A stretch of DNA of 42,375 bases, from the NCBI GenBank assembly GCA_017549815.1, contig JAFYNH010000069.1, positions 1-42,375 of the forward strand, in the 5' to 3' direction. The notes below the pieces were generated by a model. That model had not been told where the DNA came from. It was given only the letters and a program-made list of their open reading frames with translations, and searched no databases. Both the position numbers and the translations under genes were made by a program. Numbering within the stretch: position 1 is the first letter of the stretch; each line of letters starts with the position of its first letter. This DNA is from Selenomonadaceae bacterium (GTDB lineage Bacteria; Bacillota; Negativicutes; Selenomonadales; Selenomonadaceae). This document shows, one piece after another, positions 1 to 42,375 of this stretch.

Positions 1-95
1 CCTGTTAAAAGCTTTAAGCTTTGAGCTTTGAGCTTTGAGGTTATAAGGGTTTTTCCTTAAAGCTTAAAGCTTACACCTTAAAGCTTATAGCTAAA
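1..95. repeat. Heptad-periodic inverted repeat downstream of infB
   Basis: Left arm (about 8-44) repeats the 7-bp unit AGCTTTG/AGCTTTA four to five times. After a spacer containing AAGGGTTTTTCCTT, the right arm (about 55-93) repeats CTTAAAG in the opposite sense, so the element can fold into a long hairpin. It begins right after the infB stop codon (97-99, minus strand) and has no clear T-tract, so it is not a standard terminator. It is one of about ten elements with the same architecture but different unit sequence in this window. Confidence 0.75.
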
Positions 96-96
96 C

Positions 97-2877
97 TTAA
101 TCTGCGCGATTGACATCTTCAATCGAAGTCTCAATCTCTTCCATTTTATAAGCCTCGATAATGTCGCCTTCCTTGAAGTCGCGATAGTCGACAATGGAGA
201 TACCGCACTCGTAACCTGCGGAAACTTCTTTAACTTCGTCTTTAAAGCGGCGCAGAGAATCAATTTCGCCGTCGAAAACTTCAATGTTGTCGCGCAGAAT
301 CCGAATCTTGCTGTTGTTTAAAATCTTGCCTTCCAAGACGTAGGAGCCAGCCACAAGAGCTTTGGAGAACTTCATAACTTTGCGAATTTCGACGCGCCCT
401 TGAATAACTTCCTTAAACTTAGGCGCAAGTAAACCGCTCATAGCGTCCTGCACGTCGTGAATTGCATCGTAGATAACGCGGTAAGTCCTAATGTCGATAT
501 TTTCTGTAGTAGCCGACTTGCGAGCGTTATTATCGGGACGCACATTAAAGCCGATAATCAGCGCGTTGGACGACGACGCCAACATAACGTCATTTTCCGT
601 AACCGCGCCGACGCCCGAATGAACGATATTAACGCGGACTTCGTCGTTTTTATTTAAAGAGAGCAACGAACTGGACAACGCCTCGACAGAGCCTTGAACG
701 TCCGCTTTGACGACGATATTTAAATCTTTCAGCGAGCCGGCTTGAATCTGATTGAACAGGTCATCAAGCGAAACTTTCTTGGACTTAATTAAGTCGTTGC
801 GTTGGCGTTCGATTCTGTGTTCGGCGATTGATTTAGCCAATTTCTCATCAAGCGCGGCAAGAATATCACCAGCGGCAGGAACGTCATTTAAGCCCAAAAC
901 TTCGACAGGAACGCTTGGCCCGGCTTTTTTAAGGTTGTCGCCGCGTTCGTTAATCATGGCGCGAACTCTGCCGTAAGTAGTGCCCGCGACGATAAAATCA
1001 CCAATTCGGAGCGTGCCGCTTTGAACTAAAACCGTAGCGACAGGACCTCTGCCCTTGTCAAGTTGCGCCTCAATGATAACGCCGCGAGCCTCACGATTGG
1101 GATTAGCTTTGAACTCCTGAACGTCCGCTTCAAAAAGAATTTCTTCGAGCAAGTCGTTAATGGCGATATTCTTTTTGGCTGAAACTTCAACCATAGTGGT
1201 ATCGCCGCCGAAATCGCGAGAAACTAAGCCGTGTTCCAAAAGCTCCTGCTTAACACGCATGGGATTTGCGCCCGGCTTGTCGATTTTATTAATAGCAACG
1301 ATAATCGGGACGTTGGCAGCTTTGGCGTGATTAATCGCCTCAATAGTTTGGGGCATGACGCCATCATCAGCCGCGACAACCAAAATCGCAATATCCGTAA
1401 CTTGTGCGCCGCGTGCTCTCATTGCAGTAAAAGCTTCGTGCCCGGGCGTGTCGAGGAAGACGATTTTCCTGTCGTTGCAAATGACTTGGTACGCGCCGAT
1501 ATGTTGAGTAATGCCGCCAGCTTCGGTCGCCGTGATTGAAGATTTTCTGATAACGTCGAGGAGCGAAGTTTTGCCGTGATCTACGTGCCCCATAACTGTA
1601 ACGACGGGCGGGCGAATTTTCAACGTGGACGGATCGTCTTCGATTTCGGGAATAAGTGTTGGGTCGACTTCGGGCGGGAGTTCTTCGGCAGTAACTCCGA
1701 ACTCGGAGGCGACAAGCGCGGCGGTATCGAAGTCGATAACTTGGTTAATCGTAGCGACGACGCCCATCATCAAAAGTTTCTTAATGATTTCGACGGCGGT
1801 GCAACTCATTTTGCTTGCCAAGTCCTTAACCGCGATACTTTCGCCAACTTTAATGTGAGTCGGTCGGGCGATTTCGGCTTTATGGGCGGGCTGAGGTGCA
1901 GGACGATTTTTCTTACGAACGGGACGCGGCGCACGATTTTTATCTTGAGCCTGCGCGGCTGCTGCTTGAGTTTTAGCCGCCTCTTTAGCGTTAGCGGGTT
2001 GACGATTGCGATTGCGTTGGCGATTATTTCTTGCGCCGTCTTCGCGCTGACGTTCGTTACGATTTTTAGATTGACGGTCGCCACGTTCGCCGCGAGAATC
2101 TTGTTTATCCGCACCGCGAATTTCTTGACGGTCTTGCTTACCGCGACTTTCACGTCCGCGAATATCTTGTTCGTCCTGCTCGTCAATTTCTAAACGGTCT
2201 TGTTTACCGCGATTATCGCGCCCGCGTTGGTCTTGTTTATCCTGCGCGTGGAATTCCGGCTTATCCTGTCGATTATCTTGCCGACGATTATCTTTACGCC
2301 GTTGTTGCTGTTGCGGCTTTGAATCGGTTTTACTTTCGACTTTAGGCTGAGATTTTTCGGCAGGTTTAGTTTCAACTTTCTGCGCGGGCTTAGCTTGAGC
2401 CTTTTGCTGTTGAGGTTTTTGTTCAGCCTTTTGCGCGGGCTTAGCTTGAGCCTTTTGTTGCTGTTGCGGCTTCTGCTCGGCTTTCTGCGCGGGTTTAGGT
2501 TGCGCCTTTTGCTGTTGAGGTTTTTGTTCAACCTTCTGCGCGGGTTTAGGTTGCGCCTTTTGCTGTTGCTGAGACTTTTGCTCGGCTTTCTGCGCGGGTT
2601 TAGGTTGCGCCTTTTGTTGCTGAGGTTTTTGTTCAGCCTTCTGCGCGGATTTAGACTGAGTTTGCGGTTTAGATTCTTCCGCAGGTTTAGGCGCAGGCTC
2701 GACGGGTTTTCTGCGACCAAAGTTAGCTTTAACCAACTCATAAGCCTCTGCCTCGACGCCCGTAAAGCGATTCTTAACTTTAATCTTGCGCTTGTTTAAA
2801 AAATCGATTATGACTTGCACGTCCTGATTGAATTCGTTCGCCATGTCATAGATTCTATACTTAATCGGTTTTGACAT
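97..2877 (-). CDS. infB: Translation initiation factor IF-2
   Basis: IF-2 is the GTPase that places initiator tRNA on the 30S subunit and promotes subunit joining. The 926-residue protein has an N-terminal IF2_N motif (about 1-55), a long low-complexity linker of K/P/A/Q repeats (about 60-180) followed by an R/D/N/G/Q-rich stretch (to about 330), a second IF2_N domain (about 345-395), then the G domain. G1 is GHVDHGKT (430-437), followed by DTPGHE and NKID. Domains II-IV follow to the C-terminus. The start is an ATG preceded by GGGGGTGG. It is the last gene in the window of the rimP-nusA-rnpM-infB operon; the usual small L7Ae-like gene (ylxQ) between rnpM and infB is absent. The next gene of the operon would lie beyond base 1. 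Confidence 0.97.
2370..2650 (-). repeat. In-frame coding repeats in the IF-2 linker
   Basis: Imperfect tandem units of 15-17 codons encode [17 protein letters not shown]-type segments, repeated about six times. The unit length is always a multiple of three, so the reading frame is kept. Variation between units (QQQ or QQQQ, KAQP or KAQA) is what slippage or recombination would produce. The tract is a flexible, highly basic linker between the IF2_N domain and the conserved core. Confidence 0.8.
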
Positions 2878-2901
2878 AGATCCACCCCCGTTGGAAATTT
2901 T

Positions 2902-3183
2902 TTATTTACATGAGTTGTTCTCCTTTATGTCGACTGCCGCGCAAATTTTATCGTAGAATTCGTTTGGCAATTTGGTTTTGAAAACTTTATCGAAGTTGCG
3001 ACGTTTTTTAAGGCTTGCCGCGCAGGTTGCCGATTTGCAGACGTAAGCACCGCGCCCGAAAATTTTTCCTGTCTCGTCGAAGGAAATTTCTCCCGAAAGA
3101 GTTTTCACGACGCGAATTAACTCCGATTTATGACGGACTTGGCGGCACACGACGCAACGGCGCATATTAATAGGCTTGCTCAT
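2902..3183 (-). CDS. rnpM: RNase P modulator RnpM (YlxR family)
   Basis: A 93-residue basic protein of the YlxR/DUF448 family, known in Firmicutes as an RNA-binding modulator of RNase P. Family features visible are the N-terminal RRCVVCRQ, the LIRVV strand and the GRGAYVC motif near residue 44. The start codon overlaps the nusA stop (ATGA), showing translational coupling. infB begins 24 bases downstream. Length and position in the rimP-nusA operon are typical. Confidence 0.93.
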   Translation of the reverse strand: MSKPINMRRCVVCRQVRHKSELIRVVKTLSGEISFDETGKIFGRGAYVCKSATCAASLKKRRNFDKVFKTKLPNEFYDKICAAVDIKENNSCK

Positions 3184-4331
3184 CTTCTGCCACGCTTGAA
3201 ATTCTTCGGACGCGGCTTGAATACTGCCATAGCCTCTGAAATGTCGACTTCGTGCATATCGTCGGACAACGGCACGTTCCTAGCTTGCTTGACGCTTTTA
3301 ATATCAATTTTCCAACCCGTAAGTTTTGCGGCGAGACGAGCGTTTTGTCCGTCCTTGCCGATTGCCAAGCTCAACTGATTATCGGGCACGACGACGCGGC
3401 AATTTTTTTCTTTATCACCAACTGCGACGCTGACGATTTTTGACGGGCTGAGGGCATTGGCAACGTAAACGCCGGGTTGGGGACTCCATTCGATAATGTC
3501 TAATTTTTCTTCGCCGAGTTCGTCAAGCACGGGCTGAATTCTGACGCCGCGTTGACCGAGACACGAACCGACCGCCTCGACATTGGGGTCTTTAGAGCTG
3601 ACGGCGATTTTAGCACGAGCACCCGCCTCACGAGCGACGCCCTTTATTTCGATAATGCCTTCCTGAATTTCGGGAATTTCGATTTCGACGAGCCGACGCA
3701 AGAAATTGGGATGAGTGCGCGAAAGGTAAACTTGCGGACCTTTGCCGCCCTTTTTGACTTCGATAATATAAGCGCGAACGAAATCGCCGATTTTGTAGTT
3801 ATCAATGGGCGATTGTTCACTGGGAACTAAAATAGCTTCTGTCTTGCCGACTTCGACGATAAAGTTGCCGTCCTCGACGCGAACGATTTTACCTCTGATA
3901 AGGTCGCTATCGCGGTTAGTGAATTCGTCATAGATAACGCCGCGTTCAGCCTCGCGCAACTTTTGGACGACGCTTTGTTTAGCCGCCTGCGCCGCGATTC
4001 TGCCGAAATTTTTAGGCGTAACTTCAATCTCGACAACGTCATCAAGATCGCAACCGGGACTGATTTTTTCGGCGTCTTCCTTAGAAATTTCTATGACGGG
4101 GTCGGTAACTTCCTCGACGACGCTTTTAAGCGAATAAACATGAAAACTGCCGTCCTCGCGGTCAATCACAATCTCGACGTTATCATCTTGATTGAAATTT
4201 TTTTTGTAGGCGACTTTGAGGGCGGACTCCACCGCGTCGAACATGACTTCGGGCGAAATGTCTTTTTCTGTGCATAAATCCTTGATTGCGTCAATCAAAC
4301 TTAACTCTTCTTTTTTCCTTCTTCCAGCCAA
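3180..4331 (-). CDS. nusA: Transcription termination/antitermination protein NusA
   Basis: NusA binds RNA polymerase and nascent RNA and controls pausing, termination and antitermination. The 383-residue protein has the N-terminal RNAP-binding domain (IDAIKDLC onward), then S1, KH1 and KH2 domains (GSCLGQRGVRIQ and AIGKDGQNARLAAKL loops). I chose the TTG at 4331-4329 because AGGAGG (4342-4347) lies 10 bases upstream. An in-frame ATG at 4373 lies inside a heptad repeat and would add 14 residues not seen in the family. rimP lies upstream across that repeat, and rnpM overlaps the stop. Confidence 0.95.
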   Translation of the reverse strand: MAGRRKKEELSLIDAIKDLCTEKDISPEVMFDAVESALKVAYKKNFNQDDNVEIVIDREDGSFHVYSLKSVVEEVTDPVIEISKEDAEKISPGCDLDDVVEIEVTPKNFGRIAAQAAKQSVVQKLREAERGVIYDEFTNRDSDLIRGKIVRVEDGNFIVEVGKTEAILVPSEQSPIDNYKIGDFVRAYIIEVKKGGKGPQVYLSRTHPNFLRRLVEIEIPEIQEGIIEIKGVAREAGARAKIAVSSKDPNVEAVGSCLGQRGVRIQPVLDELGEEKLDIIEWSPQPGVYVANALSPSKIVSVAVGDKEKNCRVVVPDNQLSLAIGKDGQNARLAAKLTGWKIDIKSVKQARNVPLSDDMHEVDISEAMAVFKPRPKNFKRGRR

Positions 4332-4356
4332 GTGTATTCTTCCTCCTGTTTTAATA

Positions 4357-4443
4357 CTAGGGGTTAGGGGCAAGGTGCTAGGGGTAAAGGGTTTTTCCCT
4401 AAATCCTAATCCCTTATCTCCGACCCCTTATCCCTGAACCCTA
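4357..4443. repeat. Heptad-periodic inverted repeat between rimP and nusA
   Basis: Units such as CTAGGGG/TTAGGGG on the left and CCCTAAA/CCCTTAT on the right keep a strict 7-bp spacing, with GGGTTTTTCCC at the centre. The stop codon of rimP (TAG, 4443-4441 on the minus strand) is itself part of the last CCCTAAA unit. In the transcript this would form a hairpin between two cotranscribed genes. Confidence 0.8.
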
Positions 4444-4884
4444 AAAATCTATATGCAGTCTGACTTGCGCGACTTTTTCACGCGGCAACGGCTCCATATC
4501 CTTAAGACGCAAAAATTTTTCATCGCGCCCTTCCAATTCTCCGACAAAAATTTTTTTCCCGTCAATCGGCGCGTACAACGTAACGTCGACAACTTTGCCA
4601 GCCTCGCGAATAAAATCCTTATCCTTTTTCAAAATGCGGTCGATACCGGGCGACGAAACTTCCAAGATATACGCGCCGTTGATTATTGAAATTTCGTCCA
4701 ACTTCGCGCCGAGTTTCTCGCTGATACTTTGGCAGTCATCTAAATCGATTCCACCCGCCTTGTCAACGAAGACGCGCAGATACCAATCGCGTTCCTTAAC
4801 GTATTCCACGTCGACAAGTTCGTAATCGGTGTCTTTCAGAATTTCCGCCATTAAACTTTCCACTTGAGATTCAACCTTGCTCAA
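4441..4884 (-). CDS. rimP: Ribosome maturation factor RimP
   Basis: RimP assists 30S subunit assembly in the cytoplasm. The 147-residue protein shows the family pattern: N-terminal alpha/beta domain with YELVDVEYVKE and LRVFVDK, DDCQSISEKLG, the ILEVSSPGIDRILKK motif (about 72-88), and a C-terminal SH3-like domain. The start is a TTG preceded by GGGGGTGAG. It is the first gene of the rimP-nusA-rnpM-infB operon; a promoter is visible at 5122-5150 and the leader is about 230 bases. Confidence 0.95.
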   Translation of the reverse strand: MSKVESQVESLMAEILKDTDYELVDVEYVKERDWYLRVFVDKAGGIDLDDCQSISEKLGAKLDEISIINGAYILEVSSPGIDRILKKDKDFIREAGKVVDVTLYAPIDGKKIFVGELEGRDEKFLRLKDMEPLPREKVAQVRLHIDF

Positions 4885-4900
4885 TCGCTCACCCCCTAAT

Positions 4901-4984
4901 TAGTTGTTAGGAAACAGGAACTGGGAACTAGTTCCTAAATCCTAAACCCTAGTCCCTAAACCCTAGCCCCTGTTTCCTCCCCTA
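4901..4984. repeat. Heptad-periodic inverted repeat in the rimP leader
   Basis: The left arm has about three units (TAGGAAAC, AGGAACT, GGGAACT). The right arm has six or seven units of TCCTAAA/CCCTAGT/CCCTAAA. The junction is the palindrome GGAACTAGTTCC. The element lies within the 5' leader of the rimP operon. Confidence 0.8.
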
Positions 4985-4987
4985 CAA

Positions 4988-5033
4988 CGTGAAAGAGTGG
5001 ACGCGAGCCCACTCTTCCAACTAAGCTATGTCC
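4988..5033 (-). other. tRNA-like 5' half / hairpin in the rimP leader
   Basis: On the minus strand the sequence TAGCTTAGTTGGAAGAGT closely matches the conserved D-arm of tRNAs. It is followed by a strong stem-loop (AGAGTGG, 8-base loop, CCACTCT). No T-arm, variable loop or acceptor 3' strand follows, so this is not a complete tRNA. It could be a decayed tRNA gene or a structured leader element. Confidence 0.4.
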
Positions 5034-5121
5034 AGAAAATTATTCTCCTCCTGTCGAAGAGATTCTTAAAAATTTTACAAACAACACCCTCCGAAAAATC
5101 ATTATCTTGACTTCGCGCCAT

Positions 5122-5150
5122 ATTGTAAACAAAATTCAAAACCATTGCAA
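5122..5150 (-). promoter_or_regulatory. Housekeeping promoter of the rimP-nusA-infB operon
   Basis: On the minus strand, -35 TTGCAA (5150-5145) and -10 TACAAT (5127-5122) are separated by exactly 17 bases. Transcription would start near 5115, giving a leader of about 230 bases before the rimP TTG. Confidence 0.7.
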
Positions 5151-5197
5151 GTTTTTTTTTGCTTAAAGATAAAAGGAATTATCGCCGCCGCGCCGAA

Positions 5198-5203
5198 TAT
5201 AAT
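5198..5203 (+). promoter_or_regulatory. Possible -10 element of hpf
   Basis: A perfect TATAAT lies 40 bases before the hpf start. No good -35 hexamer stands at the expected distance, so the promoter may use an activator or another sigma factor, or the match may be chance in A+T-rich DNA. Confidence 0.3.
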
Positions 5204-5242
5204 TAAAAACACAATCGGCTATCGAAAGGGGCTGTTGTAGTC

Positions 5243-5788
5243 ATGGCAACATTCAACATAAGAGGCAAAAATATCGAAATCACTCCTCCGTTGCGTGAGT
5301 ACGTTGAAAAGCGCGTCGGCAAAATCACCAAGTACTTCGATAACATGGACGAAATTTCGGTTTTGCTCTCAGTCGAGAAAGAGCGTCAAATCGTCGAAGT
5401 TACGGCGGAAGTTCGCGGCGGACTGATTCTTCGCGGTCAAGAGTCAACGGGCGATATGTACACGTCGATTGATTTGGTCGTCGAAAAACTCGAACGCCAA
5501 ATTCACAAGCAAAAGACCAAACTTGAGCGTCGTTTCCGCAACGGCGGCATGAGAACAGAGGCGTTCGCCGAAGCCAAAGTTCAAGTCGAACACGAGGAAG
5601 AAGCCGAATATCCCATTGTCAAGACGAAACATTTTGTCGTTAAGCCGATGGACGTTCAGGAAGCGATTATGCAGATGAATTTGCTCAATCATAATTTCTT
5701 TGTTTACCGCGACGCGCAGACCGAACAAATTTGCGTGGTTTACAAGCGCAACGCTGGTGCTTACGGGCTTTTGGAATTCGACGGCTGA
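5243..5788 (+). CDS. hpf: Ribosome hibernation promoting factor, long form
   Basis: Long HPF binds the decoding region of the 30S subunit and dimerises 70S ribosomes into inactive 100S particles. At 181 residues this is the long form. The N-terminal domain (about 1-105; FNIRGKNIEITPPLREYVEKR) matches YfiA/HPF. After a linker, the C-terminal dimerisation domain carries IVKTKHFVVKPMDVQEAI and ends in GLLEFDG. The ATG is preceded by AAAGGGG at a somewhat long distance. The gene is followed by a heptad repeat and rpsU, which has its own promoter. Confidence 0.96.
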   Translation: MATFNIRGKNIEITPPLREYVEKRVGKITKYFDNMDEISVLLSVEKERQIVEVTAEVRGGLILRGQESTGDMYTSIDLVVEKLERQIHKQKTKLERRFRNGGMRTEAFAEAKVQVEHEEEAEYPIVKTKHFVVKPMDVQEAIMQMNLLNHNFFVYRDAQTEQICVVYKRNAGAYGLLEFDG

Positions 5789-5792
5789 ATAT

Positions 5793-5863
5793 CTAGGAAC
5801 TAGGGGCGAGGAACTAGGAACTAATTACTACCAGTTCCTAAAAACTAGTTCCTAATTCCTAAG
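5793..5863. repeat. Heptad-periodic inverted repeat between hpf and rpsU
   Basis: Units of CTAGGAA/CTAGGGG on the left arm and AGTTCCT/TAATTCC on the right arm keep 7-bp spacing. It starts a few bases after the hpf stop codon and ends just before the rpsU promoter. Confidence 0.8.
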
Positions 5864-5875
5864 TCAAAAAATCCG

Positions 5876-5904
5876 TTGACGATTAAAAAGTTGCGTGTTA
5901 AAAT
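5876..5904 (+). promoter_or_regulatory. Promoter of rpsU
   Basis: -35 TTGACG (5876-5881) and -10 TAAAAT (5899-5904) are spaced by 17 bases. The predicted start near 5911 leaves a 42-base leader with a GGAGGGAGGG ribosome binding site before the rpsU ATG. Confidence 0.75.
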
Positions 5905-5952
5905 ACGCGGGCAGTAAAATTTTCGAGTAACAAGCGGAGGGAGGGAAATTGA

Positions 5953-6132
5953 ATGGCCAATGAAGTCAAAGTTGGGAAAAATGAATCCATAGACAGTGCT
6001 CTCCGCCGCTTTAAGCGTACCTGTCAAAAGGCAGGCACTCTCGCTGAAGTTCGCAAGCGTGAACATTACGAAAAGCCTAGCGTACGCCGCAAGAAAAAAT
6101 CGGAGGCGGCTCGCAAGCGGAAGTATCGTTAA
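5953..6132 (+). CDS. rpsU: 30S ribosomal protein S21
   Basis: A 59-residue very basic protein. The sequence [20 protein letters not shown] followed by [10 protein letters not shown] and the basic tail ending RKRKYR is the S21 pattern. S21 is a late-assembling small-subunit protein. The ATG at 5953 follows GGAGGGAGGG. The gene has its own promoter and is closed by a strong terminator at 6155-6192. Confidence 0.96.
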
Positions 6133-6154
6133 TCCTTATCGACAAATAAAAAAG

Positions 6155-6192
6155 GCCGCTGTCTTCCTTGCGGGTTGACGGCGGCTTTTTTT
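6155..6192 (+). terminator. Rho-independent terminator of rpsU
   Basis: A 9-bp G+C-rich stem, GCCGCTGTC pairing with GACGGCGGC, is followed directly by seven T residues. It separates rpsU from the secretion genes. Confidence 0.9.
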
Positions 6193-6283
6193 CGTGACAA
6201 GAAAAATTTTTTCTAATCCGTGTTTAACATTCATAATTAATAATACATATTAACTGACAAAGGAAAGGAGCTTTACATGCAAT

Positions 6284-8419
6284 ATGCCTGAAAATAAAGC
6301 TGTACCGCCTCCAGACAGGACAGGGATAATTTCGCTGATAAAAGTTCTTCAACATTTCGGCGTTAAAGAATTACAGGCGATTTACGAAAAAAATCCCGAA
6401 ACTGACAAGCAACTCGATTGGAAGAAACTCCAAAAGCTGGCGAAAAAGTACAATATCAACAGTCAAGTTATTCACCCGACACTTGACGAAATGCGCGAGA
6501 TTGAATATCCCGCGATAGCCAAAATGAATGACGGTGGTTATATTGCCGTCGGCAGCATGAACGAAGAAGTTATTTTGGCGATTGACCCGCGAGAAAATAA
6601 GCCAAAAGCTATTCCGATTAAGGGATTTTTGGAAAGCTGGTCGAACGAACTTTTAATTTTCTCGGCGGAATTCAGCTGGACTTACATTAAGAAACAATAC
6701 AACCTCGATTGGTTCTTGAAAGTCATCAAACGCTACAAAAAGCCGCTTATCGAAATATTAATCGCGTCGTTCTTCCTTCAACTCATGGGAATCGTCTTCC
6801 CGCTCATCACGCAGGTTATCATCGACAAAGTTATCGGCAACGACGGACTTTCAACGCTGACGGTTATCGGTTGCAGTATGGTTTTGTTCTTCTTCATGCA
6901 ATCGCTGTTGACAGGTTTAAAAACTTACATACTCAACCACACGACGAACAAACTCGACGCGATTTTGGGCACGCGATTATTCCGACATCTAATTTCCTTG
7001 CCCTTGCCCTACTACGAAAGACGGCGCGTCGGTGAATTGTTAATGCGTATTGATGCACTTGAGCAAGTTCGCGGTTTCTTTACAGGGGCTGGCTTAATGT
7101 CCGTGCTCGATGCCTTTTTCTCAATAGTATTTATTGCGTTCATGTTCTGGTACTCGGTGCCGCTAACATTAATTGCGCTTATAACGGTTCCACTTTACAT
7201 GGTTCAACTTTGGGCACTGCCAATAATTAGAGGCAAACTTGGTGGCATTTGGCGTGCAAAAGTCGCTAACAACGCCTTCTTAGTCGAATCAATAACGAAC
7301 ATTGAGACGGTTAAAGCATTGGCGGTCGAGCCACAATTCGTCAATAAATGGGAAAACCTTGTTGCGCGTTATATTCGCACAATGTTTGAAATGTCAAAGT
7401 TCCGCCTGTTTATCCAAACCTTTAGAGCAATTGTCGAAGCGTCAATAACTATGGCGATTCTCTGGTATGGCGGTCATATGGTTATGAATGGCGAATTCAC
7501 GCTCGGTCAATTAATCGCTTTCCAAATGATTTCGCGCCAAGCACTCGGACCATTAGCGAATCTTTTGATGATGTGGTGGTCAATTATCATGCTCAAATTC
7601 GCGCTCGGACTTATCGGCGACATTTTAAATACGCCAATGGAACCGGTCGTTCAGGAAATGGGCAAGCGCGGAGCCGAAAGAATCGACGGCGCAATTCAAA
7701 TGAACGATGTTTCCTTCCGATACCGGGTTGATTTACCTCTAGTTTTAAAGAATGTAAATCTGACAGTTCACGCGGGAGAAAAAATCGGTATCGTCGGACG
7801 TTCAGGCTCTGGGAAGTCGACTTTAACTAACCTTGTGCAAAACCTTTACATTCCCGAAGAAGGCAATATAGTTATCGGCGGCATAAACACTCGCGAAGCA
7901 AATCTTTCGTGGTTGCGCGACCAAATCGGCGTTGTCATGCAAGAGAATTACCTTTTCAACTCCAGTGTCCGCGACAACATTGCAATCAGCCGCCCGACCG
8001 CTACTATGGACGAAATTATTCGTGCGGCGCGACTTGCGGGAGCACACGACTTTATTTTGGAACTCAAGGAAGGTTACGATACTAAAGTCGGCGAGCGCGG
8101 TGATTCACTTTCGGGCGGTCAACGTCAGCGCGTTGCCATTGCGCGAGCACTTTTAGCTAATCCGCCGATTCTGATTTTTGACGAGGCGACTTCTGCGCTT
8201 GACTACGAATCCGAACGAATTATTTTCAACAACATGGAAGCAATCGGGGCGCATAGAACAATGCTTATAATTGCGCACAGATTGAGCGCGGTTCGCCGTT
8301 GTGATAAGATTATTGTTATTGACAAGGGGCAAATCGTCGAGAGCGGGACGCATGAACAGTTAATGAATCTCGGCGGTCTCTATCGTTATCTTTACGACCA
8401 GCAAGAAAGCAGAGGTTAA
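6284..8419 (+). CDS. Type I secretion ABC transporter (HlyB/RtxB type), subunit 1
   Basis: A 711-residue inner-membrane exporter subunit of the RTX type I secretion class. The N-terminal 1-130 region is a C39-like domain without a catalytic Cys (GIISLIKVL where the peptidase has its Cys), as in HlyB, which binds rather than cleaves substrate. Six membrane helices follow (about 155-430). The nucleotide-binding domain has Walker A GRSGSGKST (505-513), signature LSGGQ (609-613), Walker B with D633-E634, and the IAHRLS switch. The start follows AAAGGAG at a long 13-base spacing, with a 4-codon ATG frame (6277) overlapping it. The HlyD gene starts 4 bases downstream. Two ABC genes in one operon suggest a heterodimer. 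Confidence 0.93.
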   Translation: MPENKAVPPPDRTGIISLIKVLQHFGVKELQAIYEKNPETDKQLDWKKLQKLAKKYNINSQVIHPTLDEMREIEYPAIAKMNDGGYIAVGSMNEEVILAIDPRENKPKAIPIKGFLESWSNELLIFSAEFSWTYIKKQYNLDWFLKVIKRYKKPLIEILIASFFLQLMGIVFPLITQVIIDKVIGNDGLSTLTVIGCSMVLFFFMQSLLTGLKTYILNHTTNKLDAILGTRLFRHLISLPLPYYERRRVGELLMRIDALEQVRGFFTGAGLMSVLDAFFSIVFIAFMFWYSVPLTLIALITVPLYMVQLWALPIIRGKLGGIWRAKVANNAFLVESITNIETVKALAVEPQFVNKWENLVARYIRTMFEMSKFRLFIQTFRAIVEASITMAILWYGGHMVMNGEFTLGQLIAFQMISRQALGPLANLLMMWWSIIMLKFALGLIGDILNTPMEPVVQEMGKRGAERIDGAIQMNDVSFRYRVDLPLVLKNVNLTVHAGEKIGIVGRSGSGKSTLTNLVQNLYIPEEGNIVIGGINTREANLSWLRDQIGVVMQENYLFNSSVRDNIAISRPTATMDEIIRAARLAGAHDFILELKEGYDTKVGERGDSLSGGQRQRVAIARALLANPPILIFDEATSALDYESERIIFNNMEAIGAHRTMLIIAHRLSAVRRCDKIIVIDKGQIVESGTHEQLMNLGGLYRYLYDQQESRG

Positions 8420-8423
8420 AATT

Positions 8424-9779
8424 ATGGGCAAATTTTGGAAGTGGCTTGTTCACGGCGAGGATCGTGATAAAGAAACAGAATTCTTGCCGGCGATATTGGA
8501 AGTTACAGAAACACCGCCGTCGCCGACGGGTCGACTTGTCATGTGGTCGATTTTATTATTAGTTGTCATAGCATTGGCGTGGTCGTATCTCGGACACATC
8601 AACGAAGTTGCGGTTGCGGCGGGCAAAGTTATTCCTTCGGGGCAAATTAAAACCGTCCAAGTTAAGAACAAAGGCATAGTCAAAGAAATTAACGTCGAGG
8701 AAGGGCAAATCGTTCAGGAAGGCGACGTGCTTGTTGTCCTTGACCCGACGACGACTTCCGCCGATTATGACAGTCTTCGGAAACGTGCCGCCTATTATAA
8801 GCTTGACATTCAGCGGTTGACTGCCGAGCTTACTCAACAACCCTTTGTGCCCGAAGAAGACCCCGACCTTGAGCCGCATGATTTAGCGGCTGAAATGGCT
8901 CTTTATCAAAGTAGAACTTCGGACTATCGGACACAGCGTCAAAGTCGCGAGGACGTAATTGCGCAACGTATAGCGAAACTTCAGGCGTCTCAAGCGTCCT
9001 ATGAAAAATATGCTGAAGTTTTAGCAATCGCGCAGGAAAAGGAAGCGCGTCTTGAGGAATTAAGCGAACAAAACGCCATTTCGCAATTCCAACTTTTGGA
9101 GCAACAGCGCGAGACGATTGAATATGCTAAGAACGCGCAGGCGGAGCTTGATTCGCTTAACAGTATCCGCGCAGAGATTGCAGAGGCTCAGCAAAATCTT
9201 GCGAACGTCGACGCCTCTTATCACAAAGATATTATGACTGCGCTTGTTGAGGCTAAAAAAGAATATTACGCTATCGCCGAAGCTATTAAAAAGGCTGAGG
9301 AAGATTCGCGTATGGCGGTAATTTACGCACCTATTTCGGGTCGTATTTACAATTTAAGTATTCACACGCTCGGCGGTATCGTCACCGACGCCCAGCCGCT
9401 TTTGCAGATTGTCCCTGAAGAAACTAAGCTTGAATTTGAAGTTTATGCCGACAACAAGGACATTGGTTTTATCAAAGTCGGGCAGGAGGCGGAAGTCAAG
9501 GTTGAAACTTATAACTTCCAGAAATTCGGCATGTACAAAGCGGAAGTTATGGAGATTAGCGCGGATGCCGTTAATGAACCCAACGACCAGCAAAAGCATA
9601 TGAAATATAAACTCCTTCTCGACCCGACCAGCAATGACATTAACGTTTACGGACAACCAGCAAAGATTGAAGTCGGTATGAACGTCAGCGCGGAAATTAA
9701 AATCAAGGAAAAACGTATAATTGACTTCTTCCTCGATCCGTTCCGCCGCTACACGTCCGAAGCTTTAAGGGAGCGTTGA
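8424..9779 (+). CDS. Type I secretion membrane fusion protein (HlyD family)
   Basis: The periplasmic adaptor that links the ABC exporter to an outer-membrane TolC-type channel. The 451-residue protein has a short cytoplasmic N-terminus, one membrane helix (about 40-60; LVMWSILLLVVIALAWSYL), a lipoyl/barrel-sandwich half (GIVKEINVEEGQIVQEGDVL), a long coiled-coil hairpin rich in Q, E, A and L (about 115-300), the second lipoyl half (VIYAPISGRIYNLSI), and a beta-barrel end. It sits between two ABC genes with 3-4-base gaps. No TolC-like gene is in the window. Confidence 0.93.
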   Translation: MGKFWKWLVHGEDRDKETEFLPAILEVTETPPSPTGRLVMWSILLLVVIALAWSYLGHINEVAVAAGKVIPSGQIKTVQVKNKGIVKEINVEEGQIVQEGDVLVVLDPTTTSADYDSLRKRAAYYKLDIQRLTAELTQQPFVPEEDPDLEPHDLAAEMALYQSRTSDYRTQRQSREDVIAQRIAKLQASQASYEKYAEVLAIAQEKEARLEELSEQNAISQFQLLEQQRETIEYAKNAQAELDSLNSIRAEIAEAQQNLANVDASYHKDIMTALVEAKKEYYAIAEAIKKAEEDSRMAVIYAPISGRIYNLSIHTLGGIVTDAQPLLQIVPEETKLEFEVYADNKDIGFIKVGQEAEVKVETYNFQKFGMYKAEVMEISADAVNEPNDQQKHMKYKLLLDPTSNDINVYGQPAKIEVGMNVSAEIKIKEKRIIDFFLDPFRRYTSEALRER

Positions 9780-9782
9780 TTT

Positions 9783-12089
9783 ATGGCGGAAGATAAAAAT
9801 CGAAATCCCAATGATAAAAATTTGGTGCCGTCCAAAGGTCAAGCTCCTCAAAAATCGGGCGGGCAAGCTTTAGGAAAAATTACGCCTAAAAAAGTTCCAC
9901 TCCAAAAAAAAGGCGAGCACGATATAAATTTGCTCGACACCGAAGTTACAAAAACCGAAGACGGCGGCGTTGTCAACGGCATTGATACAGGGCTTGCGTG
10001 CCTCGTTGCTATTGCGAAATATTACAATATCCCCGCCGACTATCGTCAGCTTGAGCGTGCTTACGTCCTGCAAGAGGGTAGCGTTGATTTTACGACTCTT
10101 GTTAGGGCGGCTCGCGAGTTGAAGTTGAAGGCGCGTAAATACGAACACTTGAAAGAAGCCGACTTAGATAAGCTCGTTTATCCAGTCTTGATTAAGTTGC
10201 ATTCGGGCAGGAGCGTTGTCATTACGACGATTCGCGAAGGAAATATTTACGTAATGGATCCCGCGTTTTCGCAACAGCCTGTTAAAATCGACCGCTACAA
10301 ACTTTTAATGGACTGGACGGGTGACGCGATTCTTTTCACGCGCCGTTACGAACTCGACAAGAAAAAAGATAAATTCGGGTTCAAATGGTTTCTTCCCGTT
10401 GTGTCGAAGTACATGCCATTTCTGCGCAGTGTTTTATTTATGTCATTACTGTTACAGATTTTGGGCTTAGCGTCGCCAGTTTTTGTTCAAAATATTATCG
10501 ACAAAGTTTTGGTTCACAGAGCATCAGACGCATTAGACATTTTAGTTTTGGGCATGGTTCTTTGTACGATTTTTCAAAACTGGATGCTTGGCTTGCGCAC
10601 CTACCTTTTTGTAAACATAACTAGCAAAATGGACGTGGCGTTGAGTTCGCGCCTGTATAAAAATATAACGTCGTTGCCCGTGAGTTACTTCCAAAAGTGG
10701 CAAGTCGGCGACGTTGTTTCACGTACAGGCGAGCTTGAAACGTTGCGTTCGTTCATGACGGGCAACAGCTTAACAATTATTTTAGATATTGTTTTCGCGA
10801 TTGTTTATTTCGGCGTCATGTTCCTTTACAGCCGAATTCTTAGCCTTGTCGTTTTGATTATGATTCCGTTTTTCGTGATTCTGAACTTAATCGTCGCGCC
10901 GATTTTCAAGCGCATGATTAACGACCAATTTTTAATCGGCAGTGAAAATCGTTCGTTCCTGATTGAGACGATAACGGGCATTCATACGGTTAAGGCGTCG
11001 AGCGTCGAGAACAATTTTATTCGCCGTTACGAAGAAATTCTTGCGCGTTATGTCAAGGCGTCCTTCGACGTTGTAAATCTGGCGAATATCGCGAATTCAA
11101 TCGGCTCGTTTTTCTTTAGCATTTTCAACCTTGTAATTTTATGGATTGGTGCTTATTACGTTATGGCTGGCGAGATAACAGTTGGCGAGTTGATAGCGTT
11201 CCAGATGATTGCGGGGCAGTTGATTTCGCCGATTATGCGCCTAATCAATCAGTGGCGAGAATTCCAACAGATTCGCGTTTCAATGGAAAGGCTTTCGGAC
11301 ATTATGGACGAAGACACCGAGCCAGCGTTTAATCCTTCGCGGACGACGTTGCCATCTCTGCGCGGCGACATTGCGCTTGAGAAGTTAGCGTTCAGCTACA
11401 CGGAGGAAGGCGGCAAGGTTCTTGAAAATATTAATATCCGAATACCTGCGGGCATGAAGGTTGGAATTGTCGGGCGTTCGGGTTCGGGCAAGTCGACGTT
11501 GACTAAATTAATCCAGCGTCTTTATCTGCCCGATTCAGGACGAATTTTGATTGACGGCGTTGACATCGCGCAGGTTGAACCGGCTTGGCTTAGAAGACAA
11601 ATCGGCGTCGTGTTGCAGGACAGCAAACTTTTCAGCGGCTCGGTTGAAGAAAATATCCGCATAGCTTGCCCAAATGCCACTCATGAAGAAGTCGTTAATG
11701 CGGCACGACTTGCAGGCGCAGATGAATTCGTCAGCCAATTCCCGCACGGTTACGAAACTTTCGTTGGCGAACGCGGCAGTCTTTTAAGCGGCGGTCAGCG
11801 TCAGAGAATTGCGATTGCCCGCGCCTTACTTTCCAACCCGCGCATTTTGATTTTTGACGAGGCAACGTCCGCGCTCGACTACGAGTCGGAAAATATTATC
11901 ATGAATAACATTGAGCCGATTGCCGAAGGGCGTACAATGTTGATGATAGCGCACCGCTTATCGACGGTTCGTGACTGCGATGCGATTATCGTTATCGACA
12001 AGGGGCGCATTATTGAGGCTGGCTCGCATGATGAATTGATGAAACACAACGGAGTTTATGCCAAACTCCACCAAGCACAGATGGCGTAA
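9783..12089 (+). CDS. Type I secretion ABC transporter (HlyB/RtxE type), subunit 2
   Basis: A second full ABC exporter subunit, 768 residues, with an extra charged N-terminus of about 55 residues. The C39-like domain reads IDTGLACLVAIAKYY; the catalytic Cys of the peptidase pattern DCG is Thr69, so it should be proteolytically inactive. Membrane helices span about 210-480. Walker A is GRSGSGKST (564-572), followed by LSGGQRQR and an IFDEATSALD Walker B. It is clearly diverged from the first ABC protein rather than a recent duplicate. Its ATG is 3 bases after the HlyD stop. Both ATPases keep all catalytic motifs. Confidence 0.93.
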   Translation: MAEDKNRNPNDKNLVPSKGQAPQKSGGQALGKITPKKVPLQKKGEHDINLLDTEVTKTEDGGVVNGIDTGLACLVAIAKYYNIPADYRQLERAYVLQEGSVDFTTLVRAARELKLKARKYEHLKEADLDKLVYPVLIKLHSGRSVVITTIREGNIYVMDPAFSQQPVKIDRYKLLMDWTGDAILFTRRYELDKKKDKFGFKWFLPVVSKYMPFLRSVLFMSLLLQILGLASPVFVQNIIDKVLVHRASDALDILVLGMVLCTIFQNWMLGLRTYLFVNITSKMDVALSSRLYKNITSLPVSYFQKWQVGDVVSRTGELETLRSFMTGNSLTIILDIVFAIVYFGVMFLYSRILSLVVLIMIPFFVILNLIVAPIFKRMINDQFLIGSENRSFLIETITGIHTVKASSVENNFIRRYEEILARYVKASFDVVNLANIANSIGSFFFSIFNLVILWIGAYYVMAGEITVGELIAFQMIAGQLISPIMRLINQWREFQQIRVSMERLSDIMDEDTEPAFNPSRTTLPSLRGDIALEKLAFSYTEEGGKVLENINIRIPAGMKVGIVGRSGSGKSTLTKLIQRLYLPDSGRILIDGVDIAQVEPAWLRRQIGVVLQDSKLFSGSVEENIRIACPNATHEEVVNAARLAGADEFVSQFPHGYETFVGERGSLLSGGQRQRIAIARALLSNPRILIFDEATSALDYESENIIMNNIEPIAEGRTMLMIAHRLSTVRDCDAIIVIDKGRIIEAGSHDELMKHNGVYAKLHQAQMA

Positions 12090-12090
12090 T

Positions 12091-12163
12091 TTAGGAACTA
12101 GGGGCGAGGAATTAGGAACTAGTTCCTACCAGTTCCTAGTTCCCAGTCCCTAACAACTAACTA
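12091..12163. repeat. Heptad-periodic inverted repeat after the second ABC gene
   Basis: Units of TTAGGAA/CTAGGGG on the left and AGTTCCT/AGTTCCC/AGTCCCT on the right at 7-bp spacing. It begins right after the TAA stop and ends 7 bases before the AAGGAGG of the next gene. Its sequence is close to the element at 5793-5863. Confidence 0.8.
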
Positions 12164-12179
12164 CAAGGAGGATTTTATT

Positions 12180-13415
12180 GTGAATATTTTTATTCTGCAC
12201 CCGTCTTTTCCCGCGCAGTATCTGAACATTGCGCCCTACCTTGCGAGCAACCCCGAAAATAACGTTTTCTTCCTGTCTAAGGAGAATTCGATTAACGCAC
12301 AACTTAAAGGCGTAACGCTCGCCCTTTACCCGAAACCCGACGAAAAAGCCGACGAATGGATTAAAACTTGCGGACCTTTGCGTCCTGCGGCTGAGGCTGT
12401 CGTCGAAGGGCAAGCCGTCCTTCGCGCTATGGAATGGCTCGCCAAAGAAAAGAACGTTAAACCCGACGTGATAATCGGACACACGGGCTGGGGCTCAACC
12501 CTTTACTGCAAAGATATGTATCCGAACGTCCCGATTATGGGTTATTTCGAGTGGTATTATCGCGTCGAAGATAGCGATTGTTATTGGTGGCCCGACGAAA
12601 TTCCGCAAATGGGCAACCGCATTTCTATTCGCACAAGAAACGCTCATCACTTAATGAATTTGGAACTTTGCGACGCGGGCATTGCTCCGACTAAGTGGCA
12701 GTATTCGCAATTCCCCGAAGAATACAAGCCGAAGATTCACGTTATCCACGAGGGCATTGATACCAGATTTTGTTCGCCCGACCCAAGCGGCAAGCGTCCC
12801 GGACTCGTGCTTGAGGACGTTGAACTTAACCTGCCCGAAGGCACCGAAATTATTACCTACGTAGCTCGAGGCTTTGAAATTTATCGCGGTTTCCCGTACT
12901 TTATGGACGCGATTCGTCACGTATTAGCGCGTCGTCCGCAAACGCATGTTGTAGTTGTCGGCAAGGACAGAATTTGTTACGGCGCACAGCTTAAAGACAC
13001 GACTTATCTTAAGGAAGAAGAAAAGAAGGGCGGCTATCCTACTGACCGCGTGCACTTTGTCGGTTTGAGAAATCGCGGCGACTATCAGAAAATTTTGCGG
13101 GCGTCGAGTTGCCACGTTTATTTAACTCGTCCGTTCGTGTTGAGCTGGTCTTTCTTGGAAGCAATGAGTTTCGGCTGTCCGATGGTTGGTTCCAAAACTC
13201 CGCCTGTTGAAGAAGTTATGGAAGACGGCGTTAATGGTTTGCTTGCTGAATTCCGCTCGCCCTATCACATTGCCCGCAAAATCGAGGAGCAACTTGACGA
13301 CCCAGAACGCGCTAAGAAACTCGGCAAGGCGGCTCGTGAAACGATTCTTGAACGGTTTGAGCTTATGAAATGTATGCAGGCGCAGGAAGATTTAATGTAC
13401 AGTTTAGTTCGTTGA
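12180..13415 (+). CDS. GT4-family glycosyltransferase
   Basis: A 411-residue GT-B glycosyltransferase. The N-terminal part (MNIFILHPSFPAQYLNIAPY, then DVIIGHTGWGSTLY) resembles the group 1 subfamily found in protein and surface glycosylation loci. The C-terminal part has the nucleotide-sugar side: VARGFEIYRGFPYFMDA, FLEAMSFGCPMVGS and VNGLLAE. No signal peptide or membrane segment is visible, so it is cytoplasmic. The start is GTG after AAGGAGG with 8-base spacing. It lies after the secretion genes and 10 bases before a second glycosyltransferase, so the pair may glycosylate a secreted or surface protein; that role is inferred. Donor and acceptor are unknown. Confidence 0.85.
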   Translation: MNIFILHPSFPAQYLNIAPYLASNPENNVFFLSKENSINAQLKGVTLALYPKPDEKADEWIKTCGPLRPAAEAVVEGQAVLRAMEWLAKEKNVKPDVIIGHTGWGSTLYCKDMYPNVPIMGYFEWYYRVEDSDCYWWPDEIPQMGNRISIRTRNAHHLMNLELCDAGIAPTKWQYSQFPEEYKPKIHVIHEGIDTRFCSPDPSGKRPGLVLEDVELNLPEGTEIITYVARGFEIYRGFPYFMDAIRHVLARRPQTHVVVVGKDRICYGAQLKDTTYLKEEEKKGGYPTDRVHFVGLRNRGDYQKILRASSCHVYLTRPFVLSWSFLEAMSFGCPMVGSKTPPVEEVMEDGVNGLLAEFRSPYHIARKIEEQLDDPERAKKLGKAARETILERFELMKCMQAQEDLMYSLVR

Positions 13416-13425
13416 GGTTACGGCG

Positions 13426-15123
13426 ATGACTTTTGAAACGTTTATCCCTGCGCGGGCGAAAAGCGTCCTTGAACTTATCGGCGACGCGCCCGACGATTTT
13501 GAAACGTCGCGTAAAAATTTCCAAGAGATTCAGCCCGATTGCAAATACATTGTCGCCGAAGATTGGACAAAGATAAAAGGGCAATTCGACGCGATTTTAG
13601 TTCAAAGCCCGTTAATCGGCACGTTAAGCCCTAAGAAACTTATTTCTACGATTAAAAAAATTGCCGAACACCTTAACGACGACGGCACTTTGATTTTTAC
13701 GCTGGAAAATATCGGGCACGCGGAAAACGTCGAGGCGATTTTAGAGGGCAAGCCGCCGAAGTTCAGAGTTACTTTGACGCAAGAAGAATTGAGCAATGCG
13801 ATTGAAGATGCGGGCTTAAGTGTTCTCCGTTCGTTAAATGCGGGGCGCGGCATACAAGTTAAGCGTCAAATCGCCGAGCTTACTAAAACGGAGCTTGCAG
13901 TTTTCGTTTATATTTTCACGGCATATAAAAACGACCCGCCGAAAAAGACGCTGATTCAAACGCTGATAGGCGAGTCGACGGTTTGCGCCCCGATTCGCGT
14001 CCACATGCCGAATACATTTTTCATGACGGATCCGAACGTCTTTATCGTGTCGTCGCCGGTCGGCAAGCCTTATCGCCTTTACGAGCAAGAGCAATTCGAC
14101 GAGCGAGTTTTTATTAATCAGCGCATGTGTTTTCCGTCGTTTGCAGTCGGGTTGGACTTTTTCAACATACTGCGCAAGAAAGGGATTTTATTCTTGTCGG
14201 AAATGGACGACCACCCGATTTTATGGGAAGACGATTACGAAAAGACGGCGTGGATAAATTTCCGCGCAGTTCATGCGATACAAACTTCGACGCCGTATTT
14301 GGCAGATTTCTTACGTCAATTCAATCCGAACGTAAAAGTTTTCCCGAATCATTTAAGACGGTTACCGCCGCCGCGTAATTTCGATGAGGAATTCAAAGCC
14401 AAGCGGCAAGTCACGATATTTTTCGGGGCGTTGAATCGCGACGGAGATTTTATGGAACTGGTGCCGATACTGAACAGATTCGCCAAGCAGTACGGGAACA
14501 AGTTAGCGTTTAAGATTTTGGCGCGGGAAAATTTGTTTGACGCATTGGAGACTAAGAATAAAACTTACGTCGGCGACTTGAAGAAATACGACGGGCAGTT
14601 TATTTCCTATGAAGATTATGAGGCGGCAATACGTGGCTCGGACATTGCGTTGTTGCCGTTGCGCGATAATGAATTTAATCGCTCGAAGTCGGATTTAAAA
14701 TTTATTGAGAGTGCGGCAAATGGGGCAGTTGCGTTGGCGTCGCCGATTGTCTATTCAAACGTGATTGAGGACGGCAAGACGGGCTTTATTTATCACAACG
14801 GGCGCGAATTTATTAGCAAGCTCAACACGCTGATAAAGAATAAAAATTTGCGGCGCAAGGTTGCGGAGGAGGCTTATTCTTACGTTCGCCACGAAAGATT
14901 AATGAGTCAGCATTACGAAGAGCGGCTTGATTGGTATCGTGAACTTTTGGCGAAGTTGCCGGAACTTACGGCGGCGGCGGAGGCTCGGATAGCGAAATTT
15001 ATTCCGCAGTTCAGCGAGGAAATTACAAAATTCCGTTCGCGATTTTCCAACAATCCCAAAGAGCGTTCAACGCAAATTGAAAGGAATTTGACGCAAGGCG
15101 CGGAAATAATTATTCCTGAATAA
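13426..15123 (+). CDS. Methyltransferase-like / glycosyltransferase two-domain protein
   Basis: A 565-residue protein. Residues about 1-150 look like a compact class I methyltransferase fold (VLELIGDAPDDFETS, then AILVQSPLIGTLSPKKLI, HLNDDGTLIFTLENIG), although the glycine-rich SAM loop is poorly conserved. Residues about 190-500 look like a GT-B glycosyltransferase: KGILFLSEMDDHP, TIFFGALNRDGDFMELVPIL, ALLPLRDNEFNRSKSDLKF and a late ASPIVYSNVIEDGKTG. The tail is helical. It starts 10 bases after the previous glycosyltransferase and probably shares its transcript. A methyltransferase plus glycosyltransferase would fit synthesis of a methylated glycan, but the activity of the first domain is uncertain. 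Confidence 0.7.
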   Translation: MTFETFIPARAKSVLELIGDAPDDFETSRKNFQEIQPDCKYIVAEDWTKIKGQFDAILVQSPLIGTLSPKKLISTIKKIAEHLNDDGTLIFTLENIGHAENVEAILEGKPPKFRVTLTQEELSNAIEDAGLSVLRSLNAGRGIQVKRQIAELTKTELAVFVYIFTAYKNDPPKKTLIQTLIGESTVCAPIRVHMPNTFFMTDPNVFIVSSPVGKPYRLYEQEQFDERVFINQRMCFPSFAVGLDFFNILRKKGILFLSEMDDHPILWEDDYEKTAWINFRAVHAIQTSTPYLADFLRQFNPNVKVFPNHLRRLPPPRNFDEEFKAKRQVTIFFGALNRDGDFMELVPILNRFAKQYGNKLAFKILARENLFDALETKNKTYVGDLKKYDGQFISYEDYEAAIRGSDIALLPLRDNEFNRSKSDLKFIESAANGAVALASPIVYSNVIEDGKTGFIYHNGREFISKLNTLIKNKNLRRKVAEEAYSYVRHERLMSQHYEERLDWYRELLAKLPELTAAAEARIAKFIPQFSEEITKFRSRFSNNPKERSTQIERNLTQGAEIIIPE

Positions 15124-15213
15124 TAGGGACTAGGGACTAGGAGTTAGGGACTAGGAGTTATTAGTTATTAGTTACTAGTTCCTAGTTCCTAACAACTAAT
15201 TCCTAGTAACTAG
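15124..15213. repeat. Heptad-periodic repeat before the NfeD gene
   Basis: The left half repeats AGGGACT/AGGAGTT and the right half repeats TAGTTCC/TAGTTAT/TAACAAC, mostly at 7-bp spacing. It starts directly after the TAA stop of the glycosyltransferase gene. Confidence 0.75.
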
Positions 15214-15229
15214 AAAAGGGGTGCTGAAC

Positions 15230-15610
15230 ATGGCGGAAGTTCAAATTTTTTCGGGCGCGAATTCGATAGTATTTTCGTTTGTATCCTACGCGCTAATCGG
15301 CATAGCGGTTTTGGGAATATTTGTCGTAATGTATTTGAACAATCGCGGCTCGAAGAAAAATTCTGGTATGCTCAATGAACTTGTCCTTGACGAACGCCAG
15401 AAAAATCGCGACGGTTATACGAGCGTCACGGATAAGAGTAAATTTCTCGGAGCAACGGGCGTTTGCGTGACTGATTTGCGACCAGCGGGGACGATTACGG
15501 TTGAGGGCGAGCCTGTCGACGTTGTAGCGGAAGGCAGTTTCGTCAAGCAGGGCAGCATTGTCAAGGTTATTAACGTGGACGGCTCTCGCGTATTAGTTCG
15601 TCAAATCTAG
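15230..15610 (+). CDS. NfeD-like membrane protein
   Basis: A 126-residue protein with one N-terminal membrane helix (VFSFVSYALIGIAVLGIFVVMYL written in part: SYALIGIAVLGIFVVMYL) and a C-terminal OB-fold of the NfeD type (FLGATGVCVTDLRPAGTITV, then VAEGSFVKQGSIVKVINVDG). NfeD proteins partner with flotillin/stomatin-like proteins, and floA is the next gene. An in-frame GTG lies at 15221, but the ATG at 15230 has the better spacing to AAAAGGGG. The TAG stop (15608-15610) is part of the first CTAGGAA unit of the following heptad element. Confidence 0.8.
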   Translation: MAEVQIFSGANSIVFSFVSYALIGIAVLGIFVVMYLNNRGSKKNSGMLNELVLDERQKNRDGYTSVTDKSKFLGATGVCVTDLRPAGTITVEGEPVDVVAEGSFVKQGSIVKVINVDGSRVLVRQI

Positions 15611-15678
15611 GAACTGGGAGCGAGTTACTAGGAACTAATCTCTACTAGTTCCCAATTCCTAAAAACTAGTTCCTAGAA
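15608..15678. repeat. Heptad-periodic inverted repeat between NfeD and floA
   Basis: TAGGAAC units on the left and AGTTCCC/ATTCCTA/AGTTCCT units on the right. The element includes the TAG stop of the NfeD gene and ends shortly before the AAAGGAGG site of floA. Confidence 0.8.
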
Positions 15679-15697
15679 AAAAAAGGAGGTCTCACTT

Positions 15698-16696
15698 ATG
15701 GAAGATGTTTTAATCGGTTCCGGTTTCTTCGTAGTAATGGGAATAATAATCGTGGCGATTTTCTTACACTTCGTGCCGATAGGATTATGGATTTCGGCGT
15801 TGGCGGCAGATGTTCACGTCGGGATTTTTACGCTGATAGGAATGAGAATGCGCCGCGTACCGCCTTCAAAAATTGTCATGCCGCTGATTAAGGCAAATAA
15901 GGCGGGCTTAGATGTCAACGTCAATCAGCTTGAGGCGCACTATTTAGCGGGCGGCAATGTCGACAGAGTTGTTGACGCACTTATAGCGGCTCAACGCGCA
16001 CAAATCGTTTTGCCGTTTGAACGTTCAGCGGCTATCGACTTGGCAGGTCGTGACGTTTTAGAGGCGGTTCAAATGAGCGTCAATCCGAAAGTCATTGAAA
16101 CGCCGCTTGTCGGAGCCATTGCCAAAAACGGTATCGAGTTAAAAGTCAAGGCGCGTGTTACGGTTCGTGCGAACATTGACAGATTAGTCGGCGGCGCAGG
16201 CGAGCCTACGATTATTGCGCGTGTCGGCGAAGGCATTGTTTCAACTATCGGTAGCGCGGAAAGTCACACGGACGTTATCGAAAGCCCCGAAGAAATTTCC
16301 AAAACGGTTTTGGATAAAGGACTTGACGCGGGCACGGCGTTTGAAATTTTATCGATTGACATTGCGGACGTTGATGTAGGCAGAAATATCGGCGCACAAC
16401 TTCAAACCGACCAAGCAGAAGCTGATAAACGAATCGCGCAGGCTAAAGCTGAAGAGCGTCGCGCAATGGCTATCGCTAAGGAACAGGAAATGAAAGCCTA
16501 TACGCAAGAAATGGAGGCTAAAGTCGTCGAGGCTCAAGCGGAAGTTCCTCACGCGCTAGCTGAGGCTTTTAAGAAAGGCAATATCGGCGTCATGGATTAT
16601 TACAACATGATGAACATTCAATCGGATACTGAAATGCGCAAGGCTGTCAGTGAGGCGGGCAAAGGCAGAAAAAATATTCCCGCCGCGCAGAAGTAA
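15698..16696 (+). CDS. floA: Flotillin-like membrane scaffold protein FloA
   Basis: FloA organises membrane microdomains in Firmicutes. The 332-residue protein has a hydrophobic N-terminal hairpin (about 5-50), then the SPFH-type region typical of the FloA/YqfA family: [40 protein letters not shown], then GREDV-like [21 protein letters not shown] helical, Ala/Glu-rich stretch (about 235-290) forms the coiled coil. It starts after AAAAGGAGG. NfeD upstream is its usual partner. A terminator follows at 16707-16743. Confidence 0.94.
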
Positions 16697-16706
16697 AATT
16701 TATTTG

Positions 16707-16743
16707 GAGTTTCGCAGGTTAAGCTTGCGAGGCTCTTTTTTTA
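16707..16743 (+). terminator. Rho-independent terminator of floA
   Basis: Stem GAGTTTCGCA pairs with TGCGAGGCTC (10 bp with two G-T pairs) around a 9-base loop, and is followed by eight T residues. Confidence 0.85.
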
Positions 16744-16827
16744 TCAAATCAACTCCTTCAAAAAAGTTTTTTAAGCGGGACAAGCGACAATGACGTTATT
16801 TATAATGGAGGTTATTGGGACGGTTCT

Positions 16828-18018
16828 GTGCACTATGGCGGTTCAAAGATAACAATCGACGGGGGCGCAGGCAACGATTCTATTGAAAACTATGGCGACA
16901 GCGTAAAAATCGACGGAGGCACGGGCGGCGACAAAATTTTGAATAGCGGCGACAGAGTGACAATCGACAGCGGCACGGGTAGCGACAAAATTTCAAACGG
17001 CGGTGACAGCGTAAAAATCGACGGCGGTAAAGGCAACGATTCTATTGAAAATGGTAGCTCCAGCGTAACAATCAACGGTGGCGCGGGTGACGATTCCATT
17101 CTCAACTGGGGTTCAAACGTAGCAATTGATGGTGGCGACGACAATGATTATATTTCAAACTATGGGGACAGCGTCACAATCGAAGGCGGCAAGGGCAACG
17201 ATACCATTTATAACAACTGGAACTTTAGTACAAATGCTCCATATGATTATTGGGGTTCAAAGGTAGTATTTAAGTACGCGGCTGGCGACGGAAAAGATAA
17301 AATTTACGGTTTCAAAGCAGATTCGACACTTTCAATCGGTGGCGGCTCCTATTCTACGAAAAAAATCGGCTCAGATATTATCGTCACAGTTGGCGAAGGA
17401 AATATTACATTAGTCGGTGCGGCGTCTTTATCTAAAGTCAATATCAAAGGCACTAAAAAAGCCTCGACGACTTCGACGACTTTCACTGTCACGGATAAGA
17501 CCAAGTCACCTGTAACTGTCGGCGCGTCTATCAAAACTATTGACGCCTCGTCACGCACGACAGTTGCAAGCATTAAGGGCAACAGACTAGATAATTCAAT
17601 CGTCGGTGGCAAGGGCAATGATTCGCTCTATGGCAGGTCGGGCAATGACACAATTCTTGGCAACGCGGGCAATGATAAATTATACGGTAGTAATGGCGAC
17701 GACGTTTTGAAAGGCGGCAAAGGAAACGATTCGCTCTGGGGCGATTTGGGTAATGATTCATTATGGGGCGGCTCTGGCAAGGATACTTTCATTTACGTGA
17801 AAGGCGACGGTAAAGATGTCATTTACGGCTTTGACAACAGCGACATGTTAAAGATAACAGGGACTTTCTCCGCGTCTTATAGTAAATCCAAGAAAGAACT
17901 CGCCTTTAAAGTCGGCTCAACCACGAGCGCAATTACTCTTAAAGATTTCACGGCGACAAACTTTAACATTAATGGCGCGACTTATAAAATCAGCGGCTCA
18001 AAGCTCGTCAAGAAATAA
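16828..18018 (+). CDS. RTX calcium-binding repeat protein, probably 5'-truncated
   Basis: A protein of at least 396 residues built from Gly/Asp-rich nonapeptide repeats. Residues 1-130 consist of about seven 18-residue units with GGxGxD cores (such as [20 protein letters not shown]). A Thr/Ser/Lys-rich middle follows, then classic RTX repeats ([19 protein letters not shown]) and a C-terminal domain of the kind that carries the type I secretion signal (ends [10 protein letters not shown]). It is a plausible substrate for the ABC-HlyD-ABC exporter upstream. The first usable start is GTG 16828, without a ribosome binding site. The RTX-like frame continues upstream ([12 protein letters not shown]) to just after the floA terminator with no start codon, so the real 5' end seems lost or the start is non-standard. 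Confidence 0.75.
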
Positions 18019-18040
18019 ATTCATGATAAAAATTTTTATC

Positions 18041-18074
18041 GGAGTTTGGCACTTGCTAAGCTCCTTTTTTTTTG
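18041..18074 (+). terminator. Rho-independent terminator of the RTX gene
   Basis: Stem GGAGTTTGGC pairs with GCTAAGCTCC (two G-T pairs) around a 4-base loop, and is followed by nine T residues. Its 3' arm overlaps the -35 region of the pyrB promoter. Confidence 0.85.
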
Positions 18075-18080
18075 TATAAT
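18053..18080 (+). promoter_or_regulatory. Promoter of pyrB-pyrC
   Basis: -35 TTGCTA (18053-18058), 16-base spacer, -10 TATAAT (18075-18080). The -35 element lies inside the terminator of the preceding gene. The leader is only about 28 bases, so no PyrR-type attenuator fits before pyrB. Confidence 0.6.
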
Positions 18081-18114
18081 CGACAAGAAAATATATGTCG
18101 AAGGGGTGAGCTTT

Positions 18115-19062
18115 TTGGAAAGAGATTCAGCAACAAGTTTATTCGGCAAGAGTGTCGTCGCGCTTAAAAATTTTTCGTCGGAAGAAATTCATCTGGTTTT
18201 GAATACGGCTCGCAAGATGAAACAAATTATTAAGCTCGGCGGCGATAAAAAATTGTCGAACCTGCGCGGAAAGGCGATTGTCAATCTTTTCTATGAGCCG
18301 TCGACGCGGACGCGGACTTCATTTGAGTTGGCGGGCAAATATCTCGGCGCGGACGTTGTCAGCATTAACAGTAGCACAAGTTCAATCGTCAAGGGCGAAA
18401 GTCTACGCGATACCTTAAGGACGATTGAGGCAATGGGCGTTGACGCGATTGTTATGCGGCACAAGTCGGAAGGCGCGGCTGATTTCGCAACAAGAGCCGT
18501 TAAATCGATAATTATCAACGCGGGCGACGGAGCACATGCGCACCCGTCTCAAGCCTTACTTGACTTATTCACGATTGAACAGCATAAAGGGCGGCTCGCA
18601 GGCTTAAAAGTCGCCATAATCGGAGATATTTTGCATAGTCGCGTTGCCCGCTCCGATATTTACGCAATGACTAAAATGGGAATGGAAGTTCATCTTGCCG
18701 GGCCGAAAACTCTCCTGCCGCGTTTCTTCGAGTTCGACGGCGTGACAGTTCATGAAGAAATTGACACCGCGATAAAAAATGCCGACGTAATAAACGTCCT
18801 GCGAATCCAACTCGAACGTCAACAGGCGGGCTTATTCCCCTCAACGCGAGAATATTCGCGAGTCTTCGGCATAAACAAAGACAAATTGCGGCTCGCTAAG
18901 GAAGACGTTTTAATCCTCCATCCGGGTCCGCAGAATAAAGGATTAGAAATTTCGTCGGAAGTAACTTACTGCTCGAATTCGGCGATAAAAGATCAAGTTC
19001 AAAACGGCGTAGCGGTCAGAATGGCATTACTCGACTTGACATTGAACGGAGGGACGAAATGA
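18115..19062 (+). CDS. pyrB: Aspartate carbamoyltransferase catalytic subunit
   Basis: Catalyses carbamoyl phosphate + aspartate to N-carbamoylaspartate, the committed step of pyrimidine synthesis. At 315 residues from the TTG at 18115 it has family length. Visible motifs are the carbamoyl-phosphate loop PSTRTRTSFE, HPSQALLDLFT, and HPGPQNKGLEI near the C-terminus. The TTG is preceded by AAGGGG at about 9 bases. In-frame starts further upstream lie in the preceding terminator. pyrC overlaps its stop (ATGA). No regulatory-subunit gene (pyrI) is present here. Confidence 0.95.
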   Translation: MERDSATSLFGKSVVALKNFSSEEIHLVLNTARKMKQIIKLGGDKKLSNLRGKAIVNLFYEPSTRTRTSFELAGKYLGADVVSINSSTSSIVKGESLRDTLRTIEAMGVDAIVMRHKSEGAADFATRAVKSIIINAGDGAHAHPSQALLDLFTIEQHKGRLAGLKVAIIGDILHSRVARSDIYAMTKMGMEVHLAGPKTLLPRFFEFDGVTVHEEIDTAIKNADVINVLRIQLERQQAGLFPSTREYSRVFGINKDKLRLAKEDVLILHPGPQNKGLEISSEVTYCSNSAIKDQVQNGVAVRMALLDLTLNGGTK

Positions 19063-20387
19063 ACAATCAACTTTGGCAAATTCGGCGCATGGAGTCAAAT
19101 ATTTCGACGGTTATGTTGATTCGCAACGGGCATGTCATCGACCCTGCTAACGATTTCGACGGCGTGGCGGACGTGTTAATTGTCGACGGGAAAATCGCGG
19201 CGGTTAAGCCCGATATAAATTTTTCGGCTCAATACGAATACGACGCTAAGGGCAAAATCGTCACGCCCGGTTTAATCGATATGCACGTTCATTTTCGCGA
19301 ACCCGGTCAAGAGGCTAAGGAAGATTTTGTGAGCGGCTCAAAGGCGGCAGTCGCGGGCGGCTTTACGACTGTTGCAACTATGCCGAATACTTCGCCTGTC
19401 GTCGACAATGCGGCTTTAGTTCGGGCTATGGTTAGACGCGCTGAAGAAGTCGGCATTATCAACATAAAAATTATCGGCGCAGTCACTAAGGGGCAACAAG
19501 GGCAAGAACTCGCCGAAATGCGCGATATGATTGACGCGGGCGCGGTTGCTTTCTCAGACGACGGGCATTTTGACGATAACGCGAAAATTTTCATGAACGC
19601 GCTGGATTATCTTCACGACACGGGCAAGATTATCATTTGTCACGAGGAAGAAACTTCGCTGGTTAAAGGCGGCGTCATGAACGAGGGCAAGCGCAGTGCA
19701 TTGCTCGGCTTAAAGGGGCGTCCGTCGGTTGCAGAAGATATTGCGGTTGCTCGCGACGCTTTGTTAGCCGAATACACGGGCGGGCACGTTCATATTGCGC
19801 ATATGAGTTCTGCGCGGGCGGTTGAAATTGTTCGATACGCTAAAAAGCGCGGAATTAAAGTTACAGCGGAAGTTACGCCGCAACATTTGACGATGACGGA
19901 AGACTTGGTTAATCCTTTTGACGCCTCGACGAAAATTAATCCGCCGCTTAGAACTCAAGCCGATTGCGACGCGCTTTTGGCAGGTTTATTGGACGGGACG
20001 ATTGATGCGATTGTTACCGACCATTCACCGCACGCGCCCGAAGAAAAAGACCGCGAATATATTTATGCGCCGAGTGGTTTTCCGGGGCTTGAAACTTGCG
20101 TCGGCGTCTTATTCACCGAACTTTATCACAAGGACAAAATCGATTTAAAAACTTTAATTTCTAAGATGACTTACGAGCCGGCGAAGATTTTAGGGCTTAA
20201 CGCGGGGACATTATCAATCGACGCGCCCGCCGATATTACTATTATCGACCCCGAAATCGAATGGCTTGTTGACTCCAGAAATTTTTATACAAAGGGAAGT
20301 CATTCGCCGTTTATTGGGCGTGAATTTAAAGGAAGAGTCGTCGCTACGATTGTGCGCGGCAATCTTATGAAACTTAATCAATGGTAA
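19059..20387 (+). CDS. pyrC: Dihydroorotase
   Basis: Cyclises N-carbamoylaspartate to dihydroorotate. Class I dihydroorotase features are the metal-binding DMHVHFREPGQ, the GGFTTVATMPNT motif, later His ligands in CHEEE and HVHIAHMS, and DHSPHAPEEK. The ATG at 19059 overlaps the pyrB stop and follows GGAGGGACGAA. This gives about 18 extra residues before the usual family start; the ATGs at 19089 or 19113 are alternatives. 442 residues. Confidence 0.95.
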   Translation: MNNQLWQIRRMESNISTVMLIRNGHVIDPANDFDGVADVLIVDGKIAAVKPDINFSAQYEYDAKGKIVTPGLIDMHVHFREPGQEAKEDFVSGSKAAVAGGFTTVATMPNTSPVVDNAALVRAMVRRAEEVGIINIKIIGAVTKGQQGQELAEMRDMIDAGAVAFSDDGHFDDNAKIFMNALDYLHDTGKIIICHEEETSLVKGGVMNEGKRSALLGLKGRPSVAEDIAVARDALLAEYTGGHVHIAHMSSARAVEIVRYAKKRGIKVTAEVTPQHLTMTEDLVNPFDASTKINPPLRTQADCDALLAGLLDGTIDAIVTDHSPHAPEEKDREYIYAPSGFPGLETCVGVLFTELYHKDKIDLKTLISKMTYEPAKILGLNAGTLSIDAPADITIIDPEIEWLVDSRNFYTKGSHSPFIGREFKGRVVATIVRGNLMKLNQW

Positions 20388-20407
20388 ATTCAAAGTTGCA
20401 AAAAAAT

Positions 20408-20442
20408 TCTCCGCTTGATAAAATCGGGCGGAGATATTTTTT
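20408..20442 (+). terminator. Rho-independent terminator after pyrC
   Basis: Stem TCTCCGC pairs with GCGGAGA around a 13-base loop, followed by TATTTTTT. The next gene starts only 16 bases later, so it could also act as an attenuator for read-through. Confidence 0.75.
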
Positions 20443-20457
20443 AGGAGCGTGATTAAA

Positions 20458-20886
20458 ATGCAATGTCGGCGGTGCGGCAAAGAATTGGGAAACTCGATGC
20501 GTTGCACATTTTGCGGCTACGTGAACACAGAGGGCAATGTCCGCGAAATGACGCGCACGGAGAAGAATTTTTTTGACGGCGTAACGATTGACGCGGAATC
20601 GACGGAAGGGCAAGCGCGTAAAGATAACGAAAATACTTATCGCGAACCAAAAAAGAATTACGATACGCGCAGGACTTACATAAATTATGGTAGCTCGAAT
20701 ATTTTTTCTAAGATTGTCGGCTCGTTTATTCGTGCGCTTTTGAATGGCAGTTGTCTTGCGAAAATCGCCGCAATTTTAATTGGCGTTGCATTTGCCGCGC
20801 TGATGTTCTTCGTTGCGCTCCCGATTTTGTTCATTTTATTGGCGATAGGAATTGCGCTGATTGTTTTGGCGAAATTTTTACGGTGA
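20458..20886 (+). CDS. Zinc-ribbon membrane protein, unknown function
   Basis: A 142-residue protein. Residues 2-20 form a zinc ribbon (CRRCGKELGNSMRCTFCG; two CxxC pairs). A charged, poorly conserved middle follows (to about 80), then one or two hydrophobic helices near the C-terminus (IAAILIGVAFAALMFFVALP and FILLAIGIALIVLAKFL). It is probably an inner-membrane protein with a cytoplasmic zinc ribbon. The ATG at 20458 is preferred over GTG 20449 because AGGAG is too close to the latter. Function is not recognisable. Confidence 0.7.
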   Translation: MQCRRCGKELGNSMRCTFCGYVNTEGNVREMTRTEKNFFDGVTIDAESTEGQARKDNENTYREPKKNYDTRRTYINYGSSNIFSKIVGSFIRALLNGSCLAKIAAILIGVAFAALMFFVALPILFILLAIGIALIVLAKFLR

Positions 20887-20891
20887 TTGGC

Positions 20892-21224
20892 ATGGAGAAA
20901 TTTTTTATTAACGGCGCGACGCTTAACGTTGAGATTGCCGAGACTTTTTTTAGTCGTCTGCGCGGGCTTATGGGGCGCAGTCACCTTGACAAAGGGACGG
21001 GCTTATTGCTCGCGCCTTGCAACAGTATTCATATGCTTTTTATGCGTTTTGCTATCGACGTTGTTTATCTCGACAAAGAATTTTGCATAAAAAAGATTGC
21101 GCGGAATGTTCCGACATGGCTTGGCATGAGTTTTTGTTTCGGAGCTTGGGCGGCATTGGAACTTCCGAGCGGTGAGGCTGAACGATTAAATCTGCGCGTC
21201 GGACAAAAGTTTAAGCGGGCATAA
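20892..21224 (+). CDS. DUF192 family protein
   Basis: A 110-residue protein of the DUF192 family, shown by FFSRLRGLMGRS, GLLLAPCNSIHMLFMRFAID and VVYLDKEF. The family's role is unsettled. It follows the zinc-ribbon gene by 5 bases and was placed at ATG 20892; GTG 20883, which overlaps the upstream stop, is an alternative start. Members often have a signal peptide, and none is visible here. A terminator follows at once. Confidence 0.85.
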   Translation: MEKFFINGATLNVEIAETFFSRLRGLMGRSHLDKGTGLLLAPCNSIHMLFMRFAIDVVYLDKEFCIKKIARNVPTWLGMSFCFGAWAALELPSGEAERLNLRVGQKFKRA

Positions 21225-21227
21225 AGC

Positions 21228-21267
21228 AAATATCCCCTCGATTTCTCGAAGGGATATTTTTTATTTA
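21228..21267 (+). terminator. Rho-independent terminator of the DUF192 gene
   Basis: ATATCCC pairs with GGGATAT, and the inner stem TCGA pairs with TCGA across a mismatch; a T-rich tract follows. It lies between convergent genes (DUF192 on plus, tRNA-Leu on minus) and may serve both. Confidence 0.8.
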
Positions 21268-21284
21268 GGATATTGATTTCGCAT

Positions 21285-21371
21285 TGGTGCCGAAGGCCGG
21301 ACTCGAACCGGCACGTAGTTGCCTACGGCAGATTTTGAGTCTGCTGCGTCTGCCAATTCCGCCACTTCGGC
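21285..21371 (-). tRNA. tRNA-Leu (anticodon CAA)
   Basis: An 87-base minus-strand tRNA with encoded CCA. It begins GCCGAAGTGGCGGAATTGGC, has the anticodon loop ACTCAAAAT with CAA, a long variable arm with stem GTAGGCAACTAC as expected of a class II tRNA, and a T-arm GGTTCGAGTCC. The acceptor stem GCCGAAG pairs with CTTCGGC. A matched promoter lies just upstream (21381-21409). Confidence 0.97.
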
Positions 21372-21380
21372 GCAGGTTGC

Positions 21381-21409
21381 ATATTAGCACGCCCGCCGTT
21401 AATTGTCAA
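21381..21409 (-). promoter_or_regulatory. Promoter of tRNA-Leu
   Basis: On the minus strand, consensus -35 TTGACA (21409-21404), 17-base spacer, -10 TAATAT (21386-21381). The predicted start is only a few bases before the mature tRNA 5' end. Confidence 0.8.
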
Positions 21410-21418
21410 CTAAAATTT

Positions 21419-21709
21419 TTAAGCTTGCTCAACGGCGTAGACGCTAATTTTTCTGTTATAACGACCTTTGCGCTCGAAAGCGACTCTGCCCGCGATTTTG
21501 GCAAAAAGAGTGTCGTCCTTGCCGATTCCGACGTTCGTGCCGGGGTGGAAATGAGTACCGCGTTGACGAACGAGGATAGAACCCGCCGTAACGATAGTGC
21601 CCGCCTGTTCCTTGACGCCCAAACGCTTGGATTCGCTGTCGCGACCGTTACGAGTGGAGCTGACGCCCTTTTTATGTGCGAAACGCTGTAAATCAAATGT
21701 GAAAGTCAT
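21419..21709 (-). CDS. rpmA: 50S ribosomal protein L27
   Basis: A 96-residue L27. The N-terminus [15 protein letters not shown] is the Firmicutes-type extension, in which a short leader ending at F-A is removed by the protease Prp to expose [17 protein letters not shown] and [14 protein letters not shown] are conserved L27 motifs. The ATG overlaps the stop of the Prp gene (ATGA) and its GGAGGTG site lies inside that gene's end. Confidence 0.97.
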
Positions 21710-22452
21710 TTATTTTCACCTCCGAGAAATTTTTCTTCGACCTTGACGATTTGCGGAGTAAGTTTTTCAACTTCCGTTACGCCGATAAGCATTGTTTGAA
21801 AGACGGCTTCGGTAACTTCGTCGGGATTTTTTAACTTCATTTCAAGCCGCGCAGAATCCGCCTTAAATTCCAAATCGCGTTTCAAATAATCCTTAACGCA
21901 AGAAAAAGCGGCTTTGACAAGTACCCAAATGGCGGCGCGATAAATTTTGAACTCCTCGACTTCGGTATCACTTTCTTCGACAGAAAAGCCGATAATCTTC
22001 CCGCCGTCATTACGATAAATATTTACGCGGATTTTAACTTCCTCGACGTTTACTTTCGGCAAAGCTCTTGCGGGCGACGGATTCATACGATTGATTTTGC
22101 TTTGAAGATTATCTTCCGCCGCTTTATTCATCGCAATCATTTTAATCTTAACTGCGTCCGGCGCGACTTCTTCAACGGCTTTTAAACCAATCAACATTGT
22201 CTGAAAGACAGCTTCAGTCAATTCGTCGGGCTTTTCCTTGAGTTCAACGCCTAAACCGCCGTGTTCGTGATTTTCGGCGGCAACGTCACGATTAAGATAT
22301 TTTCTTATGCCCAAATACGCCGATTGCGAAAGCATTGACGCCTCCGCGCAACGAATATTATAGCCGTGTCCTTCTTTGCCGCTGCTGTGCCCGCGAAGTA
22401 CAAACGCAACAATTTTGCCGTCGTTCTGCGTGTAAATCTCCGCAATAATCAT
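21706..22452 (-). CDS. prp: Ribosomal processing cysteine protease Prp, tandem-domain form
   Basis: Prp cleaves the N-terminal extension of L27. Usual Prp is about 110 residues; this one has 248 because the domain is duplicated. Domain 1 (1-115) keeps the catalytic pair: His22 in RGHSSG and Cys35 in YNIRCAEAS. Domain 2 (about 139-248) repeats the fold, including FQTMLIG (present in both halves), but has no His or Cys at the matching places ([18 protein letters not shown]), so it should be inactive as a protease. A linker rich in N, P and A joins them. It sits between rplU (4 bases upstream) and rpmA (ATGA overlap), the normal place for prp. Confidence 0.9.
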
Positions 22453-22455
22453 TGC

Positions 22456-22767
22456 TCAGCCCTCGATTTTTTCAATCTTAACTTTTGTGAACGGCTGACG
22501 ATGTCCTTGACGACGACGATAATTGGTCTTATGTCTGTATTTGAAAATGCGAATCTTGGGACCTTTGCCGTTTTTGACAACCGAACCCGTAACTTTCGCA
22601 CCTTCGATAAGCGGACGACCGAATTTAATTTCTTCGCCCTCGCCAATAGCCAAAACTTCCTCGAATGTGACCGAAGAACCTTCCTCAGCGTCAAGTTTTT
22701 CAATGATAATCTCGTTGCCTTCAGCGACTTTGTATTGCTTGCCGCCGGTTTTAATAATTGCGTACAA
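22456..22767 (-). CDS. rplU: 50S ribosomal protein L21
   Basis: A 103-residue L21 starting at the TTG at 22767 ([14 protein letters not shown]), preceded by GGAGGTG with 6-base spacing. An in-frame ATG five codons upstream lies within that ribosome binding site and is rejected. The C-terminal [23 protein letters not shown] is the family signature (written in part: [16 protein letters not shown]). First gene of the rplU-prp-rpmA operon, with a promoter at 22939-22967. Confidence 0.96.
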
Positions 22768-22820
22768 ACCTAACACCTCCATAACAGATGAACTCGCCGA
22801 CTATGGGGCAATTTTTAATG

Positions 22821-22912
22821 TGGAATTATGAATTAGGAATTAGGAATTATTTTTCCATTGCACATTCTTCATTCCTAATTGCTCATTCCTAATTACTCAT
22901 TCCTAATTGCTT
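22821..22912. repeat. Heptad-periodic inverted repeat in the rplU leader
   Basis: GAATTAG repeated three times on the left, and ATTCCTA alternating with ATTGCTC/ATTACTC on the right (7- and 14-bp period). The arms are complementary. It would form a hairpin in the 5' leader of the rplU-prp-rpmA transcript. Confidence 0.8.
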
Positions 22913-22938
22913 TTCCGCCCTCGTCGAGCGGCGCAGAT

Positions 22939-22967
22939 AAGATAGCACAAAAAATTTTTAGTGTCCA
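22939..22967 (-). promoter_or_regulatory. Promoter of rplU-prp-rpmA
   Basis: On the minus strand, -35 TGGACA (22967-22962), 17-base spacer, -10 TATCTT (22944-22939). The predicted leader is about 165 bases and includes the heptad hairpin. Confidence 0.55.
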
Positions 22968-22990
22968 GTGTTTTTTTTCACGAACAATGC

Positions 22991-23128
22991 AGATAGGAGC
23001 AAGGGATAAGGGGTCAGGAACAAAGGGTTTTGCCCTAAATCCTTATCCCTAAATCCTTATCCCTAAATCCTTATCCCTAAATCCTTATCCCTAAATCCTT
23101 ATCCCTAAATCCTTGTCCCTAAATATCC
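22991..23128. repeat. Long heptad-periodic repeat overlapping the superoxide reductase stop codon
   Basis: A short left arm (AAGGGATAAGGGGTCAGGAA) and a long right arm with six copies of CCCTAAATCCTTAT (14 bp, two heptads) and a seventh variant. It is the most regular and most asymmetric of these elements. The TAG stop codon of the neighbouring minus-strand gene (23121-23119) is part of a CCCTAAA unit. Confidence 0.85.
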
Positions 23129-23496
23129 GCTTTCCAGAGACCGTGAAGGTTGCAATATTCATAGGCGGCAAGGGCAACGTCGTCATCAGCCAAAATAAAT
23201 TCGGCTTCAGGCTTATCATTCGCCGTCAAGTGGACGTATTGCCCGCCCTTTTTTGTCTGCAGATAAATCCATTGAATCAAATGCGCCTCCGTCATGGGGT
23301 GCGCGACGCTCCCGACTTTAACGATAACTTTTTTGCCGTCAACGGTTACTTGCGGAACGTGCTTTTCTTGCGAGGCGTCAACCGTATTTGCCTTGAGAAA
23401 ATTTATCGGCTTGCCGCCGCAAAGAATATCCGCGCCGTCTCCGCTAATCAGCATGATAATAGATTTTTTGTCGTCCGAAATTAAAAGTCTGCTCAT
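23119..23496 (-). CDS. Superoxide reductase (desulfoferrodoxin family) with degenerate centre I
   Basis: Reduces superoxide to hydrogen peroxide in anaerobes. The 125-residue protein has the full centre II: EKHVPQV (Lys and first His), SVAHPMTEAHLIQW (two His) and YCNLHGLW (Cys and fourth His), giving the Fe(His)4Cys site. The N-terminal 37 residues align with the desulforedoxin-like domain of desulfoferrodoxin, but only one of its four iron-binding Cys remains (ILCGG), so the rubredoxin-like centre I should be absent. The start follows TGGAGG. It lies 24 bases after hsdR and may be read from the same transcript. Confidence 0.88.
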   Translation of the reverse strand: MSRLLISDDKKSIIMLISGDGADILCGGKPINFLKANTVDASQEKHVPQVTVDGKKVIVKVGSVAHPMTEAHLIQWIYLQTKKGGQYVHLTANDKPEAEFILADDDVALAAYEYCNLHGLWKADI

Positions 23497-23520
23497 GATA
23501 AAACCTCCAAAAATTTTAGA

Positions 23521-26500
23521 TTAAATGTTGTTATTCGTTGTCGTAAGCATATTTCCTGTATCAGCCCAAAGTTCACATTGCGCGATAACGGTTTGCAAAG
23601 CGTCACTAATTCCTTCGGGCGGATATTTATATTTTTTGAGAAGTCGCTTTATCATCATTCGCATTTTTGCCCGTGCGTCGTTGCGTTCTTGCCAGTCGAT
23701 AGTTTTATTTTTTCGGAGCGTGTCGGTCAATTCCTTTGTAAGTTTGATAAGTTCTTCATTCGTGTAAAAATCTTTTATAGCTTCCGGCTTAGTCAGTGCG
23801 TCGTAAAATGCTAATTCTTCACTCGTCAATCCGAGCTTTTCGCCCTCTTGTTTCGCCTTAGAGATTTGGTTAGCCAAATTTAAAAGTTCTTGAATTACTT
23901 GTTCATTGGTTAAAAGTCCGCTGATATATGAATTCATTATGCGGCGGATTATCTCGCTGAACTTTTCTGACTTAACAACATTTGTTCGGCTGTAAATTTT
24001 TACTTGCTCAGCGATAAGTTTTCGTAGCAATTCGACGGCGAGATTTTTTTGTTTCATGCCGGCGATTTCTTCAAGGAAGTTAGGATCGAAGAGAGAAAAT
24101 TTTTCCTCTACGTCCGAAAAAAGATTTACAACGCCGTCGCTCTTTATACTCTGCTTTAATAATTCATTGATTCTTTGATTGAGTTCGGGCAGAGAAATTT
24201 TTTTGCCCGTACCTTGAGCGGTAATTCTCAAAATCAAGACGCGAACAGCTTCAAAAAATGCCGCTTGTAATCTTAAATTTTTCGGCGTAATCGACGAGCA
24301 CAACGACAAAGCTTGCTTGAGCATAAGCGATTCTTGCAGAAAGATTTTTTTGTCTGAAATTTTTTCTCTCGCTAAAATAAAATCAACCGCGCCGATAATA
24401 ATTTTTGCTTGCCCCAAATTATCGGCTGATTCAAATTCGGAATAATCGTAGCCAAAAAAAATATCGCGACAGATTGAAAGCTTTTCAAGAAATTTCGGAT
24501 AGGCAATTTTTGAAATGTCTTGGTCGCCGTAATTTTCCCTGTCGCGAACGGTATAATCATTCATTGCTTGTTTGAGCGCGGCGGCTATCCCGACATAGTC
24601 AACAACCAAGCCGCCTTCCTTATCGCGAAAAACTCTGTTGACTCGTGCAATGGCTTGCATAAGATTATGCCCGCTCATAGGTTTGTAAATATACATCGTC
24701 GCCAAAGACGGAACATCAAAGCCCGTAAGCCACATATCAACGACAATCGCAATCTTCAAGGGGCTGTCGTTGTCCTTAAAAAGATTTGCCAACTCGTCGC
24801 GCCTATGCTTGTTCCCGATATATTGCCGCCACTCTTCAGGGTCGTTGTTGCTCTCCGTCATAACTAAAGCAATTTTTTCTTTCCACGTCGGACGCAGTGA
24901 CAAAATTTTTTTATAAATCTTCAATGCGATAGCGCGGGAGTATGCAACAATCATAGCTTTACCAGTCAAAAGTTCGGCGCGGTAATTTTCGTAATGGTCA
25001 AGAATATCCGTTACCAATGAATCAATAGTTTTATCGTTGCCGAGAATGGACTCCATTTGAGCAAGTTTTTTCTTACTCTTCGCGATAACTTCGGGGTCGG
25101 TATTCGACGCCATTAAGTCATATTCTTTATCGATAAGCGCAAGAGTTTTCTCGTCAAGACTTAGTTTTATAATGCGGCTTTCGTAATAAACAGGACGAGT
25201 TGCGCCGTCCTCAACCGCTTGCGTCATATCGTAAATATCAACATATTCGCCGAAGACTGCGCGGGTGCTTCTGTCCTTTTGAGAAATCGGCGTACCCGTA
25301 AATCCGATATACGTTGCGTTCGGTAAGCTGTCGCGAATAATTCTTGCCGTGCCGATTGTGCGCTTTGCATTTTCAATGCCCGATTTGTCGCGAGTAATTT
25401 TTATCGACTCGGTCAAGCCGTATTGTCCGCGATGCGCTTCATCAGCCATAACAACAATATTGCGACGCTCCGATAACGGCTCGGCGGACTCCTCAAATTT
25501 CTGCATGGTCGTAAAAATAATTCCGTTTGCCTTACGACTTACAAGGAGGCTTTTCAAATGTTCGCGGCTCGTAGCGTGAATAGGTTCCTGCCGCAAAAAT
25601 AATTTACACTTCGCGAATTGATTGTAAAGCTGATCGTCAAGGTCGTTCCTATCCGTCAACACAACGACAGTTGGCGCGGATATTGCCGTCTGCAAAAGGT
25701 GAACGTAAAAAATCATCGACAAAGATTTTCCGCTACCTTGCGTATGCCAAAACACGCCGCCTTTCCCGTCAGTCTCTGTAGCGCGGGCAGTTGAATTAAT
25801 CGCCTTTCTCACCGCAAAATATTGATGATAGCCCGCAAGGATTTTTTTCTTATACAAGCCGTCATTTGAAAAGCAAATAAAATTCTTGAGAATGTCCAAA
25901 AATCTTCCGCGCTGAAAAATCCCTTCAAAGAAAGTATCGAACTGCGCGTAACGAGTATTCTCATAACTGCCGTCTTTAGTCTTCCACTCCATAAATCTGT
26001 CAAAGCCCGAAGTGATTGTTCCTGCCCTAGTCGACGCAAGGTCGCTGATGACGCAGAAAGCATTGTAGATAAACAGCGTCGGGATTTCCTGCATGTAGTT
26101 GCGAATTTGCCGATAAGCTTCGCTGATGTCGGTTTCTGCGCGGGAAGGCGATTTTAATTCGACAACGACAATCGGCAGACCGTTCAAGAATAAAACTACG
26201 TCAAGGCGGCGCGTGCTGTTTTCTGTGAACGTCCACTGATTCGCGACGATAAAAGAATTATTTTCTAGGTTCCCGTAGTCGACAATGTAAACAATGGCGG
26301 AACGTTCCGAGCCTTCGGCAGAATATCTTACTTCGATTCCGTTTTGCAGATAGTCCATAAAAATTTCGTTCTTCTGGACAAGTTCGCCGTTGTCAAAGTT
26401 CCTCAGCTTATAAAGAGCGTTGTATATCGCTTCTTGCGGCAAGGTCGGATTGAGCTTCAAAATCTGTTCTTCCAAGACTTCATCATATAATGGGCTTTGG

Positions 26501-26604
26501 AAGTCGCGCTTAATGTCGGGCGCGTAAATCACTTGATAGCCCAGTCCGCTGAAAAGTTCCATTATCGCCTGTTCATAATCCGATTCTTTGTAAGTGGTCG
26601 TCAT
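23521..26604 (-). CDS. hsdR: Type I restriction enzyme, restriction/translocase subunit
   Basis: HsdR provides DNA translocation and cleavage to the type I RM complex. The 1027-residue protein has an N-terminal PD-(D/E)xK nuclease region (DVVLFLNGLPIVVVELKSPS, about 132-151), then the two-lobe helicase: Walker A HTQGSGKS (about 287-294), DEAHR (about 385), FTGTPI, and a second lobe with VVDMWLTGFD and QAIARVNR. The C-terminal third is helical, as expected for the domain that contacts HsdM/HsdS. All catalytic motifs look intact. It follows hsdS with a 12-base gap. Confidence 0.95.
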   Translation of the reverse strand: MTTTYKESDYEQAIMELFSGLGYQVIYAPDIKRDFQSPLYDEVLEEQILKLNPTLPQEAIYNALYKLRNFDNGELVQKNEIFMDYLQNGIEVRYSAEGSERSAIVYIVDYGNLENNSFIVANQWTFTENSTRRLDVVLFLNGLPIVVVELKSPSRAETDISEAYRQIRNYMQEIPTLFIYNAFCVISDLASTRAGTITSGFDRFMEWKTKDGSYENTRYAQFDTFFEGIFQRGRFLDILKNFICFSNDGLYKKKILAGYHQYFAVRKAINSTARATETDGKGGVFWHTQGSGKSLSMIFYVHLLQTAISAPTVVVLTDRNDLDDQLYNQFAKCKLFLRQEPIHATSREHLKSLLVSRKANGIIFTTMQKFEESAEPLSERRNIVVMADEAHRGQYGLTESIKITRDKSGIENAKRTIGTARIIRDSLPNATYIGFTGTPISQKDRSTRAVFGEYVDIYDMTQAVEDGATRPVYYESRIIKLSLDEKTLALIDKEYDLMASNTDPEVIAKSKKKLAQMESILGNDKTIDSLVTDILDHYENYRAELLTGKAMIVAYSRAIALKIYKKILSLRPTWKEKIALVMTESNNDPEEWRQYIGNKHRRDELANLFKDNDSPLKIAIVVDMWLTGFDVPSLATMYIYKPMSGHNLMQAIARVNRVFRDKEGGLVVDYVGIAAALKQAMNDYTVRDRENYGDQDISKIAYPKFLEKLSICRDIFFGYDYSEFESADNLGQAKIIIGAVDFILAREKISDKKIFLQESLMLKQALSLCSSITPKNLRLQAAFFEAVRVLILRITAQGTGKKISLPELNQRINELLKQSIKSDGVVNLFSDVEEKFSLFDPNFLEEIAGMKQKNLAVELLRKLIAEQVKIYSRTNVVKSEKFSEIIRRIMNSYISGLLTNEQVIQELLNLANQISKAKQEGEKLGLTSEELAFYDALTKPEAIKDFYTNEELIKLTKELTDTLRKNKTIDWQERNDARAKMRMMIKRLLKKYKYPPEGISDALQTVIAQCELWADTGNMLTTTNNNI

Positions 26605-26616
26605 GACTGTTGCCTT

Positions 26617-27828
26617 TCAAATTTTCACGTTCGATACGTCAATTTCTCCGCTCATCAGTCGCGGCAACAACGCATCACGTATTTCGGCTAGCTTTTTATT
26701 TTCTAATGCGTTTATAGCAATAGTGTGCATTAACGGCGAAACTATAGCTTCAAATTTCTGTATAACTTCTTCGTCTGGCAAAAAACTTGTCACGCACATC
26801 AATTCTTTCTGATTAAGACCTGGTTGAGCCGCTTTACCACAAGCCAAAGCATGGATTTTTTTGTAAACATCTTCATTACGCAAAGTAAAATATAAGAAAA
26901 ATTGCGCTCTATTATCTTTAGTTCTGAGCAAAAAAACATGCTCGTTGACAGCACAAGTTTTGTGTGGAAAACCATCCAATGCCATAGAAGATTTACCAGC
27001 ATACGCTCCGTCTTTATATAACATCACGTCTCCCGAAAATACAATGCCGCGCTTAAGTCTCCTAAAATAATCTGTACTTATAAATTTCTCGTTAGAATAA
27101 TCATATCTTCCAAAACCGTCTATTTTTTCAGCACCTATACTTGGGATTCCAGAAGTCTCGGCTCCTCCCTTCGGACGAGAACCTGATTCAATCGTTTTAA
27201 TCAATTCAGATAAAGGAACGAGAGGAGCATTCAAACAAATTTTCTTATAAATCGCCTGCGCCTGTTCTTCGAGATTTTTATTGATTGCGTTGTTGAGTTC
27301 TATTTTGTCGTCGAGAGCGGACAGCACGGCGGCAATTTTTTTCTGCGTTTCGAGCGGCGGACAAGGAATTTTCATTTTTACTAAATGAGATTTTGGCAGT
27401 TGAGGTTGAGCCGTTCCAGATTGAATAGCTTTTATTTGATTCATGAATCTGCTATTTTTCAAAGTGTAATAAAGAAACTTACTGTCTATATTACCATCAC
27501 AACAACGCAAAATTAACATCCCTGAATTGATTCTTAAATTTTCATAAAGTACCGAATCATCATATATTGCTACGTTTCCTAATGTACCACGTGTAGTTAT
27601 TATTACGTCGTTTCTAACTAATTTTCCGTTTCTTAAAAGCACATCTTTTTTTTGGCTAATGTAATTGTTATCCGAGAAATCAAAACCTGCTTTTGTAATA
27701 TTGTTTGCAGATAAAAATAAACAAAAACCACTAGAAAACAGTTCATTTTTATGAGGATAATTTTTGCCCCGATCTCCGTCTATAACTGTAATATCCAATT
27801 CTCTTATTTCTACTTCTTCAAAGCTCAT
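26617..27828 (-). CDS. hsdS: Type I restriction enzyme, specificity subunit
   Basis: HsdS sets the DNA target of the complex. The 403-residue protein has the two-target-domain layout: variable domain 1 (about 1-150), a conserved helical spacer (PPLETQKKIAAVLSALDDKI, about 160-200), variable domain 2 (about 205-345) and a second conserved helix at the C-terminus (NALENKKLAEIRDALLPRLM). DNA for the first domain (27400-27800) is clearly more A+T-rich than the flanking hsd genes, as often seen for exchanged specificity domains. The bipartite target cannot be read from the sequence. Confidence 0.93.
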   Translation of the reverse strand: MSFEEVEIRELDITVIDGDRGKNYPHKNELFSSGFCLFLSANNITKAGFDFSDNNYISQKKDVLLRNGKLVRNDVIITTRGTLGNVAIYDDSVLYENLRINSGMLILRCCDGNIDSKFLYYTLKNSRFMNQIKAIQSGTAQPQLPKSHLVKMKIPCPPLETQKKIAAVLSALDDKIELNNAINKNLEEQAQAIYKKICLNAPLVPLSELIKTIESGSRPKGGAETSGIPSIGAEKIDGFGRYDYSNEKFISTDYFRRLKRGIVFSGDVMLYKDGAYAGKSSMALDGFPHKTCAVNEHVFLLRTKDNRAQFFLYFTLRNEDVYKKIHALACGKAAQPGLNQKELMCVTSFLPDEEVIQKFEAIVSPLMHTIAINALENKKLAEIRDALLPRLMSGEIDVSNVKI

Positions 27829-27840
27829 AAAGTCACCTGC

Positions 27841-29343
27841 TTATAATTCGTAACCAATCGCGCTGAGGTTGTCGCGGATTTTATCTTCGAGCGTGTGAGA
27901 CTTAGAAAACATTTCGGAAAGCTCGCCGACCAGCCGTTGCATTTTCTCATCAAAAAGTTCATCATCGTCTTGCTGTTCTTCAATCCCGACATAACGCCCC
28001 GGAGTCAAAATATAATCTTGCTTTTTAATATCGTCAAGGTTAGCGACCGCACAAAAACCTTTGACGTTCTCCAAAGTGCCGGCTTGAAAGTCAGCGAACG
28101 TATCAGCAATTTTCTTTATATCGCCTTCCGAAAAATCGCGGTGCGTCCTGTCAACCATAAAGCCCATTTTGCGAGCGTCAATAAAAAGCGTCTTGCCCTT
28201 CTGCTTTTTATTCCTAGAAATGAACCACAAAGTAACGGGAATAGTGACGCTGTAGAAAAGTTGAGTCGGCAAAGCAATAATCCCTTCGATAAGGTCTTCT
28301 TCAATTATCCTCTTGCGAATATTACCTTCGCCGCCCGATTGAGTGGACAACGCGCCGTTCGCCAAAACAAGCCCGATTTTACCGTTCGGGGCAAGGTGTG
28401 AAATCATATGTTGAATCCAAGCATAATTAGCATTACCGGCGGGCGGCAATCCATATTTCCAACGCTTATCGTCCTTGAGTTTATCTTGTCCCCAGTCCTT
28501 TAGATTGAACGGAGGATTCGCCATTATAAAATCCGCCTTCAACGTCGGGTGCAAGTCATTAAAGAAAGTGTCGGCGTGATATTCTCCAAGATTAGCTTCG
28601 ATACCGCGAATCGCCAAATTCATCTTTGCCATTTTCCATGTATCGGAATTGGACTCTTGCCCAAAGATAGAAATTGTTCCGCGCTTGCCGCCGTGTGCTT
28701 GAATAAATTTTTCGCTCTGAATAAACATGCCGCCACTGCCGCAACACGGATCATAAACGCGACAATTAGAAAACGGACGCAAAACTGAAACGATTATTTT
28801 GACAATGCTGGAAGGCGTATAAAATTCTCCGCCCTTGACGCCTTCATAAGCCGCAAACTGCGCAATGCAATATTCGTAAGTTCTTCCGAGCAAGTCTTTA
28901 CTAGCGGAGTCGCTAAGATTGATATTCGTAAACATATCAACCACGTCGCCCAAAACACGTTTATCAAGGTCGGGACTCGAATAATTTTTAGGCAAAACGT
29001 TCTTGAGCTTTTTATTGTCAGCCTCAATTTCCCGCATTGCATTATCAATTACGTTACCGATTTCCGGAGTATGCGCGGCGACAGCGATTTTCTCCCAACG
29101 CGAATTTTCGGGCACAAAAAAAACATTCTCTTCGGCGTAAGCGTCGGGGTCGTTCTCGAAACCGTCGCCTTCAGCAACAAGTTCATTAAATCTCTTTTCA
29201 AATGCGTAGGATATATACCGCAAAAAAATCAAGCCGACAATAACCTTTCGATAATCGGCGGCGGGAATATGTCCCCACAATACGCAAGCCGCATTCCATA
29301 AATTTTTTTCAAAGCCAATGTTTACGTTGTCAACGATTGCCAT
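27841..29343 (-). CDS. hsdM: Type I restriction enzyme, methyltransferase subunit
   Basis: HsdM makes N6-methyladenine at the HsdS target. The 500-residue protein starts at the ATG at 29343, 8 bases after GGAGG; an in-frame ATG five codons upstream contains that site and is rejected. It has the HsdM N-terminal domain, SAM motif I DPCCGSGG (about 197-204) and catalytic NPPF (about 270), followed by the helical C-terminus. Gene order is hsdM-hsdS-hsdR with 12-base gaps. bioY lies 51 bases upstream on the same strand; no separate promoter is clear in that gap. Confidence 0.95.
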   Translation of the reverse strand: MAIVDNVNIGFEKNLWNAACVLWGHIPAADYRKVIVGLIFLRYISYAFEKRFNELVAEGDGFENDPDAYAEENVFFVPENSRWEKIAVAAHTPEIGNVIDNAMREIEADNKKLKNVLPKNYSSPDLDKRVLGDVVDMFTNINLSDSASKDLLGRTYEYCIAQFAAYEGVKGGEFYTPSSIVKIIVSVLRPFSNCRVYDPCCGSGGMFIQSEKFIQAHGGKRGTISIFGQESNSDTWKMAKMNLAIRGIEANLGEYHADTFFNDLHPTLKADFIMANPPFNLKDWGQDKLKDDKRWKYGLPPAGNANYAWIQHMISHLAPNGKIGLVLANGALSTQSGGEGNIRKRIIEEDLIEGIIALPTQLFYSVTIPVTLWFISRNKKQKGKTLFIDARKMGFMVDRTHRDFSEGDIKKIADTFADFQAGTLENVKGFCAVANLDDIKKQDYILTPGRYVGIEEQQDDDELFDEKMQRLVGELSEMFSKSHTLEDKIRDNLSAIGYEL

Positions 29344-29394
29344 AAAACCTACCTCCATGACTAATCGGCGTCAAAATAATTTTCTCTGCAATAT

Positions 29395-29934
29395 TCAAAG
29401 TCCTCTGCCCTCCAAAACTTTTTGAAGTTTGACGCCTAAAACTGCCGCTAATCCCGCCTTTGTCAAGTCGCCCGCGATAAACGGCAAGACCGCCATCATA
29501 AACGCTTGCCACAGATTTATTTCCATAAACAAAATCATTGACGCCAACCCGCCCGCATAAGTTATCGGCATTGCAATTAAAATGTTCGCCAAGATGTAGC
29601 GTTTTATATTCGGCGTCGCGCCCTTTGCCATGCTCAATAACGGATAAGCAATCAACCACGCGAAATAAAATCCTCCTACAGGACTTAACAATCTTGCCAA
29701 GCCTTGTCCGCCCGCGAATACGGGTAAGCCGACCGCTCCGAGTAAAATATAAATCAGAATCACCGTGAACGTTTGACGCGGATTTAAAATATAAGCCGTC
29801 AAGCTCAGCGAGAATGTCAAAGCCGTCACCATAGTCGGCGTAAACGGCAATGGGAACACGATAAACGACGTTACACAACACAGCGCGACGCACATTGACA
29901 CTTTCGTTAAGTCTCGGACTTTGTTTCTTTGCAT
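29395..29934 (-). CDS. bioY: Biotin transporter substrate-binding subunit BioY
   Basis: BioY is the membrane S-component that binds biotin, usually working with an ECF energising module encoded elsewhere. The 179-residue protein has about six hydrophobic helices and the family motifs FPLPFTPTMVTALTF, GAVGLPVFAGGQGLARLLSP and GGFYFAWLIAYP. It starts at the ATG at 29934 after GGGAGGAAA. A near-consensus promoter is directly upstream, with two copies of CGTTGACAA around its -10 element. ispG is divergent. Confidence 0.94.
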   Translation of the reverse strand: MQRNKVRDLTKVSMCVALCCVTSFIVFPLPFTPTMVTALTFSLSLTAYILNPRQTFTVILIYILLGAVGLPVFAGGQGLARLLSPVGGFYFAWLIAYPLLSMAKGATPNIKRYILANILIAMPITYAGGLASMILFMEINLWQAFMMAVLPFIAGDLTKAGLAAVLGVKLQKVLEGRGL

Positions 29935-29963
29935 AAAAATTTCCTCCCTTTGTCAACGCGCAA

Positions 29964-29992
29964 ATTATATAGGAGCCGATTGTCAACGTCAA
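29964..29992 (-). promoter_or_regulatory. Promoter and possible operator of bioY
   Basis: On the minus strand, -35 TTGACG (29992-29987), 17-base spacer, -10 TATAAT (29969-29964). Two exact copies of TTGTCAACG (plus strand, 29950-29958 and 29980-29988) lie 30 bp apart, one overlapping the -35 side and one downstream of the -10. Their placement suits a repressor. They are direct repeats, unlike the inverted half-sites of known BirA operators. Confidence 0.65.
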
Positions 29993-30020
29993 CATAAGGT
30001 AATGTTCACGGTAAACTTTT

Positions 30021-30049
30021 TTGCAATTTGCAACGGCGTCTGATAAAAT
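30021..30049 (+). promoter_or_regulatory. Promoter of ispG
   Basis: -35 TTGCAA (30021-30026), 17-base spacer, -10 TAAAAT (30044-30049) preceded by TGA, an extended -10. It is about 18 bases from the predicted ATG. Confidence 0.65.
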
Positions 30050-30067
30050 TTTTAACGGGTGATGAAA

Positions 30068-31129
30068 ATGTTTGAGAGAAAATTGACAAGACAAATTAGC
30101 GTTGGGAAAGTAAAAGTCGGCGGCGGTGCTCCGATAAGTATTCAATCTATGACGAATACGAAAACTCACGACGCGGCGGCGACCATTGAACAAATTCAGC
30201 GGCTCGCGGCGGAAGGTTGCGATATTGCTCGCGTGGCAGTTCCCGATATGGCGGCGGCTAAAGCTCTGGGCAAAATTATTTCGGCGGTTGACTTGCCGAT
30301 TGTCGCAGATATTCAATTCGATTATAAGCTCGCGCTCGAATCGATTGCGGAAGGCGTGGCGGCGTTAAGATTGAATCCCGGCAATATCGGCGGGGCGGCT
30401 CATGTTCGCGAAGTAGTCAAATCTGCGCGGGCGGCAAATATCCCGATAAGAATCGGCGTCAATGCAGGTTCGCTTAGTAGAAAAATTTTGGCAAAATACG
30501 GCGGCGCGACTCCCGAAGCACTGGTTGAATCGGCGTTGGAGCACGTGGCGATTTTGGAGGCGGAAGATTTTTTTGACATAAAAATTTCGCTCAAAGCGCA
30601 TGACGTGCCGTTGACTTTAGCCGCTTACCGATTGATGAGCGAGAAAAAAAATTACCCGCTCCATTTGGGCATAACGGAGGCGGGCACTGTCAACACGGGC
30701 GTTATAAAATCGGCGGTAGGTATCGGCGCGTTGTTGGCTGAAGGTATCGGCGATACTATCCGCGTTTCGTTGACGGGCGACCCTGTCGTCGAAGTTACGG
30801 TTGCCAAAGAGATTTTGAAATCGCTCGGACTGCGCGACGGCGGAGTTACTCTGGTTGCCTGTCCGACTTGCGGGCGCACCAAAATTAATCTTCCCGCTAT
30901 CGCCGCGCAGGTTGAGGAAAAAATTTCTTCCATTAAAAAGACTATGACGGTTGCGGTTATGGGTTGCGTCGTCAACGGTCCCGGCGAGGCGCGTACTGCC
31001 GACGTTGGGATTGCCGGAGCCGACGGCGAAGGAATTATTTTCCGCAAAGGCGTTATCGTTCGCAAAGTTCCCGAATCCGAACTTGTCGCCGAACTTTTCA
31101 AAGAGATTGATTCGATTCTGGCTGAGTAA
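30068..31129 (+). CDS. ispG: 4-hydroxy-3-methylbut-2-enyl diphosphate synthase
   Basis: IspG (GcpE) is the iron-sulfur enzyme of the MEP isoprenoid pathway that converts MEcPP to HMBPP. The 353-residue protein has VKVGGGAPISIQSMTNTKT at the N-terminus, a TIM-barrel region with AALRLNPGNIGG, and the C-terminal [4Fe-4S] ligands in VACPTCGRT and GCVVNGPGEA. Typical bacterial length. GTG 30059 and ATG 30062 are in-frame alternatives; ATG 30068 best fits the GGGTGA site and the family start. Confidence 0.95.
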   Translation: MFERKLTRQISVGKVKVGGGAPISIQSMTNTKTHDAAATIEQIQRLAAEGCDIARVAVPDMAAAKALGKIISAVDLPIVADIQFDYKLALESIAEGVAALRLNPGNIGGAAHVREVVKSARAANIPIRIGVNAGSLSRKILAKYGGATPEALVESALEHVAILEAEDFFDIKISLKAHDVPLTLAAYRLMSEKKNYPLHLGITEAGTVNTGVIKSAVGIGALLAEGIGDTIRVSLTGDPVVEVTVAKEILKSLGLRDGGVTLVACPTCGRTKINLPAIAAQVEEKISSIKKTMTVAVMGCVVNGPGEARTADVGIAGADGEGIIFRKGVIVRKVPESELVAELFKEIDSILAE

Positions 31130-31163
31130 AACTATTCAGTCAAAAAGTAATTCTACAGGGTAA

Positions 31164-31192
31164 ACTTTACCGCAGAAATTTTGTGATAAAAT
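31164..31192 (+). promoter_or_regulatory. Likely extended -10 promoter of the nine-gene operon
   Basis: TGATAAAAT (31184-31192) is an extended -10, 40 bases before the first ATG. The -35 region (about 31164-31169, ACTTTA) is poor. The same TGATAAAAT occurs at the ispG promoter. A clear ispG terminator is not seen, so read-through from ispG is also possible. Confidence 0.45.
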
Positions 31193-31231
31193 TAAGCGGG
31201 ATTTTTTTTTTGGAAATGACGGAGGCTTTTT

Positions 31232-34189
31232 ATGGAAAAGAAATTAATTGCGGCGAAAAATTTTCTCGAACTTTTTCGGAACGATGAAGAGGATAACGAA
31301 AAAATTATCCAACCTCAATGTTTGAAATCGGACGACGTGAAAATAAACGAAATGTGTTTCTTCAAAATAAATCGTCTGACTTTCGACGAAGAATATCCTC
31401 ACCGTGAGGCATTTGAAAACGTCTTGCAAGCTCTCGATAACGACGCCTTCAATTTTGTTTACATTCTGAACGGCGACAAAAACGGAATAGAATTATATAT
31501 CGGCGTTGTTAAAAATCAAAAGGAGAATAAGCCCGTACTCGGCAAACTCATGAACGCCGCCAATTACGGCAGAAATCTTGTCGGCTCTTTTGAAGGAAAT
31601 TTCGGCGGCAGTCTCTTGGAAAAACTCACGGGCAAAAATTTAACCGATATTGTCTTCGACTCGGCAGAGAAATTTAAAAATGCCGGCGTGATTCTGGGCA
31701 TTCCCTCCGTAAATAAAAAGGATAACGACAGCAAATACGGCTTTCAAGGTATCGACCGACTTATAAACAGTATGCTCGGCTTGAATTGGCGGCTTGTCGT
31801 CGTCTGCGAGCCTGTCTCCAAATCCGAAATCGTTTCCTTGCGCAATGACATTTACGAAATTTATAACAGCGTGTCGCCCTACGCTCACAGGTCTTTTCAA
31901 CATTCGGAGAGCAACGGAATAAATTTCAGTCAATCGACCAATAAATCTACAGCCAAAGGAACCAGCCATTCGGAAAATAAATCTCACTCCGAAACAAGCG
32001 GCAAGCAAAGCGAACGAACAAATTCAAGCCACTCCGACCAAACGGGCAATTCTTTCGGCGAAAGTACTACAGAAAATTCCGGCTCAAGTCAAACTTACGG
32101 CGGCAACGCAGGACAATCCGCCTCCTTGACAACCGAAATCGTCAACAAGTGCGCAAAAGAAATTATCGATTACATTGACAAGGAACTTTTGGAGCGCGTG
32201 AAAATCGGATTCGGTAAAGGACTTTTTAAAACGTCGATTTACTACATGGGCGAAAAGCCGACCGATGCCGAACGTTTGAAAGTCGGAATAATGTCGCTGT
32301 TTCAAGGAAACAATTCGTCTTACAGCCTGTTGCGTTCCTTGCCGCTTGATGTCGAGCGTGATTCAAAAATTCTAACGGCTTATCAAAGCTTTTACGTGAA
32401 CGAAAATAATTTGCCGACCGAAAAATTAACTCTGCTCAGTCGCCCGAATTTTAACGGAAGGATTGAACTCACGACCTATTTGACGACGGGCGAAATCAGT
32501 CTGATTGCGGGACTTCCTCAAAAAGAAATTCCCGGTCTTAAGGTAAAAGAGAGCGTCGACTTCGGCTTGAATTTTAATCGCGGCGACGGAGAAATTCTTT
32601 TGGGAAATCTTATGCAACACGGGCGGGAACTTGCAACCGTGCCCGTCAAGATAAGCGACGCCGTTTTGAACAAACACACTTTTATTGCGGGCGTGACAGG
32701 TTCTGGCAAAACTACGACTTGCCATAAAATTTTGAAGGAGACCGCGCTGAATTTTTTGGTTATCGAGCCTTCGACGACCGAATACAGGAATTTTATAAAC
32801 TCTCCGCATTTTAAAAACGTCATTGTCTTTACCGTCGGCGACGAAACGACCGCGCCTTTCAGATTGAATCCCTTTGAGTTGGTACGCGGCGAAAGTGTTT
32901 CCTCTCATGCCGATATGTTGAAGGCAACTTTTACTTCCGCCTTTCCTATGGAAGCGTCCATGCCGCAAATTCTTGAGGAGGCAATTTATAAGATTTACGA
33001 AGATAAGGGCTGGGATATTGACAGCGGCAGAAATTATTTAGTCGAACGCCGCGCAGATTATAAAATCGGTGACGAATTCCGCGCAGAAAATGACGCCTTT
33101 CCGACGCTTGCCGATTTCCTCAACGCACTGGAAAAAATAGTTGACACCAAAGGGTTCAGCGACAGACTTCGCGACGATTATCGCGGCTCGCTGGTCAGTC
33201 GTTTCTCGAATTTGACTAAAGGCTCGAAAGGCGCGTTGTTTAATTGTCGGCAGTCGACCAATTTTGAAAAGCTTCTTGATATGAACGTAGTTATTGAAAT
33301 GGAAAATCTGAAATCCGCCGAAGATAAAGCCTTACTTATGGGTTTTCTGCTGACGCGCTTAACGGCAGTTATCAAAATGCGTCATCGTCTCAATAAAAAT
33401 TTCCGTCATATAACCCTTATCGAAGAGGCTCACAGATTGCTTTCTCGCGTTGAATTCGGAGATAACGGCTCCAAGCGCACTGCCGTAGAAACTTTTACCG
33501 ATTTGCTCGCCGAAGTCAGAAAGTATGGCGAATCTTTAATCGTCGTCGACCAAATTCCCAATAAGCTCGCGCCCGAAGTTTTGAAGAATACCAATACGAA
33601 AATTATTCATCGGCTGTTCGCCCGCGACGATAAAGAGGTTGTCGGCGATACAATGTTGATGGACGATAAGCAAAAGGCTTTTCTTTCCGCGCTCGAAACG
33701 GGACAGGCGATTGTTTTTTCGGAAGGCATGGAACGCCCCGTTCACGTGAAAATTCAGCCCGTCACCGATACCGGCGCGAGTGTCGCTTCAAATGAAATCG
33801 TCAAGGAACGTTTCATAAAATTTTTCGGCGAAAGTCATCGACTCGCGGAACTGGTTCAGAAATTTTATTCACCTGCGCGGGAGTTGATTAAAAAACTCGC
33901 GACGGAAAAATCTTTGACGGCAGGAATATCGGAGCTTATCACGGATTTTAAAGTCAAGGCGGCTCGTTACTTTGGAACGCTTGATTCGGACGTTGAGGAA
34001 TCAGCAAATTTCTTTACGGAAAATCTCGCGGCAGAATTTACCAAACGCGGCAGACGTGATAAACTTTTTGAAGAGCGATTGGAAAAATTTTTGAGACTCC
34101 TGTTAGTCGAAGAAAATATCGCGACGGAAAAAATCTTCGGCAACCGTGAAACTTTCCGCTTGCTCGATGATTTCAAAAGTTATTTTTAA
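31232..34189 (+). CDS. HerA/DUF87-type ATPase with Ser/His-rich insert
   Basis: A 985-residue P-loop ATPase of the HerA/FtsK superfamily. The N-terminal 230 residues are unassigned. Residues about 229-300 form a low-complexity insert of S, N, H, T, G and Q. A beta-barrel-like region precedes the ATPase (IPGLKVKESVDFGLNFNRGD, then RELATVPVKISDAVLNKHTF). Walker A is GVTGSGKTT (487-495), then VIEPSTTEYRNF and FRLNPFEL, and Walker B LIEEAHRLL with E731-E732. The C-terminal 200 residues are helical. HerA-like enzymes act as hexameric DNA or protein translocases in repair, conjugation and phage defence. First gene of a nine-gene operon; the start follows GACGGAGG. What it moves is unknown. Confidence 0.8.
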   Translation: MEKKLIAAKNFLELFRNDEEDNEKIIQPQCLKSDDVKINEMCFFKINRLTFDEEYPHREAFENVLQALDNDAFNFVYILNGDKNGIELYIGVVKNQKENKPVLGKLMNAANYGRNLVGSFEGNFGGSLLEKLTGKNLTDIVFDSAEKFKNAGVILGIPSVNKKDNDSKYGFQGIDRLINSMLGLNWRLVVVCEPVSKSEIVSLRNDIYEIYNSVSPYAHRSFQHSESNGINFSQSTNKSTAKGTSHSENKSHSETSGKQSERTNSSHSDQTGNSFGESTTENSGSSQTYGGNAGQSASLTTEIVNKCAKEIIDYIDKELLERVKIGFGKGLFKTSIYYMGEKPTDAERLKVGIMSLFQGNNSSYSLLRSLPLDVERDSKILTAYQSFYVNENNLPTEKLTLLSRPNFNGRIELTTYLTTGEISLIAGLPQKEIPGLKVKESVDFGLNFNRGDGEILLGNLMQHGRELATVPVKISDAVLNKHTFIAGVTGSGKTTTCHKILKETALNFLVIEPSTTEYRNFINSPHFKNVIVFTVGDETTAPFRLNPFELVRGESVSSHADMLKATFTSAFPMEASMPQILEEAIYKIYEDKGWDIDSGRNYLVERRADYKIGDEFRAENDAFPTLADFLNALEKIVDTKGFSDRLRDDYRGSLVSRFSNLTKGSKGALFNCRQSTNFEKLLDMNVVIEMENLKSAEDKALLMGFLLTRLTAVIKMRHRLNKNFRHITLIEEAHRLLSRVEFGDNGSKRTAVETFTDLLAEVRKYGESLIVVDQIPNKLAPEVLKNTNTKIIHRLFARDDKEVVGDTMLMDDKQKAFLSALETGQAIVFSEGMERPVHVKIQPVTDTGASVASNEIVKERFIKFFGESHRLAELVQKFYSPARELIKKLATEKSLTAGISELITDFKVKAARYFGTLDSDVEESANFFTENLAAEFTKRGRRDKLFEERLEKFLRLLLVEENIATEKIFGNRETFRLLDDFKSYF

Positions 34190-34201
34190 GGAGGAATTTT
34201 T

Positions 34202-34837
34202 ATGTTCGGATTGGGTTCGCTTTTTTCGGGGATAGCGAATGTCCTCAGTGTCGTAGTAACAAAATTGGTGCCGGCAATAATAAAAATCGTCGGCGTTCAG
34301 CTGGAAAAATTCGGACGGGCATTGGAAGAATTCTTTAAGGAACTCGGCTTAATCGAACGCGAAGATAATTTGGAGGAAATAGGCGATAAGTCGTTGCAGG
34401 CGGAACAGGACGAATTGAATCCCGTTAAGGTTGAAGACTTCGACAGCTACGAAAAATATTTGGCGAAAGTCAAAGAGTATGAGGTCGACGCCGAAAAGTC
34501 CGCGCTGATTCCTAAAGACGATAAAATTCATAAGGCGATTGAAATTATGTTCGGCATGGCGATTGCCAAATACGGTCAGTCAATGGGCGAATTCGGTCAA
34601 ATCGTCGTCAATAATCCCGACTTCTACAGCAAGAGCGGTCGCCTTGAAGAATTCGCAAGCGTTGCCCGCACTAATCCCCAAGCCTTCGCCGAAATCGTCA
34701 ACTACATTGAGAATAAAAATATGAGTACAGAAAAAAATGACGCCGCTTTTGATAAGCTGGTCGAAATGGAAAAGAAACATTCGCCCGACGTTGCCGAATC
34801 GGAAATTTGGACGACGGTCAGCGATATGAAGAAATGA
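34202..34837 (+). CDS. Small protein with amphipathic/hydrophobic N-terminus, unknown function
   Basis: A 211-residue protein with no recognised domain. Residues 1-35 are hydrophobic and Gly/Val/Ile-rich (FSGIANVLSVVVTKLVPAII), likely to lie in or on a membrane. A basic/acidic amphipathic helix follows with EEFFKELGL (42-50), a motif echoed at the start of the last operon gene (EEFFLKLGL). The rest is charged and helical. It starts 12 bases after the ATPase stop behind AAGGAGG. Confidence 0.6.
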   Translation: MFGLGSLFSGIANVLSVVVTKLVPAIIKIVGVQLEKFGRALEEFFKELGLIEREDNLEEIGDKSLQAEQDELNPVKVEDFDSYEKYLAKVKEYEVDAEKSALIPKDDKIHKAIEIMFGMAIAKYGQSMGEFGQIVVNNPDFYSKSGRLEEFASVARTNPQAFAEIVNYIENKNMSTEKNDAAFDKLVEMEKKHSPDVAESEIWTTVSDMKK

Positions 34838-34848
34838 GGTGCTAAAGC

Positions 34849-35304
34849 TTGACGAAATTTTATCTGGCAATTTGCAAAAACAAGTTTTATCTTTACGACG
34901 ACGCTCGCAAGCCCGTCTACATTGACGGCAACCCGTTTTTTGAGTACGAGACGAATAAACTTCGCGAGGCAACCGCCCGATTGATTGAGAAAATCATTGA
35001 CGAAAATAATCTTTCGGGTAAACGCGAACTGAAATTTTTCGTCATAGAAAACAGCGACGCCGTAAGGAATGAGAGTTTCGCAAAGGCGACGGGAGATTTA
35101 ATCGCAAAAAGATTTTCGCTCGGAGATCTCCTGCGCAAAACAATTTCGGAACTCGCCAAAAATCCCAAGCTCTATATCGCGGAGTTCGGTATCAATTACG
35201 ACGGCGAATGTTATCACACGGAGAAAGGTCTTTTGACTAAAACCGATTACAGTTTGCTTGCATTGTCGATTGAGCCTAATGAATTATTAAAATTTGTCGA
35301 CTAG
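34849..35304 (+). CDS. Hypothetical protein of the nine-gene operon
   Basis: A 151-residue protein that I do not recognise. It starts at TTG with GAGGTG 7 bases upstream. It begins with a beta-hairpin-like FYLAICKNKFYLYDD, has a basic helical middle and a C-terminus with YIAEFGINYDGECYHTEKG. No membrane segment or catalytic motif is evident. The next gene starts 16 bases after its stop. Confidence 0.6.
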   Translation: MTKFYLAICKNKFYLYDDARKPVYIDGNPFFEYETNKLREATARLIEKIIDENNLSGKRELKFFVIENSDAVRNESFAKATGDLIAKRFSLGDLLRKTISELAKNPKLYIAEFGINYDGECYHTEKGLLTKTDYSLLALSIEPNELLKFVD

Positions 35305-35320
35305 AAACGGAGAAAGTATT

Positions 35321-36853
35321 ATGGGAAAAATTATTTGCGGCAAATGTCGCTTTGAAAATCGGGACACGCGCAACTTCTGCGAGAAATGCGGCACGTTCCT
35401 CCGCACTAAGGATTTCGATAAAAACGCTTACGAATTGCCCGAAGTAAAAATGATGCGCGTCGTCGAAAATCTTTTACACGTTCCGCACGAGCCGATTAAC
35501 TGGGACGCGGTTATCGACGCTTATTCCGCCAAAGTCGAGAGATTCGACGCCCTCTTTAAAATCCCGGGCATGGGCGCGGAAAATAATTCTGCCGTCGTTC
35601 AAAAAATGTCGGACTTCCTGAGCCTGTGCAGAAATCCCGATTTCCAAATTGCCTTTGTCGGCACGATTAAGACAGGCAAATCAACGTTGATTAATGCGCT
35701 TCTCGGAAAAAATTATGCGTCAATGGCTGTCACGCCCGAAACTGCCGCGCTTACAAAATTTCGTTCAAGTCCTCGCGATTACGTCAAAATAATTTTCTAC
35801 ACTCACAGCGAATGGACTAAACTTTGGAATTCGCGCACAAGCGGCGCATCGGCTTTCATGGCGGAATATGAAGAATTGCAGGGCGACAAGCACAAGGATA
35901 AATGGATTAATCACGCGCCGATTCATAAGGAATTGGCTAACGAAGAAATTGAGGACGAGCTTAAAATTTGGTCGAGTTCAAAGCAGGCTGAACATTATTT
36001 TGTTAAAGAAATTGAAGTAGGCATTTCAACATTGGGAAAAGATTTTCCGCCGCAAGTTGTCTTTGTCGACACGCCGGGACTTTCAGACCCCGTCGCTTAT
36101 CGTTCCGAATTGACTAAAGAATATATTCGCCGCGCCAACGCCGTTTTCGTTTGCATAGACGCGCAGAAAATTCAGAAGGAAGAAATAGATACAATCTCGT
36201 CTGTCTTTGCGTTTTCGTCCGATAACAAAAGCAAAGTTCACATAGTCGCCACGCATTGGGACGTTTTAAACGATCCGGAAGATGATTGGCGGGAGCAAAA
36301 AAAATATTTGGTAAAGCGATTGACAGGTCCGGCATTCTTTGACATGCAAGCGACGGCATCAACAAATATCATGCATTCGGCGGCGTACATTTACAATCTT
36401 TGTCGCGATTATGATTCGTTGGACAAAAAGGGACTCAAATCTTTGAAAAAATTCGCATTGGATTTCGATTACGAATTGCCGCAAGATTTACGCGCCATGC
36501 AAAAGAAAGCCAACGTTGAAACGATTCTTCGCGTGATTCGAGATAATCTCGCCGCAAGATATAAACGACTTTTGACGAACGAAATCGAAAAGAAGTTTCT
36601 GGATATTAAGTACAATCTCACGCGCACGACCAAAGAGAAAAAGGACAGCACCGAAGAACTTTTGAAGGCGTCGCGTTCGAGCGGCAAAGAATTGGAAAAA
36701 CAACTTCAAGAGCAACTCAAACGCTGTGACGCCGTTAAGAATTCGACCGAGCAACTCAAGGCGATTATCGATAAAGTCAAAGATAAGACGGACAAACGCG
36801 CCAAGAAAATTTGTGACAGCCTTCGCCAAAAGCTCAATGCGTCAGGCAAATAA
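35321..36853 (+). CDS. Dynamin-like GTPase with N-terminal zinc ribbon
   Basis: A 510-residue protein. Residues 5-24 form a zinc ribbon (CGKCRFENRDTRNFCEKCG; two CxxC pairs). The GTPase domain has G1 GTIKTGKST (114-122), G3 DTPG (250-253) and G4 THWD (311-314), with a TPETAALTKF switch, which matches the dynamin/YjdA-type large GTPases rather than small GTPases. The C-terminal third (about 400-510) is a charged coiled coil, as in dynamin stalks. Bacterial dynamins remodel membranes and some act in stress or phage response. No membrane helix is visible. The start is ATG 35321 behind ACGGAG; a TTG nine codons upstream overlaps the previous gene and is less likely. Confidence 0.82.
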   Translation: MGKIICGKCRFENRDTRNFCEKCGTFLRTKDFDKNAYELPEVKMMRVVENLLHVPHEPINWDAVIDAYSAKVERFDALFKIPGMGAENNSAVVQKMSDFLSLCRNPDFQIAFVGTIKTGKSTLINALLGKNYASMAVTPETAALTKFRSSPRDYVKIIFYTHSEWTKLWNSRTSGASAFMAEYEELQGDKHKDKWINHAPIHKELANEEIEDELKIWSSSKQAEHYFVKEIEVGISTLGKDFPPQVVFVDTPGLSDPVAYRSELTKEYIRRANAVFVCIDAQKIQKEEIDTISSVFAFSSDNKSKVHIVATHWDVLNDPEDDWREQKKYLVKRLTGPAFFDMQATASTNIMHSAAYIYNLCRDYDSLDKKGLKSLKKFALDFDYELPQDLRAMQKKANVETILRVIRDNLAARYKRLLTNEIEKKFLDIKYNLTRTTKEKKDSTEELLKASRSSGKELEKQLQEQLKRCDAVKNSTEQLKAIIDKVKDKTDKRAKKICDSLRQKLNASGK

Positions 36854-36866
36854 GGAGGAATGAATT

Positions 36867-38570
36867 ATGGGGTCTGGAAGAGGTAATTGTTGCGTCGGAA
36901 ATTGTAGCGTTGGAAATAGCGTCGGCAAAAAGAATAACGTTAGAAATGGTAACGTTGCTAATTGTTGCGTCGGAGATTGCAGCGTTGGAGATTGCGGCGT
37001 TGCTAATTGTTGCGTTGGAGATTACGGCGTTGGAAATACTTCTGCACCGACCGAGTCAAACAATACAGACGAAATAAGCAATGCAAAGATTCGTATTCAA
37101 GAAATGGCGCAGACAACCGAAGACGATTTGTTTTCTCTCGTCAACCAAAGCACAGCGGAGCTTAAAGATTTCCTTAATCAATTCGCCGTCGAAAAATATG
37201 AAGAGGAAGAATTAAAATTCGACCTTGAAAATCTGAACACGATTGAGAAAAAATTTATCGCCGAGCTTAGCGGATTTATTGTCGCCAAAGTCGAACGGCG
37301 GCTTATTCCCGAAGATAAAGAAGTCGTCGTGATTTTGGGCGAGCCGAATAACGCCAAGCGCAGAAAAAATTTTGAGGCGTTTTACGAGCGGCTCTTTTGC
37401 AACGCGGTTAAAGATTTAATTTCCAAAACGGCGACATTCTTTCAAGTTCAATCGGAGAGTATCGACAAAGATATTTCCGCATTGGAGAAAAACCTCGAAG
37501 ACAAAGGAAAACATTCCGACAAACTCGTCGACGTTCACGAACTAACCAAACAATTCGTTGAGGATAAAAAGAATTCCGTTTGCGACGTGCTCAAAGCCCA
37601 CATTAACCAAGTCAAAGAAATGATTCCCGTTAAATCGATTCGTCTGCAGGATATTGCGGCGGAATTGGACTTTACGACGGCGGGCGACGACGAGGCAGAA
37701 ATTTTTTCGCTGAAATATGCTCACGAAGCGGACGAAAATTCTCTTGCCATTGCTTACAGCGAGAAAGATATTTTGATGACGAAGGCGCAGAATGTTTTGA
37801 CGAAACCGCGACTTGTGCCCGTTCAAAAAAATTTTCTGTACTGCGACTTCAAAGAATTTAACGCGGCGATTATAAAAGTTGCGCGGCTGATGATTGCCGA
37901 AGGAATTTATCCCGACTATGAGAAAAATTTTGAACAAACTGCGCGGGATAATTCAATGTTCGGGGCGAATGTCGAAATCGGCGAAGGCACGATTATTGCG
38001 CCGTTCGTGAGCATAGGAGAAAATGTTAAGCTCGGAAAGAATTGCCGTATTGATTCGGGCGTTTTCATAGGTTCGGGCAGTCGAATAGGGGACAATGTTA
38101 AAATTCTTTCGGGCAGTCGCGTCGGCGTGAATTGCCATTATCATTACGACTTTGACGGCAAGCAGAAAAGTTTTTGCGGCGTCGGTCGGACAATTATAAA
38201 AGACGGCGTTGAAATCGGAGCAAATACGGTGATTCAGCGCGGCACGTTTTCCGATACGGTTATAGGCGCGGGCACGATTATAGGCAATCTCGTTGAAATA
38301 GCGCACGACGTAAAAATCGGCGCGGATTGTTTGATTGTGTCGCAAGTCGGAATTGCCGGCAACGTCACTATCGGCGACCGCGTTCAGATTTTCGGGCAAA
38401 GCGGAATTAAAGATTGGGTAACAATCGGCGAAGGCGCGATTATCCTTTCCAAGTCGGGCGTTACTAAAAATATTCGCGCAGGTCAAAAAGTTTCGGGAAT
38501 GTTCAGTCGCGAACATAAAGACGAGTTAAGGCGGCTTGCCAAGTTGAAAAAAATTATTAAGGAGGAATAG
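36867..38570 (+). CDS. Cys-pentapeptide-repeat protein fused to an LpxD-like acyltransferase domain
   Basis: A 567-residue protein with three parts. Residues 6-57 are pentapeptide repeats [ND]-C-[CSG]-V-G, with 9 Cys (8, 9, 13, 33, 34, 38, 43, 48, 49) and a Cys-free stretch in between. Residues about 65-280 are helical and share a segment ([14 protein letters not shown]) with the next gene. Residues about 290-560 resemble LpxD, with a degenerate N-terminal nucleotide-binding-like part, then hexapeptide repeats forming a left-handed beta-helix and the catalytic-type EIAHDV with His480. LpxD N-acylates UDP-acyl-glucosamine in lipid A synthesis. The fusion is unusual, and I doubt it is the housekeeping lpxD. 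It starts after AAGGAGG, 13 bases from the GTPase gene. Confidence 0.8.
36882..37041 (+). repeat. 15-bp coding repeats for the first Cys-rich arm
   Basis: About ten units related to GGAAATTGTTGCGTC, or with GGAGATTGCAGCGTT-type changes, encode N-C-C-V-G and D-C-S-V-G. The 15-bp register is kept throughout. Similarity at DNA level suggests expansion by slippage. An internal stretch (about 36915-36960) has lost its Cys codons ([12 protein letters not shown]). Confidence 0.8.
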
Positions 38571-38573
38571 ATT

Positions 38574-39347
38574 ATGGGCGGCGGATGCGGTTGTTGCGTC
38601 GGAAATTGTTGTATCGGAGATTGTTGCGTAGGTAATTGCAGTTTTTGTTGTGTCTTTGATTGCAGTGACGGCAGATGTTGTGTAGGAAATTGCGGTGCTA
38701 CTGCTACCACTTCAACTCCTAAAGAAGATCATGCGGTAAAGACGGCAAACGAGCTGGCTGAAATGCGAGAGCGATCTAAAAAGAATGCGGCGGAAGAAGA
38801 ACAGCAAATTGTCGACAACGTTAATAAGACAATGACGGAGTTTATCGAATGGCTTAAAGATGTCAACAAGTCGAAAATCGGCGGGAAGAATTTAGATATT
38901 AACATTGATAAGATTCGTGAACTCAATGACGAGTTGCGGAAAAAGATTGTTGGTTTTATCGGTACTAAGCTTGAAAACAGAATTAACAGCACCGACTCGG
39001 AAGTTTCTATGATTTTGGCGGAGCGGGACGACACCAAACGCAAGAAAAATTTCGATGAATTTTACGTTGCAAGAATGAATGATGCGATTAGAGATTTGAT
39101 TACGGAAATAGAAGACTCTGTTCGCGAACAATCCGACGCTATCGAACGCGAGATTCAAAATCGAATCAAAGAACTCAATAACGTTATGGCGCAAGAGACT
39201 CGTGCTTTTGAGGATTTGAAGAAGTTAAAGGAACAGGAAGATTCGCGGCTCGCCGAAAAGCAGGTTGAATACATGTACTATGCAGACTTGTGCGACGTGA
39301 TGTATAACGAATTGGCGACGAAAAATTTAGGCATCGGCGGCAGGTGA
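38574..39347 (+). CDS. Cys-pentapeptide-repeat protein with helical domain
   Basis: A 257-residue protein. The first 40 residues hold 14 Cys (5, 7, 8, 12, 13, 17, 18, 22, 25, 26, 30, 35, 36, 40) in [NDR]-C-C-[VI]-G repeats, with N-terminus MGGGCGCCVGNCC. A Thr/Ser linker follows, then a long charged helical domain (about 55-240). Its DTKRKKNFDEFYVARMNDAI aligns with the helical part of the preceding protein, so the two are paralogues apart from the LpxD domain. There is no signal peptide or lipobox. The gene starts 3 bases after the previous stop behind AAGGAGG and 6 bases before the radical SAM gene, which makes its Cys arm a likely substrate of that enzyme. Confidence 0.8.
   Translation: MGGGCGCCVGNCCIGDCCVGNCSFCCVFDCSDGRCCVGNCGATATTSTPKEDHAVKTANELAEMRERSKKNAAEEEQQIVDNVNKTMTEFIEWLKDVNKSKIGGKNLDINIDKIRELNDELRKKIVGFIGTKLENRINSTDSEVSMILAERDDTKRKKNFDEFYVARMNDAIRDLITEIEDSVREQSDAIEREIQNRIKELNNVMAQETRAFEDLKKLKEQEDSRLAEKQVEYMYYADLCDVMYNELATKNLGIGGR
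38586..38696 (+). repeat. 15-bp coding repeats for the second Cys-rich arm
   Basis: Units of the type GGAAATTGTTGTATC/GGAGATTGTTGCGTA repeat at 15 bp, with one irregular part (SFCCVFDCSDG). Same unit as at 36882-37041. Confidence 0.8.
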
Positions 39348-39353
39348 GGCGTT

Positions 39354-40706
39354 ATGGAAACTTTAATGTCGGGGAACGAAAAAATTCTGTTCATGATGTA
39401 TGCTGTCGGCAAGGGTTTCAGTTTCGACGGGCGGAAAACTTTCGACGAACTCAATAAAAATCTTCAGTCGGAAATAAAAACTGCCGCTGTTAAACCTTCG
39501 GTCTTTAATTTTTGCGTCGAGACTCCGAAAAAAATTTTGGTTTACAACACGCTTTATAATGCCATGTTGAAATTGACGCCCGATGAATTTCTGAAATTGA
39601 ACGGCAAACAGCCATGTGATGAAGATTTGCGGCGGAAATTTTTGGAATCGGGCTTGTTGGTTACGGCTGATATTGACGAGCGGGAAAGTTATCGATTGTG
39701 GCGGCAGGAGTCGCGCAAGAATTCAAATCATTTATCCGTGAACATTACGACAACGCTGAAATGCAATGCCCGCTGTCCTTACTGCTACGAACACGGCGTT
39801 AAACATGTTGACTTCGACGAAACTAAAATCGACGCGCTGATTGACTTTATCAAGGAGCATAAAAAAGATTCACCCGTCAAGTTGAATTGGTTTGGCGGCG
39901 AGCCGTTCCTTAATCCGAAAATTATTGATGAAGTTACGAGACGGCTCGGCGAGGCGGGGCTTGAATATGAAACGTTTGCGATAACCAACGGCAGTTTGAT
40001 AACGCGGCGGCTGATTGAGGGCAAATTTAAGAAATGGAATCTGCGCGGAGTACAAATCACATTGGACGGCACGGCTGAGCAATACGCCAAGCGGAAAGGT
40101 TACGTCGACGGGCAACAGGCGGTTTTCAAAAAAATTCTCAATCGTATTGCGTGGCTTGCCGAAGCTAATATTCATGTTGACATTCGTCTGAATACCGACC
40201 GCGAAAACATGAATGACATTTTGAATTTGATTTACGTTTTGCAGGCGCGTTTTGACGGCAAAAAAACCGTTGTATATTATCCGGCGTTCGTGACGGGCGT
40301 TAAGGATAAGTTGAGCGACGCCGAGAAAGTTTCATTTGTTAAGGAGATTTTTCGAGCAACAGCGAATCCCGAAAAGTTGAGTATAAATAATCGGCTGTAC
40401 TCTTTTCCGCGAACGTTGCCTTGTATGAGAAACGATCCGCAAGCTTTTTCCGTTGACGTTTACGGCAGGATTTATAACTGTGAGCACTTGGTCGGTCGTA
40501 AAGAAAAAGCTCTGGGCACTTTGAAAAGACTTTCGGATAAAGTTAATAAAGCGCGGCTTGATGAACCTTTGCGCGAAGAATGCGTTGCCTGTGTATTTTT
40601 GCCAAAATGCATGAGCGGTTGCGCGTCGAATATGCGAACGGGCGACGCTGCTTGTATGATTGAACGGTATATGATTCAAGCCTACATGGAATTTATGTGC
40701 GAGTGA
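39354..40706 (+). CDS. Radical SAM/SPASM peptide maturase
   Basis: A 450-residue enzyme. Residues about 1-105 resemble the N-terminal domain of RiPP maturases (ILVYNTLYNAMLKLTPDEF). The radical SAM cluster site is CNARCPYC (C137, C141, C144), followed by NWFGGEP and a TIM barrel (AITNGSLITRRLI, QITLDGT). The C-terminal SPASM domain has Cys in LPCMRN, IYNCEH, ECVACVFLPKCMSGC and AACMIE, which would hold auxiliary [4Fe-4S] clusters. Such enzymes form thioether or C-C crosslinks in ribosomal peptides and, in QhpD, within a larger protein. The two Cys-rich proteins directly upstream are the obvious candidate substrates. The start codon follows GAGGCGTT. Confidence 0.88.
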   Translation: METLMSGNEKILFMMYAVGKGFSFDGRKTFDELNKNLQSEIKTAAVKPSVFNFCVETPKKILVYNTLYNAMLKLTPDEFLKLNGKQPCDEDLRRKFLESGLLVTADIDERESYRLWRQESRKNSNHLSVNITTTLKCNARCPYCYEHGVKHVDFDETKIDALIDFIKEHKKDSPVKLNWFGGEPFLNPKIIDEVTRRLGEAGLEYETFAITNGSLITRRLIEGKFKKWNLRGVQITLDGTAEQYAKRKGYVDGQQAVFKKILNRIAWLAEANIHVDIRLNTDRENMNDILNLIYVLQARFDGKKTVVYYPAFVTGVKDKLSDAEKVSFVKEIFRATANPEKLSINNRLYSFPRTLPCMRNDPQAFSVDVYGRIYNCEHLVGRKEKALGTLKRLSDKVNKARLDEPLREECVACVFLPKCMSGCASNMRTGDAACMIERYMIQAYMEFMCE

Positions 40707-40717
40707 CGGTGGATGGC

Positions 40718-41035
40718 ATGGAAAAATATTTGGAGCAACAGGAAATAATTTTAAGGCAACAGCAAGAGATTTTGTCGATGATTAATCGGCTTGAAGATAA
40801 ACTTGACATGCTTAACTTTAAAGTTCAACGGCAAAACGACGAAATAAATTTACGGCTTGAAATTAATGAACGGTCGACGCGGCAAATCGATAAACAGCTT
40901 GCACTTGCAAACGATTTGAGGCGAAACGAATTATCTGACTTAAAACCGACACTTGAGCAACTGAAATCACTTGAAGAATTTTTGCGGCTCGACGTGGCAA
41001 CGCGATTGATAAATAATTTGGAAGGAGAATCTTGA
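40718..41035 (+). CDS. Small coiled-coil protein
   Basis: A 105-residue, almost wholly helical protein (MEKYLEQQEIILRQQQEIL, then INRLEDKLDMLNFKVQRQND). Its C-terminal LKSLEEFLRLDVATRLINNL matches the C-terminus of the next protein (LKSIEELLRLTAANQMMNLI), so the two share a terminal module. ATG 40718 is chosen behind GGTGG; a GTG at 40697 would overlap the radical SAM gene. The next gene starts at the base after its stop. Confidence 0.7.
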   Translation: MEKYLEQQEIILRQQQEILSMINRLEDKLDMLNFKVQRQNDEINLRLEINERSTRQIDKQLALANDLRRNELSDLKPTLEQLKSLEEFLRLDVATRLINNLEGES

Positions 41036-41995
41036 TTGGAAGAATTTTTTCTTAAGCTGGGACTAATGACGCAAAGGAATCACGCGGAGTTGATTCAAGA
41101 AATCAAGGCATTGCGTACCGGCATAGACGCACTTACTGCGGAAATTTCCGCGCTCGTTGAAATGTCAACCTCGAATCATGCGGAACTAAAAAATTCTCTC
41201 GATATTATAACGAACAAACTTTACGTTTTTTCCGATGCGGAAACCGCGAATCACTTGGCGATTAAAAATTCATTCGACGTTATGACGAAGAAAATCACCG
41301 CCCTTGCCAATATTTCCAACTCGAATTATACCGAATTGAAAGATTCAGTCGGCAACGTAGCTGAAAAAATATCTGCACTTGCCGATACTTCGACTGCGAA
41401 TCATGCGGAGATTAAAGATTCTGTCGGCAACGTAGCTGAAAAGATTTCCGCACTCGCCGATACTTCGACTGCGAATCATGCGGAGATTAAAGATTCTGTC
41501 GGCAACGTAGCTGAAAAGATTTCCGCGCTTACCGATTCTTCGACTGCGAATCATGCAGAGATTAAAAATTCTGTCGGTGTCATAGCTGAAAAAATTTCTA
41601 CGCTTACCGATTCTTCAACTGCTAATCATACGGAAATTAAAGATTCTGTCAGTGTCATAGCTGAAAAAATTTCCGCGCTCGCTGATACTTCGACTGCGAA
41701 TCATACCGAGTTGAAAGATTCTGTCAGTGTCATAGCTGAAAAAATTTCTACTCTCGCCGATACTTCAACTGCGAATCATACCGAGTTGAAAGATTCTGTC
41801 GATGTCGTAGCTAAAAAAATATCTGAATTTGCCGATACTTCAGTTGCTAATCAAATTGAACTTAGAAAATCTATCAGCTTTATTACGAAAAAAATTACCT
41901 CAGATAACTCAGCCGATAAGGAAAGTTTGAAGTCTATCGAAGAATTACTGCGATTAACCGCCGCTAATCAAATGATGAACTTGATTGAAAAGTAA
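41036..41995 (+). CDS. Coiled-coil protein with ten 25-residue repeats
   Basis: A 319-residue protein starting at TTG behind GGAAGGAG. After an N-terminus MEEFFLKLGLMTQRNHAEL, residues 37-286 are ten units of 25 residues of the form ISALADTSTANHAEIKDSVG plus NVAEK, with hydrophobic spacing typical of a long rod or trimeric coiled coil (as in phage fibre or adhesin stalks). The C-terminal LKSIEELLRLTAANQMMNLI matches the preceding protein. No signal peptide or membrane anchor. Last gene of the operon. Confidence 0.72.
   Translation: MEEFFLKLGLMTQRNHAELIQEIKALRTGIDALTAEISALVEMSTSNHAELKNSLDIITNKLYVFSDAETANHLAIKNSFDVMTKKITALANISNSNYTELKDSVGNVAEKISALADTSTANHAEIKDSVGNVAEKISALADTSTANHAEIKDSVGNVAEKISALTDSSTANHAEIKNSVGVIAEKISTLTDSSTANHTEIKDSVSVIAEKISALADTSTANHTELKDSVSVIAEKISTLADTSTANHTELKDSVDVVAKKISEFADTSVANQIELRKSISFITKKITSDNSADKESLKSIEELLRLTAANQMMNLIEK
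41144..41893 (+). repeat. Ten 75-bp in-frame tandem repeats
   Basis: The 75-bp unit is repeated ten times. The copies around 41355-41550 are nearly identical at DNA level (GATACTTCGACTGCGAATCA followed by TGCGGAGATTAAAGATTC), while the outer copies have diverged. This gradient points to recent expansion of the central units. Confidence 0.9.
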
Positions 41996-42009
41996 CTTCT
42001 AAAATGAAA

Positions 42010-42041
42010 AGGAGCCGTCTCTTTTGAGATGACTCCTCTTT
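42010..42041 (+). terminator. Terminator of the nine-gene operon
   Basis: AGGAGCCGTCTC pairs with GAGATGACTCCT (one mismatch, one G-T) around TTTT, followed by a short T-rich tract (CTTTAT). It is weaker than the others in the window but well placed, 14 bases after the last stop codon. Confidence 0.65.
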
Positions 42042-42062
42042 ATCGAAAGCGGCGTAAGACCC

Positions 42063-42130
42063 CTAATTTTAGTTTTTAGGATTTAGTAATCAGGAACTAG
42101 TTCCTAAAAACTCGCTCCTAGTTCCTTTAA
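42063..42130. repeat. Heptad-periodic inverted repeat after the nine-gene operon
   Basis: Units of TTTTTAG/GATTTAG/CAGGAAC on the left and AGTTCCT/CTCGCTCC/TAGTTCC on the right, around GGAACTAGTTCC. It is the only such element seen after 23128. Confidence 0.7.
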
Positions 42131-42159
42131 CAATAAAAGAGGTTAGCCTTCCTCTCTAA

Positions 42160-42375
42160 AAAAATAGTGTAAAACGAATCAACGGTTGAAACGTGGAGGC
42201 ATTAAACTCGCAAATACTACGAAAGGACGGTACGAATAAGTAAAAGTAAGCTGAAGCCGAAAGGTGACAGTGTAGTGGTTGTTTGGCACAGCCTGTGAGA
42301 ATAAGGGCGCACGCTAGCGAATAAGGACTAGCCTCTACAGAGTTCAAACTTCTCATGAATCCCCTGCCTTTAGGC
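42160..42375 (+). mobile_element. Partial IS200/IS605-type right end with possible guide-RNA-like segment
   Basis: The last 19 bases, GAATCCCCTGCCTTTAGGC, match the conserved right-end hairpin of tnpB-carrying IS200/IS605 elements, whose other arm would lie beyond the window. About 130 bases upstream carry several short stems (CACAGCCTGTG; CGCACGCTAGCG), as expected for the right-end RNA (reRNA/omegaRNA) that overlaps the tnpB 3' end. No tnpB is present; only a frame of about 22 codons (from TGT at about 42169 to TAA at about 42237) could be a decayed tail. It is either a remnant or a non-autonomous copy. Confidence 0.5.

Follow-up and report, generated by a model that had tools for sequence, protein, structure and literature searches.

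Gene content and boundaries of the locus

The window, a whole contig of 42,375 nucleotides from a Selenomonadaceae bacterium, carries nine plus-strand open reading frames, here called A to I, in an operon at positions 31232-41995. The genes and associated features, with the basis of each assignment in brackets, are:

31232..34189, plus strand: A, HerA/DUF87-type ATPase, 985 aa (profile matches)
34202..34837, plus strand: B, 211 aa, hydrophobic N terminus (locus comparison, hydropathy)
34849..35304, plus strand: C, 151 aa, no known family (conservation, structure model)
35321..36853 (longest open reading frame from 35294), plus strand: D, zinc-ribbon dynamin-like GTPase, no hydrophobic segment (Pfam, motifs, hydropathy)
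36867..38570, plus strand: E, Cys arm, F-like helical body and LpxD-type domain (profiles, BLASTP)
36867..37037, plus strand: Cys arm of E, residues 1-57 (arm comparison)
37638..38567, plus strand: LpxD-type domain of E, with a catalytic-type His and then Asp (profile, alignment)
38574..39347, plus strand: F, Cys arm and long helical body (sequence comparison)
38574..38696, plus strand: Cys arm of F, residues 1-41, in which CX3[D/N] repeats follow Met-Gly (arm comparison)
39354..40706, plus strand: G, radical SAM/SPASM maturase (profiles, alignment, tree)
40718..41035 (longest open reading frame from 40697), plus strand: H, coiled-coil rod with a C-terminal LRL-type motif (motif by eye)
41036..41995, plus strand: I, coiled-coil rod with 25-aa (75-bp) tandem repeats and a similar C-terminal motif (repeats; motif by eye)
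42004..42043, plus strand: terminator-like hairpin (fold and simple scan)

The open reading frames lie where a preliminary description of this DNA had placed them, and the intergenic gaps of 0-16 nt that it gave hold if D begins at the internal ATG at 35321 and H begins at 40718; with the longest open reading frames, C and D overlap slightly, as do G and H. Downstream of I, where it had placed a terminator, positions 42000-42045 fold into a hairpin at -18.2 kcal/mol, and a simple scan found only a six-pair core there; its terminator count (14 against 17.5) showed no enrichment. Partial matches to 42060-42375, at least 93 bases long and 84-100% identical, occur at 13 other places in the same genome. 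Five of these lie close to or at the end of a contig, which fits the insertion sequence end described at this place.

A passes the Pfam cut-off for HerA/DUF87, as had been proposed; its Walker A motif (GVTGSGKT) is kept in 13/13 sequences, and a Ser-rich linker lies near residues 227-286. The HerA-type ATPase is shared with HerA-effector defence systems, to which A was matched over its C-terminal part (solved chains such as 8xau, 8yho and 8wiv, which we take to come from defence complexes); unlike them, A has long N-terminal and Ser-rich regions. Pfam, NCBIfam and PADLOC found no nuclease, Sir2 or NurA domain in the operon, in which B and C match no known family. A HerA paralogue of A is found in the serine-rich HerA-like proteins of NCBIfam NF033849, whose loci were sampled as 20 stretches (among L075-L094). 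A B-like gene is present in 13/20 of these and a dynamin in some; relatives of G (at E up to 1e-4) and F-like proteins were found in none of the 20. In B, the best 19-residue hydropathy is 1.76-2.30 near the N terminus in 12/12 sequences. C contains a conserved GxNxDG motif, and its model confidently predicts an alpha/beta fold (mean pLDDT 94.6).

D passes the Pfam cut-off for Dynamin_N and has the GTPase motifs G1, G3 and G4 in 15/15 sequences. The zinc ribbon attributed to it scores 20.8, under the cut-off of 25, while the CxxC-CxxC pair is plain. By sequence, the nearest solved relatives are the bacterial dynamin-like proteins 5owv (8.6e-17) and 2j68 (5e-06), presumably the Campylobacter DLP pair and Nostoc BDLP, respectively; by contrast with both, D is shorter, and hydropathy detected no hydrophobic or membrane segment in it. 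Dynamin-like GTPases are also tied to defence in the LeoA and LeoBC system, which we assume to be the one called Eleos or Dynamins-type, and D matches LeoBC and LeoA weakly (5.3e-13 and 1.6e-10). While that system has two Leo-family dynamin-like genes, the operon has one dynamin and adds HerA, acyltransferase-like and radical SAM genes. The name Eleos is used in PMC11811056.

Inheritance and distribution of genes A to G

The order HerA-B-C-dynamin-LpxD-like-F-radical SAM (A-G) was found in 12 distinct loci (the window, L035, L037-L042, L044, L045, L106 and L109), whose hosts are Selenomonadaceae, a Lachnospiraceae and a UBP6 bacterium; partial copies are present in RUG10619 and Fibrobacter. 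Within this order, L045, L106 and L109 have additional small genes that separate F from G, and the A of L044 is without its first ~176 residues. L107 has six of the seven genes and no recognisable B. In the cultured type strain Mitsuokella jalaludinii DSM 13811 (L104), B-G and most of A are present and more of its A matches on another contig, so that its HerA may be broken or intact; in genome G104, which is 71% complete, C-D and E-H are present, A was not found and there is no B beside C. Conservation in the operon is lowest for H and I, and I has no match in L040-L042.

The gene-pair divergences agree, with r of 0.935-0.980; for every one of the 21 pairs, 2000 permutations gave no value that high, a correlation to which shared host descent contributes. 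Among the 13 of 189 family genomes with an orthologue of the radical SAM enzyme, HerA was found in 11, dynamin in 12 and F in 13; no HerA, dynamin or F orthologue was found without it in the 189 genomes at the cut-offs used (identity of 38% or more for radical SAM and of 50% or more for HerA and dynamin, E <=1e-20 for F), which were set after viewing the lists. These genomes are related to one another, and Fisher values are nominal. Below the cut-offs, there are radical SAM relatives in 16 further genomes, HerA paralogues in 23 genomes, dynamins of 31-35% (one partial piece of 43%) in seven genomes including G082, and F-like or broken F matches in G066, G107, G120 and G121.

Thus, where the preliminary description had proposed one machine from tight packing, the conservation of A-G in 12 loci, the correlated divergences and the co-occurrence across 189 genomes strongly support it, and a check of whether the homologues mostly sit apart gave the opposite result for A-G. 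By these sequence comparisons, A-G are inherited as a unit, and they almost certainly form one system. The cassette is sporadic, occurring in 13/189 family genomes and in 2/398 genomes of a phylum sample that includes the window's own genome; it is spread across phyla, and a decayed remnant lies in one genome. It looks like a horizontally moving cassette, seven to nine genes long, that is shared by some bacteria of the gut and rumen.

The Cys arms, the radical SAM enzyme and the LpxD-like protein

G was correctly recognised as a radical SAM/SPASM enzyme: it matches the profiles, and the CX3CX2C motif and seven Cys of the SPASM region are invariant in 11/11 aligned orthologues. In a tree built with a quick method from 16 cassette enzymes and 23 other sequences, the cassette enzymes form one clade (SH-aLRT 100). 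The nearest models are of RiPP maturases, CefB, Clo7bot, geopeptide and PapB among them, which are matched in 11/11 members, the window protein scoring 156.5 bits against CefB (NF038107, cut-off 600) and 97.5 bits against PapB (NF047865, cut-off 340), both under the cut-offs. Like G, the systems of CefB (Cys at every fifth position), Clo7bot (TIGR04334), geopeptide (TIGR04280) and PapB combine a radical SAM/SPASM enzyme with a Cys-every-fifth or CX3D-type sequence, and such a sequence is encoded near G; in contrast to the CefB and PapB type, G probably has as its substrate an arm at the N terminus of a large helical protein, encoded in an operon with dynamin and HerA genes.

The repeats that had been described at the N termini of E and F lie far above shuffles. 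In 18 pooled arms, CX3[D/N] occurs 55 times, compared with 23.8 +/- 4.1 when residues are shuffled within each arm (maximum 39 in 2000 shuffles), and Cys follows Cys at +5 71 times, compared with 27.3 +/- 4.3. Position 2 is Gly in 18/18 arms, against a background of 2/56. F proteins encoded with the radical SAM enzyme have 4-14 Cys in their first 60 residues in 16/16 cases, and F-like proteins from loci without it have at most two in 10/10, a count that includes the window, leaves out two duplicate loci, the E paralogues, the L147 remnants and a Cys-armed piece at a contig end (L153), and in which six of the ten F-like sequences also built one of the two search models. The arm is, therefore, found in this comparison only where the enzyme is present. 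The two kinds of protein have homologous bodies (hhalign 97.4%, 9e-12), and in dynamin loci without G the F-like proteins mostly start with a hydrophobic segment in place of the arm; two of the ten have low hydropathy (0.19 and 1.02), and the range of the arms (0.41-1.97) overlaps that of the hydrophobic segments. We rate the chance that the arm is a membrane element as even.

The spacing CX3[D/N] resembles CX3D, the spacing of the PapB substrate, for which the portion of PMC9413430 available to us reports linked Asp and Glu, not Asn. Because the Cys come in pairs, the arms contain almost as many C-X2-[D/N] as C-X3-[D/N] spacings (53 against 55), which makes the linked residues uncertain. In total, the restriction of the arm to loci with the enzyme, the RiPP maturase matches and the PapB-like spacing indirectly support that G very probably acts on the arm, as had been suggested; cross-linking would be the predicted chemistry.

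E is more than the Cys-repeat protein that had been described. Its N-terminal part is a paralogue of F (BLASTP 5e-25), an E-type Cys arm occurs beside G in at least two genomes, and residues 258-567 are LpxD-like over their full length, with 208.7 bits for NF002060 (cut-off 207) and 208 for the equivalog TIGR01853 (cut-off 242.5). The preliminary description had missed this domain, the E/F paralogy and the wider dynamin and HerA families. E shares with LpxD the whole-length match and the catalytic His (E. coli 239), which is kept with an Asp after it in 14/14 sequences; most of the substrate-reading residues, however, are lost. LpxD Asp232 is replaced by Gly and no Phe aligns with Phe41, both in 14/14, and His276 is present in 1/14. 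Moreover, only 5-15 residues follow the last shared column, compared with 23-25 in LpxD, and the C-terminal helix is missing. According to the portions of PMC6286764 and PMC6820557 available to us, Phe41 binds uridine and this helix binds ACP. Of six host genomes, four have LpxC; it was not found in the other two, those of L106 and L109, both metagenome-assembled.

Lacking the ACP-binding helix, E may be only a trimeric scaffold, a dead LpxD fold that arrays F-like bodies. The loss or change of the acceptor-, hydroxyl- and ACP-reading parts and the fusion of the domain with an F body, seen in the window, L037 and L036, speak for this reading; the invariant His with its Asp, like the His-Asp dyad of LpxA (PMC6286764, in the portion available), speaks against it, and we put it somewhat below even. 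That E is a protein acyltransferase is doubtful.

A proposed machine and its alternatives

Our best model, built on sequence comparison, is that A-G, with the rods H and I, are a single, horizontally moving, membrane-acting machine, for which an anti-phage (conflict) role is about as likely as not; we put this model as a whole slightly below even. In the CX3[D/N] arm, G would form ranthipeptide-like thioether links from Cys to Asp or Asn. Once matured, the arm would replace the hydrophobic segment and so put the helical F, and with it the anchorless dynamin D, on the membrane; alternatively, F might sense membrane or redox damage. H and I may bridge parts. A, presumably a hexamer, and the membrane-active B would constitute a second module, driven by ATP, that sets off or carries out the handling of membrane or DNA. 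E might acylate some amine that is not UDP-glucosamine, for which the Gly at the N terminus of the arm is the candidate. Between the membrane and DNA, the two sites of action first suggested, the membrane gains support from the exchange of arm and hydrophobic segment and from a D without a hydrophobic segment. The fullest version, an enzyme-built anchor in which G knots the arm of F with thioether rings, an LpxD-derived E, no longer part of lipid A synthesis, acylates its invariant Gly and the arm docks the dynamin in a HerA-powered anti-phage machine, is improbable as a whole. Such Gly acylation would be a bacterial counterpart of N-myristoylation.

Defence itself is plausible on circumstantial grounds, with the chances evenly divided: restriction, type III CRISPR (III-D) or Eleos-like genes neighbour the cassette in four loci (flanks annotated by PADLOC and Pfam for 10 chosen proteins), among them a LeoA/LeoBC-like pair ~4 kb from the L107 cassette. 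The same machine could instead serve membrane repair, secretion, DNA transfer or positioning: A matches the VirB4 and CedD translocase models, under their cut-offs, and L035, L039, L041 and L042 lie, by eye, among housekeeping genes. These neighbouring defence genes, the sporadic distribution across phyla and the decayed remnant argue against such a role, which we consider unlikely while giving it some weight.

Two further readings concern the arm. It might bind a metal or Fe-S cluster or sense redox, with G doing something other than cross-linking it, and the CC pairs, the high Cys content and a weak match of 2/16 F proteins to the putative metal-binding CC model NF040898 (best E 0.011) are consistent with this; the RiPP maturase matches of G in all 11 members and the joint presence of arm and G make it improbable. 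An ordinary RiPP or bacteriocin cluster, with a product cut off and exported, would explain the ranthipeptide-type maturase. However, a canonical cluster has a short precursor with its core behind a leader, while the arm lies at the extreme N terminus of a protein of 227-277 aa, and Pfam found no exporter or protease domain in the nine genes (B and C being without an assigned family), so that we regard this reading as very unlikely.

The titles and abstract openings covered by a literature search contained no description of this gene set, in line with the earlier statement that no such system was described. Released peptides are the main setting in which radical chemistry of the RiPP type is known. 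In this cassette it appears to be linked instead to a protein that stays within a dynamin-ATPase machine and whose Cys arm occupies the position of the hydrophobic segment found in most sister proteins. If the proposed model is true, membrane anchors can be built post-translationally, LpxD has been put to a new use away from lipid A synthesis, and the cassette is a mobile dynamin system without a name in the libraries searched.

Layout and gene content of the operon

Nine ORFs, all on the plus strand, span positions 31232-41995, starting 102 bp 3' of an ispG-like gene (30059-31129; ispG named by eye). A hairpin and then a repeated IS-like end lie 3' of the operon, in agreement with the preliminary description of nine plus-strand genes, a terminator and an IS end. 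The genes, named A-I, are:

A: HerA/DUF87; among NCBIfam models it scores highest with NF033849 'serine-rich protein', at 156 bits where the cut-off is 650
B and C: family matches below cut-off or none
D: dynamin with a zinc ribbon
E: N-terminal Cys-rich arm followed by an F-like body and an LpxD-type domain
F: helical body preceded by a Cys arm
G: radical SAM/SPASM enzyme
H and I: coiled coils; I contains a 75-bp repeat in 7.3 copies

The structural model of C (34849-35304) was confident (pLDDT 94.6), and its best structural matches, to CoaX, Hsp70 and uS11-type folds, were weak. A short dispersed repeat (42070-42126) with ~30 partial copies in the host genome lies inside or beside the IS-like end, and a tRNA gene is present at 21288-21371 on the minus strand. 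Same-genus relatives of the host genome are Selenomonadaceae or Selenomonadales, several of them ruminant-derived.

Recurrence of the cassette

The earlier proposal of a single system holds: among the fetched loci, the A-G order is identical in the window, L035, L037-L042, L044 and L045, for every pair of genes the identity matrices are correlated (0.935-0.980), and with the cut-offs applied the cassette genes almost always occur together. A G orthologue with at least 38% identity was detected in 13 of 189 family genomes (the G098 copy is a fragment). The exceptions to co-occurrence are G104, in which C-D and E-H are present while A was not found and B was not found beside C; G082, in which A lies on another contig in two frames; G098, with short contigs; and G107, with broken remnants only. 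In a scan of 84,980 species, 45 G relatives were detected. Fifteen of these (at least 37% identity) are cassette enzymes, 11 of which correspond to the loci already listed or to partial kin of these. The remaining four come from new loci: L105 from Fibrobacter, with E-G at the beginning of a contig; L106 from UBP6; L107 from RUG10619, in which B was not found; and L109 from a Lachnospiraceae. For the other 30 (best segment at most 32%), no A-F gene was detected in the fetched stretches at E up to 1e-3. A branch with SH-aLRT support of 100 separates the cassette radical SAM enzymes (n = 16) from the other sequences in the tree. Finally, presence is sporadic (2/398 genomes of a phylum sample, one being the host itself). 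In total, these sequence comparisons support that the cassette is one real, scattered unit.

In the Mitsuokella locus L044, A lacks its N-terminus, more of which matches on another contig; this HerA is split between L044 and G040:C1:346-657, possibly through an insertion or an assembly gap, and the distal end of L044 carries a transposase-like ORF. In L155 (G104), C-D directly adjoin ispG, with no A or B there, and D is followed by a repeat-type ORF of 1030 aa. The broken E/F-like pieces of L147 (G107) are a decayed cassette.

A second, NF033849-like HerA class is present at L075 in the host genome and at L077, L079, L080 and L082-L087; most of these loci have a ~1000-aa gene upstream (no Pfam match for the L079 copy, the only one scanned) and a B-like gene, and some a large dynamin. 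No G relative was detected at these loci at E up to 1e-4. Separately, L148-L152 and L156 are compact loci in which a dynamin is accompanied by coiled-coil genes and by one or two F-like proteins, whose N-termini are mostly hydrophobic.

Cys arm, radical SAM enzyme, LpxD-type domain and rods

Counting from the arm-nearest Met, which in L038, L043, L107 and L109 is internal to the longest ORF, 16/16 F proteins and both armed E proteins with the N-terminus covered start with Met-Gly, as do 2/56 of the other cassette genes. Arm repeats follow (e.g. CCIGDCCVANCGFCCIGD); in F, 4-14 Cys fall within residues 1-60. CX3[DN] occurs 55 times in the arms vs 23.8 +/- 4.1 in shuffled sequences; CX2[DN] is nearly as frequent (53, a raw count) because the Cys are paired. 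PapB is described as forming Cys-to-Asp thioethers in CX3D motifs (PMC9413430). The CefB, Clo7bot, geopeptide and PapB models match G in 11/11 members, with the window G below every cut-off shown. The best solved-structure match of G is 5wgg, the SCIFF maturase CteB. At L106:9850 and L109:9826, a separate small ORF just 5' of G corresponds, by eye, to the first ~45 residues of the window enzyme. We infer both the chemistry and the function of the cassette.

E had been described as a Cys-repeat protein; the arm is there, but so are the F-like body and the LpxD-type domain. E includes this body as a fusion in three loci (the window, L037 and, truncated at the contig start, L036), while elsewhere among cassette loci E is the LpxD domain alone. 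The E profile matches solved LpxD (2iu8) over its full length (1e-44), and a catalytic-type His followed by Asp is kept in 14/14 E; a His-Asp dyad is described for LpxA (PMC6286764). However, in the 14 E compared, LpxD Phe41 has no counterpart (an alignment-dependent result), Asp232 is Gly and His276 is retained in one, and the stretch after the last shared column is 5-15 residues long vs 23-25 in two non-cassette LpxD. The Gln236 site (Glu, Val or Asp in E) is uninformative because these two LpxD carry His there. The host genome encodes a separate LpxD that has both LTF and His. Neither LpxC nor, at E up to 1e-20, a second LpxD-like gene was found in the genomes that carry L106 and L109. The changed sites and the lack of a detected LpxC in the latter two genomes argue that E probably serves something other than the LpxD role: it may act on a different acceptor, with the arm N-terminal Gly as one candidate, or be a scaffold.

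An LRL..-type C-terminal end is common, by eye, to H, I and most small genes at corresponding places, which suggests that these proteins may share a docking site; it also occurs, by eye, in L148 and L150.

Genomic neighbourhood and novelty

Defence genes lie near the cassette in the window (a type I RM system, identified by eye and separated from the cassette by ispG and one further gene), L037 (MmeI type IIG immediately 3' of I), L107 (a LeoA/LeoBC-like pair ~4 kb away) and L109 (type III-D Cas10, Cas7, Cas5 and Csx1 downstream, an IetA-like AAA nearby upstream); L106 has a weaker candidate, PDC-S01. By eye, housekeeping genes surround L035, L039, L041 and L042. Also by eye, insertion recurs beside ispG (window 30059-31129, L035, L155) and beside AmmeMemoRadiSam-like genes (L039, L041, L042).

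For each of four known categories (Eleos, HerA-effector defence, RiPP clusters and LpxD), at least one defining feature is absent from the cassette or not clearly shown. Literature searches returned no description of it. We regard the cassette as new at the level of the system, although every recognised part of it belongs to a known superfamily.
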